64,000 nt of DNA. It comes from Lyngbya sp. CCAP 1446/10. GTDB lineage: Bacteria > Cyanobacteriota > Cyanobacteriia > Cyanobacteriales > Microcoleaceae. Shown piece after piece: positions 1 to 64,000 of this stretch (position 1 is the first letter of the stretch; each line of letters starts with the position of its first letter). Where the stretch lies: assembly GCF_026130175.1 (NCBI RefSeq), contig NZ_JAIGNI010000028.1, forward strand, positions 1 through 64,000, read 5' to 3'. Below the pieces are notes generated by a model. It was not told where the DNA came from. It searched no databases and saw only the letters and a list, made by a program, of their open reading frames with translations. Both the position numbers and the translations under genes were made by a program.

Positions 1-275
1 CGCCGCTCTTTCTTTTTCCATATCTTTCTGTGGCATTTGTAAGTTATTCATTTTTTTATTGTCACAATCAATTATTGCATATAATTATATCATAATAAGT
101 GTAGATAATGATTTAGGATTGCTATATTTCACGTTCGGATTAGTCATAATTAAAGCAAGGAAAATTGCCTGGAATGAGCTTAGGTTCAAAATGAAAACGC
201 TTCGGTGGGCTACAAAGTCAACCGGTGCGCAGTGCACACCCTACAAACTAATGACTAATGACTAATGACTAATGA
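1..275. other. Intergenic stretch with short tandem repeat
   Basis: No convincing gene is seen. The stretch is AT-rich and ends in about four and a half copies of the heptamer ACTAATG at 248-280, which runs up to the stop codon of the adaptor gene on the minus strand. A 68-codon frame at 59-265 has no ribosome-binding site and no recognisable product. Confidence 0.7.
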
Positions 276-2147
276 CTACTTCTGATTCTTAATAATATCC
301 TCCAACTTTTTACCAGCAGGAAGTTCAGTAAAAACCCGATCGCCCGCCTTAGCACCTTCCAAAATCTGAATCTTGTTACCAATAGTCGAACCCACAGTCA
401 CAGGCTTAAACTTCGGTTGCTGCTTCTCATCGGGAACTAGCACACCTGTTTGACCTTTATTCGTCACAATTGCCACCGTCGGGACAACCAAAGCATTGCT
501 GAGCTTTTGACCGATAAATCTCAAATCAACATTCATTCCCGACTGTAAGAAATCCTTACCAGAGTCAATAATGGCGACGCGCACTTGAAACAAGGTCACA
601 TCTCGTTCCTTAACAGCTTCCGGCGCAATCAATTTAACGCGGCCTTTAAACACTTTATCGGGATAAGCATCAGCCACAATTTCAACTATTTGACCCGGTT
701 TAATTTGACTGATATCTGCTTCCGGCACTTTCGCCAAAACTTCCACATCTCTAGCCAAAGCGACAATCGATGTCGAAGTTGCCGAAGTCGCTTCCGATGC
801 CGAAGTTGCCGGAGTTACAAAAGCTCCTTCAATCGCGTATCTTTGGGTGATAATTCCCGCAAAAGGAGCGCGAACTTTTGTATCTTCTAACTGCACTTCT
901 TGAAAGCGGACTTGAGCCTGAGCTTCTGCTAAATCAGCTTTAGCGGAAGCTATTTCTTCCGGGCGAGCCCCATTTTCTTGGACAGCTAATTGGCTTTTTG
1001 CTTCAGCAACTGCTGCTTGGGCTTTAGCAATTTCTTCGGGACGATTGCCGTTTTCAACTTGTGCTAATTTGCTTTTTGCTTCGGCAACTTCTGCCTCACC
1101 TTTAGCAATTCCTTCCGATCGCGTACCGTTTTGTAACTGCTTCAATGCTTGCTGCTCGACTTGCGCCGCAGCTTGCAATTGCTGAATTTGCGATTTCCGA
1201 CTTTCTTGCAGTTGTTGGAGGCGTTTTTGGGATTCAGTTACTTTAGCTTGAGCAGTGCGATTTTCTTTGATTAATTCATCCAGTTTATCTTGAGCAAGAG
1301 CACCTTCTTGCACTAACGGGCGGTTACGTTCTACCCGCTTAGCTGTTAGTTCAGCTTGGGCTTGACTCGATACAATTTGCGTTTGTGCTTGGGCAATTTC
1401 TTGTTTGACACTGCCAGTTTGAGCATCTGCTAAACGGGCTTGAGCTTGGGCTAAACGAGCTCGCCCTTGGTTTACTTCTTCCACGCGGTTGCCGGCTCGG
1501 AGTTGCTGCAAGCCAGCTTGAGTTTGCTGTAAACGAGCTCTGGCTCCTGCAACTTCTTCCACGCGGCTGCCGGCTTGGAGTTGAGCGAGAGAGGCTTCGG
1601 CTTGATCTAAGCGCGCTCTGGCGCTGGCGATGTCTTCCGATCGATTCCCGGCTTCGATTTTGGCAAGTTTGGCTCGCACGCTGGCCTCGCGGGCTTTAGC
1701 TTGAGCCAGTTGAGCTTCTACATCGCGGCTTTCCATGCGGGCCACGATTTGTCCTGCTTGAACTTTATCGCCCTGTTCGACAAATAATTCTGCGATGCGG
1801 CCGGAGCCTTTGGGGCTGAGATTCACGCGCTGTACTGGCTGCACCGTGCCGCTAGAGGTGATCCGCACCGTGAGGTTTTGCGCTTCCACCGGCACTGTCA
1901 TCGCCGCGATCGCATCTACTTTCGGTTGCGATTTACTATTTACTAAATATATGGTAGTCGGTACAGCTAGCAACCCGGCTGCAACCAACCCGATCGCCCA
2001 CCGCTTCGACTTCGGCGCGGGCTTCTTCGGAGACAGACTTTGGGCGGGTTTTTTATCTGCAATTTTAGTCTCTGCTGTCTTGGTGTCTGCTTTCTGAGTA
2101 TCATCCACCTTGACCTGAGCAGTGTCCTTTTTAGGGCTAACGATCAT
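276..2147 (-). CDS. HlyD/RND-type periplasmic adaptor (membrane fusion protein) with modular coiled coil
   Basis: This 623-residue protein links an inner-membrane pump to an outer-membrane channel in tripartite efflux. A Lys- and Ala-rich cytoplasmic tail (about 1-48) precedes one membrane segment (about 51-70). A split lipoyl-like domain follows (about 105-145, with SPKGSGRIAELFVEQGDKV) and resumes near 430 (RAPFAGIITQRYAIEGAF). Between them lies a very long coiled-coil hairpin made of units of 26 residues that begin G-x-R-x-E-E-I, four on the first helix and three on the second. The C-terminal beta-barrel and membrane-proximal parts resemble HlyD/AcrA adaptors. The ATG is preceded by AGGTGAG. 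No pump gene lies beside it in this window, so its substrate is unknown. Family assignment is firm; role in a particular pump is inference. Confidence 0.85.
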   Translation of the reverse strand: MIVSPKKDTAQVKVDDTQKADTKTAETKIADKKPAQSLSPKKPAPKSKRWAIGLVAAGLLAVPTTIYLVNSKSQPKVDAIAAMTVPVEAQNLTVRITSSGTVQPVQRVNLSPKGSGRIAELFVEQGDKVQAGQIVARMESRDVEAQLAQAKAREASVRAKLAKIEAGNRSEDIASARARLDQAEASLAQLQAGSRVEEVAGARARLQQTQAGLQQLRAGNRVEEVNQGRARLAQAQARLADAQTGSVKQEIAQAQTQIVSSQAQAELTAKRVERNRPLVQEGALAQDKLDELIKENRTAQAKVTESQKRLQQLQESRKSQIQQLQAAAQVEQQALKQLQNGTRSEGIAKGEAEVAEAKSKLAQVENGNRPEEIAKAQAAVAEAKSQLAVQENGARPEEIASAKADLAEAQAQVRFQEVQLEDTKVRAPFAGIITQRYAIEGAFVTPATSASEATSATSTSIVALARDVEVLAKVPEADISQIKPGQIVEIVADAYPDKVFKGRVKLIAPEAVKERDVTLFQVRVAIIDSGKDFLQSGMNVDLRFIGQKLSNALVVPTVAIVTNKGQTGVLVPDEKQQPKFKPVTVGSTIGNKIQILEGAKAGDRVFTELPAGKKLEDIIKNQK

Positions 2148-2589
2148 ACCGACTCACCTAATTTAAATCTCAGGATTAACTTAAAAGTAAAATTTTTTCT
2201 GATGCTTGGCATCGTCTTTGAGACTCATCCGATCGGGTGATTTAAAAAAAGTTCCCCAACCAGCACCTATCAACAATTATAGCTAATCGTTGCAACTTAT
2301 TAAAAAATGTTAAGTTTTTTCAGTCTAAAGATGTGGGCCCAAACTTTCGATCGCGCGAAACTCACTCTCTACGGAGGCTTTCTTCGGGCGGCGAAACCTA
2401 CTAAAATAGGTTGTGAGTTGTTTGGGCGATCGCACTGTACGCGCCTAGAACCACACAATATTAAGACGCTGACTCTCATAAACCCGGTTTGTCGATCGCA
2501 AGGTGGTCAAATCCTGAATACATATCCGCCCTGTACCCACAACAGGTTAGAATATTTTTCAAATCCGTTAAAAATGGAAAATAAAAACA
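2148..2589. other. Divergent intergenic region
   Basis: This holds the promoters of the leftward adaptor gene and the rightward membrane-protein gene. It is AT-rich, with scattered GATCGC octamer fragments. I see no hairpin terminator, RNA gene or clear promoter consensus. Confidence 0.5.
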
Positions 2590-3012
2590 ATGAATCGTCC
2601 TCAAAGCGTTACAGTTCTGGCAATCTTGCAGCTAATTAGCGGCATATTCAGTCTGCTTGACGGCTTGTTTATCTTACTTTTTGCAGGCATTTTTGGCGGT
2701 CTTGGTGCGGCTGTCGGCGGCGCAAAAGTTGGCACGGTCATCGGCGGTTTCATTGCAATCTTTGCTGCTATCGCTCTAATTATCGGAATTATTTCCTTAA
2801 TCTTAACCTGGGGTTTGTTTCAACTGAAAAAATGGGCTTGGACTGGAACATTAATTATCCATGTCATCGCCGTCGTCACGCAAATTGCCAAAATGTTTGG
2901 TAGCGCAGGTGCAGCAGTCAATTTTCTATCTCTGGGTTTTGCCGTCGCTAGCATTTACTACCTGCTAAAGCCGGATGTTAAACAAGCATTTTCTGTTGAA
3001 CTCCCCTTTTAA
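2590..3012 (+). CDS. Small four-helix membrane protein, function unknown
   Basis: The 140-residue product is almost entirely hydrophobic, with about four predicted membrane segments (near 8-35, 45-75, 82-104 and 108-128) and a Gly/Ala-rich second helix (GAAVGGAKVGTVIGG). The start MNRPQSVTVLAILQL is typical of small cyanobacterial integral membrane proteins annotated only as hypothetical. I cannot assign a function. Its stop codon (3010-3012) directly abuts the stop codon of the convergent ABC permease gene, leaving no room for a conventional terminator between them. Confidence 0.7.
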   Translation: MNRPQSVTVLAILQLISGIFSLLDGLFILLFAGIFGGLGAAVGGAKVGTVIGGFIAIFAAIALIIGIISLILTWGLFQLKKWAWTGTLIIHVIAVVTQIAKMFGSAGAAVNFLSLGFAVASIYYLLKPDVKQAFSVELPF

Positions 3013-4023
3013 TTAACGGTACTGAATTCTCGGATCAAAAAAAGCATAGGAAATATCAACCGCCAGATTAATTAGTACAAAAGTCACAGCAACAAAAATT
3101 ACTCCACCTTGAACAATTGGGTAATCCCGCGCCAGAATACCGCTGTAAATCCAAGAACCAATTCCCGGCCAGGAGAAAATCGTTTCAGTCAGAATCGCGC
3201 CGCTTAAAAGCGTCCCAAACTGCAAACCAATAGTTGTGACGATCGGCAAAAACGCATTTTTTAAAGCGTGTCTCAAAATCACCCAAAATTCCGGCAAACC
3301 CTTAGCCCGCGCCGTGCGGATATAATCTTGCTGCATCACTTCCAGCATCGCCGAACGGGTGATGCGAGCTATAATAGCCAGCGGAATAGTCCCTAAAGTC
3401 AAGGCTGGGAGGATAAGATGGGCGATCGCATCCCGAAAAGCCGCCAAATCCCACCTCAGCAAAGAATCCAAAACATAAACACCAGTAATCGACTTAAAAT
3501 TAAATCCCAAATCTACACTAATTCGCCCGCTAGGAGGCAGCCATTTCAGATAAACAGCAAACAAATAGATCGCCATCAATCCCAACCAATAGACGGGCAA
3601 AGATACGCCTATTAAGGAACCGCTCATCGTTAGATTATCGAGCCAGCTATTTTTGCGAACAGCAGCCAAAATTCCCGCCGGAATTCCGATAAAAACTGCC
3701 ACCAACATCGCCGCCACCGACAGTTCAAAAGTAGCAGGCCAGCGAATTTTAATTTCATCAACTATCGGAATTCCGCTAATAATGCTATTTCCCAAGTCAA
3801 AGCGGAGCAAACTCCCTAAAAAAGCCAAATATTGCAAAGGTAAAGGCTGATTTAAACCCAACCTAGCTCTCAAAATTTCTACTTGTTCGGGAGTTCCCCG
3901 TTCTCCCAAAAGTACAGTCGCCGGGTCTCCCGGTATCAAATGCAAAAAAGCAAATACCAGCAGCGTGATTCCGAACAAAACTGGCAATATTCCCAGCAAA
4001 CGTTTAAGAATATATTTAGCCAT
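3013..4023 (-). CDS. ABC transporter permease, DppB/OppB family (peptide/nickel import)
   Basis: This inner-membrane subunit of a peptide/opine/nickel-type importer has 336 residues from the chosen ATG at 4023, where the conserved start MAKYILKRLLGILPVLF begins. An in-frame extension to 4137 adds 38 hydrophilic residues with no family similarity and was rejected. Seen are the N-terminal helix followed by HLIPGDPA, about six membrane segments, and the EAA-type cytoplasmic loop (TARAKGLPEFWVILRHAL). It lies 140 bp downstream of the binding-protein gene in the same direction and is probably co-transcribed with it. The usual second permease (DppC) and the ATPases do not follow, so they must be encoded elsewhere or be absent. 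Confidence 0.88.
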   Translation of the reverse strand: MAKYILKRLLGILPVLFGITLLVFAFLHLIPGDPATVLLGERGTPEQVEILRARLGLNQPLPLQYLAFLGSLLRFDLGNSIISGIPIVDEIKIRWPATFELSVAAMLVAVFIGIPAGILAAVRKNSWLDNLTMSGSLIGVSLPVYWLGLMAIYLFAVYLKWLPPSGRISVDLGFNFKSITGVYVLDSLLRWDLAAFRDAIAHLILPALTLGTIPLAIIARITRSAMLEVMQQDYIRTARAKGLPEFWVILRHALKNAFLPIVTTIGLQFGTLLSGAILTETIFSWPGIGSWIYSGILARDYPIVQGGVIFVAVTFVLINLAVDISYAFFDPRIQYR

Positions 4024-4163
4024 TTTTATAAGTAGTAATTCGCAACTGATGATATCGTATTTTGTCGCATTTTCATCTCCATTATTGTCTTCAACCCGCG
4101 CACCATCCGGGTTTTGTCTGTGTAGGCGCGGTTTCAACCGCCGTCTTATCTATGCAGGAATTC

Positions 4164-5822
4164 TCAAGACTTACTAACATCCTCAAAAGACTCAGATCCC
4201 AAAGGACTCGGAATCCAACCTTGAATATTCTTGCGTTTCCCTAAAAGTGGCTGCGAATGTACGATCGGCAAACGCACAGCTTCCCCATGCAAAATCTCGC
4301 TAACTTCTGCATAAATTTTCGCCCTAGCTGCTTTATCCCCACTCGCCCTCCCCCGATCCAAAAGTTCCAAAACTTTGGGATTTTTCCAATTTCCTAAATC
4401 CGCTGTGGAACCAGGCCCGAAGTGAGGATAATAAAAATTGTCTGGATCGCCATAATCTCCAGTCCAACCCATCATAAAAGCTTGAAATCCTGGAGGTTTT
4501 AGTCGATCGGCTAAATAAGCAGACCAATCCTTTGTTAGCAACTTTACCCGAATCCCGATCGCGCTCAAATCCGCCGCCAAAGCCTCAGCAATCGGCTTCG
4601 GCGTGGGAAAATAGGGACGGCTGACCGGCATATACCACAAATCCAAATCAAAACCGTTCGGATAACCGGCTTTCGCCAGGATTGCTTTAGCTTGCTGCGG
4701 GTTAAATTCGTAATCTTTAACTTTGTCAGACTGCGCCAAATTCACCGCCGGCGGAACAAATTGCGAGTCATATTTGCCAAGTTCTCCCCAGAAAGCCTTG
4801 ACGATGGCTTGTTTGTTGATTGTTTGGGCGATCGCCCGCCGCACCTCCGGTTTCGACAAAGGCGCGTAACTCGGATTTAACGCTAAATAACCCACATTAA
4901 AAGAAGGTCGCAAAACAGTTTCTAAATTAGCATCCGCCTGCACTTCTTTCAATTGATCCGGCGTTAAATCCACAGTAAAATCAAGTTGACCGGCCCGCAA
5001 TTGAGCCAGTCTCGCCGCCGGATCGTCAACAAAACGAAGTACCAACTGATTTACTTTCGGTGTTCCTGCTTTCCAATAATTGGGATTTTTTTCTAAAATA
5101 ATGCGATCGCCCGATCGCCATTCCTTAAACACAAAAGGCCCCGTACCCACCGCCAGCGACCCCGGAGTACCGTATTTAGCACCCGCTTTTTTCACCGCCA
5201 CCGGACTCGCAATCCCAAAATAACCCGACCCAATCGCTGAAGGAAAGGCAGCAAAAGGCCGATTTAACACAAACTTAATCGTAGACTTATCCACAACGGT
5301 AACATCCTTTACCAGGGAATCTTTATCGCCCTTAAATCCAGCAAAAAATTCTTTCCAAATTTGATAAGTTTTCCCCGAATCTCGATAACCTTGAGGATTT
5401 TTGGCATCCCACCAGCGATCGACATTAAACTTAACAGCATCCGCGTCAAAATCCGTGCCATCGTGAAACTTGACACCCGATCGCAATTTAAAAGTCCAAG
5501 TTTTGCCATCCGTCGAACTCGACCATTCAGTCGCCAGACTCGGTGCGAGTTCCACCGTTCCCGGTTTAAAATCAGTTAAGCGATTGTAGATTTGGTCGAT
5601 CGCAATCACCGAATTACCATCAGTAATATTTCCCGGTTCCAGATTCACAGGCGGCCCGCCCGCACCGTAAACTAAAGCGCCCGGTGGAACCGCGGCGGGA
5701 GTTGTCGAAGTTGCAGAATTATTGCTAACCGTGTTTGAATTAGTGCTGCAATTCGAGAGAATTACAGCCATCCCAAAAACTAGAGCTAATAAAACTAAAC
5801 GCCAAGATTTTAACAACCTCAT
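4164..5822 (-). CDS. ABC transporter substrate-binding lipoprotein, family 5 (peptide/nickel type)
   Basis: The 552-residue protein binds its ligand outside the inner membrane and delivers it to the DppB-type permease encoded just downstream. A lipoprotein signal ends at Cys25 (hydrophobic core LVLLALVFGMAVI, then LSNC). The mature part shows SBP_bac_5 signatures: LATEWSSSTDGKTWTFKLR near 95, GVKFHDGTDFDADAVKFNVD, and GTGPFVFKEW near 215. Family 5 proteins bind oligopeptides, dipeptides, nickel or related molecules; the sequence alone does not tell which. The ATG is preceded by AGGAGC. Family assignment is firm and ligand unknown. Confidence 0.9.
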   Translation of the reverse strand: MRLLKSWRLVLLALVFGMAVILSNCSTNSNTVSNNSATSTTPAAVPPGALVYGAGGPPVNLEPGNITDGNSVIAIDQIYNRLTDFKPGTVELAPSLATEWSSSTDGKTWTFKLRSGVKFHDGTDFDADAVKFNVDRWWDAKNPQGYRDSGKTYQIWKEFFAGFKGDKDSLVKDVTVVDKSTIKFVLNRPFAAFPSAIGSGYFGIASPVAVKKAGAKYGTPGSLAVGTGPFVFKEWRSGDRIILEKNPNYWKAGTPKVNQLVLRFVDDPAARLAQLRAGQLDFTVDLTPDQLKEVQADANLETVLRPSFNVGYLALNPSYAPLSKPEVRRAIAQTINKQAIVKAFWGELGKYDSQFVPPAVNLAQSDKVKDYEFNPQQAKAILAKAGYPNGFDLDLWYMPVSRPYFPTPKPIAEALAADLSAIGIRVKLLTKDWSAYLADRLKPPGFQAFMMGWTGDYGDPDNFYYPHFGPGSTADLGNWKNPKVLELLDRGRASGDKAARAKIYAEVSEILHGEAVRLPIVHSQPLLGKRKNIQGWIPSPLGSESFEDVSKS

Positions 5823-6000
5823 TTCAATAGCTCCTGTTTAATAAAAAATTGTACTCATCTAAATAAATTTCTAATTTCCTCTTGCTCTATCCTCTGCGTC
5901 CTCTGCGTTCTCTGCGGTTCAATTAGTAAATTATATATTCAAATCAAATTTAATTAACAAAATATAACACACTGATTACCAATTACCCTTTACCATTACC
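5823..6000. repeat. Intergenic region with CTCTGCG repeat
   Basis: At 5884-5920 the string TCCTCTGCG is repeated with small changes and ends in TCTCTGCGGTT. A relative occurs at 43555-43590. Such strings are frequent in filamentous cyanobacterial intergenic DNA. No gene is seen here. Confidence 0.5.
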
Positions 6001-6142
6001 AGAAAGAATTGGTTTAAAGCCGGAATCCTGATCGAGGAGAAATTAAAATCCGACTATTCATTACTCCAATCCTCGGACTTCCAGGTAGAGGTGGCTGTCA
6101 ACTGAAAAGCTGTCAACTGTCAACTGAAAAGCTGTCAACTGA
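6001..6142 (-). repeat. Dispersed composite repeat, copy A (mini-ORF element plus GTTGACAG repeat)
   Basis: Read on the minus strand, 6142-6099 carries CAGTTGACAG-type heptamers. These are followed by a unique-looking block of about 95 bp that includes GAGGATTGGAGTAATGAATAG and ends in GGCTTTAAACCAATTCTTTCT. The same order recurs at 13497-13622 and 56995-57118 on the plus strand. Here one extra base in the mini-ORF shifts the frame and closes it after 15 codons. Confidence 0.7.
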
Positions 6143-6176
6143 AAAAACAGACCTGATTATTGATCGCACCACCAGC

Positions 6177-6791
6177 CTACAACTCATAACTTTCTTCACC
6201 CATATTCCCCAATTCTCGCCTACCCATAAACTCTTCATCCTCTGCTTCCTCAACCGCCAAATCAAAACTTTCAACAACAAATGGCAAACCAGCAGCCATC
6301 AAACCGCGCTGAATGCGATCGGACGTTTCGTCAAACAAAACAAATAGCGGATGAACAGCCTCAGCTTCATCGCTGAAAATATGCTTATAGCGGTACGGCA
6401 TCACCCACTCGTAACTTTTATCCAGCCAAACCTGGCACTGTCGCCAGCGGCCCAACAAATCAGAAAAATCTTCACCAGGGCGGTGAATAAAAACCAAAAT
6501 TTCCACCCCAATTTTAACTTTCCACTCTGGATCGCACATCAAAATCACCAAATCGCAGGGCAAACAAACTGCCTGTCCGGGCGATATGCTAGTCCCCCCG
6601 CTTCCAGCATAGGAGACCCCCTCCCGCAAGCGCGCAATGGGCAATGGAATGGTAATTAAACTTTCGTTAGCGCGGCGAATACTCGGAATCATCTCCATGT
6701 ACAGCCGATATTTTTTCAGCAGGGCGATCGCTGCCGAAAATTCGCTGTACTGGGCTAGTAAAGCCTCGTAATGTAATTGTTTGACAGACAT
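6177..6791 (-). CDS. Conserved-looking protein of unknown function
   Basis: The 204-residue product is soluble, with no signal peptide or membrane segment and an acidic C-terminus (VEEAEDEEFMGRREL). The N-terminus MSVKQLHYEALLAQYSEFSAAIALLKKY is predicted helical. A mid region with CLPCDLVILMCDPEW, containing three Cys residues within about 12 positions, may be structural or metal-binding, but the pattern is not one I know. I do not recognise the family. It stands alone between repeat-rich spacers, in the same direction as the pil genes but separated from pilC by 350 bp of repeats. Confidence 0.65.
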   Translation of the reverse strand: MSVKQLHYEALLAQYSEFSAAIALLKKYRLYMEMIPSIRRANESLITIPLPIARLREGVSYAGSGGTSISPGQAVCLPCDLVILMCDPEWKVKIGVEILVFIHRPGEDFSDLLGRWRQCQVWLDKSYEWVMPYRYKHIFSDEAEAVHPLFVLFDETSDRIQRGLMAAGLPFVVESFDLAVEEAEDEEFMGRRELGNMGEESYEL

Positions 6792-7143
6792 TTTAAATCA
6801 ATTAATAATTAATTAGTCAGTTGACAGTTGTTAGTTGACAGTTGACGGTTGACAGTTGATAGTTGTAATTGGCAACTTGTAATTGGCAACTTGTAATTGG
6901 CAATTAGTCATTAGTTGGAAACAATTGGTCATTGATTATTATTGAAAAATTAGCCAAAACCATATCACTGACTGAACATTATGAACAACTCAAACAAAGC
7001 CAATGACAACTGACAACTGACAACTGTCAACTGTCAACTAACAACTGTCAACTGACAACTGTCAACTGACAACTGTCAACTGACAACTGTCAACTGACAA
7101 CTGTCAACTGTCAACTGACAACTGTCAACTGACAACTGATTTC
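6792..7143. repeat. Long heptamer repeat region (GTTGACA / TGACAACTGTCAAC)
   Basis: This spacer between pilC and the unknown gene is almost all short tandem repeat. It has GTTGACAG-like units at 6818-6866, three copies of TTGTAATTGGCAAC at 6862-6902, and a long run alternating TGACAACTG and TCAACTG at 7001-7138. The alternating run is self-complementary (GTTGACAGTTGTC-like), so its RNA could fold into many interchangeable hairpins. It ends just before the pilC stop codon. Confidence 0.85.
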
Positions 7144-8271
7144 TTACAGCTTCTGAAACACTGCGAACATCGGCAGATACATCGACAACAAAATCGAACC
7201 TACGATACCACCGACGACAACAATCATCAGAGGTTCTAGCATACTGGTAAGCCCTTTGACTGCTTCTTCAACTTCCGTTTCATAGAAAGCGCCAACTTTC
7301 ATCAGCATCTTGTCAAGTTCCCCAGTCTCCTCACCAATTGCCATCATTTGAATTGCCAAAGACGGGAAAACTTGCTGTTCTTGCAAAGCAATACTGATCA
7401 TGCCGCCACTTTGAATTTCCTGTCTGGCATATTCGATCGCATTCGATATCGCCTGATTCCCCGCCACATCTCGCACAATTTCCAAAGAATTGAGAATCGG
7501 CACGCCCGATCGCGTTAGCGACCCAAATATCACGCAAAACCGAGCCACAGCAGATTTTTCGATCAAATCCCCAAAAATCGGCAACTTCATCGCAATCCGA
7601 TCAATTTGTAGGTGGCCCATTGGAGTTTTGTAGTACATATCAAAGGCAAATTTGAGCGCTATAATCACCCCAATAACAGTTATTTGTTGAATGGGAGGCC
7701 AAGCCGTACAAAATGCACTAATTCCCAACATAATCAGCGTAAAAGTTGGCAAATCTGCACCAATATCCTTAAATATTTTAGCAAAAGTTGGTAGCAAGAA
7801 TATGGTCATTGCGAAAAAGATCACGATCGCGATAGAGAACACAGTCTTCGGATAAGACATCGCCGAATTAATTTCAGCCTCGGTCTTGTGATTTTTTTCC
7901 ATCATCGACGCCAGACGATCTAGGGTTTCATCTAGCACACCGCCGACCTCTCCCGCCGCCACCATACTGATAAACAGTTGGTCAAAAACATCAGGAAACT
8001 TAGCCATCGCCTCTGCCAAGTTTATCCCCTCCTGCACGTCAGCATTCATGCTCCTGAGCGCTCGTTTCAACTTAGCATTAGAACACTGCTCGTGCAGCAC
8101 GGAAAGGCATCTCACGATCGCCACCCCGGCATTAAACATAGCCGCAAACTGACGAGCAAAAATAGCCATATCCTTAACCGTAAGACTGGTAAGGTTATAC
8201 TCAATTTGCTCCTGAATCGCACTGAAATCAAAACTACCTTTCGGTTTTTGACGGACAACGTTGGTAGCCAT
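7144..8271 (-). CDS. pilC: Type IV pilus inner-membrane platform protein PilC
   Basis: PilC is the inner-membrane platform on which the PilB and PilT motors act. The 375-residue product has two copies of the GspF/PilC domain. The first (about 35-160) contains FARQFAAMFNAGV and ends in GEVGGVLDETLDRLA. The second (about 235-365) contains RFCVIFGSLTRSGVPIL and GEETGELDKMLMKV. Three membrane segments lie near 150-175, 195-215 and 345-368. The length is near the family norm, and the gene is intact, unlike the split pilC reported in one Synechocystis strain. The ATG follows CAGAGG. It is third in pilB-pilT-pilC order, about 100 bp after pilT. Confidence 0.95.
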   Translation of the reverse strand: MATNVVRQKPKGSFDFSAIQEQIEYNLTSLTVKDMAIFARQFAAMFNAGVAIVRCLSVLHEQCSNAKLKRALRSMNADVQEGINLAEAMAKFPDVFDQLFISMVAAGEVGGVLDETLDRLASMMEKNHKTEAEINSAMSYPKTVFSIAIVIFFAMTIFLLPTFAKIFKDIGADLPTFTLIMLGISAFCTAWPPIQQITVIGVIIALKFAFDMYYKTPMGHLQIDRIAMKLPIFGDLIEKSAVARFCVIFGSLTRSGVPILNSLEIVRDVAGNQAISNAIEYARQEIQSGGMISIALQEQQVFPSLAIQMMAIGEETGELDKMLMKVGAFYETEVEEAVKGLTSMLEPLMIVVVGGIVGSILLSMYLPMFAVFQKL

Positions 8272-8372
8272 ATATTGCCTCTGAAAATTTATTAAAAGTT
8301 AGTTGTCATCAGTCATCAATCATCAGTCATGAACTATTTTTGCGGACTCATGACTAATGACTGCTGACCGAA
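8272..8372. repeat. Short repeats between pilT and pilC
   Basis: The 101-bp gap contains TCATCAGTCATCAATCATCA and, at 8347-8365, CATGACTAATGACTGCTGAC, relatives of the ACTAATG heptamer at 248-280. No terminator hairpin is visible, so read-through from pilT to pilC is likely. Confidence 0.55.
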
Positions 8373-9473
8373 TTAATGAGCCCCTCCCTTACCGCCACCA
8401 CCAACAGGTGCCGGGCCGATCAAGCGTTCGAGTTCATCAGGCTTAGAAGCCTTGCCCATTCCCGATTCCCAAGTGATTTTACCGGTCTTGTAAAGTTCAG
8501 CTAGAGCCATTTCCATCGTCCTCATACCCAACTTCGCTCCCATTTGGATTTGGGAGTAAATCATTGGAGTTTTGCCCTCCCGGATCAAGTTAGCCATAGC
8601 TGGAGTATTCAGCATGATTTCCATAGCGCAGCAGCGGCCACCCCCAATTTTCATGACCAAATTTTGGCTGGCAATTCCCACCAAAGAGTTCGACACCTGG
8701 GCGCGAACCTGGGGTTGTTGAATGGGCGGGAACACGTCCAAAATCCGATCGACCGTTGCACCCGCAGAATTCGTGTGCAGCGTTCCCATGACCATGTGAC
8801 CCGTTTCCGCAGCCGAAATTGCCAGACCGATCGTTTCCAAGTCGCGCATTTCCCCCACTAGAATCACGTCAGGATCTTCCCGTAGAGCAGCTCTCAGCGC
8901 ATTAGAAAAGCTCTTAGTATCTTCGCCCTTTTGACGCTGGTGAAACAAACTCTTGATATTCGGAAACACATATTCGATCGGGTCTTCAACTGTCAGAATA
9001 TGTTCTGACCGCGTCCGGTTGACCAGATCCAACAAAGCCGCCATCGTAGTAGTTTTCCCGGAACCCGTTTGTCCCGTCACCAACAGCATACCTCTGGGTC
9101 TCTCCGTCAGATCCCGCAAAACCTGCGGCACACCTAAAGCATCTGCGTTAGGAATCTTAGAAGCCAGAGCCCGCATACAAGCCGCCCAGCAACCCCGCTC
9201 CCGGTAGACATTCACCCGGAACCGAGCCAATCCCTTCACCCCGTAAGCGCAGTCGAGTTCCCACTCCATTTCCAAGTGCTTGCGCTGCATATTGTTGAGC
9301 ATTTGGAAAATTAGGATCTGCACTTCCTCGGCAGCCAGAATGTCGCCGTATTGCGGCTGAGGAGTTAGTTTCCCGCTGACGCGGAAGAAGATAGGCGCGC
9401 CCGCCTGGATGTGTATGTCCGAACCCCCTTGCTCTACCAGGGACTCCAGTACGTCTTCAATCATCAGACCCAT
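8373..9473 (-). CDS. pilT: Type IV pilus retraction ATPase PilT
   Basis: PilT is the hexameric ATPase that powers pilus retraction, and hence twitching motility and DNA uptake. The product is 366 residues from the ATG at 9473, chosen because AAGAGG sits 7 bases upstream and MGLMIEDVLESLVEQGGSD matches the family start. A TTG start at 9512 adds 13 residues without a ribosome site. Visible are Walker A (TGQTGSGKTTTM, about 128-139), the Asp box (EDPIEYVFPN), Walker B (DVILVGEMRD), the His box (GHMVMGTLHTNSA) and the AIRNLIRE-like motif (AMANLIREGK) specific to PilT-type enzymes. The C-terminus is Gly-rich. It sits between pilB and pilC. Confidence 0.95.
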   Translation of the reverse strand: MGLMIEDVLESLVEQGGSDIHIQAGAPIFFRVSGKLTPQPQYGDILAAEEVQILIFQMLNNMQRKHLEMEWELDCAYGVKGLARFRVNVYRERGCWAACMRALASKIPNADALGVPQVLRDLTERPRGMLLVTGQTGSGKTTTMAALLDLVNRTRSEHILTVEDPIEYVFPNIKSLFHQRQKGEDTKSFSNALRAALREDPDVILVGEMRDLETIGLAISAAETGHMVMGTLHTNSAGATVDRILDVFPPIQQPQVRAQVSNSLVGIASQNLVMKIGGGRCCAMEIMLNTPAMANLIREGKTPMIYSQIQMGAKLGMRTMEMALAELYKTGKITWESGMGKASKPDELERLIGPAPVGGGGKGGAH

Positions 9474-9532
9474 AGATACCTCTTCTTGATCGAGTTGATA
9501 GTTATTGACCAATCTAACTCAGATACATTTAA

Positions 9533-9600
9533 CAGTTAGCAGTCAACCGTCAACTGTCAACCGTCAACTGTCAACTGTCAACTGTCAACTGTCAACTGCT
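9533..9600. repeat. Heptamer repeat GTCAACT between pilB and pilT
   Basis: About nine tandem units of CAACTGT/CAACCGT occupy the gap between pilB and pilT and end 3 bases before the pilB stop codon. The same heptamer family occurs at 6.1, 6.8-7.1, 13.5, 33.2, 39.6, 57.0 and 58.3 kb. Confidence 0.85.
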
Positions 9601-9603
9601 CAA

Positions 9604-11616
9604 TCAATCCAAAAAGCGCGGTGTCAAGCAATACGGACAATCCAGCATCTCCGGCTTCAATTCCGCCCGACAAGTTTTGCAGGTAAGTCCCTGCTTGCGT
9701 TTGGCTTTCAGTTCCGCCTCCAGCCCGGAGTCAGTAAACGTCACCCGCTCGACTTCTTCAAAGGTAGTCGCGCCTTCCCGCACCAACTGCAAGCTGTAAG
9801 CCAACAACGTTTTCATCCCTTCTTCTACTGCTGCTTCCTTAAGTTGCTCTGTGGGAGCCCCTTGAGTGATCAGAGTTTGAAGCCGCTCAGTATTTTTCAG
9901 GAACTCGTAAACCCCTACCCGTCCTTTGTAGCCTAAGCCGCCGCACTTGCGACAAAGTTGCTCGCGTTCTGCTAGTTCCTTCCTTTCCTCCACCGGTATG
10001 GTGTTGGCTTTGTTAACAGTCAGATCAATTTCTTGAGAAGCCGACAGACCATAGCGACCGAGTTCTTGAGCGGTAGGCTGGTAAGGAATGCAGCATTGGT
10101 CGCAAACGCGTCGCATCAGACGCTGAGCTAACACACCCAACAAAGCGGCCGACACCATGAATGGTTCTACGCCCATTTCGTCCAAACGGGCGATCGCCCC
10201 AGCCGCGTCATTCGTGTGCAGCGTAGTCAGCACTAAGTGTCCTGTCAAGGCAGCTTCCAGAGCTGTTTTGGCCGTTTCCCTGTCCCGGGTTTCTCCCACC
10301 AGAATCACGTCAGGATCTTGCCGCAAAAACGCCCGCAGCAGGTTGGAAAAACTCAAGTCTTTTTCCCGAATTACTTGACATTGGGTAATTCCTGGCAAAG
10401 CATATTCGATCGGGTCTTCCGCCGTACTGATATTAACTCCCGGATCATTCCGTTCCGCCAGAATCGAGTACAGAGAAGTTGACTTACCAGAACCCGTCGG
10501 CCCCGTCACCAAAATCAGTCCAAACGGACGGCTAGCAGTCTCTCGCACCAAAGCCAGAGTTTCTTGATCCGAGATCAACAAACCCAAACCCAACTGAGTG
10601 CTGGAACTGTCCAAAATCCGCAGCACGATTTTTTCTCCGTACCGCGAAGGCAAGCTGTTCACCCGGAAATCCACCGTGCGTCCCTCAAACATCCGGCGGA
10701 TGCGACCATCTTGAGCTTGTCGGCGTTCGGCAATGTCTAGGTTGGCAATAATCTTGAAACGAGCCGTAATCGCTTGCACTACCTGCTTGGGAAACCGGAA
10801 ATACTCTTGCAGCACCCCATCCTTCCGCATCCGTATCCGCATAAACTCTTCTTGAGGTTCTACGTGGATGTCAGACACCTTTTCCGACAAAGCTTTAGCC
10901 AAAATGATGTTGACAGCCTTAATTACCGGAGCCGCCCCAGCATCGTCTATGGTGTTCGCTAAGTCTTCTTGGTCGGAACTCACCTCTTCCAGCGAGAGTT
11001 CGCCAAAATCTCCGTCCCCTAACTCCAGCTTTCTCTGCTTTTCGGCTTCTGCTATTTTGGCTGCTACCTTAACTTGATCGTCTTGATAGGTCGAAGTTAT
11101 GTCCTGATAGTCGTCTGGCGTAATCACCCGTCGCTGCAAAGCCAAGCCGTGAGGCTGTAAAATCCGCCGCAAATCTTCTATGGCGTTGAGGTTGTCGGGG
11201 TCTACCATTGCCACTAAAACCGCTGGAGGCTCAGTTTCAGTCTTCGCTACGGGTAAAAAACGACCTTGGTGACAAATGTCGATCGAAATTTTCAGCCCAT
11301 CGAGCATAATTCCGAGTTGCTCGTTCGACATTTCGCTCATTTCTGGGTCATACGCTTCCACCCCGTAGACTATCTTCCGTTCAAACATCTGCTGCTTCTT
11401 GTAAAGCCGCAGCAATTCTGGGGGCAACTGCTGGCCGGTAAGTGCTTCTAATACCTCCGTCAACCGCTTGCCCGACTTCCGGCTTTCAATTTGAGCTTGA
11501 TTCAGTTGGTCTCCGTTGACGTAACCCGACTGAATCATCTTGTTGAGAGCCGGAGTAAATTTGCTTACAGCAACTAGCGATGTGCTGGAGCGAAACCCCT
11601 GGGGTGTGTTAGTCAT
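9604..11616 (-). CDS. pilB: Type IV pilus extension ATPase PilB (GspE family)
   Basis: PilB powers pilus polymerisation. The product is 670 residues from the ATG at 11616; a TTG at 11628 would add four. The N-terminal T2SSE_N/MshEN-like region (about 20-190) is followed by the ATPase domain: IHVEPQEEFMRIRMRKDG near 250, Walker A TGPTGSGKSTSLYS near 370, the Asp box AEDPIEYALPG, Walker B PDVILVGETRD and the His box TLHTNDAAGA. A tetracysteine zinc motif (CDQC and CRKCGGLGYKGR) sits near 510-560. A second Cys pair module, CKTC and CPYC, lies in the last 30 residues. From published Synechocystis work, the PilB1 C-terminus binds Hfq; that this tail does so here is inference. It is first of the pilBTC cluster. 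Confidence 0.95.
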   Translation of the reverse strand: MTNTPQGFRSSTSLVAVSKFTPALNKMIQSGYVNGDQLNQAQIESRKSGKRLTEVLEALTGQQLPPELLRLYKKQQMFERKIVYGVEAYDPEMSEMSNEQLGIMLDGLKISIDICHQGRFLPVAKTETEPPAVLVAMVDPDNLNAIEDLRRILQPHGLALQRRVITPDDYQDITSTYQDDQVKVAAKIAEAEKQRKLELGDGDFGELSLEEVSSDQEDLANTIDDAGAAPVIKAVNIILAKALSEKVSDIHVEPQEEFMRIRMRKDGVLQEYFRFPKQVVQAITARFKIIANLDIAERRQAQDGRIRRMFEGRTVDFRVNSLPSRYGEKIVLRILDSSSTQLGLGLLISDQETLALVRETASRPFGLILVTGPTGSGKSTSLYSILAERNDPGVNISTAEDPIEYALPGITQCQVIREKDLSFSNLLRAFLRQDPDVILVGETRDRETAKTALEAALTGHLVLTTLHTNDAAGAIARLDEMGVEPFMVSAALLGVLAQRLMRRVCDQCCIPYQPTAQELGRYGLSASQEIDLTVNKANTIPVEERKELAEREQLCRKCGGLGYKGRVGVYEFLKNTERLQTLITQGAPTEQLKEAAVEEGMKTLLAYSLQLVREGATTFEEVERVTFTDSGLEAELKAKRKQGLTCKTCRAELKPEMLDCPYCLTPRFLD

Positions 11617-12592
11617 AAAAACACTCAATAGGTGGGAACTGAGAGGAAAACTAACGCGGGCTTTTAACCCCCGTCTTCTTTGCTTATGGATGAGCTATCA
11701 TGTTCTGGCTCGATCCCTATATGTCAAGTGTAAGCTCGTAGTCTCCTCTAATTTTCGTCTACAAATTGACGAGACGTTGGAGGGAGTTGCGGATGCTTGA
11801 AATCAGATCTTCTTCGTTGAGTGCGATCGTTGCCTACTTAGCCGATCGACCTGCGAGATACTCTCGTTATAGCCTCATGGCACATCACTTGGGGATTTGC
11901 ACCGTAGGGGTGTGTCGCCTTTCCACGATCGTTCTATATTCGCAAATTGTTTGGTCAAATTACAGTGCCCCTGCTGGCGCGGTGCATCACTAGGTTAAAG
12001 ATCCGCTATGCGATCTTTGATGATCATAGCTTTGACTAAAGCGTCGATCGGTCTTTTGAGATATATTTTGATTAATTATGTGCGATCGCGCACAGCCCGA
12101 TCGTCCAGCCGGAGTCCGAGCGCGCAGATTTTGAGCAGCTCTACTTTTGAGTCTGGAAATATTAATATAATTCTACGCTGGTGTCCTAACTGATTAGTAA
12201 GTCCGCAAGACCCGCTAATTTGTCTGATTTGAATTACCCAAAATCAAGACTTCAAGCGACTTTAGTATGAATTAAATCCTTGACGCTTGCATCAGAATCA
12301 GAGAGCATCTCAGTTTGATAAAAAGCATTTTTTAGAAGTGCGAGCCGGAAAGCTCTGCCGATATATTTAATCCCCAACAAGCAGCCAACCAAAGCTTTTT
12401 GCTGGCTCATACTATCGGTATAGATATAAACGACCATTTTAATATTTTATTGAAAGCTTTGAGGCATTCCTCCACAAAGGCAGGAAATATCCTCTGAATG
12501 AGATAGTGCCATAAACAGTAAATTCTAGTTTTCTAGATTTACCCGGTTAACTGTATCTGCTAGAATTGATAGGGTTCTGTCGCGCAGCTTTT
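11617..12592. other. Long divergent spacer between pilB and grpE
   Basis: About 975 bp without a convincing gene. It must hold the leftward pilBTC promoter and the rightward heat-shock promoter. Several GATCG octamer fragments occur near 11825-11850 and 12080-12110. A 61-codon frame at 12252-12437 on the minus strand has no recognisable product. No CIRCE element (TTAGCACTC-N9-GAGTGCTAA) is visible upstream of grpE. The length leaves room for a small RNA or long leaders, but I cannot point to one. Confidence 0.5.
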
Positions 12593-13384
12593 ATGATTGA
12601 CGAGGAAAAACAGCAAGATCTAGATCCTAACTCAACTGGGGAAACCCCAGAGGGTTCGCCAATGGCAAGCGAAACTCCGCCGGCACCAGCAAACTCGAAC
12701 GGATCTGCCGATTGGGAGCTCGAACTTGCTCAAGCTTATCAAAGCGCTCAGCCCGATCGCAAGAGAGCAAACGCATCCGGGGATACTGTTACAGGCAGTT
12801 CCACCAACAGCCCGACAGCAGACGCGGCTGAGTCGTGGCAGAGGGAACTAGCCTCTGTAACCGATGAAAAAGAGGCTTTAAAAACTCAGTTGCAAGCCAC
12901 ATCCGCTCAACTAGAAGACCTGAAAAATCAAAATCTCCGCCTAGCAGCAGATTTTGACAACTTCCGCAGGCGCACCCAAAAGGAAAAAGAAGAGTTAGAT
13001 TTACAGGCAAGGTGTATCACGATCAAAGCCCTGTTGCCGGTGATCGACAATTTCGAGCGCGCTCGATCGCACATCAAGCCACAAAACGACGGTGAGATGA
13101 ACATTCACAAAAGCTACCAAAGCGTTTACAAGCAAATGGTAGATGGCCTCAAACAAATCGGGGTTTCTCCGATGCGCCCCGAAGGTGAACAGTTTGATCC
13201 CAACCTCCACGAAGCTCTCCTCAGCGAGCCCACAGACGAACATGAGGAAGGCACAATCATCCAAGAACTAGAACGCGGGTACATTCTGGGCGATCGCGTC
13301 TTGCGGCACGCCAAAGTGAAAGTTGCAGCGCCTGGGATATCTGTGGTAGCCTCAGATGAAAATCCCGATAGTTCGGAAAGTTAA
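12593..13384 (+). CDS. grpE: Nucleotide exchange factor GrpE
   Basis: GrpE releases ADP from DnaK and so resets the chaperone cycle. The 263-residue product starts at the ATG at 12593 ([10 protein letters not shown]); a TTG nine codons upstream was rejected. The N-terminal 90 residues are acidic, Pro/Ser/Thr-rich and probably disordered. They are followed by a coiled coil (about 92-150, with [17 protein letters not shown]) and the beta domain (about 195-250, with [11 protein letters not shown] and [17 protein letters not shown]). It is longer than the roughly 200-residue bacterial norm because of the N-terminal tail, as in other cyanobacteria. It leads grpE-dnaK-dnaJ and is divergent from pilB, an order also known from Synechocystis. 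Confidence 0.95.
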
Positions 13385-13421
13385 TCGGGATACAAGCTAC
13401 TGCATTCTGAGAAGTCACTGA

Positions 13422-13442
13422 CCCCCGAAGAGAATTCGGGGG
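13422..13442 (+). terminator. Hairpin after grpE
   Basis: CCCCCGAA (13422-13429) pairs perfectly with TTCGGGGG (13435-13442) around a 5-base loop. There is no T tract, so it may be a pause or RNA-stability hairpin rather than a full terminator. Confidence 0.45.
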
Positions 13443-13932
13443 CCCCAAGGTGGCAGACTGACCAACTTCTTAATTCAGGACTAAAAGCAGGTCATTCAGT
13501 TGACAGTTGACAGTTGACCTGGGACAGCGACCTTTACCTAGAAGGAAGAGGATTGGAGTAATGAATAGTCTGATTTTAATTTCTCCCGATCAGGGTTCCG
13601 GCTTTAAACCAATTCTTTCTGGTCAGCGCTTTCTCAACAAATTCTGAAAAATGCTTTAACCCGTCCAAAAATGGGTACAAACCCCCGACTTAAGTCGTGG
13701 ATGCTCCCAAAATTTTAGACCAAAGTTTAAGATCCCAGATTCATCTTTGGGAGTCAATCTAAAATCTAAAATCTAAAATCGACTTGCCCGTCTTTGATAT
13801 TGGATTAAGATATCAAGTTGGTTTCCTAAAAATCTAGTCAGGTGATGCTTGTTAAAACAAGCTGAGTCGTTTTTGATCCCCCAATTTGTAGTTGGAAGTT
13901 TCCAAACATCCCACAAAGTTTTATGAGGCGCT
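13443..13932. repeat. grpE-dnaK spacer with composite repeat copy B
   Basis: GTTGACAG heptamers at 13497-13516 are followed by the dispersed block at 13523-13622, whose mini-ORF starts at ATG 13561 after GGATTGGAG and reads MNSLILISPDQGSGFKPILS before stopping at codon 29. At 13683-13703 an imperfect palindrome CCCCCGACTTAAGTCGTGG follows. Three ATCTAAA units lie at 13758-13780. The dnaK ribosome site is weak (TTATGAGGCGCT before the ATG). Confidence 0.65.
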
Positions 13933-16065
13933 ATGGGAAAAATTATTGGAATTGACTTAGGCACGACCAACAGTTGTGTAGCTGTATTGGAGGGCGGTAA
14001 ACCAGTCGTGATCGCCAATTCTGAGGGCGGCCGCACAACTCCGAGCATTGTAGGATTTGGCAAGGGGGGCGATCGCTTAGTCGGTCAACTAGCCAAGCGG
14101 CAAGCTGTAACTAATGCTGTAAATACTGTTTACAGTATCAAACGATTTATCGGGCGCAGGTGGGACGACACGGAAGAAGAACGATCCCGCACTCCCTATA
14201 CCTGCATCAAAGGCAAAGACGACACCGTTAACGTCCAAATTCGGAACAAGGTTCACACCCCTCAAGAAATCTCGGCAATGGTACTCCAAAAGCTCAAGCA
14301 AGATGCTGAAGCTTATTTGGGACAAGCTGTTACCCAAGCCGTAATTACAGTGCCGGCATACTTCACAGATGCTCAGCGCCAAGCTACTAAAGACGCCGGT
14401 ACGATCGCAGGTTTAGAAGTCCTGCGGATTGTCAATGAACCGACGGCGGCCGCCCTTTCCTACGGGCTGGACAAGCAAAATATCGAACAAAAAATCTTGG
14501 TCTTTGACCTCGGCGGTGGTACTTTCGACGTTTCGATCCTGCAACTGGGAGACGGAATTTTTGAAGTCAACGCCACCGCAGGTAACAACCATCTCGGAGG
14601 AGATGACTTTGACGACTGCATAGTTCAGTGGCTGGTAGAAGCTTTCCGAACTCAAGAAGGCAGTGACCTCTCAATAGACAAAATGGCCTTGCAGCGCCTC
14701 CGAGAAGCTGCGGAAAAGGCGAAAATTGAACTCTCTCTCTCGCAATCCACATCCATTAATTTGCCCTTCATCTCTTCTGATGAAAAAGGGCCGAAGCACT
14801 TGGAAATGGATCTCTCCAAGGCTCAGTTTGAAAAACTTGTCGGTCATTTGGTGCAGGCGACGATCGATCCGGTGACTCAAGCCCTCAAAGACGCAAGTCT
14901 TACCCCTAAAGATATAGACAGGATTATTTTAGTCGGAGGCTCAACCCGAATTCCGGCAGTTCAAGAGGCAATTAGCAAGTATTTTGGCGGCGCTTCTCCC
15001 GATAAATCGGTGAATCCCGACGAAGCTGTAGCCGTAGGCGCGGCAATTCAAGCCGGAGTGTTGGGCGGCGAAGTCAAAGATTTGCTGCTGCTAGACGTGA
15101 CGCCACTTTCCCTGGGACTCGAAACCTTGGGCGGTGTGTTCACCAAAGTGATCGATCGCAATACAACTATCCCCACCAGTCGATCGCAAATGTACAGCAC
15201 CGCCGCAGACGGACAAACCTCCGTAGAAATTCACGTCCTCCAAGGCGAGCGCGCATTAGTTAAAGACAACAAAAGTCTCGGCAAATTCCTGCTCAAAGGC
15301 ATTCCCGCAGCCCCCCGTGGTGTACCTCAAATCGAAGTTACCTTTGAAATCGATGCCAACGGCATTCTCAAAGTTGCCGCAGAAGACAAGGGAACCGGCA
15401 AAGAACAAAGCATCCAAATCTCCAATACAGGAGGATTGACCGAAACCGAAGTCGAGCGAATGCGGCAAGAAGCCGAACTTTATGCCGACGAGGACATCAA
15501 GCGCGCTCAAGTCGTCGAACTCAAAAATCAAGCCGACACCCTGGTCTATAATTGTGGTGTCACTTTGAAAACCAACGCGCAATTGCTGGGCGACGACCTC
15601 AAAGCCGAAGCCGAAACAGCAACAGCAGCCTTGAAGGCGGCGATGGCTAACCCTGACATTACAGGCGAGGAACTCACGCCCGCAATCGAAGCTTTCAAGC
15701 AACTGCTATACTCCCTCGGGACAGCAGTCTACGAGCAAGCCCGCAGCGGGGTAGCCCCCTCTTCGGCAGAGCTTGAAAGCGAGATGATGTCAGAAATAGA
15801 AGAGGTTGCAGCTACCGAAGACAGCATTTTGCTGACAGAAGAGCTGCTGGTGGCGATCAAACCTCCACCACCAGCTCCATCACCAGCTCCATCACCAGCT
15901 CCGTCACCAGCGCAACCAAAGGCGCAAGTAAAGCGGGAACCAAAACCGGAACCAAAACCGGAACCAAAACCGGAACCAAAGTCAAAGCGACAGCCAAATC
16001 CACAGTCAGAACCAAAACCGAAGGTTCCAGAACCTGAAGTTGATGATATGAATCCTTTCCTTTAG
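13933..16065 (+). CDS. dnaK: Chaperone DnaK (Hsp70), DnaK1-like
   Basis: This ATP-driven Hsp70 binds exposed hydrophobic peptides together with DnaJ and GrpE. The 710-residue product has the phosphate-1 motif [17 protein letters not shown] near 6, phosphate-2 [17 protein letters not shown] near 193 and the adenosine motif [15 protein letters not shown] near 335. The substrate domain starts near 390. The stretch [15 protein letters not shown] marks the cyanobacterial DnaK1 branch rather than the essential DnaK2 branch, as judged from memory of Synechocystis Sll0058. The last 65 residues are low-complexity: PAPS repeats, then EPKP repeats, ending in DDMNPFL. It is 548 bp downstream of grpE and 126 bp before dnaJ. 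Confidence 0.95.
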
Positions 16066-16191
16066 ATCTGAAAAGATAAAAATTAAAAGTTAAAAATGAT
16101 TATTTTTGATTTTTAATTTGGTAACTTCAGGAAAGGTCGCCCGTTTCTTTTTCGTACACTTTTTGTTATTTACCTCCAGGCAAGCAGCTTT

Positions 16192-17322
16192 ATGGCCGGT
16201 GATTACTATGAAATATTAGGCGTTTCTCGCAGTGCAGACAAAGAGGAAATTAAGCGTGCTTACCGTCGTCTAGCTCGCAAGTTCCATCCAGATGTCAACA
16301 AAGAACCAAGTGCCGAGGAGCGGTTTAAAGAAATTAACCGCGCTTACGAGGTACTCTCAGAACCAGAAACCCGCGCCCGTTTCGATCGTTTTGGCGAAGC
16401 AGGCGTGAGCGGTGCAGCAGCGCCGGGGTTCCAAGACTTCGGCGACAGCTTTGCCGATATTTTTGAAAGCTTCTTCCAGGGTTTTCAAGGAGGAGCGGGC
16501 GGCCAACAACAACAAGGTCGCAGACGCAGCGGCCCAGTGCGCGGAGACGATTTGCGGCTCGACTTGCGGCTGGAGTTTCGCGAAGCAGTGTTTGGTGGAG
16601 AAAAAGAACTTCGCATTAAGCACCTAGAAACCTGCGAAACTTGCAGCGGAACTGGTGCCAAGCCGGGAACTAGACCCCAAACTTGCTCGACTTGTACCGG
16701 CAGCGGCCAAGTCCGCCGTGCTACCCGCACTCCTTTCGGCAGCTTTACTCAAGTTTCAGTTTGCCCTACCTGTAACGGCACTGGGCAAGTGATTGAGGAC
16801 AAGTGCGAAACTTGTGGCGGCCGGGGCCAGAAAGAAGTGATGAAAAAGCTGAAAATCACTATTCCGGCTGGGGTTGACAATGGTACTCGTTTGCGGGTTT
16901 CCAATGAAGGGGATGCTGGCAAACTGGGCGGGCCGCCTGGTGATCTTTACGTGTTCTTGGCTGTGAATGAAGACCCGCTATTTAAGCGGGACGGCATTAA
17001 CGTTAATTCGGAAGTGAAGATTAGTTATTTGCAAGCAATTTTGGGCTGCCGGTTGGAAGTGGAAACGGTAGACGGGCCGACGGAATTGTTGATTCCTACG
17101 GGAACTCAGGCGAATACTGTTCTGACTCTGGAGAAAAAAGGTGTGCCTAAGTTGGGAAATCCTGTCAGTCGCGGCGACCATTTGATTGCGGTGTCTATTG
17201 ATATTCCGACTAAGGTGACGGCTGAGGAACGTGAGTTGCTGATGCAGCTTGCTAAGCTGAAGGGCGATCGTACTGGTAAAGGTGGCTTGGAAGGATTTCT
17301 GGGCAATTTGTTTCAGAAATAA
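16192..17322 (+). CDS. dnaJ: Co-chaperone DnaJ (Hsp40)
   Basis: DnaJ delivers substrates to DnaK and stimulates its ATPase. The 376-residue product is a full type I protein. The J domain (1-70) has the HPD motif in KFHPDVNK. A Gly/Phe/Gln-rich linker (about 75-115, with [10 protein letters not shown]) follows. Four zinc-binding repeats CxxCxGxG lie near 145-215 ([32 protein letters not shown]). The two-lobed C-terminal peptide-binding region ends in [13 protein letters not shown]. It is the last gene of the grpE-dnaK-dnaJ group and is followed at 8 bases by a terminator hairpin. All expected parts are intact. Confidence 0.96.
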
Positions 17323-17329
17323 GCAAATA

Positions 17330-17360
17330 TTTGACACTCAATGGGTGTCAAATTTTCCTG
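17330..17360 (+). terminator. Rho-independent terminator of dnaJ
   Basis: TTTGACAC (17330-17337) pairs with GTGTCAAA (17345-17352) around a 7-base loop and is followed by TTTTCCTGTTT. The position, 8 bases after the dnaJ stop, fits termination of the chaperone transcript. Confidence 0.7.
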
Positions 17361-17386
17361 TTTCATAATTCGCCAGCGTTTTATTT

Positions 17387-17880
17387 AATTCTCTCTCAAA
17401 AAAATGAGCGCAATTGCGCTCATTTTGCCAGTGAAGAATAATCATGGGGCAATTGGTGGGAGTAGTCCTCAAAAAAAATGAGACCAATTGGTCTCAAAAA
17501 TCGGCGGTAAAATAATTCGCTGACAATTGGTTTAATTCTCTCTCTAAATTTTGTGTCCAATTGGACACAATTTGTCCAAGAAGAATAATCATGGGGCAAT
17601 TGGTGGGAGTAGTCCTCAAAAAAATGAGACCAATTGGTCTCAAAAATCGGCGGTAAAATAATTCGCCGACAATTGGTTTAATTCTCTCTCAAAAAAATGA
17701 GCGCAATTGCGCTCATTTTGCCAGTGAAGAATAATCATGGGGCAATTGGTGGGAGTAGTCCTCAAAAAAATGAGACCAATTGGTCTCAAAAATCGGCGGT
17801 AGAATAATTCGCCGACAACTGGTTTAATTCTCTCTCAAAAAAATGAGCGCAATTGCGCTCATTTTGTACAGGTAGAATAA
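17387..17880. repeat. Tandem 146-bp repeat made of perfect palindromes
   Basis: Units begin at 17387, 17534, 17680 and 17826 (the last partial), a period of 146-147 bp. Each unit carries two perfect palindromes centred on CAATTG. P1 has arm AAAATGAGCGCAA (26 bp) at 17401-17426, 17694-17719 and 17840-17865. P2 has arm TGAGACCAA (18 bp) at 17479-17496, 17625-17642 and 17771-17788. In unit 2 the P1 place (17551-17570) is held by a different perfect palindrome with arm TTGTGTCCAA. The DNA between palindromes is nearly identical between units. No open frame runs through it. Confidence 0.9.
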
Positions 17881-17956
17881 TTACTCGGCAATGGGTTCAC
17901 GAAAAAATAAGGGTTTCAGGAATTGAGATGGGAAATTTGAGAATCAAAAACGCATT

Positions 17957-18247
17957 ATGAATTCAACATCCACAATTGAACATCCCAAATCCCCAGATGC
18001 CAAAATCGATCTGCGGGGGACTCCGTGTCCTTTGAATTTTGTCCGCACTAAACTGCGCTTGGAGCAAATGCCACCGGGTGCTGTTTTGGAGGTGTGGCTG
18101 GACGCTGGGGAGCCGATCGAACAAGTACCTGATAGTCTGAAAATGGAAGGCTACCAGATTCTCGAAACGCAATTTATTGCGGATGAGTCGGATTCCGGCT
18201 TTTTTGCGATGAAAGTGCAGCGCCCAGAACAAAAGGCAGCAGAATGA
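17957..18247 (+). CDS. TusA-family sulfur carrier-like protein
   Basis: The 96-residue product has the SirA/TusA/YeeD fold signature DLRGTPCPLNFVRTKLRLEQM near residues 18-38, with the key Cys in the PCP motif that carries persulfide sulfur in TusA proteins. Sulfur carriers of this type serve tRNA thiolation, molybdopterin or iron-sulfur pathways; which one applies here cannot be told. The N-terminal 15 residues are Ser/Thr/Pro-rich. Its stop codon overlaps the rsgA start (ATGA), so the two are translationally coupled. Confidence 0.85.
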   Translation: MNSTSTIEHPKSPDAKIDLRGTPCPLNFVRTKLRLEQMPPGAVLEVWLDAGEPIEQVPDSLKMEGYQILETQFIADESDSGFFAMKVQRPEQKAAE

Positions 18248-19494
18248 GCTTGAATTCGTCCTTGCTAGTCGGTACTGTGGTGGCTGTTCAGGCTAACTTT
18301 TACCGAGTCAGGTTAGATCCAGCAGTCGGCATTCATGAGCATATATCCTTGGTGGATGCTCCAACTCTCCTATGCACTCGCCGCACTCGACTGAAAAAAA
18401 TTGGTCAACAGGTGATGGTGGGCGATCGCGTGGTGGTAGACGAACCGGACTGGACTGACCGCCGCGGTGCAATTTCTGAAGTCTTCGGGCGCCGCACAGA
18501 ACTCAATCGCCCGCCTGTAGCTAATGCCGATCGCATTCTCCTGGTTTTTGCCCTCGCCGAACCGGATTTAGACCCCGCCTCATTAACTCGGTTTTTAGTT
18601 AAGGCAGAATCTACAGGTTTAGAGGTGAGTTTGTGTTTGAACAAATGCGATTTGGTCACGCCGCAGGAGTTGGAACAGTGGCGCGATCGGCTTTCAGGCT
18701 GGGGCTACGAACCAATGTTTATTAGTGTTCGCAGCGGCTTAGGAGTCCAGGAAGCGCTGGCTAATTTTAAAAATAAAAGTTCTGTCAAAAAAGTTGCTTT
18801 TAACCACCTATGGGACAAAATAGATGGTTCTATGTTGCCATCTGAAGATAACTCCATAGTTGCAAATTCGGTATATCCGTTAGATCTGTTAAATTCCGTA
18901 CAAAATCCTTTGCCGAACTTCGTTGATGGCCACATCTCAGACCAAATAACAATAATTTGTGGCCCTTCTGGGGTAGGGAAGTCTAGCCTAATCAATCAAC
19001 TGATTCCGGCGCTGAAGCTGCGAGTGAACGCTGTTTCTGGCAAACTCGGCCGCGGGCGGCACACGACTCGCCACGTCGAACTATTTGAACTCCCCGACGG
19101 CGGACTTTTGGCAGATACTCCGGGCTTTAATCAGCCGGCTCTGGAATCCGATCCGTCCGAGTTAGCTGAATATTTCCCAGAAGCGCGCCAGAGGCTGGCT
19201 TTGGGTAGCTGCCAGTTTAGCGACTGTTCGCACCGAGAGGAGCCGAATTGTGTGGTGCGGGGCGATTGGGAGCGCTACCAGTATTACTTGAATTTTATGG
19301 AAGAGGCGATCGTCCGCCAACAAGCTCTGCAAAACTCCAGCAGTGCCGAATCGAGTTTGAAGCAGCAAACCAAGTCGGATGGTACGCAGCAGTACGAACC
19401 GAAGCTGCTAACTAAAAAATATCGCCGCTCTTCCCGCCGCCTGCAACACCAGTCGCTGCAAGATATGTGTCAAGAAGACTTAGAGGAATTCTGA
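18244..19494 (+). CDS. rsgA: Ribosome small-subunit biogenesis GTPase RsgA
   Basis: RsgA is a circularly permuted GTPase that checks late maturation of the 30S subunit. The 416-residue product begins with an OB fold (about 1-90). The G motifs appear in permuted order: G4 LNKCD near 135, G1 GPSGVGKSSLIN near 240, G2-like GRHTTRH near 262 and G3 DTPGF near 282. A C-terminal zinc knuckle CxxxxCxHxxxxxC (CQFSDCSHREEPNC) follows near 325. The tail after 355 is Gln/Ser- and Arg-rich and longer than in E. coli. Residues 175-215 form an insert of about 40 residues between G4 and G1. It overlaps the TusA-like gene by 4 bp. Confidence 0.94.
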   Translation: MSLNSSLLVGTVVAVQANFYRVRLDPAVGIHEHISLVDAPTLLCTRRTRLKKIGQQVMVGDRVVVDEPDWTDRRGAISEVFGRRTELNRPPVANADRILLVFALAEPDLDPASLTRFLVKAESTGLEVSLCLNKCDLVTPQELEQWRDRLSGWGYEPMFISVRSGLGVQEALANFKNKSSVKKVAFNHLWDKIDGSMLPSEDNSIVANSVYPLDLLNSVQNPLPNFVDGHISDQITIICGPSGVGKSSLINQLIPALKLRVNAVSGKLGRGRHTTRHVELFELPDGGLLADTPGFNQPALESDPSELAEYFPEARQRLALGSCQFSDCSHREEPNCVVRGDWERYQYYLNFMEEAIVRQQALQNSSSAESSLKQQTKSDGTQQYEPKLLTKKYRRSSRRLQHQSLQDMCQEDLEEF

Positions 19495-19738
19495 GGAAGT
19501 CGCCCCCTGATCGCCCGCCAGGAGGCTGAAAATATTACCAAGACTTACCCAGCAACCGGATTAGATGGAGTAAGATACTTCTTTGCAGCCCGATGCCTCG
19601 GTAGCAAGAACCGGTTTCTTTAGTTACGAGTGCGTCTAGGACTGAGTACATTAATCGCTAAAATTAAATGGCCGATAATTTGTTAAAAAAAGTAGAACAG
19701 AAGCAAAAGTTAGCGGGTAGTGCAGGAGCAACAATATT

Positions 19739-20521
19739 GTGAATATTCAAGAACTGTTTCAAAAAGGCGGCCCCGCCATGTGGCCCCTGTTGGTGTTATC
19801 GATTCTATCTGTAAGTACAATTATCGAGCGCTTGTGGTTCTGGGCGAGCCTCTTGAGCAAAGAAAAGCAGATAGTTAATCGCATTCTCGAAGCGGCCCGC
19901 AGCGATTGGGGGGCGGCTAGCGACATTGCCAGACAAGCCAACCGTCAGCCGATCGGGCGATTTCTTTCTGCACCCCTGCGGTTGTACAATCCTGAACCTG
20001 ATTTATTTCGACTCGCACTCGAAGCTTCTGCTGATGAAGAGTTGGCTTCTATGCGCCGCGGCGACAAAATCTTAGAAGCTACGATCGCTCTTGCCCCTTT
20101 GCTGGGCTTGCTGGGAACAGTTTTGGGCTTGATGAACTCGATCAATTCGATCGGCGGCGACATCAGCACGCAGGCAATGAAGGGGGTGACTGACGGGATC
20201 AGCACCTCGCTAATCACTACCGCTACTGGGATGATAGTAGCAATTTTTACATTGGCATTTTATCGGATATTTCAAGCTTTTTTGTTCAATCAGGCAAAAA
20301 TATTTCGCAAAGCTGGAAACGAACTGGAATTGCTTTATAGGCAATACTGGCCTGCGGCTAATGCTAAAGGTGGATCGTCCGGTGCAGAACACAGTAATTC
20401 TTCCTTTGGTTCCGATGGTTTGAACAGACGTTCTCTCAATTCTCAAGAATCGGGAGAACGGAACCGGGAGCCGAAATTGAAAGGTTCCGATCCTGATGTT
20501 GATTCAACTTCTAATAATTAG
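19739..20521 (+). CDS. exbB: MotA/TolQ/ExbB proton channel family protein
   Basis: ExbB-type proteins form, with ExbD, the proton-driven motor that energises outer-membrane transport or envelope integrity. The 260-residue product starts with GTG, preceded by GCAGGAGC. The first membrane segment (about 13-33, [19 protein letters not shown]) is followed by a cytoplasmic loop. Two more helices contain [18 protein letters not shown] (about 115-135) and [20 protein letters not shown] (about 160-180), with the conserved TxTGM proton-path region. The C-terminal 60 residues are polar and Ser/Asn-rich. It lies 15 bp upstream of exbD. No TonB gene is nearby. Confidence 0.9.
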
Positions 20522-20536
20522 AACAAAGGAGAACTG

Positions 20537-21262
20537 ATGAAGATTCACTTAGATACTCCTGCTGAAGAGGCTCGGATTGAACTGCTTCCTTTAATTGACG
20601 TGATATTTTGCATTCTGACATTTTTTCTGCTGGCGGCTTTGCAAGTAACTGGCCAGCAAGCAATTAGTGTCGATTTGCCCAAGGCGAAGACGGGACAAAG
20701 GCAGGTGCGAGAGATGCTGATTGTCAGCATTGACGATTTCGGACAAACTTATATAGACCAATTGCCTGTTAATTACCAACAGCTCGATCGAGTTTTAAAG
20801 AGTTTCCAGAAGACAAATCCTGCCGGGTTAACGGTGTTGTACGCTCCTCAAAATGCTAAATACGCCAAAGTTGTGGAGGTTTTAGACAAATTACGAGAGG
20901 TAGGGGGCGATCGAGTATCCCTGGCAACACTACCTAGTTCGGCTTCCTCTGGGCAGCCAAATCCGTCGCTTCCCAATTCTGGCATTCCTGCGGCACCTTC
21001 GGGCAATATCGGTCAACCGCTGCCCTCTCCTGTGGCTCCAGGACAGCAGCAGTTCAATCCCAATCAGTTTCAATCCCCTCTCCCGGCTCCGGGGCAGCAG
21101 CAGTTCAATCCCAATCAGTTTCAATCTCCTCTCCCGGCTCCGGGGCAGCCTAGCAACTCTGGGGCAAATCTGGGCATTCCTCCGGTTTCGCCTGCACCCA
21201 CAACTCCCAATTTGAGACCCGGAGTGGCAACTCCACCGCAGAATGTCGGGCCCTCCAATTAG
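20537..21262 (+). CDS. exbD: ExbD/TolR family biopolymer transport protein
   Basis: The 241-residue product is the partner of the ExbB-type channel. One membrane helix (about 17-37) contains the proton-carrying Asp in LPLIDVIFCILTFFL. The periplasmic domain (to about 135) resembles ExbD, with VSIDDFGQTYIDQLPV. The last 100 residues are Pro/Gln-rich and contain a tandem 17-residue repeat (GQQQFNPNQFQSPLPAP, twice) encoded by a 51-bp direct repeat, followed by a third, shorter start of the unit. ExbD is normally about 140 residues, so this tail is an addition. AAAGGAG precedes the ATG. Confidence 0.9.
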   Translation: MKIHLDTPAEEARIELLPLIDVIFCILTFFLLAALQVTGQQAISVDLPKAKTGQRQVREMLIVSIDDFGQTYIDQLPVNYQQLDRVLKSFQKTNPAGLTVLYAPQNAKYAKVVEVLDKLREVGGDRVSLATLPSSASSGQPNPSLPNSGIPAAPSGNIGQPLPSPVAPGQQQFNPNQFQSPLPAPGQQQFNPNQFQSPLPAPGQPSNSGANLGIPPVSPAPTTPNLRPGVATPPQNVGPSN

Positions 21263-21707
21263 CTAAAAGCAAGTTCGGCAACGAGCAGTGTACGGGAGTC
21301 AATGGATGGATGTTGAGGGAATAAGGGAGAAGGGAGATTTTTCCCACTCTCCCCATCTCCCACTCTCCCCATCTCCTACTCCCGGAGAGAATCTCTGCCA
21401 GACTTGGTATAAATGGCTTCAATTATTTTGGTTCATACTGAGCCTTTTTTCTTTTAACAAGTAGATATAGTTGGTATATGGCTGCGGAAGGAACTTTTGC
21501 AGAAATTTCGCCATCTCTATCCTTAAGTTATTTCCTTGGACAGATGGTAACTTTGTCAAATAATTGTTACCTTTTGTAATATACTAAAGTGATATGGGCT
21601 GGCTGGGCATCCTGAAACCAACAGCCGATCGCTGAAACAATTTACAAATCTGGTTAATCCAGGTTTTCACTGTCAAGTCACCTTTACTTACAGAGGAGTC
21701 TTCCGTC
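21263..21707. promoter_or_regulatory. nblA upstream region with inverted repeat and candidate promoter
   Basis: After C-rich repeats CCCACTCTCCCCATCT (21331-21385) comes the likely nblA control region. A perfect inverted repeat GGTAAC (21546-21551) and GTTACC (21566-21571), 14 bases apart, lies just before a -10-like TATACT (21580-21585). The leader to the ATG at 21708 would be about 115 bases and ends in AGAGGAG. I found no GTA-N8-TAC NtcA box in this interval. The regulatory role is inferred from position alone. Confidence 0.4.
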
Positions 21708-21905
21708 ATGAGCCAACCAGCAGAATTGTCTTTGGAGCAGCAATTTAGCCTGTGTTCCTTCAAAACCCAGGTAAGTGACATGAGCCGCGAACAAGCTCAG
21801 GAGTTTTTGGTAAAGCTTTACGAGCAAATGATGTTGCGCGAAACTATGTACCGCCATTTTCTCAAACACCACTGGGGTTTAGAACCCAATCCAGGTCTTG
21901 AGTAG
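21708..21905 (+). CDS. nblA: Phycobilisome degradation adaptor NblA
   Basis: NblA is a small adaptor that binds phycobiliproteins and Clp protease and triggers phycobilisome breakdown under nitrogen or sulfur starvation. The 65-residue product matches the family along its length: LSLEQQFSLCSFKTQV, then MSREQAQEFLVKLYEQMM, then RETMYRHFLKHHWGLEP. NblA proteins are about 55-65 residues and two-helical, which fits. The ATG is preceded by AGAGGAG. The gene stands alone with a long upstream region, consistent with stress-regulated transcription. Confidence 0.93.
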   Translation: MSQPAELSLEQQFSLCSFKTQVSDMSREQAQEFLVKLYEQMMLRETMYRHFLKHHWGLEPNPGLE

Positions 21906-22472
21906 CTTAGAGTCGCAGTCGGCGACCTCCGTCTCTTACTCTCTTCCCTCAGATGGAAATGAGTTGGGGGTGATGGGGCGTCACTCTTTGGACACAAGGC
22001 TTCAGAAGGCTTCAGAAGGAAGAAGGAAGAGGGAAGAGGGAAGAGGGAAGAGGGAAGAGGGAATGCGCAATAAAATCAGAGGTTTCAGCAGTTAAGACCG
22101 TTACGAAGTTCTTGGCGCGGTTGCTATAGAAGACTTAGGCAGAAAGTATCTGCACAGACTCATCATTTAGCGGGAAAATTTGACCGTTTCTTTCTTAATG
22201 TAAGTCAATTTCGGGAGTCGATATGAGCAATTAGTCGATCGACAGTGTGACAGATCGCAGAAATAATTGATCTGGGATAGACTCAAAACCTGGATAATTT
22301 TTGAGAATAAGTTTTAAGTTTTTAATCATATAAATATATTTGTCTTAAGTTGCAGCGGATGAGGTTTGAAAAGAATGGCGTTAGTCGGACATCTGAGCGC
22401 GACCTCCGACTAGCAAGACCTTCAATTTTGATATCAAACCCCAGAACTCGCAACTTGTAACCCTAGAAAGAG
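21906..22472. other. Convergent spacer after nblA
   Basis: At 22016-22062 there are repeats of GAAGGAAGA/GGGAAGA. At 22382-22389 TAGTCGGA pairs with TCCGACTA at 22405-22412 around a 15-base loop; there is no T tract. This hairpin lies between nblA and the convergent unknown gene and could reduce read-through. Nothing else is recognised. Confidence 0.5.
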
Positions 22473-22970
22473 TTATTCCGCCTGACGTTCTAGAGTTGCC
22501 TCCATCGTACTCGTCAAGTAATGACCAGACATGATGCCGCTAGATTGGTAGTAGCGGTTGTCATCAACGCGGTGGAGGGTATCAAAACCCGTCCGTCGTT
22601 GGCGTTCATCTCCGAGTACCCAGTAACGTTGGACGATCGACTGAGGAGCAATCCAACCTTCGCCCTCGACGCGGCCGAGTTCGCTGTGTTGGAGTACAAA
22701 AGTATACTGCCGTTCATCGCTGTCGAGGTGTCCTCGGTACTGCAAAATAATTTCTTCCCGATCGCCCCCAGGAAACACGAGCTTCGTCACCATATTGAAC
22801 CAATCTGTTCGGTTCCAACTGACTAAAGTTTTACCTTTAACCGTAATTGGCACGCCATTGCGCTCAATCCAACTTCCTTCGAGCGTCCATTGGCCTGATT
22901 CCATTAAAAACGTGTGAGCCACAGTGCTGTTCCTATGCTTTTCCTGCTGGCTAAAATGCTGGTGCAACAA
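22473..22970 (-). CDS. Conserved-looking cyanobacterial protein, lipocalin-like, function unknown
   Basis: The 165-residue product has no signal peptide or membrane helix. It is rich in alternating beta-type segments, with Trp and aromatic residues (GQWTLEGSWIERNG, NRTDWFNMVTKLVFPGGDREE, QYTFVLQHSELGRVEGEGW). This suggests a beta-barrel like those of small lipocalin-like proteins, but that is only a reading of the pattern. The frame opens with TTG at 22970; an ATG at 22904 (MESGQWTLEG) is an alternative that removes 22 residues. It sits 32 bp downstream of anmK in the same direction and may be co-transcribed. Confidence 0.7.
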   Translation of the reverse strand: MLHQHFSQQEKHRNSTVAHTFLMESGQWTLEGSWIERNGVPITVKGKTLVSWNRTDWFNMVTKLVFPGGDREEIILQYRGHLDSDERQYTFVLQHSELGRVEGEGWIAPQSIVQRYWVLGDERQRRTGFDTLHRVDDNRYYQSSGIMSGHYLTSTMEATLERQAE

Positions 22971-23002
22971 CGCACAGCCGTTGTCCCTCAGACTCTATGC
23001 TA

Positions 23003-24223
23003 TCATGCCCAACTGTGCCAACAAGAGTTAATTTCTCCTAACAGAACCGGTGCGCAAGCACCAGTAACTTGAGGCAGATTGCCGGGAATACCCCGAACCC
23101 GCCAGGCGGCTAAAACCGCGAAAGTGATCGCCTCTTTAAAATCTACACTCAAGCCGGCCTCAGAAGTAGTCAACACTTGCACTGGATGCAATTGTGCTTG
23201 CAATCGGCGTTTCAAGTAGAGATTGTGGCTGCCGCCCCCACACAGTAAAACTCGATCGGGCATTTGTGGCAAAAAAGTTTGGTAACTGTGAACGATCGAA
23301 GCAACAGTCAGTTCTGTCAGAGTAGCCAGCACATCAGCAGGACTGAGGTTGTAACCTTGAGCCTCGACCAAACAACGGTTAAAATAGTCTACACCAAATA
23401 ACTCTCGCCCTGTAGATTTGGGAGGTGCTTGGAGGAAAAATGCTTGCTGGAGCCAATTTTCTACTAAAGCTTGACAGGGAGTCCCGCTGGCGGCCCAAGC
23501 TCCACCTTGATCACAAGTTTTAGCACCGTCTGAGAAGTGTTCCACTGCCAAGTCTAAAAGCGAATTTGCCGGCCCCGTATCCCAGCCCAAGATACCATCG
23601 CCTAGATGCGAAACCACAGACTTGTCCGCCAATTCCTCATCTCTCCTAGCAGGAAGATAAGTAAAATTTCCAATTCCACCGAGATTTTGGATGCAGAGGC
23701 TGCGGTTGGGTTCGGCTAGCAGGCAGGCATCAACTATTGGGACTAAGGGTGCTCCTTGACCCCCTGCGGCAATGTCTGCCGATCGAAAATTGCTCACAGT
23801 AGTAATGCCTGTCAATTGCGCAATGAGTGCGCCCCGGCCGAGTTGCAAGCTGTAACCCATATCTGAGCCGGGCGTGTGTGCAGCAGAAACACTGCTCTTT
23901 TCGGCATTCCCTGGCGGTCGGTGGTAGACGGTTTGACCGTGAGAGCCAATTAATTCTGCTTTATCATATTCTGCTTGAATTGTCAAGGCTGCCGCGGCAA
24001 ATTCTTGGGCGATGGCATCATCTAATTCGGCGAATTCAACCATTGACAAAGCTGAGCCGCTGCAAACCGAGAGAATTTGCGATCGCAAAGTAGCAGGATA
24101 AGGGAAAGTCTTGCCGGCCACCAAATTCACTTTTAAGTCTGTTTGGGAACCGACCACATCCACCAAAGCAGCATCAATGCCATCCACCGAGGTGCCGCTG
24201 ATCAAACCGATAACGCGAACCAT
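23003..24223 (-). CDS. anmK: Anhydro-N-acetylmuramic acid kinase AnmK
   Basis: AnmK cleaves and phosphorylates 1,6-anhydro-MurNAc to MurNAc-6-phosphate in peptidoglycan recycling. The 406-residue product has the ASKHA-fold ATP motif [18 protein letters not shown] at 6-23, [11 protein letters not shown] near 93, [19 protein letters not shown] near 143-161, [11 protein letters not shown] near 217 and [12 protein letters not shown] near 275. The glycine-rich C-terminal motif LCGGGSHN follows. It is slightly longer than the E. coli enzyme, with an insert around 105-120 ([14 protein letters not shown]). It lies 70 bp downstream of the PP2C gene in the same direction. Confidence 0.93.
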
Positions 24224-24293
24224 TCGATTTTAGATTTTAGGTTGGGAGATTGAGAGATTTTGAGATTTTGAGGTGCGCGAGGGCGCGAGAATA

Positions 24294-25046
24294 TTATTTT
24301 AAATCCATCGTCACGATCACCACAGTAATATTATCCCGTCCCCCTTTATCCTTAGCTGCTTCAATCAAGGCAATTGCAGCACCCTCGCCAGCGCGAATCG
24401 ACTTCAGAGGCGAAGCAATCAAAGGATCGGAAAGTTCCTCAGTCAAGCCGTCACTGCACAGCAGCAAGCGATCCCCAGGCTTTACGTCCACCGGCAAAAT
24501 ATCTATTTCCCGCAAATCATCGCGGCCCAAACATTGGGACAAAACGTGACGCCAAGGATGACTGCGAGCCTGATCCGGAGTCAGGGCCTTTCTTTTCACA
24601 GCCTGAGCCACCCAAGTCTGGTCTTCAGTAATCTGCTCCAAGCGAGCTCCGTGCAGCCGGTACAAACGAGAGTCCCCGATATTAGCGCACCAAGGTCTGC
24701 CCTCATCCCTAAAGATCAGAACCACAGCCGTAGTACCCATATCAGCGCGCTCAGGATGGTCAAGCTGATCCGTCAAAATTGCTTGATTGGCAATTAAAAA
24801 AGCCTTTTCCAACAACTGTGGAGAATCTTCAGGCCCTTCCCAATGTTCGATCAAATAAGATTGAATCGCCCCAGTCGCAATCCGGCTGGCTTCTTGACCT
24901 CCGGCGTGTCCTCCCATGCCGTCAGCCACTATGAAAAATCGCCCGTCAGGGTCTATGTAGTACGAATCCTGATTTACGGAACGAACTAGCCCTGTGTCTG
25001 TCTTACCTGCGAAAGAGCGTTTCATAGATTGGGTGATTGGACTCAT
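24294..25046 (-). CDS. PP2C-family Ser/Thr protein phosphatase (Stp1/PrpC type)
   Basis: The 250-residue soluble enzyme removes phosphate from Ser/Thr residues using two metal ions. Visible motifs are TDTGLVRSVNQDSYY near 20, the metal-binding VADGMGGHAGGQEAS near 40, MGTTAVVLI near 104, NIGDSRLYRL near 122, CSDGLTEELSD near 198 and GGRDNITVVIVT near 235. It starts at ATG 25046; a second ATG (MKRSFAGKTD) seven codons later is possible. A Ser/Thr kinase gene lies 3.3 kb away on the same strand, but no direct partnership is shown. Confidence 0.93.
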   Translation of the reverse strand: MSPITQSMKRSFAGKTDTGLVRSVNQDSYYIDPDGRFFIVADGMGGHAGGQEASRIATGAIQSYLIEHWEGPEDSPQLLEKAFLIANQAILTDQLDHPERADMGTTAVVLIFRDEGRPWCANIGDSRLYRLHGARLEQITEDQTWVAQAVKRKALTPDQARSHPWRHVLSQCLGRDDLREIDILPVDVKPGDRLLLCSDGLTEELSDPLIASPLKSIRAGEGAAIALIEAAKDKGGRDNITVVIVTMDLK

Positions 25047-25431
25047 CGAACTTGAAATCTTGATTTAACTGGTGCAATTTTTGATAACAAAACTTAAATC
25101 CCGAACGAGACTTGAAATTTCTGCCGATCGCTAGTCTTGGAAAAATTGTACTTCATTAGCCTTACATTGTAGATCGTCTGATGCTCATTCCGTCTGCAAA
25201 TTTCCGTAAATCAAGCCGCCTGAACCAGCGGCTGCCCCAAAAAACTGGATTTCTACCAAAAATTAGAGGTTTGGCTGGCTAAAAATCAAGAAAGCCAAGT
25301 TTTGAGCATCAAAGTAAGTGCTGTGAATTTTATAAATCCGTTGTCAGCCAGCCAAAACTTAACATTCACTCGTCAAATTTTGGCTGGTGAGAAATCTCAA
25401 GCCGGAAATTTTTGATCCCAAATTACCTGCA
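25047..25431. other. Spacer with repeated GGCTGGCTAAAA-type motif
   Basis: The string TTGGCTGGCT (25272-25281) is matched by its complement AGCCAGCCAA near 25345-25356. A further TTTTGGCTGG copy lies near 25377-25387. GCCGC (25217-) and GCGGC (25230-) flank a short loop. No gene, terminator or known RNA is recognised. Confidence 0.45.
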
Positions 25432-27261
25432 TTATGACATTCTGTCTAATCGATCGATCCGTCGGAACAAACGCAGCAGAGCTAATCCCGCACCAGCAGC
25501 TAGCAACCCCACAGCGACAGCCGCCCAGACTTGATTGCTGACAAACAAAATTGTCGCAGACAAAGTAAAAGCACTCATCATCAAAGTATAATTCGTGCCC
25601 ATTTGAACACTGGTCATGCGACGCATCAACCGCTCAGCTTCGGCAGAACGGACGCGAATCCGCAAATCTCCCTGTTCGAGTTTATCAATAGTCTCCTCAA
25701 TCCGGCGGGGCAAACCCAAAGCAGTCGAACTCACCTGAGCCGCTTGGCGGCCGAGTTCGTTAAAAATGCTGCTAGTTGCATCAGGTCCATTTCCATTACT
25801 CATAAGCTGCATGGCAAAAGGTTGTGCCACCTCCATAAAGTTAAACTCGGGATCTAAACCCCGACCGACCCCTTCAATTGTTGAAAAAGCTCGCATTACA
25901 AAAGTAAAGGTAGCTGGGAAGCGAAAAGGTTGGTCGTAGGCAATATCGTAAAGGTCGTCGGTAATCGCGCTCACCGACTGCTCTTCAAAAGGCTTGTCCA
26001 TGAAGTTATCCAGCATATACTGGATCGATCGGCGCACTGGACTCATATCACCTGTCGGAACCAAAGCGCCCAGATTGATGAGAGAATCCATAATCCGCTG
26101 TCCATCCTTAGAAGCAACGCCGTAGAGAGTCTCCATCAGTCCTTCGCGGACGTTGGACTGAATTTGCCCCATCATGCCGAAATCATAGAAAATCAGAGAT
26201 CCCTGGGCACTAACAGCGATATTACCGGGGTGTGGGTCAGCGTGGAAAAAACCATCGTTGAGCAACTGCCGCAAATAGGCTTTGGCGCCTAACTGAGCGA
26301 TTAATTTGCGATCGATCCCGGCAGCTTCGAGAGCTTCGTAGTGACTGATTTTAATCCCTGGTAAGTATTCCAAAGTCAGCACTCGCGGAGCCGCGTACCG
26401 CCAATAAACTCGCGGCACTTGCACCCAGTCGCAGTTGCTAAAATTGCGGCGAAAAGTATCAGCATTGCGGCCTTCATGGAGATAGTCAATTTCCAGCCAT
26501 AGAATGCGACAACATTCCTCATAAATCCCCATCCAATCTCGGCCGCGGCCCCACTTAGGATGGTTTTGAAAGTAACGAGCAATTCCCTTAAGAATTTGCA
26601 AATCTATTTCAAACAGCTTCCGCAGTCCAGGGCGTTGCACTTTGACTACGACTTCTGGGCCCGAATGCAGTTGAGCTTTGTGTACCTGACCGAGACTAGC
26701 AGCGGCCAAGGGCACCGGGTCAAAGCTGCGGTAGAGTTCCTGAACTGTCTTGCCCAAATCTTGCTCGACAATTATTTCTAACTGTTCGTAGCTGAAAGCA
26801 GGCACTTTATCTTGCAGCTTAGAAAGTTCCTCGACAAACTCTGCGGGGAACAAATCGGCACGGGTGGAAAATAATTGTCCAACTTTAATGAAAGTCGGGC
26901 CTAAATCCAAGAGTGTTTCTCGAACCCAGATAGCTTGAAAGCGGCGTCTGGAAACTTTCTTTTCTTCAGTTACGCCTCCCCAGTAGCTCCAATTTTTGCT
27001 GTCGAGCCACAGCGAAGCCAGCCAGAGCAGGACAAAGGCCCAAATGTCGAAGAAGCGCCGCTTCCGGGAGTATTTTTCGCGATTCCAGCGATAAGCTTTA
27101 CTTTTGTAGGATTTACCAGCAGTTTTTAGCTCATCGGCTTCGCTAGTGCGCTTGGGGGAGCGCTGGCGATTAACAGAGTCATCAAGGAGAGCAGACACTT
27201 GGGTTCCCAAATTGCTTATTTTATGTTGTAGCTTTGATTGCAGGTAGGAAGGTGGGTACAA
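25432..27261 (-). CDS. UbiB/ABC1/AarF-family atypical kinase
   Basis: ABC1K proteins are atypical kinases/ATPases that act in quinone and prenyl-lipid metabolism; in phototrophs they sit at thylakoids. The 609-residue product shows the family's KxGQ motif (GPTFIKVGQLFSTRADL near 125), Ala-rich nucleotide loop AAASLGQVHKAQL near 187, lysine VVVKVQRPG, catalytic FFHADPHPGNI near 340 and metal-binding IFYDFGMMGQ near 360. Two C-terminal membrane segments lie near 550-600, ending in a basic tail. The frame opens with TTG at 27261 with no clear ribosome site; GTG at codon 22 is another candidate, so the start is uncertain. Confidence 0.92.
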   Translation of the reverse strand: MYPPSYLQSKLQHKISNLGTQVSALLDDSVNRQRSPKRTSEADELKTAGKSYKSKAYRWNREKYSRKRRFFDIWAFVLLWLASLWLDSKNWSYWGGVTEEKKVSRRRFQAIWVRETLLDLGPTFIKVGQLFSTRADLFPAEFVEELSKLQDKVPAFSYEQLEIIVEQDLGKTVQELYRSFDPVPLAAASLGQVHKAQLHSGPEVVVKVQRPGLRKLFEIDLQILKGIARYFQNHPKWGRGRDWMGIYEECCRILWLEIDYLHEGRNADTFRRNFSNCDWVQVPRVYWRYAAPRVLTLEYLPGIKISHYEALEAAGIDRKLIAQLGAKAYLRQLLNDGFFHADPHPGNIAVSAQGSLIFYDFGMMGQIQSNVREGLMETLYGVASKDGQRIMDSLINLGALVPTGDMSPVRRSIQYMLDNFMDKPFEEQSVSAITDDLYDIAYDQPFRFPATFTFVMRAFSTIEGVGRGLDPEFNFMEVAQPFAMQLMSNGNGPDATSSIFNELGRQAAQVSSTALGLPRRIEETIDKLEQGDLRIRVRSAEAERLMRRMTSVQMGTNYTLMMSAFTLSATILFVSNQVWAAVAVGLLAAGAGLALLRLFRRIDRLDRMS

Positions 27262-27280
27262 ATAAACATTAGGGAGGATG

Positions 27281-27407
27281 AGGGCGGGTTTTGCCTTGAT
27301 AAACTCGCTTGTATCTCGTGATTCTTAGCTAAACCCGCCCCTACCAGATACTATTGTTTTTTTGCAATGACCTACTTAGGAGCGCAGGAGCGCATTGCTT
27401 TGCGCTC
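27281..27407. repeat. Two inverted repeats between small protein gene and UbiB gene
   Basis: AGGGCGGGTTT (27281-27291) is the complement of AAACCCGCCCCT (27331-27342). Separately GAGCGCA (27388-27394) pairs with TGCGCTC (27401-27407) around a 6-base loop. Neither is followed by a T tract on either strand; both look like dispersed cyanobacterial palindromes. Confidence 0.5.
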
Positions 27408-27450
27408 ACGTAGTCGTAAATAATAGTTGTTGCGGTCGGATCGCCCTTTT

Positions 27451-27783
27451 TTAAGGCAAACTGCTGCGGTAGCGCTGTAATTCCGATCGCACCAGGGCGA
27501 CTTCGGCGCGCAGTTCGTCAATGGTGACTTGCAAGTCGGCGGGATGGATGTCTTGAATGGTAGTGGTGCTGGTTGCAGTGCCTCTGGTCTGCATTGCTTC
27601 ATCCGCAGATCGATTTGCGCGTTCTACAACTCGATCGGTGAACTGGCGCAGGCGTTCTCTTTGTTCGGCATCAAATTTGCCGAGTTCGGAGAAAGCGTTG
27701 GTTGCTGCGCTTTCTAATTGCTCGTATAGTGCTTCGGCAACTGCTCTGCCTACAAAAAAAGCATGAACTGGTGGTTTACTCAT
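27451..27783 (-). CDS. Small conserved cyanobacterial protein with C-terminal coiled coil
   Basis: The 110-residue product has an N-terminal motif HAFFVGRAVAEALYEQLE, a central helix FSELGKFDAEQRERLRQFT, a Thr-rich linker (TRGTATSTTTIQ) and a coiled-coil end (LQVTIDELRAEVALVRSEL). I recall similar proteins across cyanobacteria, possibly grouped as DUF6825, but cannot confirm the family number or a function. It lies about 190 bp upstream of the UbiB gene on the same strand. Confidence 0.7.
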   Translation of the reverse strand: MSKPPVHAFFVGRAVAEALYEQLESAATNAFSELGKFDAEQRERLRQFTDRVVERANRSADEAMQTRGTATSTTTIQDIHPADLQVTIDELRAEVALVRSELQRYRSSLP

Positions 27784-28304
27784 AAAAAAATCTCTGTGCG
27801 CTTCCGCAACAAATTATAACTTGATTCTCCCCGATGGTGCTTGTTCCCAAAGAAAGGAAGTTTGCCGGAAATGATCTACTGCCCGGAGCGTAGCCGGGAA
27901 ACAAACAATTTTTTTCATGGTTCGCGATCGCACATAGGGCCCCACCACGGTAAATCGGTGCATTCTCAGCTCTGGTGTTACTAAAGGCTTTCTCAAGCTT
28001 AGTAGGGTTGGCAGAACTAATGCGCGATATCACACAACGCAGGCCATCGTGCTTCAATATTAACATAATTTATAACTAAATATCAAATATTTATACGTTT
28101 TATTTTGCCTGGGATTCGGAGTGCTTAGGGAATAGGAAATATTCGATAAATTCCGGCATAGGCTGTTGCTATTTTATGAGCTGATCGCAGGTTGTGCGAG
28201 ATGATCCGTGGTACGGAATGGCGTTATTTTATCCACAATCGATTGATATTTACTCACTCCTCAAAGCAAGTATTAGTCCGCCCTTTTAACCAACAAAAAG
28301 AATA
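27784..28304. other. Spacer upstream of small protein gene
   Basis: About 520 bp with no convincing gene. A 96-codon frame at 27776-28066 and its relatives have no ribosome site or known product. A short direct run of GCATAGG/GCTGTTGC-type sequence is present. I see no RNA gene or terminator. Confidence 0.5.
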
Positions 28305-29882
28305 CTAATTTGTCGCCGGTTCAGGAAACGGCACTGTTGGTTCTACAACAGGGGGCGGGGAGTAAGGTGCGATCGAAGTATCGGAATTGCTGCCGCTTTG
28401 GCTTGGTATTGGCGGTTCGGCCGATCCTACAACCGGTGATGGTATTGTTGGCGCGGATTCTTCCTGTGGAAAAGCTTCAGAACTCTTGGGAGCAGACGGG
28501 GCTGGTGCGGGTACGGGAGAAGAGTATCTGCGGGGTTCGGGCGGCAGAGGCGGAACTTCTGGTACTGGTGCGGATGCTGCTTCGGGTGCTGGCTGGATTT
28601 CAGTTTTAGGTTCTGGAATGGGGTACTCAGAGATCTGCGCTTGGGGATCGGGCGTTGGGGATGCTGAAGGTTCCGCTTGGGGCTCTGGGGCGGGAGTTTG
28701 CGGATTCGGGAGCGCAGAAGGTTGGGAGATGGCTGTTGAGGAGTCGATCGGTTCGGGTGTGCTGCTGTCTAATGTAGGCTTGGGGCCCTTGTTGAGTTGG
28801 AGCGGAACGAGAGGGCTGCTTTCGACAGACGGCTGCCTGAACATCGGCCCTGACAAATCGCGGGATTTGAGCAAATCTTCGAGAGATGGGAAGGCTTGAG
28901 TTGTCGATCCGTTGCTGCTGACACTCGTGCTGTTGTAGCGCCATGCCAGGTCAAAACCCATCCAGCCGGCAATTGCAGCCGTTACGACAAACGCTAGGAA
29001 AGTCAATTGCGGCGGGGGAGGTGCGGGCAATCGCAGACTTTGCTTGCCTGTTCTCTCTGCTGATACTCGCTCTGTTTCTTGCAGCATGGTAAGCCAATTT
29101 TCCACTGTCTGGGGGCGGTTGTCGGGGTCGGTTTCGAGTCCTTGAAGGATTGCTCGCTCGATTCGGGGGCTGAGGTTGGGCTGAAATTGCCGCAAACAAG
29201 CCAGGGGAATGCGATCGCGCAGGGGTGCTGCTACGGGCGGTACGCCGGAGAGCAAGTAGTAGAGGGTGGCTGCGATCGCATAGACATCTGTGGCCGGTGT
29301 ACATTTACCGTCATAGAGGTATTGTTCGATCGGCGCGTAGCCCGGAGAAAGCAAGTTAGTGTGAGTTTGTTTGGTGCCGGCGGTAAAGTCGCGCGCAATA
29401 CCGAAGTCTATCAACATTACTAGATGAGAATCATCTCGCCGGATCATATTTTCTGGGTTGATGTCTCCGTGTAGCAATCCGCTGTGGTGAACTGTACTTA
29501 CGGCTGAGGCTATTTGCCGAATGTAGTGCAGAGCCTGGGCGAATGGCAGCGGCTGATCGGTTTCGACTATTTGGGCGAGGGTTTTGCCGGGAATGTAGTC
29601 CATCGCAATAAAAGACTGTCCGGCTTCTTCAAAAAAGTCAATTATCCTAACGATGTTGGAATGCTGACACCGCGACAGGCGTTGGGCTTCGGCAATAAAC
29701 TGCTGCTGAAACTGGGCTGATGCTGGGTGTTGGCGCAGACTTTCGTTGAGGGTTTTGAGTACGACGGTTTGGTTTAATTGGGTGTGGGTAGCTCGGTAAG
29801 TGATGCCGAACCCTCCTCTGCCTAAAGTCGCGTTAATTTGGTATTTGCCCTGTTGCAGGACTGTTGCTGGCGCTGAGTTCAT
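28305..29882 (-). CDS. Membrane Ser/Thr protein kinase with Pro-rich outer domain
   Basis: The 525-residue product has a Hanks-type kinase domain (about 14-275), one membrane helix (about 293-315, LTFLAFVVTAAIAGWMGFDL) and a 200-residue Pro/Ser/Glu-rich outer part. Kinase motifs are the Gly loop GRGGFGITY (21-29), Lys43 in VVLK, the catalytic loop HGDINPENM near 138, DFGIAR near 157 and the activation-segment end APIEQY. The HRD motif reads HGD and the usual Lys two residues on is Asn, so it is an RD-minus kinase with catalytic Asp and Asn kept. The ATG at 29882 was preferred to TTG at 29906. Its targets are unknown. Confidence 0.9.
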   Translation of the reverse strand: MNSAPATVLQQGKYQINATLGRGGFGITYRATHTQLNQTVVLKTLNESLRQHPASAQFQQQFIAEAQRLSRCQHSNIVRIIDFFEEAGQSFIAMDYIPGKTLAQIVETDQPLPFAQALHYIRQIASAVSTVHHSGLLHGDINPENMIRRDDSHLVMLIDFGIARDFTAGTKQTHTNLLSPGYAPIEQYLYDGKCTPATDVYAIAATLYYLLSGVPPVAAPLRDRIPLACLRQFQPNLSPRIERAILQGLETDPDNRPQTVENWLTMLQETERVSAERTGKQSLRLPAPPPPQLTFLAFVVTAAIAGWMGFDLAWRYNSTSVSSNGSTTQAFPSLEDLLKSRDLSGPMFRQPSVESSPLVPLQLNKGPKPTLDSSTPEPIDSSTAISQPSALPNPQTPAPEPQAEPSASPTPDPQAQISEYPIPEPKTEIQPAPEAASAPVPEVPPLPPEPRRYSSPVPAPAPSAPKSSEAFPQEESAPTIPSPVVGSAEPPIPSQSGSNSDTSIAPYSPPPVVEPTVPFPEPATN

Positions 29883-30605
29883 CTTTTGTTGATGGCCGGT
29901 TCCCAAACTATGCTACCGCCTTTGGGTTATTTCGCTTTCTTTAGGACTAATATTCGATCGACCTGCGCCCTACTTTTGGCTTGATCTCTGCCATATCAAT
30001 TTATCTGTAGCAGTTGTCTTAAAACTTAACACAATATTTGCCCAATAAAAATCCCGCTCTTGTGGAACGGGAAAGCCATCAGGGTGCATCTATATAACTT
30101 GACTATAACGCCTGGGGGGTATAACCCCTCTTTGCTTTATTAAATCTTTACAATCAGGCAATTTTTGTAAAGATTTAGGTTCTTATTTAAATTGTGAGCA
30201 ACATTATGATCAGCAAGATTGCCGAATCGCGATCGTGAGCTTAAAAAAATAAAAAAGGATCGACTCAGTGAAGTTGGACACAAAGACATCAGAATCTGAT
30301 ATGATGTCACCCATGATTCCAGCTTAATCGGGAAAACATCTGAATTCAACTTGGTTAATGGAATAAAGCAGGGATTGTGAGATCGATGGTTTGTCAGAAA
30401 CTCGTTAAGTTAGCAGTTAGTCCACCTTAAGAGCGGTTTAAGTTGATGGTGTCTGTGGTGAACCCACGCAGTAGAGGCGTTTGGCATCTGATAGGCATTT
30501 TTCAGAAAGTATTTCAACACAATCCAATATTTGCTAGTAGGTAACGTTCATAGGCAGTGAGCGTGGATCTACTTTTGCAGTCGATCGCTAATTAAGGAGG
30601 AACTT
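29883..30605. other. Divergent spacer between kinase and SulP genes
   Basis: About 720 bp. A hairpin with CCCG/CGGG arms lies at 30053-30071. GGGGT (30116-30120) pairs with ACCCC (30124-30128) around ATA and is followed by TCTTTGCTTTATT. Either could be a terminator remnant. The SulP ribosome site AAGGAGG is at 30593-30599. No gene is recognised, although a leader or small RNA could be present. Confidence 0.45.
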
Positions 30606-32087
30606 TTGAATATTCAAGCCCTGAAACGGGAATGGTTCTCAAATGTGAGAGCTGATATTTTGGCAGGAGCAGTGGTCGCTTTGGCACTGATTCCAGAGGC
30701 GATCGCCTTTTCAATTATTGCTGGCGTCGATCCCAAAATTGGACTGTATGCCTCATTTATCATTGCCATGACGACGGCAATCTTCGGTGGACGACCGGGC
30801 TTAATTTCAGCAGCCACAGGTTCAATGGCATTGTTAATGATCAACTTGGTGAAGGAGCACGGCTTGGAGTATTTGTTCGCCGCTACTCTTTTGACTGGAG
30901 TGTTGCAAATTCTGTTTGGGGTACTGAAATTGGGGCGACAGATGAAGTACGTGCCCCGTGCAGTAATGGTTGGATTTGTCAATGCCCTAGCGATTTTGAT
31001 TTTCATGGCGCAGTTGCCGCAATTAACTAATGTACCTGTGACGGTATATGTGATTACAGCACTCTCCCTGGCAATTATCTATATCCTGCCTCGCTTTACA
31101 AAAGTAGTGCCTTCGCCATTGGTGGCAATTGTGGTGATGACTGTTGCTGCGATCGCCCTTAAACTCAATGTTCCCACCGTGGGCGACATGGGGGAATTGC
31201 CCAGTGCTTTGCCATTTTTTGCTCTACCAAAAGTACCATTAAATCTGGAAACCTTAGAGATTATCTTTCCCTACGCCTTGACACTGGCGATCGTCGGTTT
31301 GTTGGAATCATTGCTGACAGCTTCACTGCTGGATGAACTCACCGACACACCCAGCGATAAAAACCAGGAAGCTAAGGGTCAAGGCATTGCCAATATCATA
31401 ACTGGGTTCTTTGGCGGGATGGCAGGGTGTGCCATGATTGGGCAATCGGTGATTAATATTCAGTCTGGTGGACGGGGAAGACTCTCAACCTTTGTTGCGG
31501 GTGTTTTTCTGCTATTTTTCATTCTTGTCTTGGGAACTTGGGTCAAGCAAATGCCGATGGCGGCCTTGGTTGCTGTGATGATTATGGTGTCGATCGGGAC
31601 ATTTAGCTGGGCATCGATTAAGAATATTTCCCGCACGCCTCGGAGTGAAACCGCCGTGATGATTACGACTGTTTTGATCACGGTTTTAACTCATAACTTA
31701 GCCATTGGCGTAATCGCGGGAATTGTGATGAGTACGGTGTTCTTTTCTCGCAAGATTGCCAAGTTGGTGTTTGTGGATAAAACGCTCAGTGCTGATGGCA
31801 GCCATCGCACCTATAACGTCGCTGGGCAAATTTTCTTTGTGTCAGTACATGATTTTTTAGAGGCGTTTGATTTCCAAGAAGTGGTCGATCGCGTCTCGAT
31901 CGATCTTACCCATGCTCACCTATGGGATCAAGGGGCAGTTGCGGCGATCGATCGAGTAGTGATTAAATTCCGCCGTAATGGTGCAGAGGTTGATCTGATT
32001 GGGTTGAATGAAGCAAGTGCCACATTGATCGATCGATTGGCCATACACAACAGCCCCGATGCGGTGAAAGAAATGTCAGGACATTAA
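30606..32087 (+). CDS. SulP-family anion transporter with STAS domain
   Basis: SulP proteins move sulfate, bicarbonate or related anions across the inner membrane, often with sodium or protons. The 493-residue product has about 11-12 membrane segments. The signature [25 protein letters not shown] lies at about 27-51, with [13 protein letters not shown] near 65 and [10 protein letters not shown]-like [21 protein letters not shown] near 265. A C-terminal STAS domain begins near 400. It is not the BicA subtype, judging by the signature region. It starts with TTG preceded by a near-perfect AAGGAGG at 6-base spacing, a strong site with a weak start codon. The ion is unknown; bicarbonate or sulfate are candidates. 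Confidence 0.9.
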
Positions 32088-32100
32088 AACCAATGGCTTA

Positions 32101-32228
32101 AATAGGTCGGCGCTGTAAAACGCAACTATGTAAACGATCGTCAAGTATAAAAATGCCAAGAAAGCAGGACTAGGAGACGCTATTTATATACAGTTACATA
32201 GTTCAGTTTAATCCCGCCGACCTACTTA
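32101..32228. mobile_element. MITE-like element with 33-bp terminal inverted repeats
   Basis: The left end (32101-32133, starting AATAGGTCGGCG and ending CAACTATGTAA) matches the complement of the right end (32194-32228, ending CGCCGACCTACTT). There are a few mismatches and an inner block of about 60 bp with no gene. TA dinucleotides flank both ends, as in IS630/Tc1-type insertions. It sits 13 bp after sulP. An intact copy with a transposase is not seen here. Confidence 0.55.
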
Positions 32229-32421
32229 TGTAACAGAGCAAGACATCAGCCTACTATTGAAGATGCTGGCATCGCATCCAGGGAGTGTCTTCTCAATTAA
32301 CTCAACTTTAATAGGCTTGAATTGCCTAAATATGCGATCGAACTGTTAACCGCAGATTTCAAGCGAATAAACACTGATAAACGCAAATAATTCAATAATT
32401 AAAATTGAGTGGAACTCAAGT
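32229..32421. other. Spacer after SulP and MITE-like element
   Basis: AT-rich sequence between the MITE-like element and the convergent DUF2127 gene. No gene, hairpin terminator or RNA is recognised. Confidence 0.4.
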
Positions 32422-32877
32422 TTAATATTTCTTGCCGTGCTTCGGCAAATGGTGCAGCAAATACCATAACACGGCTATATTTGCCATAAGTACGACTAAC
32501 TTAAGTACGGTGACACCCTGAAATAACTCATATATTTCTGGCGGAATACTGATTCCTACTAGCACTAATACTAAAATTGTTGCCCAGCCTTTTTCGCACC
32601 ACAAGCCAACAGCTTCAACAGCAGTCAAACCTGCATACACTGCGGCAGCAAGTCCGCTAAATAGTAAAGTTTTAGTTTTGAGCATGAGAATTTTGTCTAA
32701 CAAAAATTCAACAATTTGAAGTTTTGATTCTAAGAAGAAAGATTCTGAAAAATCTTCCAAGGCTTGATGATTTTTTAGTGCTAAAAGCAAAGCGATTGAA
32801 GTTACTGTTAAGAGGGCAGCGACAAAACTTTTGTAAAGGACAATTGCGATCAAAGCTGGAGGACGCTGTTTTTTCAC
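32422..32877 (-). CDS. DUF2127-like membrane protein
   Basis: The 151-residue product has a lysine-rich start, a first membrane helix (about 13-33) and three more between 70 and 145. The segment EAVGLWCEKGWATILVLVLVG followed by IPPEIYELF is characteristic of the DUF2127 family, whose function is unknown. It starts with GTG (32877) and has no strong ribosome site. It stands alone between the SulP gene and the nucleotidyltransferase fusion gene. Confidence 0.75.
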   Translation of the reverse strand: MKKQRPPALIAIVLYKSFVAALLTVTSIALLLALKNHQALEDFSESFFLESKLQIVEFLLDKILMLKTKTLLFSGLAAAVYAGLTAVEAVGLWCEKGWATILVLVLVGISIPPEIYELFQGVTVLKLVVLMANIAVLWYLLHHLPKHGKKY

Positions 32878-33230
32878 GTAAATTCTAGAAATATTAATAA
32901 TTTGCGATCGGTTTGTGAAGGAAGAAGGAAGAAGGAAGAAGGAAGAAGGAAGAAGGAAGAAGGAAGAAGGAAGAAGGAAGAAGGAATTAAGAATGTCCTA
33001 AGCTGTTGCACATTTAAATTGTATATTCGGGGCAGCGTCGAAGCCCACCCCACAGGAGTTTGACTATTTTTCGACATACGATTTAAATGCAAAACAGCTT
33101 AACCGAAAGCACAGGGGATTTAAACCCCCACTTTTAGGTGGATTGTTTTTAGGCACGGGCTTAAATCCCCTGCCTAAAAACTTCACTGTCAACTGTCAAC
33201 TGTCAACTGTCAACTGTTAAGCACACCATG
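32878..33230. repeat. Repeat-rich spacer with GGAAGAA array and overlapping hairpins
   Basis: Ten or so GAAGAAG units fill 32918-32986. Two hairpins overlap at 33112-33181: CAGGGGATTTAAACCC (33112-33127) with GGGCTTAAATCCCCTG (33157-33172), and GTTTTTAGGCA (33146-33156) with TGCCTAAAAAC (33171-33181). They share bases and cannot form together. GTCAACT heptamers at 33186-33217 follow, just after the fusion gene's stop. Confidence 0.75.
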
Positions 33231-36086
33231 CTAAGATTGAGGATAATGTTGTACTAAGAAAGAGATGGCAGTAGCCCGATCGCCCAAATGACCATCCAAC
33301 GCAGCAGCCAACAAATCATCCAACATCCGTTTAAACCCAGGCCCCGGCTTGTAACCCAATGCCTTCAAGTCGTTGCCGTTTAAAGGCGACTCAACATTTA
33401 CCCACAGAGTGAGATATTCCCAAATCTGGCGACGGATACTTCGGGGGCTTTGTAGGGCGATCGCAATTAACAGCGGCAACTCATAATTCCTCAACAGAAA
33501 CACCAATTGACTCGGTAACTTACACTTCGGCAAATTCTCTGCTAATTCCTGATTTCCAGCTTCCAAAACTTCCAGCCGTTTAATACTGTCAGCAGGTAAC
33601 TGAACATTTCCCGCTACCTTAACCCGATATTCCGGTGCTAAATAAGCGATCAAAACTTCCAGCCGCATCAGCCAATCAGGAATATTGATAACTGGGAATT
33701 GGGAATTTGTAATTGGGAATTGGGAATTGGCAATAGTTGCTTCTTTCAACATCAATCCGTTAAATCCCGTACTTTGCTCGTTGCCGAACTTCCGGCCATT
33801 CAAACATCGATCGAGCAAACGCAACCTGCGCCACAATTCGCGATCCAAATCCAAAGTAGGATGAATACAGCGCAAAGCCTGCAAATCTCCCAGCATTTGC
33901 AAAGCAGCCTGCCAATAAGGAGCTTGCAAAATGTACTTTAACTCACTTTTCAGCCGAGTTTCTAAAGCCGGAACTCTGCCATTTTCTCCCTGAATCCGGT
34001 AATAAATCCCACTTTCCAAAGCGTTGCGGATGTATCCTTCAGTCTGCGACTCAATGGAAAATCCCAGCCGCACCGCAAACCGCACAGCCCGATAAATTCG
34101 CGTCGGATCTTCGATAAAACTATTGGCGTGCAAAACTCGAATTTGGCGCGCTTCCAAGTCTAGCAAACCGCCAAAAAAATCTAACAATTCGCCACTGCGA
34201 GGCACACCCAACCGCACAGCCAGCGCATTAATTGTAAAATCTCGGCGGTACAAATCTTGGCGAATCGAACTCGCTTCAACTTCAGGATTTGCAGCCGGAT
34301 AAGGGTAAAATTCAGTACGAGCCGTAGCGATATCCAGCCACAGCGAGCCGAAAGCCGAGTCTTTGTGCCATAAAAGCGCGGCGGTTTGAAATTGACCGTG
34401 AACGTCTAAACGCGAGTCTGGGTAAAGCTTTTGCAGCGCTGAGGCTAACTCTACTCCTGCACCAGAATCGTCGGTGCCGCAGTTGCCATCGACTACCAAA
34501 TCAATATCAGTGAGTGCCAGTTTATCATCCGTGGCTAACAGTAAATCCCGGACTGCTCCACCGACAATATAAAGTTGCCAGCCGCGTTCTTGGGCAATAT
34601 TGGCTGCGATCGACAATAATTGCCATAATTCGCTACTAATGCCCGATCGCAACAACTGCTCAACCGATTCGGGCATGGGACAATTAGACAACTCAGTATT
34701 ACTGCCGCTATCTCGCGCCTTTTGCTGGTGCAACTCCCGCAATACATCAGTGCGAGTCACAATTCCCACCAGTTGGCCGTTTTCCAATACTGGCAAACGC
34801 CCGATATCGTATGTCACCATTAAAGCTTCAATTTCTGGCAGCAAGGTATCCGGGGCGATGGTTTTGAGCTGCGGAGTCATGTAACCCTTAACTGGGGCGT
34901 GACTGAAACCGTGGTGCAAGGCAATGTCAATGTCGCGGCGCGAGATAATCCCGGTAAGCCGATCGCCCGAATCGACCACGGAAAGCCCCGAATGTCCGTA
35001 GCGTAGGAGGATACGGTGAGCCTCTCCGACGGAAGTTTCCGGGCGAATGCTCCGCACTGGAGATGACATTAATTCGCGGGCGGTTGGAGGATGGGGGATT
35101 TGAGCTTTGAGTTGGTCGGCTAATTGATTCAAAGTCAGCAGCGGATCAACATCCCGTGTAGCGAGGGATGCGGCGCGGGCGTGGCCTCCGCCGCCGAGGG
35201 GTTTGAATAATTCGCTGAGGTTTGTGCCTTCGATGCGCGATCGACCGATAATAGCTAAGCGGTTGGAAACTGGCGATTCAGCAATGTTGCGGTTGTCATT
35301 TTCGCTAAAGTTATAAACATTACCTAAAAGTAGAGCATCGGTTTCAGTCAAATCCAGCAAGCGAGAAGCCAGCGCCGAAAGTCCGGGAACATAAGATTCA
35401 GTAGATAGTAATACTGAAGCTACTGTATAACCATGCAAGGTTTGCGATCGCAAATTCTCCAACGCTTCTCTCAGCAAATCCTGCAATTGGGGAGACAAAC
35501 CGGGTTCTACATATTCCGCGATTACCCGCAAACTCGCTCCTTGTTCCATTAACCACGCTAAAGCCATTGCATCTCGCGCGGTTGCGCCCTCAAAGGTGAG
35601 GGAACCTGTATCGACGTGGATACCGAGGGCCATGACTGTGGCTTCCGAAGGTAAAAGCTGGGACACTGTATCGCCATTTTCGGCTGCATTTTTGAGCTTT
35701 TCCCGCAGTTGTTCGACAATTAATGTGGTGGTTGCGCCAACTGCTTCAATCTGTGTAACCGTGGCGGGGATGTCCAAATCAGCTTGTAAATGATGATCGA
35801 AAACGGCTATTTCGTTGAGGTGTGGCAAGTCTAGCCATTCGGCGGCTTTTCCTAGTCGATCACGCTGTGAGGCATCCACTATACTAATAGATCGAATTTG
35901 TTGCGGATTGACCGATCGACGTTCAATCAGCGGATACTCGTCGCGGTGTAGCGCCAAAAAATCTCGCACCGTCGGGTGACAACCGCCAGTCAGCACGATT
36001 CTGCTACCGGGGCGCAGCACGCAAAGTCCCACCGCCGCGCCCAAGCTGTCAAAATCTGCTGTTGTGTGGCACAAAACTAAGTCCAT
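33231..36086 (-). CDS. DHH phosphoesterase - CBS pair - tRNA nucleotidyltransferase fusion
   Basis: The 951-residue fusion starts at the ATG at 36086; a GTG at 36116 would add ten residues. The DHH/DHHA1 domain (about 1-310) has ADFDSLGAAVGL, DASQRDRLG, VFDHHLQAD and GGGGHARAAS. Two CBS domains (about 320-440) follow. The class II nucleotidyltransferase and RNA-binding part (about 485-940) has VGGAVRDLLL, DIDLVVDG, RRDFTINALAVRL and EDPTRIYRAVRFA. This architecture is known in cyanobacteria and Aquifex-type A-adding or CCA-adding enzymes, which build the tRNA 3' end. Which of the two activities this copy has cannot be told. Near residue 790 an intergenic-type repeat encodes ANSQFPITNSQFPV in frame. 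Confidence 0.92.
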   Translation of the reverse strand: MDLVLCHTTADFDSLGAAVGLCVLRPGSRIVLTGGCHPTVRDFLALHRDEYPLIERRSVNPQQIRSISIVDASQRDRLGKAAEWLDLPHLNEIAVFDHHLQADLDIPATVTQIEAVGATTTLIVEQLREKLKNAAENGDTVSQLLPSEATVMALGIHVDTGSLTFEGATARDAMALAWLMEQGASLRVIAEYVEPGLSPQLQDLLREALENLRSQTLHGYTVASVLLSTESYVPGLSALASRLLDLTETDALLLGNVYNFSENDNRNIAESPVSNRLAIIGRSRIEGTNLSELFKPLGGGGHARAASLATRDVDPLLTLNQLADQLKAQIPHPPTARELMSSPVRSIRPETSVGEAHRILLRYGHSGLSVVDSGDRLTGIISRRDIDIALHHGFSHAPVKGYMTPQLKTIAPDTLLPEIEALMVTYDIGRLPVLENGQLVGIVTRTDVLRELHQQKARDSGSNTELSNCPMPESVEQLLRSGISSELWQLLSIAANIAQERGWQLYIVGGAVRDLLLATDDKLALTDIDLVVDGNCGTDDSGAGVELASALQKLYPDSRLDVHGQFQTAALLWHKDSAFGSLWLDIATARTEFYPYPAANPEVEASSIRQDLYRRDFTINALAVRLGVPRSGELLDFFGGLLDLEARQIRVLHANSFIEDPTRIYRAVRFAVRLGFSIESQTEGYIRNALESGIYYRIQGENGRVPALETRLKSELKYILQAPYWQAALQMLGDLQALRCIHPTLDLDRELWRRLRLLDRCLNGRKFGNEQSTGFNGLMLKEATIANSQFPITNSQFPVINIPDWLMRLEVLIAYLAPEYRVKVAGNVQLPADSIKRLEVLEAGNQELAENLPKCKLPSQLVFLLRNYELPLLIAIALQSPRSIRRQIWEYLTLWVNVESPLNGNDLKALGYKPGPGFKRMLDDLLAAALDGHLGDRATAISFLVQHYPQS
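33691..33733. repeat. AATTGGGAATTG repeat inside coding sequence
   Basis: Five GGGAATT/GTAATT-type units inside the fusion gene match the intergenic (GGGAATTG)n repeats at 59229-59336. In the minus-strand reading frame they encode NSQFP twice. The frame is intact, so the insertion length must be a multiple of three. Confidence 0.75.
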
Positions 36087-36531
36087 AGCCGAAAATCCCG
36101 CATCTCTCACTCCCACACTAGCAATTTCTGGTGCTCGGATACCGGATCGGGCGATCGGGCTTTAACAGGACTTACACATGGGCTAGAAACCGGGTTTCTA
36201 CGAAAAATTGGCGACAAGTCACGAGAAATCACGAAAGAAACCCGGTTTCTGAGGTTGCAAGTGCGTCCTGGACTGTTTAATATAAGCTTCAGCCAGTATC
36301 GAATCCAGTTTTCTGTGCAGTAGCGAACAATGATAAAATTGATAAAAATCTCAAGAGCTACTAAGGCCTGTTCGCGCCATGCTCGAATTTGCACAGTCTC
36401 TTTCGTATCAATCAACCGACAATTTCTCGATCGACCATCTGGAAATTGTCAAAAACTATAATCTGGAATGTTTTGCCAGGTTATGACAAACTATTTCTCG
36501 TCCACGCACGGTTATATCAAAAGGAGAAAAA
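36087..36531. repeat. Spacer with AGAAACC(C/G)GGTTTCT inverted repeat; psbZ promoter region
   Basis: AGAAACCGGGTTTCT (36185-36199) and its complement AGAAACCCGGTTTCT (36231-36245) flank a 31-bp loop, and each arm is itself nearly palindromic. The motif CGGTTTCT-N(9-10)-AGTGCGTC-N2-GGACTG also occurs at 19611-19641. A half-copy lies at 52545-52610. The stretch near psbZ ends in AAAGGAGAAAAA before the ATG. Confidence 0.6.
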
Positions 36532-36723
36532 ATGTTATCAATTCTGTTTCAAGTGGTTTTACTAGGTCTCGTGCTACTGTCTTTTGTGATGGTTGTTGGC
36601 GTGCCAGTTGCCTATGCCTCTCCCCAAAACTGGAATCAGTCTAAAACGCTGATTTATGCTGGTTCTGGTCTCTGGTTCTTACTGGTTATTGCAGTGGGTG
36701 TCTTAAACTTTTTGGTAGTTTAA
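36532..36723 (+). CDS. psbZ: Photosystem II protein PsbZ (Ycf9)
   Basis: PsbZ is a small two-helix subunit at the edge of the photosystem II core that stabilises its contact with the antenna. The 63-residue product has the family length and shape. Helix 1 spans about 3-27 ([20 protein letters not shown]). A lumenal or stromal loop follows with [20 protein letters not shown], and helix 2 spans about 42-63. AAAGGAG lies 7 bases before the ATG. It stands alone, upstream of ribH. Confidence 0.95.
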
Positions 36724-36954
36724 TTTCGTCTAAGACTATCGAGAAAAGAAGGTAAAAGATAGAAAATTGAAGGCATTAACCAGTAATTTAAAGTCATTCC
36801 GCATTCGGCAGAAGCTAGGAATTCTACAGCCAGCACGACGAACCTGTATATTTTTGCACTTGAAATTAAGATGAGATGTTTCAGCTTTCTAACTTTTGCC
36901 TTCTCACCAACAAAAAACTAAAATCTAAAACCTAAAATCTAAACTAGAAACACT

Positions 36955-37503
36955 ATGACTGTTTTCGAGGGAACTTTTACTCAAACAGAATCTTTGCGAT
37001 TTGCGATTGTCATCGGTCGTTTTAATGATTTGATTGTCAACAAACTTTTGGAAGGATGTCAAGATTGTTTGAAACGCCACGGGGTTGATATTAATCCTGA
37101 TGGGAATCAAGTTGATTTTTATTGGGTTCCGGGATGTTTTGAGATTCCTTTGGTGGCGCGCAAAGCTGCTCTTTCTGGCCGCTACGATGCGGTAATCTGT
37201 CTGGGTGCGGTAATTCGCGGCCAAACTCCGCATTTCGATTTTGTAGCTGGTGAGGTTTCTAAGGGAATTGCTGCGGCTGCTTTTCAAACTGGTGTGCCGG
37301 TGATTTTTGGGGTGGTGACGACTGACACGATGCAGCAAGCTTTGGAAAGGGCGGGAATTAAGAGCAATTTGGGCTGGAATTATGGGATGAGTGCTTTGGA
37401 AATGGGCAGTTTGATGCGTCAAGTTAATGGTTTGGGTGCAAACTCTTACGATAAATTGCCTGTGTCTGCTGCTGTTGAGGTGCTGTCGGGCGATCGGGCT
37501 TGA
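36955..37503 (+). CDS. ribH: 6,7-dimethyl-8-ribityllumazine synthase RibH
   Basis: RibH joins 5-amino-6-ribitylaminouracil and 3,4-dihydroxybutanone phosphate in the penultimate step of riboflavin synthesis, usually as a 60-subunit shell. The 182-residue product shows [14 protein letters not shown] near 22, VPGCFEIPL near 61, [16 protein letters not shown] near 82 with the catalytic His, and [19 protein letters not shown] near 119. The C-terminal tail is about 20 residues longer than in E. coli. No other rib gene is adjacent. The spacer upstream (36724-36954) contains AAATCTAAAA repeats and no clear ribosome site. Confidence 0.95.
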
Positions 37504-37540
37504 TGTATTATTGAAAAACCTTTTATGGGCAGGCAGGATG

Positions 37541-37650
37541 CCCAACCCATACTCCCTACAAGAAATACAATCTTTGTGGAACAGGCCGGAAAGCCTGTTC
37601 TTGAAACAAATTAAATCTTTGTGCAACAGGCATCTTGCCTGTTCTTGAAA
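37541..37650. repeat. Tandem pair of AACAGGC...GCCTGTT hairpins
   Basis: Two nearly identical units, each starting ATCTTTGTG and ending GCCTGTTCTTGAA, lie at 37569-37604 and 37613-37648. Each contains AACAGGC and its complement GCCTGTT around a variable 6-7 base loop (CGGAAA versus ATCTT). The differing loops with kept arms suggest that the hairpin matters. It lies between ribH and an Uma2 gene. Confidence 0.65.
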
Positions 37651-37704
37651 GGGTATAAATTTGATTGAATTGCGTACTTTTAGCACCTGTAGGTAACAAA
37701 AGCG

Positions 37705-38283
37705 ATGACTGTTGTAACTGCTAAACGATTCTCGATCGAAGAATATCACCGTTTGGGAGAACTGGGATTTTTCGGCCCCGATGACCGAGTAGAATTGATT
37801 CGCGGAGAAATTATAAATATGGCTGCTAAAGGTAGGCTTCACTCTGTTTGTAACAGTCTTTTACTTCGGGAATTAGTCATTTTACTCGGAAGACTTGCTC
37901 ATTTGCGCGTACAAGAGCCGATTATTTTATTTACTACTGATAGCGAACCAGAACCTGATGTTGTTATCGGCCGAAATCGATCTGATAATTATTTATCTTC
38001 TCACCCGGAGCCTGCGGATATATTGTTGGTAATTGAGGTTTCTGATTCTACTTTAAAGTATGACCAGAGAACTAAGTTATCTCTCTATGCGGAAGCTGGG
38101 ATTTCTAATTATTGGATATTTAATTTGGTTGATAATCAACTGGAAATGTACAGCGAACCTTATCAAAAAAGACAAGGAGATTTCAATTATCGATCGCAAC
38201 GAGTTGTTCTGCCCGATGAGGCTGTTTCCATCCCTGGTTTTCCCGAATTGTCTCTGGATTTATCTTTGGTATTTCCAGCCTAA
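37705..38283 (+). CDS. Uma2 family (DUF820) putative nuclease
   Basis: Uma2/DUF820 proteins have a PD-(D/E)XK nuclease fold and are greatly expanded in cyanobacteria; the biological role is unsettled. The 192-residue product shows the family's FSIEEYHRLGELG start, VELIRGEIINM near 30, PEPDVVIG near 85 with the catalytic Asp, and LLVIEVSDSTLKYDQRTK near 102-120, where Glu and Lys complete the motif. YAEAGISNYWIFNLV near 125 is also typical. A second family member follows 215 bp downstream but is only distantly similar. Confidence 0.88.
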   Translation: MTVVTAKRFSIEEYHRLGELGFFGPDDRVELIRGEIINMAAKGRLHSVCNSLLLRELVILLGRLAHLRVQEPIILFTTDSEPEPDVVIGRNRSDNYLSSHPEPADILLVIEVSDSTLKYDQRTKLSLYAEAGISNYWIFNLVDNQLEMYSEPYQKRQGDFNYRSQRVVLPDEAVSIPGFPELSLDLSLVFPA

Positions 38284-38497
38284 TTTAAAAATACGATACA
38301 ATCGCTCACAACGATCGATCGCGTAGATACTGATTTCTGATTCAGTCGATCGGTGCGATCGGTCTTTTGAAATTCTGGATATGCTAAAATAGCAGACTTC
38401 ACTTCCTATGTCAAGCTTTAGCAGCATCGATGCTGCCAAGCCTTGTGTAATATTTGAGCTTTCCGCATACTAATCACCAGACAGAGGAAACCACAAC

Positions 38498-39133
38498 ATG
38501 ATCCAAACCATATCCAAAACAATCACGTTTGATGAGTTCGTTGCTTGGTATCCAGAGAACTCTGTCCATAAGTACGAACTACACAATGGAGTAATTGTTG
38601 AAATGCCTTTAGGAACAAGCCACCATTCCCGTGTTATAGGTTTTACGCGGGACGAAATTAGCGCAGAAATCAGGCGACTGAAATTGCCTTGCTTTATTCC
38701 TGGTGTTTACCTGCTTAAACCCACTCGCGATGAGGCAGGCTATCAGCCCGATGTAATTGTCTTGGACGAAGTTGCTCTCGCAAACGAACCACGCTGGGAG
38801 AGGGAATCCATCATCACGATGGGCGCTTCTGTACGGCTAGCTGTAGAGGTCGTTAGCACCAATTGGCAAAATGATTACCTAGTTAAAGTAGCTGATTATG
38901 AAAGATTAGGTATCCCGGAATATTGGGTTGTGGATTATGCTGCTTTGGGCGGCAGACGCTTCATTGGCAATCCGAAAAAACCTACTATTTCGGTTTACCA
39001 GTTGGTTGACGGGGAATATCAAATCAAGCAGTTTCAGGGAGATGACACAGTTGAGTCGCTGGCGTTTCCAGAGTTGAGGTTGACTGTCGAGCAGATTTTT
39101 AGAGCCGGTTTGCCTGCAATTGAGCCGACTTAG
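38498..39133 (+). CDS. Uma2 family (DUF820) putative nuclease, second copy
   Basis: The 211-residue product carries the same PD-(D/E)XK fold markers: VHKYELHNGVIVEMPLG near 25, GYQPDVIVLDE near 78, LAVEVVSTNWQNDYLVKVADY near 112 and YERLGIPEYWVVDYAALGG near 132. The Asp, Glu and Lys positions of the active site are all present. Its low similarity to the upstream Uma2 gene argues against recent tandem duplication. It is preceded by AGAGGAAACC. The family is sometimes linked to mobile DNA or restriction; no such system is visible here. Confidence 0.88.
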   Translation: MIQTISKTITFDEFVAWYPENSVHKYELHNGVIVEMPLGTSHHSRVIGFTRDEISAEIRRLKLPCFIPGVYLLKPTRDEAGYQPDVIVLDEVALANEPRWERESIITMGASVRLAVEVVSTNWQNDYLVKVADYERLGIPEYWVVDYAALGGRRFIGNPKKPTISVYQLVDGEYQIKQFQGDDTVESLAFPELRLTVEQIFRAGLPAIEPT

Positions 39134-39150
39134 AACGAATAGGGCGATCG

Positions 39151-39261
39151 GATATAGCCTTTTTCAGAAAGATGAGGTATGCCGAGGTATCCTGTAACCC
39201 TTACAGTGTAATGCTTTTTATGGCAAAATTTGTACCTCACCTTTTAGAGAAAGGCTATATC
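39151..39261. mobile_element. MITE-like element with 29-bp terminal inverted repeats
   Basis: The left end 39151-39179 (GATATAGCCTTTTTCAG...GAGGTA) is the near-complement of the right end 39233-39261 (TACCTCACC...GGCTATATC), with about four mismatches. The 53-bp centre has no gene. TA lies at both ends, as in IS630/Tc1-type mobile elements. It sits between the second Uma2 gene and the antitoxin-like orphan. Confidence 0.6.
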
Positions 39262-39366
39262 ACAAGGATATCAAATGGGGCGGGAAAGAACACCAATTCA
39301 AGGAAAATGTGTCTTCAATACGAGCTATAATAGTTGGGTAACGTTGGGGTAAGTAAAAAAACTAAC

Positions 39367-39606
39367 ATGAATCAAACTTCTACAGTTACGATCGGCGATA
39401 CATTTTATCAAATCCTCGCAGAACTCTCTGCAAGCTCTGGAAAATCAATCCAAGCAGTTCTCGAACAAGCAATCGAACAATACCGAAGACAACAGTTTTT
39501 AGAAGCAGCCAACCAAGCTTATCTTGATCTACGCAATAACTCCGAAGCTTGGCAAGAAGAACTTGAAGAACGATCGGTCTGGGATATCACTTTAGTTGAC
39601 AGTTGA
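39367..39606 (+). CDS. Antitoxin-like ribbon-helix-helix protein, probably truncated orphan
   Basis: The 79-residue product, from the ATG at 39367, resembles cyanobacterial RHH-type antitoxins. A beta strand STVTIGDTFYQ is followed by helices with LAELSASSGKSIQAVLEQ and AIEQYRRQQFLEAAN. Such proteins usually end a few residues later and are followed at once by a PemK/MazF-type toxin. Here the end reads VWDITLVDS and its last codons and stop are made by the intergenic heptamer GTTGACAGTTGACAG. No toxin follows; rimO is next. I infer that a repeat or deletion removed the original end and partner. Confidence 0.65.
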   Translation: MNQTSTVTIGDTFYQILAELSASSGKSIQAVLEQAIEQYRRQQFLEAANQAYLDLRNNSEAWQEELEERSVWDITLVDS

Positions 39607-39738
39607 CAGTAGTAAAAACCCGGTTTGTTTGGTTGTGATGCGTAATTCCCGGATCAAATTCACGCAACCTTGCAATTTTTGAAATTGTGTGATATCATAA
39701 AACGTTCTTAGAAATATCGCAACAGCAAATATTACTTC

Positions 39739-41055
39739 ATGGCAACGAAGCCAACGATCGCATTTACGCACCTCGGCTGCGAAAAAAATCGCATCGATAC
39801 CGAACACATGATTGGCTTGCTGGCTCAAGCGGGCTATCAAGTAGATTCTAATGAAGAATTAGCCGATTATGTTGTAGTCAATACTTGCAGTTTTATCCAA
39901 GCTGCGCGAGAAGAGTCAGTCCGCACTTTGGTCGAATTGGCAGAAGCTAATAAAAAAGTAGTCATCACTGGCTGCATGGCACAGCATTTTCAGCAGCAAT
40001 TGCTCGACGAATTGCCGGAAGCAGTCGCAATTGTCGGCACTGGCGATTATCATAAAATAGTCGATGTGATGGAACAGGTGGAAAAGGGCGATCGAGTTTC
40101 CCTCGTCTCTAACGAACCTACTTACATCGCTGACGAAACGACTCCCCGCTATCGCACGACATCGGAAGGTGTCGCCTATCTGCGGATAGCAGAAGGCTGT
40201 GACTACCGCTGTGCATTTTGCATTATCCCGCACTTGCGCGGAAATCAACGATCGCGCACGATCGAATCTATTGTCGCCGAAGCTAAGCAATTAGCATCGG
40301 AAGGTGTCAAAGAAATTATCTTAATTTCTCAAATTACCACCAACTACGGCAAAGATATCTATGGTGAACCGAAGCTAGCCGAACTGCTGCGCGCTTTGGG
40401 TGAAGTAGATGTACCCTGGATTCGGATGCACTACGCCTATCCTACAGGTTTGACTCCGCAAGTTGTGGCGGCAATCTGCGAAACGCCCAACGTTTTGCCA
40501 TATTTGGATTTACCTCTGCAACACTCGCACCCGGAAATTCTGCGGGCGATGAACAGACCTTTTCAAGCTGGGATTAATGATGCTATAGTCGATCGGCTCA
40601 AAGCAGCAATTCCCAACGCCGTGATGCGAACAACTTTTATTGTTGGCTTCCCCGGCGAAACCGACGAACACGCAGCACACTTGCTGGAATTTGTCAAGCG
40701 CCACGAATTCGATCACGTCGGAGTATTCACATTTTCCGCCGAAGAAGGTACTCCAGCCTTCAGCTTGCCAAATCAACTGCCAGCAGAAAAAATGGAAATT
40801 TGGCGCGATTCGGTAATGGCGGCACAACAACCTATATCATTGAAGAAGAATCAAGAATCTGTCGGTCAGGTAGTTGATGTCCTGATAGAACAAGAACAGC
40901 CAGAGACAGGTGAGTTGATTGGTAGATCCGCCAGATTTTCCCCAGAAGTAGATGGACTCGTCTATGTGACAGGAGAAGCACGGCTGGGATCGATCGTACC
41001 TGTGAAAATTACGAGTTCAGATGTCTACGACCTCTACGGTCAAGTAGAAGTATAG
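39739..41055 (+). CDS. rimO: Ribosomal protein S12 methylthiotransferase RimO
   Basis: RimO is a radical-SAM enzyme that adds a methylthio group to an Asp of ribosomal protein S12. The 438-residue product has the N-terminal UPF0004 domain with three cluster cysteines ([14 protein letters not shown] near 12, [13 protein letters not shown] near 49, ITGCMAQ near 79). The radical-SAM motif CxxxCxxC is in [15 protein letters not shown] near 154. A TRAM domain occupies about 372-438. The signature [12 protein letters not shown] separates it from MiaB. It is intact and full length. A decayed transposon end begins directly after its stop. Confidence 0.96.
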
Positions 41056-41425
41056 CTCGAACTGTCCCGCCCGCCAAAGCAGCATCAGCCCCGCGCTAAG
41101 AGTGTAGCCTCGCGTCGGGATGAGTGCCAGTGAGTTGACGATTCCACTCCCGCGAGTCGAATTCCAAGCCGTGCTGTGGAACAGCGACGGGGTGGATGAG
41201 GAAACGAGCAATTCTTCTGATAAAATTGGTACATCTTGACAACCAATGCCGTAAGCGAAAACCAAGCTCATAGGTACGTGTTGCCAGAAAAAGTATGGGT
41301 CTTGGGAACCAGGACTCCTGCCCTTGGAGGCAATGTAAGACCAATAGAATTACGGAGTTCTGGCGGCTGTTGCCAATGAATTGGGAAGCCCGTGCTGTAC
41401 CGCAGGTCACCGTCGGGTAGTTCAC
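41056..41425 (+). mobile_element. Decayed IS200/IS605 (IS1341-like) right end with omegaRNA-like 3' structure
   Basis: The stretch reads like the last part of a tnpB gene plus the right end of such an element. The final segment (41371-41425) contains GGAAGCCCGTGCTGTACCGC and closes with GTCGGGTAGTTCAC, resembling the 3' scaffold hairpin of TnpB omegaRNAs and the right-end hairpin of IS200/IS605 elements. Upstream, a frame reading EFQAVLWNSDGVDEETSN resembles TnpB C-termini but has stops. No tnpB body or tnpA is present. The match is from memory of cyanobacterial elements and needs a search. Confidence 0.5.
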
Positions 41426-41429
41426 TGTT

Positions 41430-41987
41430 TTGTTTCTGAATGTAAAGAGTTATGCTAATATAAAGTCAGAAACCAGCGGGGATGATTTGAGATTGCTTCG
41501 CCGTCCGCCCTACACCACAACGGTATCCCGAAAGAGTGTTGAGATGGATAGGCGGTAACGGTCGCTGCATCCCCTGTTGAATCCCGCAGGCGACGGATTG
41601 CGGGATAGCGCCTGAACTAACAAACCTGTAACTACTAATATGTAGTGCAGTTCAGTGGGGCTGGTCATCATCCTCACTATAAAATGCCCTAGAGAGAAAG
41701 CTTGCAAGTACCTCAAAGGAAGTCCAATGTACTATTTTAAGAATGTTGGAAGTCGATAACCCGATCGCTGGCGGTTGGTATCGGTGATGTCACAAAATCA
41801 AAGACGGCTGTCGAATCGGTAAATTTAGTCACCATCGACGGAGCTGCCCTATACTCGATTGCTATTTAAAAAGGTGCGCGCAGGCGCAGCACCGTACAGA
41901 ACTCATAATGAGTTCCTGCCTTATAGCAGAAATCCGCATCCGAGTTGGGCAACTTAGAAGGCTAAGGACTCGTTATTAGGAGCATTA
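41430..41987 (+). promoter_or_regulatory. Long leader region of the crhR-type helicase gene
   Basis: About 560 bp without a gene precedes the helicase. ATCCCGCA (41581-41588) pairs with TGCGGGAT (41599-41606), and the overlapping CAGGCG (41587-41592) pairs with CGCCTG (41609-41614). These stems compete or form a pseudoknot. Another hairpin, GGTGCGCG with CGCAGCACC, lies near 41873-41894. RNA-helicase genes of this type are cold- and redox-regulated in Synechocystis, so a regulatory leader is plausible but not shown. Confidence 0.4.
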
Positions 41988-43460
41988 ATGAATTTATTGT
42001 TTGAAGGCTTGGGTCTTTCGGAAGAACTCGTTCTCCATCTGGAAACACTCGGCTTTACAGAACCTACTCCCATCCAAGTACAAGCCATTCCACACCTGTT
42101 AGCAGGTCGCGATGTTGTGGGTCAAGCCCAAACAGGAACTGGCAAAACGGCAGCATTTTCGTTGCCCATCTTGGAGCGGATTGATTTAGATGTAACTGCG
42201 GTGCAAGCATTGGTGCTGACACCGACTCGCGAATTGGCGATGCAGGTAACTGAAGCCATCCGCGATTTGAGCGGTATCAGCAGCGACGGCCCGGTAAAAG
42301 TCGGTCGCTCTCTGCAAGTTCTGACGGTGTACGGTGGTCAATCGATCGATCGCCAAATGCAGCGTTTGAAGCGCGGCGTTCACATCGTTGTCGGTACACC
42401 CGGACGCATACTAGATATGCTGAGCCGCGGCAGCCTGAAACTAGACAAGGTAAAATGGCTGGTTTTGGATGAAGCTGACGAAATGCTGAGCATGGGCTTT
42501 ATCCAAGATGTGGAAAAAATCTTGGATGCTGCACCAAAAGATCGTCAAACGGCATTTTTCTCGGCGACGATGGAAGCTTCCATTCGGAAATTGGTAACGC
42601 GCCATTTGCGCAACCCAGTCAACGTCACCGTAGAACAGCCAAAAGCAACGCCGAAGCGGATTAGCCAAGGCGTGTACATGATTCCTCGCGGCTGGTCTAA
42701 GGCAAGAGCTCTACAGCCAATCCTAGAAATGGAAGACCCAGAATCTGCACTGATTTTTGTGCGGACGCGGCAGTCGGCGGCAGAACTTACTAGCCAACTG
42801 CAAGCAGCAGGTCACAGCGTTGACGAGTATCACGGTAATTTGAACCAAGCACAGCGGGAACGTTTGCTGCATCGGTTCCGCCAATGTCAGGTGCGCTGGG
42901 TAGTGGCGACTGATATTGCGGCGCGGGGTTTGGACGTGGATCACTTGACTCACGTGATTAACTATGACTTGCCCGATAGCGTAGAAAGCTACGTTCACCG
43001 GATCGGACGTACCGGCCGGGCTGGTCGCGAAGGAACTGCGATCACGTTGATTCAACCTGTTGATCGCCGCAAATTACGCTTGATTGAACGCCACGTGCGA
43101 TCGAGCTTAACGGTGAGAAACATTCCGACACGCGCCCAAATTGAAGCGCGTCAGTTGGAAAAGATGCAGGGTAAAGTTCGCGAAGCTTTGGCTGGCGAAC
43201 GGATGGCATCTTTCTTACCTCTGGTGTCTCAGTTGTCCGAAGAGTACGACGCCCACGCGATCGCCGCTGCTGCTTTGCAAATGGCCTTCGATCAAAGCCG
43301 TCCTGCTTGGATGGGTGCTGATTACGCTCAACAAGAAGATCCCCCTATTGGTGGAGAAAACAGCGTCAAGCCAATCTTGATCAAGAAGCGGGCTAAGACT
43401 GGTGCGTCGAGTAATTCTGTGGGTTCGAGCGTTCCTTCTCCCGTTCCCCAGAACAGCTAA
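41988..43460 (+). CDS. crhR: DEAD-box RNA helicase, CrhR-like
   Basis: This ATP-dependent RNA helicase unwinds RNA duplexes; the Synechocystis relative CrhR is induced by cold and by reduced electron transport. The 490-residue product has all motifs: Q motif GFTEPTPIQVQ, I AQTGTGKTAAF, Ia PTRELAMQ, Ib TPGRILD, II VLDEADEMLSMGF, III FFSATM, V ATDIAARGLDV and VI HRIGRTGRAGREG. A cyanobacterium-specific C-terminal segment (GERMASFLPLVSQLSEEYDA near 405, then AIAAAALQMAFDQS) matches CrhR closely. The tail lacks the Gly/Arg-rich RNA-binding end of Synechocystis CrhR and ends in a short Ser-rich stretch. AGGAGC precedes the ATG. Confidence 0.93.
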   Translation: MNLLFEGLGLSEELVLHLETLGFTEPTPIQVQAIPHLLAGRDVVGQAQTGTGKTAAFSLPILERIDLDVTAVQALVLTPTRELAMQVTEAIRDLSGISSDGPVKVGRSLQVLTVYGGQSIDRQMQRLKRGVHIVVGTPGRILDMLSRGSLKLDKVKWLVLDEADEMLSMGFIQDVEKILDAAPKDRQTAFFSATMEASIRKLVTRHLRNPVNVTVEQPKATPKRISQGVYMIPRGWSKARALQPILEMEDPESALIFVRTRQSAAELTSQLQAAGHSVDEYHGNLNQAQRERLLHRFRQCQVRWVVATDIAARGLDVDHLTHVINYDLPDSVESYVHRIGRTGRAGREGTAITLIQPVDRRKLRLIERHVRSSLTVRNIPTRAQIEARQLEKMQGKVREALAGERMASFLPLVSQLSEEYDAHAIAAAALQMAFDQSRPAWMGADYAQQEDPPIGGENSVKPILIKKRAKTGASSNSVGSSVPSPVPQNS

Positions 43461-43468
43461 TTAGTAGG

Positions 43469-43492
43469 GTGCGCTGAGGCGCACTTTACTTT
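43469..43492 (+). terminator. Terminator of the helicase gene
   Basis: GTGCGC (43469-43474) pairs with GCGCAC (43479-43484) around TGAG and is followed by TTTACTTT, 8 bases after the stop codon. Confidence 0.7.
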
Positions 43493-43501
43493 AAAATATG
43501 T

Positions 43502-43537
43502 GTAGAGATGCGATATCGCGTCTCTACATTGTTTTGT
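43502..43537. terminator. Second, palindromic hairpin after the helicase gene
   Basis: GTAGAGA (43502-43508) pairs with TCTCTAC (43521-43527), enclosing GCGATATCGC, so almost all 26 bases form one stem. ATTGTTTTGTTG follows. It may back up the first terminator and is also a dispersed-palindrome type common in these genomes. Confidence 0.6.
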
Positions 43538-43622
43538 TGATCTCTCTCTTCTATTCCTCTGTGTCCTCTGCGCTCTCTGCGGTTAAATCATCCAAAAACA
43601 ACCGTAAACGATGTAAATCAAT

Positions 43623-43883
43623 ATGGAAGTTAGGAATCGGACAATTTCTGTAACTAATTCTACGCTGAGCACGTTAATTGAAGAACTGGGTACTGAGTGT
43701 CAAAATGTTATTACTTTAATCCATCAGCTTCAGTTACCTGATTTGAGCGATCGACAAAAAGCTGAAATTATAGCATAGTTCATGAGTGCTGCAATTCACC
43801 TGAACCTGCACTGTGGAGAGGATTTTCAGACACTAATTGCTGAGGAAATGGCAAAATTGTCGGATGTTGATGAAGAGGATTAA
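43623..43883 (+). pseudogene. Small gene interrupted by an in-frame amber codon
   Basis: From ATG 43623 the frame encodes MEVRNRTISVTNSTL..., then LIEELGTECQNVITLI and LSDRQKAEIIA, and meets TAG at 43776-43778. The same frame continues with FMSAAIHLNLHCGEDFQTLI and EEMAKLSDVDEED to TAA at 43881-43883. A single change (for example GAG to TAG) would restore an 86-residue soluble helical protein. I do not recognise the family. It could be a pseudogene, a 51-residue short protein, or a stop that is read through. No selenocysteine- or pyrrolysine-type signal is seen. Confidence 0.55.
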
Positions 43884-43986
43884 GGAGATTTGGGCGATCG
43901 CGCTTCAGGAAAAAGCCACTCTATAAACTCACCGAAGTAAGGTGTATCGTGTGCATTGCGTACCTTATTTTTTAATATGTTTCGTA

Positions 43987-44226
43987 CTAGCCTTTACCTG
44001 ATGCTGAATACTCATAAAGTGGCACTGAACGTGCAGGTTTTATTTTTGTTTTGAGTAACTCTTCAATTTGTCGAACAGTCTTCGGTTTCAGGAGGATATC
44101 GCCGCAGAATATACAAACCTCTGCGGGAACTTTATCGATTACGACGATTTCACCTTGGTATCGAACAGCGTGAATGATTTCCCGCTCCTCATAAGTACCT
44201 GGACATCCTTGAATACTGCATTTCAT
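43987..44226 (-). CDS. YgiT-type zinc-finger protein, MqsA-like antitoxin
   Basis: The 79-residue product has the N-terminal zinc site of YgiT/MqsA proteins, with Cys pairs in KCSIQGCPGTYEE and VCIFCGDILLKPK. A partial helix PKTVRQIEELLKTKIK follows, but the DNA-binding HTH domain of full MqsA is missing. In cyanobacteria such short proteins are usually paired with a DUF4258 protein as a toxin-antitoxin-like module. That gene lies directly upstream and overlaps it by ATGA. AGGAGG precedes the ATG. Confidence 0.85.
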   Translation of the reverse strand: MKCSIQGCPGTYEEREIIHAVRYQGEIVVIDKVPAEVCIFCGDILLKPKTVRQIEELLKTKIKPARSVPLYEYSASGKG

Positions 44227-44564
44227 TCTAATTGCCTCCTAGTGGTGGGAGTTATCCATTTGGGCAGTTTTGGCTCATAAACCGTGATAATAATCAGTAA
44301 CGGTTGGACAGTAGTACAGACAATGTGCAAGGGACGACTATCTTGAGAAAAACCGCCGAATAAACAGCAAGCACCGCGCTGATGTTGAGGATAGTTTTCT
44401 AACAGTTGACCTCTAACTAATGCTTGAATTACTTGATCTAGTGTAATGTTTTCCTCAAGCATCTCTTGCTGTGCGTGGAGAGTCAAGCGAAGGTTATCTG
44501 CCCCGGCTTGAAAGCGTATTCGCTCCTGTACTGCCTCTAAATTAGTCGGCTCAAACTCACTCAC
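44223..44564 (-). CDS. DUF4258 protein, putative toxin partner of YgiT-type gene
   Basis: The 113-residue product has the DUF4258 pattern: LRLTLHAQQEMLEENITLDQV near 25-45, ALVRGQLLENYPQHQRGACC near 48 and HIVCTTVQPLLIIITVYEP near 79. DUF4258 belongs with small RelE/BrnT-like folds often found as toxins, so a ribonuclease-type toxin is inferred, not shown. It starts with GTG at 44564 and overlaps the downstream YgiT-type gene by 4 bp, so the two are coupled. The N-terminal 15 residues are extra. Confidence 0.82.
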   Translation of the reverse strand: MSEFEPTNLEAVQERIRFQAGADNLRLTLHAQQEMLEENITLDQVIQALVRGQLLENYPQHQRGACCLFGGFSQDSRPLHIVCTTVQPLLIIITVYEPKLPKWITPTTRRQLE

Positions 44565-44764
44565 GAAAGACAGAGATTAAAAACACTAATATTATACTAT
44601 TTGATTGGGGGCGATCGCCCGGAGGCTGAACTAAGCCCGATCGCGCATCAAGAAAAAGCCCTCCAGTCAACTCACCGAAAGGCTGAAAATTCTCATAAAT
44701 AAGCAGGGCTGAAGTCCGAACGATCGAACCTGTACGCGGGATTTTGGGACTATTGTGTAATATT

Positions 44765-45325
44765 TTAGTTGAGCTGCGTGCCGATAATAATCTTTTGCAC
44801 GCGATCGCCCTTAAGTTCCAAAACCAAATTAGAAGCCTTTTGATCGTTGCTGTAAGTCAACCGAGTCACTTCACCCTGCACAGATTGCGACCCATAACTG
44901 TAAGTTTTAACAATTTTTTTGCTGTTATCTCCTACCTTAATCCCATCAATTGTCACGAACTTGGGATTGGTAGTAGAAATTAAATAAACTTTGCCATCCC
45001 AGGCTGCTACTGTCAATTTTGAGTAGGTTAGCGTGCGAATCTTGCCACCGATCGCCTTACCGCCCGGTTTAGTTTCGTCGCGCTGCGGTTTTCCCAACTT
45101 ACGTTTTGCCTCATCTACAGACATCCCCAACCGCACGCCGCCAATCCCCAAGCGCGAATAGTCGATCGCCGCCGGCGTTTGTGTCGCGCCCAACATTCTT
45201 TCTAAAGCGACAACAGTTTGATTCATCGCGGGAATCGGGCGAACTAAAGCAGCAAATCCTAAGCTAGAAATTGCCAGATTAATCATGATGCCAACGACGG
45301 CTGTTGTCACAAACAATTTTACCAT
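44765..45325 (-). CDS. Exported protein with two BamE/SmpA-like segments, function unknown
   Basis: The 186-residue product has a signal-like N-terminus (VKLFVTTAVVGIMINLAISS) and probable cleavage near 25-33. Two related segments follow: IGGVRLGMSVDEAKRKLGKPQ near 80 and IDGIKVGDNSKKIVKTYSYGS near 130. These resemble the G-x-S-x-x-x-V-x-x-x-L/Y-G motif of SmpA/OmlA-type (BamE-like) folds. I do not recognise a specific family. It is a single gene between the YgiT pair and the divergent bciB. Confidence 0.7.
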   Translation of the reverse strand: MVKLFVTTAVVGIMINLAISSLGFAALVRPIPAMNQTVVALERMLGATQTPAAIDYSRLGIGGVRLGMSVDEAKRKLGKPQRDETKPGGKAIGGKIRTLTYSKLTVAAWDGKVYLISTTNPKFVTIDGIKVGDNSKKIVKTYSYGSQSVQGEVTRLTYSNDQKASNLVLELKGDRVQKIIIGTQLN

Positions 45326-45644
45326 TTTTTTATACCTTTATTTGGCAGTAGATTCCTGCAATATCCTGTTATATCCGGATAAATATAATGATTGCGGGCG
45401 AATACAATTCGCTCTTACACAGCCCAAGCCCGCCTGCGAGGACTAAAACAGTAACAATATTCATCCCCAAAAATATAACATAGAGAAACCAGGTTTCTGT
45501 AGGGGGCGTACCCCCGTGTCCGCCTTGATTCGGTGTTTCTGAATACCAAACAAAGTTTTAGGTTTAATTAGCGCGACTACTGAATCGCCGGAATTGGTGT
45601 GATATCCTAACAAAAGGCGTTTCTCCATAAAATCCGCAATTTAG
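45326..45644. other. Divergent spacer upstream of bciB
   Basis: About 320 bp that must hold promoters for both flanking genes. AGAAACCAGGTTTCTGTAGGGG at 45483-45504 is a half-copy of the dispersed AGAAACC-type palindrome. Nothing else is recognised. Confidence 0.45.
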
Positions 45645-46844
45645 ATGACCGCAACAGATTCTACTAAACACCAAAAATCTAAAGCCCTCAAACCCGGAAG
45701 CCGCCGCCCTGCTAAAGAGCTTTGCAGCGAATGCGGTTTGTGCGATACATATTATATCCATTATGTCAAGGAAGCTTGCGCTTTCTTAACTCAGCATATC
45801 TCAGAACTGGAAGAGGAGATTCACGGGCGATCGCGCAATCTCGACAATCCCGACGATTGGTATTTCGGCGTCAGTCAAAATATGATAGCGGCTAAGAAAA
45901 AAGAACCAATCGAGGGCGCTCAGTGGACGGGAATTGTCAGCTCAATCGCCATTGAAATGCTAGAAAAAGGCATTGTTGAAGGCGTTGTCTGCGTCCAAAA
46001 CACCAAAGAAGACCGCTTTCAACCGATGCCAATAATTGCTAGGAATCGCGAAGAAATTCTCGCAGCAAAAGTCAACAAGCCAACTCTATCTCCCAACCTT
46101 TCAGTATTGGAACAAATCGAGAAGTCAGGGATGAAGCGGCTGTTAGTAATTGGCGTCGGCTGTCAAATTCAAGCTTTGCGAACAGTCGAGAAAAAACTCG
46201 GTTTAGAAAAGCTCTACGTTTTGGGAACTCCCTGTGTCGATAATGTCAGCCGCGCGGGCTTGCAGAAATTTCTAGATACGACTAGCCGCTCTCCTGAAAC
46301 CGTGGTCTCTTACGAGTTTATGCAAGACTTTAACGTTCACTTCAAACACGAAGATGGTTCTACCGAAAAAGTGCCATTTTTCGGGCTGAATACTAAAGAA
46401 TTGAAAGATGTTTTTGCTCCTTCTTGTTTGAGCTGTTTTGACTATGTGAATTCTTTAGCAGATTTAGTTGTCGGCTACATGGGCGCACCCTTTGGCTGGC
46501 AGTGGATTGTGGTGCGAAATGACACCGGGCAAGAAATGTTAGATTTGGTAACGGATCAGCTAAACACTCAGCCAGTGATGTCTCAAGGAAATAGAAAAGA
46601 AGCGGTTCAGCAAAGTATTCCCGCTTACGAAAAAGGTGTGACTTTACCGATGTGGGCGGCGAAGTTGATGGGTGTTTTTATTGAGAGAATTGGGCCGAAG
46701 GGTTTGGAATATGCTCGGTTTTCAATTGATTCTCATTTCACTCGCAATTATCTGTATGTGAAGCGGAATTACCCGGAGAAATTGGAGGCTCATGTGCCAG
46801 AATATGCTAAGCGGATTGTGGGGCAGTATAAGTTACCAGAGTGA
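45645..46844 (+). CDS. bciB: 3,8-divinyl (proto)chlorophyllide 8-vinyl reductase, BciB/FrhB type
   Basis: This ferredoxin-dependent iron-sulfur flavoenzyme reduces the 8-vinyl group in chlorophyll a synthesis; the Synechocystis relative is Slr1923. The 399-residue product belongs to the F420-hydrogenase beta-subunit (FrhB) family. Cluster-binding cysteines are in KELCSECGLCDTYY near 25, GVGCQIQALR near 175, LGTPCVDNVSR near 197 and PSCLSCFDYVNSLADLVVGYMG near 262. The first ten residues are polar and variable. A strong hairpin terminator follows 37 bases after the stop. Confidence 0.92.
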   Translation: MTATDSTKHQKSKALKPGSRRPAKELCSECGLCDTYYIHYVKEACAFLTQHISELEEEIHGRSRNLDNPDDWYFGVSQNMIAAKKKEPIEGAQWTGIVSSIAIEMLEKGIVEGVVCVQNTKEDRFQPMPIIARNREEILAAKVNKPTLSPNLSVLEQIEKSGMKRLLVIGVGCQIQALRTVEKKLGLEKLYVLGTPCVDNVSRAGLQKFLDTTSRSPETVVSYEFMQDFNVHFKHEDGSTEKVPFFGLNTKELKDVFAPSCLSCFDYVNSLADLVVGYMGAPFGWQWIVVRNDTGQEMLDLVTDQLNTQPVMSQGNRKEAVQQSIPAYEKGVTLPMWAAKLMGVFIERIGPKGLEYARFSIDSHFTRNYLYVKRNYPEKLEAHVPEYAKRIVGQYKLPE

Positions 46845-46881
46845 GGCGGATAGACAGAGTTTTTAATAGCTGTTTTGCAGG

Positions 46882-46908
46882 GACACGGTATTACCGTGTC
46901 TTTGTTGT
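46882..46908 (+). terminator. Rho-independent terminator of bciB
   Basis: GACACGGT (46882-46889) pairs perfectly with ACCGTGTC (46893-46900) around ATT and is followed by TTTGTTGT. Confidence 0.8.
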
Positions 46909-46939
46909 ATACAGTTCAGAAAATTAGAGGTACAAGATT

Positions 46940-48463
46940 ATGACACTTATATTTGCAAACAAACATAAGAATTTACCAAAGTCGATCGCAGTTGCTTTTT
47001 GTACGCTCTGTCTAGCATCATGTGGAAATAGACCTTCTGAGTTAGCCGGAGATCCGCAATCTGGAAACAATAGATCTTCGGTGTTAGTCTCTGAACCGCA
47101 ACCGAAAAAAAGAGGACGAACATTTACTGATTGGTGTCGCAAAAAAGGTTCTTTAAGTCCTGAAGTGAAACATACAGTTGAAGTGCTGTTGAAGACAGCA
47201 GGGACTACAGAGTGCGGTGTGGCAGATCGGAAACTTTCTATTCTCACGGATCTTTTCCTCGAAAACCATAAAATAAGTGACATCAAACCGCTAGAATCCT
47301 TAATTCACCTGACTCGGCTCTCCCTCGTTGGCAATCAAATCTATGACATTAAACCGCTAGAATCCTTGACTAAACTGAAGGAGCTCGTCCTCAGCAACAA
47401 TCAAATCAACGACATCAAACCGCTAGAATCTTTGACTAACCTGACTGTGATCGGTCTCAATAATAATCAAATCAGCGATATCAAACCCTTGCAATCTTTG
47501 ACTAACCTGAGCATTCTCAACCTCTGGAACAATCAAATCAGCGATATCAAACCCTTGCAATCTTTGACTAAACTGACTAGGCTAGAATTAACATTCAATA
47601 AAATCAACGACATCAAACCGCTAAAATCCTTGACTAAGCTGGCTAGTCTCAACCTCGGCGGCAATAAAATTAGCGACATCAAACCGCTAGAATCCTTAAC
47701 TAAGCTAGCTAGTATCAACCTCGGCGGCAATAAAATTAGCGACATCAAACCGCTAAAATCCTTGACTAAGCTAACTTGGCTCGTTCTCAACCAAAATCCA
47801 ATCAACGACATCAAACCGCTAGAATCTTTGACTAAGCTAGCTAGTCTCAACCTCGGCGGCAATCAAATTAGCGACATCAAACCGCTAAAATCCTTGACTA
47901 AGCTGACTTGGCTCTACCTCGGATTCAATCAAATTAGCGACATCAAACCACTAAAATCCTTGACTAACCTAACTGAGATATCCCTCAGCCAAAATCAAAT
48001 TAGTGACATCAAACCGCTAGAATCCTTGACTAACCTAACTGAGATATCCCTCAGCCAAAATCAAATCAGCGACATTAAACCATTGCAATCTTTGACTAAC
48101 CTGACTGTGCTCTACCTCAGCAACAATCAAATCAGCGATATCAAACCCTTGCAATTTTTGACTAAACTGATTGGACTCAACCTCGACAACAATCAAATCA
48201 GCGATATCAAACCCTTGCAATCTTTGACTAAACTGATTGGACTCGGCCTCGATAAAAATAAAATCAGTGACATTAAACCATTGCAATCTTTGACTAAACT
48301 GATTTCGCTCCGCCTCGATAAAAATAAAATCAGCGACATTAAACCATTGCAATCTTTGACTAAACTGATTTTGCTCGACCTCAGCGGAAATCCGATCGCC
48401 CCTAAAACCTGCCCTCTAAAGCCAGAGTCTATCTGTAAGTGGGAACCACCAACTCAACCATAA
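46940..48463 (+). CDS. Leucine-rich-repeat lipoprotein (internalin/SDS22-like)
   Basis: The 507-residue product has a lipoprotein signal ending at Cys28 (CTLCLASC), a short polar linker and an N-terminal helical cap with Cys residues (DWCRKKGSL, TTECGVAD). Then 17 motifs of DIKPL follow at 22-residue spacing in the pattern NQISDIKPLQSLTNLT-x-L-x-L. This is the SDS22/internalin type of curved repeat used for protein binding. A small Cys-capped end (PKTCPLKPESICKW) closes the domain. The 66-bp DNA units are nearly identical over 1.1 kb, which signals recent expansion or conversion. AGAGG precedes the ATG. The binding partner is unknown. Confidence 0.88.
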   Translation: MTLIFANKHKNLPKSIAVAFCTLCLASCGNRPSELAGDPQSGNNRSSVLVSEPQPKKRGRTFTDWCRKKGSLSPEVKHTVEVLLKTAGTTECGVADRKLSILTDLFLENHKISDIKPLESLIHLTRLSLVGNQIYDIKPLESLTKLKELVLSNNQINDIKPLESLTNLTVIGLNNNQISDIKPLQSLTNLSILNLWNNQISDIKPLQSLTKLTRLELTFNKINDIKPLKSLTKLASLNLGGNKISDIKPLESLTKLASINLGGNKISDIKPLKSLTKLTWLVLNQNPINDIKPLESLTKLASLNLGGNQISDIKPLKSLTKLTWLYLGFNQISDIKPLKSLTNLTEISLSQNQISDIKPLESLTNLTEISLSQNQISDIKPLQSLTNLTVLYLSNNQISDIKPLQFLTKLIGLNLDNNQISDIKPLQSLTKLIGLGLDKNKISDIKPLQSLTKLISLRLDKNKISDIKPLQSLTKLILLDLSGNPIAPKTCPLKPESICKWEPPTQP

Positions 48464-48581
48464 AACTTTACAATGACGCCCGATCGCCCTTAAATATTCA
48501 GTCGCGAAGGATAAATTGGGTATTTATCAGAAAAACCCGATCGCCCTTATGGACTAAAAGCGATCGCACAGCAACATCCTC

Positions 48582-48953
48582 CTACAAATCAGCAGCGTGT
48601 TCCTTCAATTCGTCCAAAGAAACGTATTCCAAAGTTAAAACGTGAGTCGCTGACAAAACCACGCGCGGCGCACATCCAGCATCCATTGCTTCCTTCCAAC
48701 GAGAAGCGCACAAACACCAACAATCTCCAGGCTTCAAACCTGGGAAATTAAATGCGGGTACGGGAGTGCTCAAATCATTTCCGTTGGATTTGGTGAATTG
48801 CAAAAAGTCTTCTGTCAGTTGAGCACAAACGGTGTGAGTTCCAAAATCACCGCCACCAGTATTGCATTTGCCGTCCCGATAATAGCCTGTCATCGGCGAC
48901 GTGCAGCAAGTTTCTAATTTTCCGCCCAGAACATTTGTAGCTTCCGTCACCAT
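48582..48953 (-). CDS. DUF2237 family protein
   Basis: The 123-residue soluble product matches DUF2237 along its length. It contains NVLGGKLETCCTSPMTGYYRDG near 8-29, CNTGGGDFGTHTVCAQLTEDFL near 30, GLKPGDCWCLCASRWKEA near 72 and APRVVLSATHVLTLEYV near 94. The seven or so conserved cysteines suggest metal or disulfide binding, but function is unknown. GGAGGAG precedes the ATG. It is a single gene. Confidence 0.9.
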   Translation of the reverse strand: MVTEATNVLGGKLETCCTSPMTGYYRDGKCNTGGGDFGTHTVCAQLTEDFLQFTKSNGNDLSTPVPAFNFPGLKPGDCWCLCASRWKEAMDAGCAPRVVLSATHVLTLEYVSLDELKEHAADL

Positions 48954-49002
48954 CGCAACTCCTCCGTAAAACTCTTCGATCTAATTTTACACAAATCGTT
49001 GT

Positions 49003-49464
49003 TTATATATTTTTTTCCATTGGAAAGTTGATGAATTTTTGTCCTCTCCGTTCTACTTCTTGTTTTCTAATCACCATAAATCCCTGGCTTTCAAAAAAAG
49101 GTCTAGCTGTAATGCTGGCTTCGGTAAATAACTTGTTAATTCCTAAATCTTTGGCTTTGGACTCAATTTGTTTTAAAATTAGCCTACCAACTCCTTGTCT
49201 TTGAAAATCTTTGTGAGAGTAAAAGCGATCGATATGGCCGCTTACTTCTAATTCTCCAAAACCTGCGATTGTATCGCCTTCTTCTGCTACAAAAGTAAAT
49301 TTACTGCTTAAGCTTTGCATCCAAATTTCAATGTCGGTGTCTGCCGGTGCCCAAGCATTTACTTGGGCTGTTGTGTAATCGCGGATATTGACTTCGTGCA
49401 CTGTGTCGTAAAAGAGTTTGGCAATTTTTTCGGTGTCGCCAATTTCATAGTTTCGGATTTTCAC
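49003..49464 (-). CDS. GNAT-family N-acetyltransferase
   Basis: The 153-residue product, from the GTG at 49464, begins VKIRNYEIGDTEKIAKLFYD, the usual first strand and helix of the fold. The acetyl-CoA loop is in HKDFQRQGVGRLILKQIE (Q-x-x-G-V-G), followed by LFTEASITARPFFESQGF near 125. The open frame extends upstream to 49608 and adds 48 residues without similarity to the fold, so the shorter start was chosen; the start is uncertain. The substrate is unknown. It is divergent from the TetR gene, and the operator region lies between them. Confidence 0.82.
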   Translation of the reverse strand: MKIRNYEIGDTEKIAKLFYDTVHEVNIRDYTTAQVNAWAPADTDIEIWMQSLSSKFTFVAEEGDTIAGFGELEVSGHIDRFYSHKDFQRQGVGRLILKQIESKAKDLGINKLFTEASITARPFFESQGFMVIRKQEVERRGQKFINFPMEKNI

Positions 49465-49624
49465 GTGTAGGTGCAGATTAGTAGGATTGGCGGGTTTTTT
49501 AGGAATATTGATTGCGGTGTTTGGGATTGTGTACTCAATCCGCCCCGACAAATCGACTCTAAAAATAATTTTACTGCACCCCTTGACAAGCTCCGCTAGT
49601 CTGTGCAAGATTAATTATAACAAC

Positions 49625-49708
49625 TGTTCGATATACCTTATTTTTCCAAGCTCAGCCACCAAGAGCCTGTTTTGTATTCGGTTATACTATATCGGATGTT
49701 CGATATAG
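49625..49708. promoter_or_regulatory. Candidate TetR operator and promoter
   Basis: A perfect inverted repeat CTATATCG (49687-49694), GATGTT, CGATATAG (49701-49708) lies 76 bp before the tetR start and overlaps a -10-like TATACT (49684-49689). The half-site TGTTCGATATA recurs at 49625-49635. This is the expected layout for autorepression by the adjacent TetR protein; binding is inferred. Confidence 0.6.
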
Positions 49709-49783
49709 GAATATTTAGTCGATCGCCCTTAAATCTCCGATCACCTAGGATCTGGAATCAAACATCAGAAGATAGATCGACCT

Positions 49784-50368
49784 ATGCCAAAGATTGTTGA
49801 CCACGAATTGTACCGCAAAGAACTACTTAACAAAAGTTTTGAGCTCTTTGCCGAAAAAGGCTATTCATCAGTCACAATGCGCGAAATTGCCTTAGCAATC
49901 GGAGTTTCTACAGGTACGCTTTACCACTATTTTTCTAGCAAAGAAACTCTGTTCGAGCAGTTAATTGAATACTTGAGCTATGAAGATACCAAAGAAGAAG
50001 CGCTGGCAGAATTGGGAAATCCGCCAACCCTAGGAGAAAGGATTCAAGAAATCATGGATTATATTGGGGAAAATGAAGATTACCTTACTAAAAATTTTTT
50101 GATTACATTTGATTTTTGTCAACACAAAACGCGCCAAGAAATTGAGAATAATCAGGCACTCCAGCAAGCGGGAAAGCGTTATGAAGAGGCAGTTTGTTGC
50201 TACTTGGGTATTTCCGATCCAGCAATTGCTATATTTATTATCAACTATGTTGACGGATTACTGGCAAGAAGATTTTATCAAGGCGAAAGGATATCTTTTG
50301 CCGAACAAGCGAATTTATTAAAAGAAATGATGCTGGCTTATTTAGAAAAAAAACAACCGCAAATATAG
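49784..50368 (+). CDS. TetR/AcrR-family transcriptional regulator
   Basis: The 194-residue repressor-type protein has the TetR DNA-binding domain at about 8-55: FELFAEKGYSSVTMREIALAIG, then GVSTGTLYHYFSSKETLFEQL. The C-terminal ligand-binding part is family-specific (ENEDYLTKNFLITFDFCQH). It heads the devB-vat-devC-devA cluster, 7 bp upstream of devB, and so is co-transcribed with it. A perfect inverted repeat upstream is the likely operator. The natural inducer is unknown; a molecule exported or acetylated by the cluster is a reasonable guess. Confidence 0.92.
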   Translation: MPKIVDHELYRKELLNKSFELFAEKGYSSVTMREIALAIGVSTGTLYHYFSSKETLFEQLIEYLSYEDTKEEALAELGNPPTLGERIQEIMDYIGENEDYLTKNFLITFDFCQHKTRQEIENNQALQQAGKRYEEAVCCYLGISDPAIAIFIINYVDGLLARRFYQGERISFAEQANLLKEMMLAYLEKKQPQI

Positions 50369-50375
50369 GAGGAAT

Positions 50376-51878
50376 ATGAATTTTCAATATTTCATCAAGC
50401 CTAAAAATAAATTGGTAATGGGATTAGTAATTGCTGGCGCTGCTATTAGTGTTGGTACAAGTATTTACGGCATTTCTCAGTTTGGATTTTTAGCTAAAAA
50501 TGCTGAACCTTTATCCGTAGAAACGCCGCCGCCCAGGAAAATCACGGCATTAGGAAGATTGGAACCGCTGGGGGAAGTGATTCGCTTGGGAGTGTCGCAG
50601 ACGTTGGATGGCGATCGCATTGCGAAGCTTTTAGTCAAAGAGGGCGATCGCGTGAAAGCAGGGCAGTTGATCGCGATTTTGGATGCGGGCGATCGGCTAA
50701 AATCTGCTTTAGACGAAGCCAAAGAAAAAGTCAAAGTTGCTGAAGCCAGTTTAGCCAAGGTAAAAGCAGGCGCCAAGTCGGGAGAACTTGCAGCACAATC
50801 TGCCACAATTGGCAAGCTAAAAGCGGAATTGCAAGGAAATCAAGCGGCGCAACAAGCAACAGTCGATCGCATCCAAGCGCAATCGCGAGGTGAAAGAACC
50901 GCACAACAAGCAACTATCAGCAGAATCACCGCACAATGGCAAGGAGAAAGGAAAGCACAAACAGCAACAATTAGCAGAATAACTGCACAGTGGCAAGGAG
51001 AAAAAACAGCACAAACAGCCGCAATTAACAAATTAAAAGCCGAGTCTAATAATGCAGAAACCGAATATCTGCGGCACAAACAACTCGTTGACGAAGGCGC
51101 AATTTCTAAATCCGTAATTGACACCAAACGGCTGACGTTAGAAACAAGTCGCCAGCAAGTTAAAGAAGCCGAAGCAAATCTCAGCCGCATCAACAATACG
51201 GCAAAACAACAGCTTGAAGAAGCCGAAGCAAATCTTGCCAGAATTAACAGTACAGGAATTCAGCAACTTAATGAAGCCGAAGCAAATCTTGCCAGAATTA
51301 ACAGTACAGGAATTCAGCAACTTAACGAAGCCGAAGCAAATCTCGATCGCATTAAAAATAGTGGTAGCGAACAAGGGAAAGAAGCCCAAGCAACTCTCGA
51401 AAGAATAGGCGAAGTTCGGCCCGTAGATATCCAAGTAGCGCAAACCGAAATCAACAGCGCCATCGCCCAAGTCAAGCGCGCCCAAACCGAATTAAATCAA
51501 GCTTACATCCGCACTCCAAACCCCGGCAAAATCCTGAAAATTCACACTCGCCCAGGGGAAAAAATCAGCGATAACGGGATTGCAGACGTGGGAGAAACTG
51601 AGCAAATGGTAGTCGTCGCCGAAGTTTACCAAACGGACATCGGCAAAATTAAGGTTGGACAAAAAGCAGCCGTTACCAGCCAAGCATTTTCAGGAGAATT
51701 AGCAGGAACAGTTAAAGAAATTGGGTTGAAAGTTAGTAAGCAAAACGTGTTTAGTAACCAGCCGGGAGAAAACTTAGACAGCCGAGTTGTGGAAGTTAAA
51801 ATTCACTTAAATCCTAAAGCTAGCAAACAAGTTGCAGAATTGACCAATTTGCAGGTACAAGTAGCAATTCAAAATTAG
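50376..51878 (+). CDS. devB: DevB-type ABC exporter membrane fusion protein
   Basis: DevB proteins bridge the DevC/DevA ABC exporter to a TolC-like outer-membrane channel; in Anabaena the system exports heterocyst glycolipids. The 500-residue product has one membrane helix (about 13-34), a lipoyl half-motif (GRLEPLGEVIRLGV and LVKEGDRVKAGQLIAILDAG near 55-105) and a long coiled coil. The C-terminal beta parts include AYIRTPNPGKILKIHTRPGE. The coiled coil contains 18-residue tandem units on each arm: RITAQWQGE(R/K)(K/T)AQTA and EAEANLARINSTGIQQLN. AGGAGG precedes the ATG. The substrate in this organism is unknown. Confidence 0.9.
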   Translation: MNFQYFIKPKNKLVMGLVIAGAAISVGTSIYGISQFGFLAKNAEPLSVETPPPRKITALGRLEPLGEVIRLGVSQTLDGDRIAKLLVKEGDRVKAGQLIAILDAGDRLKSALDEAKEKVKVAEASLAKVKAGAKSGELAAQSATIGKLKAELQGNQAAQQATVDRIQAQSRGERTAQQATISRITAQWQGERKAQTATISRITAQWQGEKTAQTAAINKLKAESNNAETEYLRHKQLVDEGAISKSVIDTKRLTLETSRQQVKEAEANLSRINNTAKQQLEEAEANLARINSTGIQQLNEAEANLARINSTGIQQLNEAEANLDRIKNSGSEQGKEAQATLERIGEVRPVDIQVAQTEINSAIAQVKRAQTELNQAYIRTPNPGKILKIHTRPGEKISDNGIADVGETEQMVVVAEVYQTDIGKIKVGQKAAVTSQAFSGELAGTVKEIGLKVSKQNVFSNQPGENLDSRVVEVKIHLNPKASKQVAELTNLQVQVAIQN

Positions 51879-51891
51879 GGAGATTCTGAAA

Positions 51892-52530
51892 ATGGCAGAA
51901 TTTGGACCTGATCCAAACCGACCTTATCCGATGGTAGACCAGCGCCGGGTTTGCTTTATCAAAAACTTTGTTAAATCGCCAAATATTATTGTCGGCGATT
52001 ACTCGTACTACGACGATCCAATAGATCCAGAAAATTTTGAGAGAAACGTACTTTACCATTACGGGAGTGAGAAATTAATTATTGGTAAATTTTGTGCGAT
52101 CGCCACCAGCGTCAAATTTATCATGAACGGTGCAAATCACAAACTCGACGGCATTTCTACCTATCCATTTCCTGTTTTTGGCAACGGCTGGGAAACGGCG
52201 ATGAATCTATTAATCGAACTACCAAGTAAAGGCGATACTGTCATCGGCAATGATGTTTGGATCGGTTATGAGTCGGTGATTATGCCGGGAGTCAAAATCG
52301 GCGATGGTGCAATTATTGCTGCTAAATCTGTTGTGGTAAAAGATATTCCCGCTTACACGGTTGTTGGTGGAAATCCCGCAGGTTCAATCAAGCAGCGTTT
52401 TAGCGATGATGAGGTTGCACAACTGTTACAAATTCGCTGGTGGGATTGGGAGATTGATAAGATTTCACGCAATATTAATTTAATTATGCAATCTGATATT
52501 CCAGCGCTGATTAAGGCTGATCAGACTTAG
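51892..52530 (+). CDS. Vat-type xenobiotic O-acetyltransferase (CatB-related hexapeptide family)
   Basis: This 212-residue left-handed beta-helix acetyltransferase is most like Vat/CatB enzymes, which acetylate streptogramin A antibiotics or chloramphenicol. It has the family start FGPDPNRPYP, then VGDYSYYDDP near 36, GKFCAIATSVKFIMNGANH near 65-83 with the catalytic His, the loop DGISTYPFPVFG and hexapeptide repeats (TVIGNDVWIGYESVIMPGVK). It ends with AYTVVGGNPAGSIKQRF. It sits 13 bp after devB and 118 bp before devC, inside an exporter operon. Whether it modifies a toxic compound or the exported metabolite is unknown. Confidence 0.9.
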   Translation: MAEFGPDPNRPYPMVDQRRVCFIKNFVKSPNIIVGDYSYYDDPIDPENFERNVLYHYGSEKLIIGKFCAIATSVKFIMNGANHKLDGISTYPFPVFGNGWETAMNLLIELPSKGDTVIGNDVWIGYESVIMPGVKIGDGAIIAAKSVVVKDIPAYTVVGGNPAGSIKQRFSDDEVAQLLQIRWWDWEIDKISRNINLIMQSDIPALIKADQT

Positions 52531-52648
52531 GCACTCGCCCACAAAGAAACCAGGTTTTTCACCGATATTAAAGGCTGCGATGCAATATTTTCGTAAAAAA
52601 CCGGGTTTCTGCCGACCGGATTATCCCAATTACTAATTCCCAAAATTT
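52531..52648. repeat. GAAACC(A/G)GGTTT inverted repeat within the dev operon
   Basis: GAAACCAGGTTTTTC (near 52547) and AAAAAACCGGGTTTCTG (near 52596) form an imperfect inverted repeat, a relative of the element at 36185-36245. It may have inserted between vat and devC. Confidence 0.5.
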
Positions 52649-53803
52649 ATGTTTCGCAAAACACCCCTTGCTTGGTTGCAAGTAACCAGAGAAAAAACTC
52701 GTCTTGCGGTTGCTATCGCCGGAATTGCCTTTGCAGATATTCTGATTTTTGTGCAATTAGGATTTCAAGATGCACTCTTCGATTCTGCTGTTAAGCCGCA
52801 CGAAAGTTTACAGACAGATTTAGTTTTAATTAATCCTCAATTTGAAACTTTTGCTGCGGTAAAACAGTTCAACAGAGAGCGACTTTATCAAGCACAAGGA
52901 GTTGCAGGAGTCAAGTCCGTAAGTTCATTATATATTGGAATGGGACAGTGGCGAAATCCCACAAACCGCACTACGCGAGGGATTTTGATTTTTGGGATTG
53001 ATCCGGGAAGCACTACATTTAATTTGCCGGATGTCAATCAAAAGCTAGCTAAAATTCAAATGTTCAATCATGTGTTGTTTGACCAAGCTTCTCGACCTGA
53101 ATATGGCGAAATTGCCAATATTTTCAACAAAGAATCTACCCTCGAAACCGAACTAAACAAACGCAATATTCAAGTAGGAGGAGTCTTTACTCTTGGTACT
53201 TCTTTCGTGGCTGACGGTAATGTGATTGCTAGCGATTCTACATTCATGAATTTATTTCCCGATCGCAAACCGGATGAAATTGATGTGGGTTTAATTCAGT
53301 TGCAGCCTGGGGCTGATATTGTCAAAGTTCAGTCAATGTTGAAAGCTATATTGCCGGATGATGTCAAAGTTCTGACTTTAGCAGAATTTGCGGAAATTGA
53401 AAAGGCTTACTGGGGAAACGCCACCCCGATCGGCTTTATTTTCGGATTCGGTACAATCATCGGATTCATTGTTGGTCTGATTATTGTTTACCAAATTCTT
53501 TATTCGGATGTTTCGGATCACTTGGCTGAGTACGCGACTTTAAAAGCTATGGGATATAGCGATCGCTATTTAGTCGGAGTTTTAGTTCAGGAAGCTTTGT
53601 TATTAGCTGTTTTGGGCTTTATACCGGGAATTGTTTTGGCTAACGGATTGTATTCTTTGGCTCAATCTGCTACATTGCTACCGATTTCGATGACTGCAAA
53701 TCGAGCGACTGTTGTGTTGGGTTTGACGATTGTGATGTGTACTGGTTCTGGGGCGCTGGCTTTGCGAAAATTGCAATCAGCCGATCCGGCAGATATTTTC
53801 TAG
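52649..53803 (+). CDS. devC: DevC-type ABC exporter permease (MacB/FtsX fold)
   Basis: DevC is the membrane part of the DevBCA exporter. The 384-residue product has an N-terminal membrane helix (about 17-40, RLAVAIAGIAFADILIFVQLG), a large periplasmic domain (about 45-255) and three C-terminal helices near 265-290, 318-345 and 350-372. This is the four-helix plan of MacB/FtsX permeases. GYSDRYLVGVLVQEALLLAVLGF near 305 is typical of DevC proteins. It is followed 94 bp later by devA. Confidence 0.93.
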   Translation: MFRKTPLAWLQVTREKTRLAVAIAGIAFADILIFVQLGFQDALFDSAVKPHESLQTDLVLINPQFETFAAVKQFNRERLYQAQGVAGVKSVSSLYIGMGQWRNPTNRTTRGILIFGIDPGSTTFNLPDVNQKLAKIQMFNHVLFDQASRPEYGEIANIFNKESTLETELNKRNIQVGGVFTLGTSFVADGNVIASDSTFMNLFPDRKPDEIDVGLIQLQPGADIVKVQSMLKAILPDDVKVLTLAEFAEIEKAYWGNATPIGFIFGFGTIIGFIVGLIIVYQILYSDVSDHLAEYATLKAMGYSDRYLVGVLVQEALLLAVLGFIPGIVLANGLYSLAQSATLLPISMTANRATVVLGLTIVMCTGSGALALRKLQSADPADIF

Positions 53804-53897
53804 AACAAAACTCGGCGGTTGAAACCGATCCTACACAAACAAAGTCTGCCTCCGCCGACTGAAGAATAAGCGGTAAAATAAATCACCAAAAATCACT

Positions 53898-54635
53898 ATG
53901 CAAGCCCTAAATTCTCCCGCAAATTTCGATAAAAATATCATAAATAAACCAGTAATTTCAGTCAAAAATCTCAACCATTGTTTCGGTCAAAGTTCCCTCA
54001 AAAAACAAGCTTTATTTGACATTAATCTCGATATTAACCCCGGTGAAATAGTAATTATGACGGGGCCCTCTGGTTCGGGGAAAACGACTTTATTGACGAT
54101 GCTAGGCGGTCTGCGTTCGGCTCAAGAAGGGAGTCTCAATATTCTGGGGGAAGAAATACGCGGCGCTAGTAAGAATCAGTTAACTAAGTTGAGAAAGCAA
54201 ATTGGTTATATTTTTCAAGCGCATAACTTGATGACGTTTTTGACGGCTAAGCAAAATGTGCGGATGTCTTTGGAATTACATAAGGAAATGCTGAATCAGA
54301 ATATGGATGCTTTGTCAATATCAATGTTAAAAGCTGTGGGTTTGACCGATCGCGTTAATTATTACCCTGAAAATTTGTCGGGAGGACAAAAACAAAGGGT
54401 GGCGATCGCCCGCGCGTTAGTCAGTCGCCCTAAAATAGTTTTAGCGGATGAACCTACGGCGGCTTTAGATAAACAATCCGGGCGAGATGTGGTGGAGATC
54501 ATGCAGACACTAGCAAAGGAACAAGGCTGCACGATTTTGCTAGTGACGCACGACAACCGTATTCTCGATATTGCCGATCGAATTATCTACATGGAAGACG
54601 GTCGATTAGTCACAAATTTAGCCGATCGACCTTAA
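53898..54635 (+). CDS. devA: DevA-type ABC exporter ATPase
   Basis: DevA is the ATPase of the DevBCA exporter. The 245-residue product has Walker A GPSGSGKTTLL near 56, the Q loop region IFQAHNLM near 98, signature LSGGQKQR near 158, Walker B IVLADEPTAALD near 178 and the switch His in LVTHDNR. It belongs to the LolD/MacB-type ATPase group. The N-terminal 20 residues are a polar extension. It is the last gene of the cluster; the next gene is convergent and begins 8 bp after its stop. Confidence 0.95.
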   Translation: MQALNSPANFDKNIINKPVISVKNLNHCFGQSSLKKQALFDINLDINPGEIVIMTGPSGSGKTTLLTMLGGLRSAQEGSLNILGEEIRGASKNQLTKLRKQIGYIFQAHNLMTFLTAKQNVRMSLELHKEMLNQNMDALSISMLKAVGLTDRVNYYPENLSGGQKQRVAIARALVSRPKIVLADEPTAALDKQSGRDVVEIMQTLAKEQGCTILLVTHDNRILDIADRIIYMEDGRLVTNLADRP

Positions 54636-54643
54636 TCACATCT

Positions 54644-55876
54644 TCACTTAGCAGGCCCTACAGCCTCGATCGCAGCTTCGAGGGCGATCGACACATGAGT
54701 CCAATGAGTTCCCCCTTGACAAAAAGCCACGTAAGGTTCCCGCAGAGGCCCATCAGCCGAAAACTCCGAGGTACTCCCATCAATAAAAGTACCTCCAGCC
54801 ATCACCAATTGACTCTCGTACCCCGGCATCGGCGCCGGCACCGGATCTAAATACGAGCCGACTGGAGAATTTTGCTGAACCGCCCTACAAAAAGCAATTA
54901 ACTTATCAGCAGAACCGAATTCGATCGCCTGAATCACATCTCTGCGCCTCGCCAAAGGAATCGGATTCACCCGATAACCCAACTTATAAAAAACATAAGC
55001 CGTCAAATGATTGCCCTTGATCGCCTCTCCTACGAAGCCAGGGGCCATGAACAAACCCTGAAACAGCAAGCGATTCAAATCAAAAGTTGCGCCCCCGCTG
55101 CTGCCGATTCCCGGCGCTGTCAAGCGACAAGTTGCCGCTTCTACCAAATCGGCGCGGCCGGCGACGTAACCACCCGCAGGGACGATCGTACCCCCCGGAT
55201 TTTTGATCAAAGAACCAGCCATCAGATCCGCACCCACAGCAGTAGGTTCGCAATCCTCAACAAACTCCCCGTAACAATTATCAACAAAGCAAATTGTGTT
55301 AGGATTTTGATGTTTGACTAGATCGACGATTTTTTTAATTTCAGAAATAGACAAACTTGATCGCCAAGAATAACCGCAAGAGCGCTGGATAAAAACTAGG
55401 CGAGTTTTTGCTGAAATAGCAGAGCTCAGTGCCTGCCAATCCAAAGTTCCTTCGCGAGTTAGAGGCAACTCACGGTAACTAATGCCAAATTCAATTAGTG
55501 AACCTTGACCTTGCCCCCGCAAGCCGATCACTTCTTCTAAAGTATCGTAGGGAGAACCAGCAACTGCCAACATTTCGTCACCAGGACGTAGGATTCCAAA
55601 CAGAGCACAGGCGATCGCGTGAGTACCCGAAACAAACTGTACCCGCACCGCCGCCGCCTCGGCCCCTACCACTTCGGCAAACACCCCGTCCAAAGTTTCC
55701 CGCCCTAAATCATCGTGGCCGTAACCCGTAACACCTGCAAAATGGTGGACTCCAACCCGGTGGCTGCGAAAAGCTTTTAAGACTCGTTGCAGATTTTGCT
55801 TGACTGTCGCGTCAATACCAGAAAAAATCTGAAAGAGTGCCTGTTCTGCTTCCTGTAGCCGTGAAACGCTATTCAT
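54644..55876 (-). CDS. Aluminium-resistance/methionine gamma-lyase-like PLP enzyme
   Basis: The 410-residue product is a fold-type I pyridoxal-phosphate enzyme of the family annotated as aluminium-resistance protein or YnbB-type methionine gamma-lyase-like protein. Seen are GYGHDDLGRETLD near 50, VRVQFVSGTHAIACALFGILRPGDE near 76, FVDNCYGEFVED near 195 with the PLP-binding Asp, and the Schiff-base Lys in AGSLIKNPGGTIVPAGGY near 222. The real substrate in cyanobacteria is unproved. It is convergent with devA (8 bp) and divergent from the first desaturase gene. Confidence 0.88.
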   Translation of the reverse strand: MNSVSRLQEAEQALFQIFSGIDATVKQNLQRVLKAFRSHRVGVHHFAGVTGYGHDDLGRETLDGVFAEVVGAEAAAVRVQFVSGTHAIACALFGILRPGDEMLAVAGSPYDTLEEVIGLRGQGQGSLIEFGISYRELPLTREGTLDWQALSSAISAKTRLVFIQRSCGYSWRSSLSISEIKKIVDLVKHQNPNTICFVDNCYGEFVEDCEPTAVGADLMAGSLIKNPGGTIVPAGGYVAGRADLVEAATCRLTAPGIGSSGGATFDLNRLLFQGLFMAPGFVGEAIKGNHLTAYVFYKLGYRVNPIPLARRRDVIQAIEFGSADKLIAFCRAVQQNSPVGSYLDPVPAPMPGYESQLVMAGGTFIDGSTSEFSADGPLREPYVAFCQGGTHWTHVSIALEAAIEAVGPAK

Positions 55877-55956
55877 CTATACCTCGCTCACCATTTGCGT
55901 GCGCGCTGCTGATTATCGCGTAAATGCGGCCCCTAGTTTGTAAACATAATATCTTC

Positions 55957-56769
55957 ATGACGATTGCAACTTCCAAAAAAACTTCTCCTGATTGGCCTGT
56001 GGTAGGCTTTATGGCCTTTCTGCACATCGGCGCTCTATTTGCTCTGCTGCCGGGTAATTTTAGCTGGTCTGCTGTCGGCTTAGCAGTATTCCTGCACTGG
56101 GTAACAGGTGGTTTAGGGATCACCCTCGGATTTCACCGTCTTGTTACCCACCGTAGTTTTCAAACACCGAAATGGCTCGAATACTTCCTAGTGATTTGCG
56201 GTACTCTTTCCTGCGAAGGCGGCCCCATTGACTGGGTAGGAATGCACCGGTTACACCACATACATTCCGACACCGAAGAAGATCCCCACGATTCCAATCA
56301 AGGCTTCTGGTGGAGCCACATGGGTTGGATGATCTCAGATCTGCCGATGAGAGTTCAAATCCCCCGCTTTACAAAAGACATTGGCGACGACCCAGTATAC
56401 AAGTTTCTCCAAGCATATTTTATCCCCATCCAAGTTGTCTTCGGTGTGCTGCTTTATTTATTAGGCGGCTGGTCTTTCGTGGTTTGGGGCGTATTTATGC
56501 GGATCGTGGTGGTGTTCCACTGCACCTGGCTGGTTAACAGCGCTACCCACAAATTCGGCTACCGCACCTACGAGTCGGGCGATCAATCGACCAACTGCTG
56601 GTGGGTTGCTGTACTCACCTACGGCGAAGGCTGGCACAACAACCACCACGCCTTCCAATACTCCGCTCGTCACGGTCTCCAATGGTGGGAAATCGACATC
56701 ACCTGGATGACAATTCAACTGCTGGAATCACTGGGTTTGGCAACCAAAGTGAAATTACCAGCAGAATAG
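55957..56769 (+). CDS. Acyl-lipid/acyl-CoA delta-9-type desaturase, first copy
   Basis: This di-iron membrane enzyme puts a double bond in acyl chains and helps keep membranes fluid. The 270-residue product starts at the ATG at 55957, which aligns with the second copy; an ATG at 55924 adds 11 residues. Three His boxes are present: HRLVTHRS near 60, HRLHHIHSD near 97 and HNNHHAF near 230. Four membrane segments flank them. The size and EGWHNNHHAF pattern fit the DesC/delta-9 group. It shares most residues with the next gene. No terminator is seen after it. Confidence 0.93.
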   Translation: MTIATSKKTSPDWPVVGFMAFLHIGALFALLPGNFSWSAVGLAVFLHWVTGGLGITLGFHRLVTHRSFQTPKWLEYFLVICGTLSCEGGPIDWVGMHRLHHIHSDTEEDPHDSNQGFWWSHMGWMISDLPMRVQIPRFTKDIGDDPVYKFLQAYFIPIQVVFGVLLYLLGGWSFVVWGVFMRIVVVFHCTWLVNSATHKFGYRTYESGDQSTNCWWVAVLTYGEGWHNNHHAFQYSARHGLQWWEIDITWMTIQLLESLGLATKVKLPAE

Positions 56770-57256
56770 CTCGGCAATTAGTCATTGGTTGTCGGTCGTC
56801 AGTTTTGGACTAATGGCTCGTAACCAATGCCTAATGCTGTTTTGGCGATCGGGTTTTGGTTGGGTTCAACTGAGATTGAATCGTCTGGTGCGATCGACCC
56901 AACCAACACCATAATCAGTTATAATTGGTTTGGGAACAAAAATTTTTGTTTCGCAGCTAAAACTTTTAATTTCAAAATAAAACCTTCATTGAGTTGACAG
57001 TTGACACTTGACAGTTGACAGCACTTGACAAAAGAAGGAAGAGGATTGGAGTAATGAATAGTTTGATTTTAATTTCTCCCTACAAGGGTGGAGGCTTTAA
57101 ACCAATTCTTTCTGGTAATTGTTTTTCAATCCTCATCCAAAATCTATCATTCATTCTTTATCAGTTTGGGCAAGTGTACAGCAAAACAGTTCACAACTCA
57201 ATCCAAACTCTTATGCGTGAATCCCGGTCTGCATCTCATCAGAAATCAAAAACAGC
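56770..57256. repeat. Spacer between desaturases with composite repeat copy C
   Basis: GTTGACAG-like units (56995-57020) are followed by the dispersed block (57021-57118) with ATG 57054 after GGATTGGAG. Here the mini-ORF stays open for 68 codons and its TGA (57258-57260) overlaps the ATG of the second desaturase. No terminator separates the two desaturase genes. Confidence 0.65.
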
Positions 57257-58072
57257 ATGACTTTAGCAACACAAGAAAAACTCCAATACAATTGGAAGCA
57301 CGTTATTAGTTTAGCAGGACTTCACATCGGCGCTTTGTTCGCATTGCTTCCGAGTAACTTTAACTGGACAGCAGTTGGTTTAACAGTATTTATGCACTGG
57401 ATAACCGGCGGTTTGGGAATAACTCTCGGATGGCACCGCCTGCTCACGCACCGCAGTTTTCAGACACCAAAATTCGTAGAATACTTTCTAGCATTTTGCG
57501 GTGCCCTTGCCTGTCAAGGAGGAATAATTGATTGGGTTGGGTTACACCGTTTACACCATACCCACTCTGACCAAAATGCGATCGACCCTCACAACGCCCA
57601 GAATGGTTTTTGGTGGAGCCACATCGGCTGGATGCTGTATAAAGGCCCCGCTCACGCTGAAATTTCCCGCTGCACAAAAGACATTTCGAGCGATCCGTTT
57701 TACCAATTTTTGCAAAACTACTTTCTCCCCATACAAATCGTCTTTGGCGTGTTGCTTTACTTCGCCGCAGGCTGGCCCTTTGTAGTTTGGGTGATTTTTG
57801 TCCGCTTAATTTTGGTGTATCACTGCACTTGGTTTGTGAACAGTGCAACTCACAAATTTGGCTACCGCACCTACGAAACTAAAGATAGTTCTACTAATTG
57901 TTGGTGGGTTGCGGTTTTGACTTACGGCGAAGGCTGGCACAACAACCACCACGCTTATCAATACTCTGCCCGTCATGGTATGAAATGGTGGGAATTTGAC
58001 TTTACTTGGATGACAATTCAAGTCATGGAAGCACTCGGTTTGGCTAGTAAGGTGAAATTACCAGCAAAATAA
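57257..58072 (+). CDS. Acyl-lipid/acyl-CoA delta-9-type desaturase, second copy
   Basis: The 271-residue product is a tandem paralogue of the previous gene. It has the same three His boxes (HRLLTHRS, HRLHHTHSD, HNNHHAYQ), the same GGLGITLG-(F/W)-HR core and the same end GLA(T/S)KVKLPA(E/K). Differences cluster in the first 15 residues and in the loop after the second His box (DQNAIDPHNAQNGF versus the acidic EEDPHDSNQGF). The divergence suggests an old duplication with possible differences in chain-length or temperature response. Its ATG overlaps the stop of the repeat-derived mini-ORF upstream. Confidence 0.93.
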   Translation: MTLATQEKLQYNWKHVISLAGLHIGALFALLPSNFNWTAVGLTVFMHWITGGLGITLGWHRLLTHRSFQTPKFVEYFLAFCGALACQGGIIDWVGLHRLHHTHSDQNAIDPHNAQNGFWWSHIGWMLYKGPAHAEISRCTKDISSDPFYQFLQNYFLPIQIVFGVLLYFAAGWPFVVWVIFVRLILVYHCTWFVNSATHKFGYRTYETKDSSTNCWWVAVLTYGEGWHNNHHAYQYSARHGMKWWEFDFTWMTIQVMEALGLASKVKLPAK

Positions 58073-58379
58073 GCTGTTGCGGCATTTAGATTGAATTTGT
58101 GGGGGCGGGCTAGAAGCTCACCTCACAATAATTTAAATGCGGATTAACTAAAAAGGTGAGTTAGCAGTAAAAACTACAAACTTAGGAAATAATGTCATTG
58201 CGCTTCGGGAAAGCAATCCCAGGGACTTGAGATTGCTACCCATAGCTCACAATGAAAAAAACATAATCCAATACGCTTGCGACAACAACCATAAATAAAA
58301 TTAGCAAAAAGCCCTAACCAAGCGTACTGACAACTGACAACTGACAACTGACAACTGTCAACTGTCAACTGACAACTGA
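58073..58379. repeat. Convergent spacer with heptamer repeat
   Basis: GACAACT/GTCAACT heptamers occupy 58329-58379 and run up to the potC stop codon. The rest is AT-rich with no gene or clear hairpin terminator for the desaturase. Confidence 0.7.
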
Positions 58380-59225
58380 CTAATTAGCCCGTTTTTGATC
58401 GCCCCTACCGCGCAAATATTCCGCTAAAAACGCCAATCCTCCCGAACCTACTATCAACAGCACGCTCAAAGCATTAATATCCGGTTTTACCCCAGTCCGA
58501 ATCCGGCTAAAAATTTCCATCGGCAGAGTTGTAGTTCCGCTACCTGCGGTGAAACTCGCAATCAAAAAATCGTCCATGCTGAGGACAAAAGATAGCAGAC
58601 AACCCGAAACAATTCCAGGTATTAATTGAGGTAATAAAACCTGAATAAAAGCCTCAACAGGTGTTGCACCCAAATCTAAGGCAGCTTCTTCTAAATACGG
58701 GTTTAAATCCGCCAATCTAGTAGAAACAGCTAGGGCGATGTAAGCCAGACAAAACACAACGTGGGCGGCAACAATTGTCCATAAACTCAGAGGAATAGCT
58801 AGTGCCGCTAAAAATACCAGAGTAGCAACCGCGCTGGCAATGTCTGGAATAATAATCGGTAAGTAGGAAACTCCTTGATATAAACTTTTGCCGGGAAAGC
58901 GGTAGCGGGCTAAACCAACGGCCATCAAAGTTCCGAGTACAGCCGAGATTGCCACTGCACAAACAGCAACTGTTAAACTGTTTCTCAGGGCGATTAAAAT
59001 CCGCGTATCGCTAAATAATTTAACGTACCAATCTAAAGTAAATCCTTCCCAGCCGGCGCTAAAACGCGATTTATTAAAGCTGTAAAATGTGAGTACCAGG
59101 ATGGGCAGGTACATATAAAAAAACATCAAAACGGTGAATATTGCCTGCCAAGAAATCTTAAATTTAGGTTTTAAGTACATATCGGGTTGTATTTCCTCCT
59201 GTGGATTGTCGGCGGTATTTTCCAT
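58380..59225 (-). CDS. potC: Spermidine/putrescine-type ABC permease PotC
   Basis: PotC is one of two permeases of a polyamine importer. The 281-residue product has six membrane segments. The first follows a 25-residue polar start and contains FYMYLPILVLTFYSFNKSRF. The ATPase-contact EAA loop reads LEEAALDLGATPVEAFIQVLLP near 180. Its sequence SFVLSMDDFLIASFTAG near 225 is typical of PotC. It is the last gene of a potA-potD-potB-potC cluster on the minus strand. Confidence 0.92.
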   Translation of the reverse strand: MENTADNPQEEIQPDMYLKPKFKISWQAIFTVLMFFYMYLPILVLTFYSFNKSRFSAGWEGFTLDWYVKLFSDTRILIALRNSLTVAVCAVAISAVLGTLMAVGLARYRFPGKSLYQGVSYLPIIIPDIASAVATLVFLAALAIPLSLWTIVAAHVVFCLAYIALAVSTRLADLNPYLEEAALDLGATPVEAFIQVLLPQLIPGIVSGCLLSFVLSMDDFLIASFTAGSGTTTLPMEIFSRIRTGVKPDINALSVLLIVGSGGLAFLAEYLRGRGDQKRAN

Positions 59226-59228
59226 ATC

Positions 59229-59399
59229 TCGTTAATCGGGAATTGGTAATAGTAATGGGTAATTTGTAATTGGTAATGGAGAATTAGTAATTGGGAATTG
59301 GTAATTGGGAATTGGTAATTGGGAATTGGGAATTAGGAAAAGCATAATTATTTTTCCCCTCTTCCTTCTTCCCTCTTCCTTCTTCCCTCTTCCTTCTTC
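59229..59399. repeat. Two repeat types between potB and potC
   Basis: GGGAATTG/GGTAATTG units fill 59229-59336, and CTTCCTTCTTCC units fill 59358-59399, up to the potB stop. No terminator is visible, so potC expression depends on reading through both repeats or on a promoter inside them. Confidence 0.8.
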
Positions 59400-60311
59400 T
59401 TAAACTGCATTACGATCGCCATATTTGAGTAAAAGTGCAATTCCGATACTCACTGCAAAAATTAATACCATACTCAGAGCCGATCCTAGCCCCCAATTTT
59501 GAGTCGCCCCCAAAAACTGATTGTAAATCAAACGAGCCGCCGTCATGCTGGAAGCTCCACCGAGCAACTCTGGATCGACAAAATCGCCCAAACAGCTAAT
59601 AAATACTAGCAAAGAACCCGCCGCAATCCCTGGCATTGTCTGGGGTACTGTCACTTTCCAGAAAGTTTCTATCGGATTGGCACCCAAATCCTGAGACGCT
59701 TCTAGTAATCTGCGATCGAGCTTTTCCAAAGAAGCGTAGAGAATTGTTACGATATAAGGCAAATAGCTGTAAGCCATGCCGATTAAAACTGCGGAACTTT
59801 GATTTAGCAATTCTAGAGGAGGGATGCCGACAAGTGACAGCAGCGAGTTGAGAACGCCCGTAGGACGCAGAATTGTAATCCAAGCATACGATCGCAACAG
59901 CGAAGAAGTCCACAGCGGCAACACAAAGCCCAACAATGTTAAATTCCGCCACTTGGGGGAGACATTGAGGGCTATCCAGTAAGCGACGGGAAATCCCAGC
60001 AATAAACACAGAATAGTCGTTCCCGTGGCGAAAAAGAGCGATCGACCCATCACCTGCAAATTCAGCGGCTCAAACACTCGCAGGTAGTTGGCGATTCCCG
60101 AAGGATTCACCAAATCTCCCGGCTTAATATTTGGCACCAAACTAAGCTGAAAAATCACCAGAGTTGGTATTACTAATAATAAAACCAGAAACAAGCCAGA
60201 AGGGCCGAGCAATGCCAGCGGCCCAGCCCACTTAGACCACGGGGGAAGTGTTTCAGGCTTCGAGGGAGCATTGGGAGGAATAGGAGGGGGAGCTTTGGTG
60301 GAAACAGCCAT
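59400..60311 (-). CDS. potB: Spermidine/putrescine-type ABC permease PotB
   Basis: PotB is the partner permease of PotC. The 303-residue product has a Pro-rich start of 25 residues (KAPPPIPPNAPSKPETLPP), six membrane segments and the EAA loop LLEASQDLGANPIETFWKVTVPQ near 200. The region PLWTSSLLRSYAWITIL near 130 is typical of PotB. It lies 152 bp downstream of potD and 174 bp upstream of potC, all on the minus strand. Confidence 0.92.
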   Translation of the reverse strand: MAVSTKAPPPIPPNAPSKPETLPPWSKWAGPLALLGPSGLFLVLLLVIPTLVIFQLSLVPNIKPGDLVNPSGIANYLRVFEPLNLQVMGRSLFFATGTTILCLLLGFPVAYWIALNVSPKWRNLTLLGFVLPLWTSSLLRSYAWITILRPTGVLNSLLSLVGIPPLELLNQSSAVLIGMAYSYLPYIVTILYASLEKLDRRLLEASQDLGANPIETFWKVTVPQTMPGIAAGSLLVFISCLGDFVDPELLGGASSMTAARLIYNQFLGATQNWGLGSALSMVLIFAVSIGIALLLKYGDRNAV

Positions 60312-60463
60312 AAATCAATTTTTTTTGAGTTTTTAACCGCAGATAACGCAGATTAACGCGGATATAATATGGATGGATTTGGCGATCGACTATGGGGGCG
60401 GATTGATGTAAAAATTGGGTAAAAGTCAGAGATTGCGCGTAAAATCCGCCCTACAGGTGACGA

Positions 60464-61594
60464 TCAGCCGCTGGTTAATTTAGTCCAATAGCGATCGTAC
60501 ACGTCCATAAATTTGCCTACTGGAGCCACACCTTCGCAATTTCTTAAAACAGCTTCCGAGGGGAAAAGAATTTCGTTTTCGCGGACTTCCGGCGTTAACA
60601 AACTAAAAGCATCTTCCGAAGGAGTTGAAAAACTGAGCCGTTCGACTAAAGAAGCAGCAACATCCGGTTGCAGCATAAAGTTAATCCATTTGTAAGCTGC
60701 TTCGGAATTGGGAGCACCTTTCGGAATTACCAAAGTATCAGTCCACAGAGAAGAACCGCTTTTTGGCACGACATACTTCAATTTATCGTTGTCGGGAATT
60801 ACTTCATTAGCATCAGAAGAATAACACATAGCTACCTTCAAATCCCCCGTCAACATTTGCGGCCGCCAAGCGTCTGTTGTGAAAGATGCGATCGCAGGTT
60901 TGAGTTCCACCAACTTTTCGTAAGCTTGTTTAACTTGCTCTGGGTTCGTAGAATTCAGAGAATAGCCCAGCATCCGCAACGCAGCGCCCATGACTTCTCG
61001 AACATCGCTGGCTAGCGTCATTCGCCTTGCTAACTCTTTTTTGTGCTCCCACAAATAGCCCCAATCTTCAGGAGCTTCTTTGAGTTGTTCGCTGTTGTAA
61101 ATTAAGCCTGTCGTTCCCCAACTCAAAGGCACGCTGTAGCGGTTTCCTGGGTCATAGACAGGGTTTTGGAACTGTTTTTTTAGGCGATCAAGTCCGCCCA
61201 AAATCGAGTGGTCTAATGGAGTCAACAGCCCCAGTTCCGTCATTTGAACCACCATGTAGTCAGACGGGTAAATGATGCTGTAGGCGCGGCCACCGCCGGC
61301 TTGAACTCTAGCCAGCATCTCTTCGTTGGAGCTAAACACGTCGGCGATGACGCGAATGCCGGTTTTTTCGGCAAAGCGATCGAGCAAAGCTTTATCGGTA
61401 TAGCCTGCCCAAGTATAGATAAAAAGTTGGTCAGCAGCACCTTTGACGGGAGGAGCAGATTGTACGTCTGCAAGTCGCCAGCCACAACTCGAAAGAGCTA
61501 ACCCTGAGATTGTCGCCGCCGAATTTTTTAGGAACTGACGGCGTGTCGAATTAGCCGGGAAAATCCTGGAAATTGGTAGATTTGTCGGAGGCAC
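60464..61594 (-). CDS. potD: Polyamine-binding protein PotD-like, Tat/lipoprotein signal
   Basis: PotD binds spermidine or putrescine outside the inner membrane and feeds PotB/PotC. The 376-residue product has a Tat-type N-terminus (STRRQFLK, Arg18-Arg19) running into a lipobox-like LALSSC with Cys37, so it may be exported folded and lipid-anchored. The mature part shows LFIYTWAGYTDKALLDRFAEKTG near 60-82, YPSDYMVVQM near 117 and VPLSWGTTGLIYN near 157, all PotD-type. The start codon is GTG and no strong ribosome site is seen. Polyamine specificity is inferred from the family. Confidence 0.9.
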   Translation of the reverse strand: MPPTNLPISRIFPANSTRRQFLKNSAATISGLALSSCGWRLADVQSAPPVKGAADQLFIYTWAGYTDKALLDRFAEKTGIRVIADVFSSNEEMLARVQAGGGRAYSIIYPSDYMVVQMTELGLLTPLDHSILGGLDRLKKQFQNPVYDPGNRYSVPLSWGTTGLIYNSEQLKEAPEDWGYLWEHKKELARRMTLASDVREVMGAALRMLGYSLNSTNPEQVKQAYEKLVELKPAIASFTTDAWRPQMLTGDLKVAMCYSSDANEVIPDNDKLKYVVPKSGSSLWTDTLVIPKGAPNSEAAYKWINFMLQPDVAASLVERLSFSTPSEDAFSLLTPEVRENEILFPSEAVLRNCEGVAPVGKFMDVYDRYWTKLTSG

Positions 61595-61599
61595 AGTTT

Positions 61600-61779
61600 G
61601 ATTTTAGATTTTAGATTTTAGATTTTAGATTGGGGCATTGGGCATTGGGCATTGGGCGAAGCGAAGCGGAGGGATTGGGCATTGGGCATTGGTAATTGGA
61701 ATTGGAATTGGGAATTCTCCCCCTCTCCCCCTCTCCCATTCTCCCCCTCTCCCAATCTCCCTCTCTCCCCCTCTCCCCC
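61600..61779. repeat. Three repeat types between potA and potD
   Basis: GATTTTA units (61600-61632), then ATTGGGC units (61634-61692), then CTCTCCCC units (61716-61779) fill the gap. A short unrelated insert GCGAAGCGAAGCGGAG lies within the second array. The potA stop follows directly. Confidence 0.8.
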
Positions 61780-61780
61780 G

Positions 61781-62911
61781 TTAGGATCGATCGCCCAAAG
61801 CCAGACAATCAGTAGTCCCCCAGTAAGCATAAATCGGCGTGTGCGGGTCTGGGAAAGAGCCGCCGGTATTTGGCTGGCGCACAGTAATTTGATCGCCCGA
61901 CGGTAACTCAACCACGTAATGAACGTGGGTGCCCATGTACATAGTATTTTTGAGCCGCCCTTCAAAACAGTTGACCGACACTTCCGGCTGGTAGAGATTC
62001 AAATATACTTTTTCGGGCCGGACGCTGACTACTACAGAGTCGCCGGTGACACCACTCCACATATCCGACTGCTGAACGATTATTTTCAGATTGGCTGATG
62101 TGCGAACTGTGAGAGTCGATCGGTCGATCGACTCCACCGTACCAGAAAACAAATTCGTATCACCAATAAAATCCGCCACAAAAGCCGTCTGCGGGCACTC
62201 ATAAATTTCCTCTGGAGAGCCAATTTGCTCAATCCTGCCCTCGTGCATCACCGCAATCCGGTCAGAAAGACTCATCGCCTCTTCTTGGTCGTGAGTCACC
62301 ATCACAAAAGTCAAACCCAACTCTTGATGCAAATTCGACAATTCCAACTGCATCTGCTTACGCAACTTCAAATCCAGAGCACCCAGGGGTTCATCCAGCA
62401 GTAGAACCGCCGGTCGATTTACCAGAGCTCTCGCCAAAGCCACCCGCTGCTGCTGGCCGCCCGACATTTGACCCGGAAACCTGTTGGCGAAAGATTCCAT
62501 TTTCACCAATTGCAAAGCTTCCCGTACCCGTTCTTCTACTTCCGATTTCCCCAGCTTTTTAATCCGCAATCCAAAAGCAATATTGTCCCAGACATTCATG
62601 TGTCCGAACAGGGCGTAGCTTTGAAACACAGTATTTACCGGACGGCGGTAAGCTGGAGTATTAGTCATCGACTGGCCGCGAATCATCAATTCGCCCGCCG
62701 AGGGAGTCTCGAAACCAGCGATTAAACGCAGCGTGGTAGTCTTACCGCAGCCGGAGGGACCGAGAATGCTAAAAAATTCTCCTTGACGAATGCTAAGGTC
62801 AACTCCGCGAACTGCGGTTTCGCCGTTAAATACCTTAAAGACCTTGCGGAGTTCAACGTCAAGCGCTGTATCCGTTGCTGTCGTACCTTGGTTGAGTGCT
62901 GTCTGAAACAT
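61781..62911 (-). CDS. potA: Spermidine/putrescine-type ABC ATPase PotA
   Basis: PotA powers polyamine import. The 376-residue product has Walker [12 protein letters not shown] near 50, signature [15 protein letters not shown] near 148, Walker [14 protein letters not shown] near 170 and the switch His in [14 protein letters not shown]. The C-terminal TOBE domain (about 290-370) is present, with [18 protein letters not shown] precedes the ATG. It is the first gene of the potADBC-like cluster, so the promoter should lie just upstream. Confidence 0.94.
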
Positions 62912-63223
62912 ATTCGCCCTTTCCTGGGGTTAATGCACGCCGTTTGAATCCAGTTTAACTTTAGACTTTTCTGTATTTTAGGCGAGGAATGTTAGGAAGT
63001 CACAGGTTTTAGAATTTGTTCTTTAAATTCTATCTCAGGTTGCTCCTGCGCCCTACCGAATGTCTTGCGTCCTGCACCTGATACCATAGCCAAGATTGCC
63101 AAAGTCCTTTTAAGCAAATTTTCGGACGGGCTAGAAGCCCATCCCACAAGAAAAAAAAATTTTCGGATGGGCTTCTAGCCCGTCCTAAGTATTTTTGCAA
63201 TTCAAGTCTCATCGACCTGACAT
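62912..63223. repeat. Spacer with perfect 21-bp inverted repeat
   Basis: GGACGGGCTAGAAGCCCATCC (63124-63144) is the exact complement of 63165-63185, with a 20-base loop containing nine A residues. Each arm also holds GGGCT...AGCCC-type symmetry. It lies between the convergent-direction end of the DUF4340 gene and the potA promoter region and may serve as a terminator or be a dispersed palindrome. Confidence 0.75.
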
Positions 63224-63868
63224 CTATTGATTCTCAGGACTTGGTGTGGGAGATGGTGAGGGTGTTTGCGGCTTCTCTGGTTTGGGCGCTTCTGCTTTTT
63301 TCCACTCTGACAAAGGTCGCTGGACGGCATTTTTAAAGTCAAAAGGCACTAGCAGCACTGGTAAAGTTTGGGCTAAATTTTGAGGGGGCGCTTCCGCCGG
63401 ATTGGCTTGGGCGTACAAGAAGCGGCCAGTAAAGTCTGTTTTGCCTAAAACTAGGCGATGAGTTTCCTGGTTGTCCAGCTTGACTGTGACTGTAGCTTGG
63501 GGTTTATCTAGACCGAATTCTGGCAGTTGAGCGGCGGTAATATCAATTGTACGATCGCTCTTTCCTGTTGCCAGCCTGTCCAGCAAAAAATCCACCGATG
63601 CCTGACTCGCGTGTGCTTGCACTGGCAATTTCATTTCCCAGCTAGAGTTACCTCCTTTCGTTGCATAAACTCGCTCAAAAGTCAAGATTTTTTCAGGAGT
63701 TTTGACTGTAAAGAATTGTACGCGATCGGACTTAAAAGTAAAAATTTTCTGTTTCTCTTCCTTAGCCGCTTCCTGTTTCGGAGACACTTGCATCTCGTAC
63801 AAAGAAACGAACCCAATCATGCTTAGCGCGACGGCTATCAATATGAATGTATTTTTCTGCAATTTCAT
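63224..63868 (-). CDS. DUF4340 domain protein with single membrane anchor
   Basis: The 214-residue product has an N-terminal membrane anchor (about 7-25) and an outer DUF4340 domain. It contains IFTFKSDRVQFFTVKTPEKIL near 42, WEMKLPVQAHASQASVDFLLDRLATG near 78 and LPEFGLDKPQATVTVKL near 113, then a Pro/Ser-rich tail (PEKPQTPSPSPTPSPENQ). DUF4340 proteins often accompany GldG-type gliding or ABC-transport proteins; whether such a gene lies beyond the window edge is unknown. The start is ATG at 63868, after the GGAAGAA array. Confidence 0.85.
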   Translation of the reverse strand: MKLQKNTFILIAVALSMIGFVSLYEMQVSPKQEAAKEEKQKIFTFKSDRVQFFTVKTPEKILTFERVYATKGGNSSWEMKLPVQAHASQASVDFLLDRLATGKSDRTIDITAAQLPEFGLDKPQATVTVKLDNQETHRLVLGKTDFTGRFLYAQANPAEAPPQNLAQTLPVLLVPFDFKNAVQRPLSEWKKAEAPKPEKPQTPSPSPTPSPENQ

Positions 63869-63870
63869 AA

Positions 63871-64000
63871 GTAGAAGGAAGAAGGAAGAAGGAAGAAGGA
63901 AGAAGAAGGAAGAAGGAAGAGGGAAGAAGGAAGAAGGAAGAAGGAAGAAGAAGGAAGAAGGAAGAGGGAAGAGGGAAGAAGGAAGAAGGAAGAAGGAAGA
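63871..64000. repeat. GGAAGAA/GGAAGAG array at window end
   Basis: Some 18 units of GAAGAAG and GGAAGAG run from 63871 to the end of the window, so the array may extend further. The same unit type occurs at 22016-22062, 32918-32986 and 59358-59399. Confidence 0.9.

Follow-up and report, generated by a model that had tools for sequence, protein, structure and literature searches.

Covariation of the two arms of a palindrome is usually taken as proof of a selected structure. Among cyanobacterial repeats, the SDR4, SDR5, and SDR6 sequences of Nostoc (Elhai et al. 2008) are said to be 21-27 nt long and to share a common hairpin despite differing sequence, with compensatory changes. The Rickettsia palindromic element is an in-frame insertion into ORFs, and parS, matS, and nucleoid-occlusion sites are examples of DNA sites read by proteins. 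Short-patch double illegitimate recombination in Acinetobacter reportedly overwrites short stretches via microhomology without length change, and it is not known to be palindrome-specific. REP and REPIN sequences are short dispersed palindromes that occur in clusters and have stems with paired changes (PMC3733652, PMC3116915). Template switching in inverted repeats has been documented for RNA genes (PMC8794818) and for yeast proteins, and the homogenisation of quasipalindromes is described as giving identical arms and hotspots of mutation, coding DNA included (PMC8604942).

The palindromes studied here were found in a 64,000-nucleotide stretch of the genome of Lyngbya sp. CCAP 1446/10 (the window; its genome is called the host below), where seven perfect palindromes of 18-26 bp recur with a 73-bp period in the spacer between dnaJ and a tusA-like gene (Table 1). 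They belong to a family with a consensus of roughly (A/T)5-TG-N3-[C/G]C, mirrored around a central AATT or CATG. At orthologous sites the place of the palindrome was kept and its word was exchanged; the vocabulary was closed, the spectrum of changes was abnormal, and tandem duplication was frequent. The family resembles REP/REPIN sequences in the features named above, but it has no GTAG/CGTC foot and no adjacent RAYT, and its 12 host copies lie at only four loci, some of them inside ORFs. By description the Nostoc SDRs, also short cyanobacterial hairpins, are the closest kind; it is by description too that they are set apart, as the copies in Microcoleus stay at orthologous sites and have the word exchanged in place. 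The Acinetobacter process would replace short segments and leave the length as it was, as is proposed below for the core of the family, whereas template-switch homogenisation fits neither the closed vocabulary nor the spectrum of the symmetric changes. Here both arms covary in intergenic as well as coding DNA, and the spectrum is at odds with compensatory selection and with corrected point mutation alike. The family is therefore well suited to tests of palindrome copying or reading. In the literature searched, six of the family's words occurred as strings in no paper, and no title or abstract was found that reported the palindrome family.

Table 1. Features of the palindrome array and its neighbours in the window.
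Feature	Positions	Strand	Basis or remark
ORF taken from its sequence to be dnaJ, upstream neighbour of the array	16192..17322	+	
Hairpin directly 3' of dnaJ, GACACTCAATGGGTGTC, imperfect in the host	17329..17353	+	terminator-like on both strands
Tandem array, seven palindrome-bearing 73-bp half-units of two alternating types	17384..17881	+	Tandem Repeats Finder and palindrome listing
Palindrome P1, word TGAGCGC-AATT, 26 bp perfect including A/T arms	17401..17426	no strand	
Palindrome P2, word TGAGACC-AATT, 18 bp perfect	17479..17496	no strand	
Palindrome P1-variant (unit 2), word TGTGTCC-AATT, 20 bp perfect	17551..17570	no strand	
Palindrome P2, word TGAGACC-AATT	17625..17642	no strand	
Palindrome P1, word TGAGCGC-AATT	17694..17719	no strand	
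Palindrome P2, word TGAGACC-AATT	17771..17788	no strand	
Palindrome P1, word TGAGCGC-AATT	17840..17865	no strand	
Replaced patch in unit 2, about 35 bp	17545..17579	no strand	direct unit-to-unit reading of the sequence
ORF of a TusA-family sulfurtransferase, downstream neighbour	17957..18247	+	Pfam PF01206, E 2.3e-17

Tandem Repeats Finder described the array as 3.4 copies of 146 bp with 89% matches. The sequence-only reading had taken it for a tandem 146-bp array of perfect palindromes; the array and its palindromes were real, but the basic period was 73 bp, with palindrome centres spaced 74, 73, 73, 73, 73, and 73 bp, and 146 bp was the super-period of two alternating half-units. All seven palindromes were centred on CAATTG as that reading had stated, but the motif occurred 12 times in the array, spaced alternately by 39 and 34-35 bp with a final gap of 73 bp, and only seven of these copies were centres of long palindromes. 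The paired and symmetric change of the arms in unit 2 was found again, as part of a longer patch in which the preceding A-tract and the following GCCAGTG/GTCCAAG also differed, the sequence outside being nearly identical. An assembly error in unit 2 is unlikely because at least one perfect 18-bp palindrome was present in 24 of the 25 dnaJ-tusA spacers of relatives (L013 to L038, with L033 left out because it stops short of the spacer), one of them from a complete chromosome (L020); the remaining spacer, L034, held a one-mismatch version only. In the 64-kb window, 10 palindromes with arms of at least 8 were counted, seven of them in the array, against a mean of 1.6 and a maximum of 5 in 50 third-order Markov simulations. 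TGTGTCCAATTGGACACA recurred at the dnaJ-tusA locus in other species, and the hairpin after dnaJ was present as the perfect TGACACCCATGGGTGTCA or a similar form in many relatives. One spacer of 1854 bp (L036) also contained an ORF of a putative TnpB-like transposase beside two palindromes.

Searching the host and its relatives for the arms, a check proposed in that reading, uncovered a dispersed family with four host loci and orthologous sites across the genus. A 654,722-bp sample of the host genome, not random because the four family loci were included, held 17 perfect palindromes with a length of 18 bp or more. Twelve were family members; the other five were about the number expected by chance (4.0, fourth-order Markov), and palindromes with arms of exactly 7 and 8 numbered 47 and 13 against 48.8 and 11.0 expected. 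The pattern search gave 15 host matches, consisting of the 12 perfect palindromes and 3 non-symmetric ones; because the pattern presupposed A/T at position 3 and G/C at position 4, its counts for other words are minimum values. Besides the seven members in the array, three lay between transaldolase and zwf, one in a tamB-like ORF, and one downstream of a nitrilase-like gene, these gene names being our assignments from sequence. Two of the 12 copies were inside ORFs (the third transaldolase-zwf copy and the tamB-like copy), and at three of the four loci copies stood downstream of genes. Tandem duplications at the family loci differed in length: 73 bp (dnaJ), 92-96 bp (tal), 106 bp (nitrilase), and 54 bp (tamB, in G001). 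The host also carried, after transaldolase, a duplication of about 299 bp that included the palindrome together with a decayed copy of the 3' end of the gene (L105:4253-4611). A second hairpin, TGTGTACG-TT-CGTACACA, lay about 74 bp after the nitrilase palindrome (L107, about 5315-5332) with one mismatch in the host; in G005, G006, G008, and G024 it stood at the tal locus in place of the family words.

Twenty-nine genomes of one genus, Microcoleus by inference, were compared, and the loci were retrieved at dnaJ in 29 (the contig of G021 ending before the spacer), at nitrilase in 29, at transaldolase in 27, and at tamB in 26 (27 loci, with a second contig in G009). Each genome contained 4 to 19 pattern matches; the reversed pattern matched 0 to 2 times. 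Sites were defined by a T-G start with a central AATT or CATG, or by an odd-length CCC-ATT/AAT-GGG centre, and 198 sites were collected at the four loci, of which 158 had a perfect seven-pair stem, 32 had one mismatch, and 8 had two. The perfect words were TGAGACC (69), TGACACC (33), TGAGCGC (27), TGTGTCC (10), TGTGCGC (7), and TGTCACC (1), together with 11 odd-length versions with a 3-base centre, such as GAGACCC-ATT-GGGTCTC. The distance from palindrome to gene was much the same across species while the word differed between them, and some genomes had no palindrome at a given locus. In the family as a whole, mixed palindromes with the arms of two family words were also present (TGAGACC/TGTCACC, TGACACC/TGTCACC, TGTGCGC/TGAGCGC, and TGACACC/TGGAACC), and the flanks were 93% A/T over five bases on each side in 170 sites. 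Symmetry was retained while the arms changed and random decay was absent from most relatives, in agreement with the earlier suggestion that something acts on the palindrome itself; some lineages had lost symmetry at tamB. Overall, the earlier interpretation was partly supported.

Changes were reconstructed by parsimony on a single tree of the 29 genomes from three gene fragments, and the sites of one genome are not fully independent in the counts. At the level of base pairs, the count over five sites was 59 double changes that were symmetric, 48 changes on one side only, and 6 double changes of other kinds. The 44 double changes in the stem comprised 32 flips (A:T/T:A or G:C/C:G), 10 changes of the A<->C type, and 2 transitions, whereas the 23 one-arm changes away from a pair comprised 16 transitions, 5 flips, and 2 of the A<->C type; the background in the three genes was 507 transitions (54%), 221 flips, and 216 changes of the A<->C type. 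When each perfect word was treated as one state, 31 replacements were inferred among eight word-plus-centre states. Nine of these concerned the centre only, 12 had a single stem-pair change, in every case a flip, and the 36 stem-pair changes in the whole set were 27 flips, 9 of the A<->C type, and no transition. Damage to one arm therefore looks like normal mutation, and symmetric change is the swap of one known word for another, for which ordinary point mutation does not account. The absence of transitions from the symmetric word-level changes argues against compensatory RNA evolution and against simple hairpin-templated correction. Among the six genus words (eight when the two centres are counted), most differences are A/T and G/C flips; as a result, 13 of the 15 word pairs lack any transition position, and their mispairing would involve no G-T wobble. 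Strict avoidance of wobble between any two words was rejected, two pairs being exceptions, and a strict rule of A/T versus G/C classes at positions 3-4 failed outside the genus (TGGAACC, TGGCACC).

The copies inside ORFs followed the same pattern. At tamB, the same codons encoded FLRPIGLK, FLTPIGVK, FLSPIGDK, or FLCPIGHK depending on the species, and FLKAANVNN in some species without the palindrome; the length of the site was unchanged across species apart from the duplication in G001 (L175), which was in frame, in tandem, and contained the palindrome. In the 24 of 27 tamB loci analysed, 89.0% of the stem cells were paired and the covariation score was 0.220, with at most 59.5% and 0.097 in slid controls, and none of 500 shuffles reached the observed paired cells, two-sided-change cells, or score. 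The number of tamB pairs with two-sided change, 4, was not above the shuffles (mean 3.8, reached in 389 of 500). The mean pairwise difference was 0.37 in the core and 0.17 in the flanks, the core showed no codon-position pattern, and 11 of the 24 cores were perfect; between L169 and L173, 4 of 96 flank bases and 7 of 18 core bases differed. The paired amino-acid changes (R/L, T/V, S/D, and C/H) can arise from DNA symmetry alone. The 289-residue ORF2 between transaldolase and zwf had no Pfam match above the cut-off, and its words were swapped without length change in 15 readable genomes (LSAIALK, LRPIGLK, LTPIGVK, and others). At the tamB palindrome of G026 (L176, C74:18347-19008), the contig folded back into a long inverted repeat, which may be a genuine inverted duplication or may have arisen in sequencing or assembly.

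Words were shared between unlinked loci of one genome in 27 of 60 genome-by-locus-pair comparisons at four unlinked loci; the expectation from shuffled labels was 14.1 over the whole set and 15.9 when shuffling stayed within clades (p 0.0003 in both cases). In the stricter paired-swap test, which set nearest relatives against each other, there were 14 own and 7 crossed cases (p 0.06), and 40 comparisons matched within the own genome only against 11 with the nearest relative only, these not being independent. Taken one by one, 4 of the 15 locus pairs fell below 0.05, and these included the linked tal pair. All 41 word pairs were the same in the tal array, and in the dnaJ array 33 were the same and 70 differed. 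G008 carried TGTGTCC in tamB only, with no second copy among all its 4 pattern matches. Strong genome-wide concerted evolution of the words was only moderately supported.

Across the order, 144 of 195 genomes gave at least one match to the pattern, most of them near the control level (0 to 4). A clear excess outside the genus was found mainly in the family f32, with 6 to 13 matches in G081, G117, G149, G163, G176, G189, and G201; three other f32 genomes (G059, G100, and G133) had 2 to 4, and a few genomes outside f32 had up to 6. In 20 stretches of f32 DNA, 11 of 22 palindromes lay in open frames of at least 160 codons. The palindrome-coded KFVRNCAQIIF of an f32 MnmG aligned without gaps over 198 residues to the solved MnmG chains 8zu0_A and 3cp2_A, the latter presumably from E. 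coli. One residue was missing next to the palindrome in an f32 cysteine desulfurase, and two palindromes lay within a 23-residue insertion in the adenylation domain of an f32 NRPS. Judged from these alignments, the MnmG and cysteine desulfurase cases suggest writing in place and the NRPS case suggests insertion or duplication. Assignment to the Rickettsia palindromic element was rejected, as the tamB, ORF2, and MnmG sites showed no length change; the NRPS domain is an exception to the in-place pattern. HIP1, the octamer GCGATCGC of very high frequency, was also rejected, the family having TG-N3-SC-AATT/CATG cores and 4 to 19 pattern matches per genome in the genus.

A REP-like mobile family was the nearest of the three options offered by the sequence-only reading, although an origin from RAYT/REP elements was rejected on the foot motif, the adjacent RAYT, and the high extragenic copy number of such elements. 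Of 340 strand-sites, 16 had GTAG within offsets 0-10 (13 at offset 6, none at 0-2) and 1 had CGTC. When a REP-associated transposase was sought, the host genome yielded 7 Y1_Tnp matches, and no family site had one of them within 5 kb; the closest (C62:32595), the only one inspected for flanking repeats, was 6.4 kb from the nitrilase site and was flanked by other repeats. Its locus (L304:1160-2190, about 32.6 kb on C62) has a Y1-transposase ORF of 170 aa with 91-bp repeats on one side and 83-bp repeats on the other, and looks like the REP/RAYT type. The repeat units carry AACCCGC-CTCC-GCGGGTT, a hairpin by reading, for which the repeat tool (minimum 14) listed no inverted pair.

We tentatively favour, at somewhat below an even chance, a REP/SDR-like family whose core of about 18 bp is rewritten in place as a unit, copied from another member. 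The copying would occur in a short-patch event, with hairpin or cruciform formation exposing the palindrome or leading to its cutting and the A/T-tract, TG, and CAATTG serving as microhomology. Instability of the palindrome could also seed the tandem duplications at dnaJ, tal, nitrilase, and tamB, and different words in neighbouring half-units after duplication would give the 146-bp super-period; no host function would be needed. Several observations stand against copying. Homologous recombination normally uses much longer tracts than an exchange of about 18 bp with fixed ends, and the unit-2 patch, at about 35 bp, is longer than such an exchange. The NRPS insertion and the gap near the cysteine desulfurase palindrome also speak against in-place copying, as do the outcome of the paired-swap test, the small number of individual locus pairs below 0.05, the single TGTGTCC of G008, and the number of two-sided pairs at tamB. 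Copying gives no account of the preponderance of A/T and G/C flips among the word differences, a regularity for which none of the models considered accounts. The wider proposal, that a palindrome-specific process of rewriting in place spreads a closed set of roughly six to ten 18-bp words between loci, also through housekeeping ORFs and mostly with their length kept, or, with the same expected pattern, that a factor reads a discrete palindrome code, is possible but doubtful.

That the sites are functional DNA sites, bound by a putative dimeric protein or a few paralogues and with the word as a specificity switched under selection at all loci, seems unlikely to us. The small closed vocabulary, the sharing of words within a genome, the low copy number (15 host pattern matches, 12 palindromes), and the ORF positions mostly without indels would fit such sites, but the window's own array contains three words, odd-length forms occur, and several lineages have lost symmetry at tamB. 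The variable N3 is symmetric, which the spacer of a dimer site does not require, and the central loop varies in length; both fit a dimer site, an option of the earlier reading, less well. A smaller chance is given to template-switch correction, in which point mutations of one arm would be copied into the other by hairpin replication. This is an established mechanism (PMC8794818, PMC8604942) and would keep symmetry without function; the one-arm intermediates (mismatches in 40 of 198 sites) and the fold-back of the G026 contig, which may be technical, point the same way. Such correction should pass on the point-mutation spectrum, but transitions were 16 of 23 among one-arm changes and, among symmetric stem changes, 0 of 36 when counted by word and 2 of 44 when counted by pair, and it does not explain words common to unlinked loci. 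RNA hairpins, mainly bidirectional terminators or barriers at mRNA 3' ends kept by compensatory selection, are improbable too, and a plain hairpin series as proposed earlier is disfavoured. Six terminator-like matches were found at 17250-18000 against 0.5 (sd 0.7) in shuffles, the RNA folding z of the dnaJ-tusA spacer was -12.2 against 20 shuffles, and the position of copies downstream of genes would also suit them. Matches were obtained for the first hairpin (both strands) and three P2 copies (minus strand), the only places in the array with a T-run, and P1 gave none; the copies inside ORFs and the symmetric word-level changes, which have no path from A-U to G-C through G-U, argue against them as well. 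Rfam gave no match at gathering scores anywhere in the window.

Other repeats were also present in the window. Tandem repeats of 66 bp at 47257-48385 appear to code for a leucine-rich-repeat pattern. Many heptamer tandem repeats, which are typical of filamentous cyanobacteria, were observed as well, for example at 7004-7139, 9542-9603, 32917-32986, and 63873-64000.
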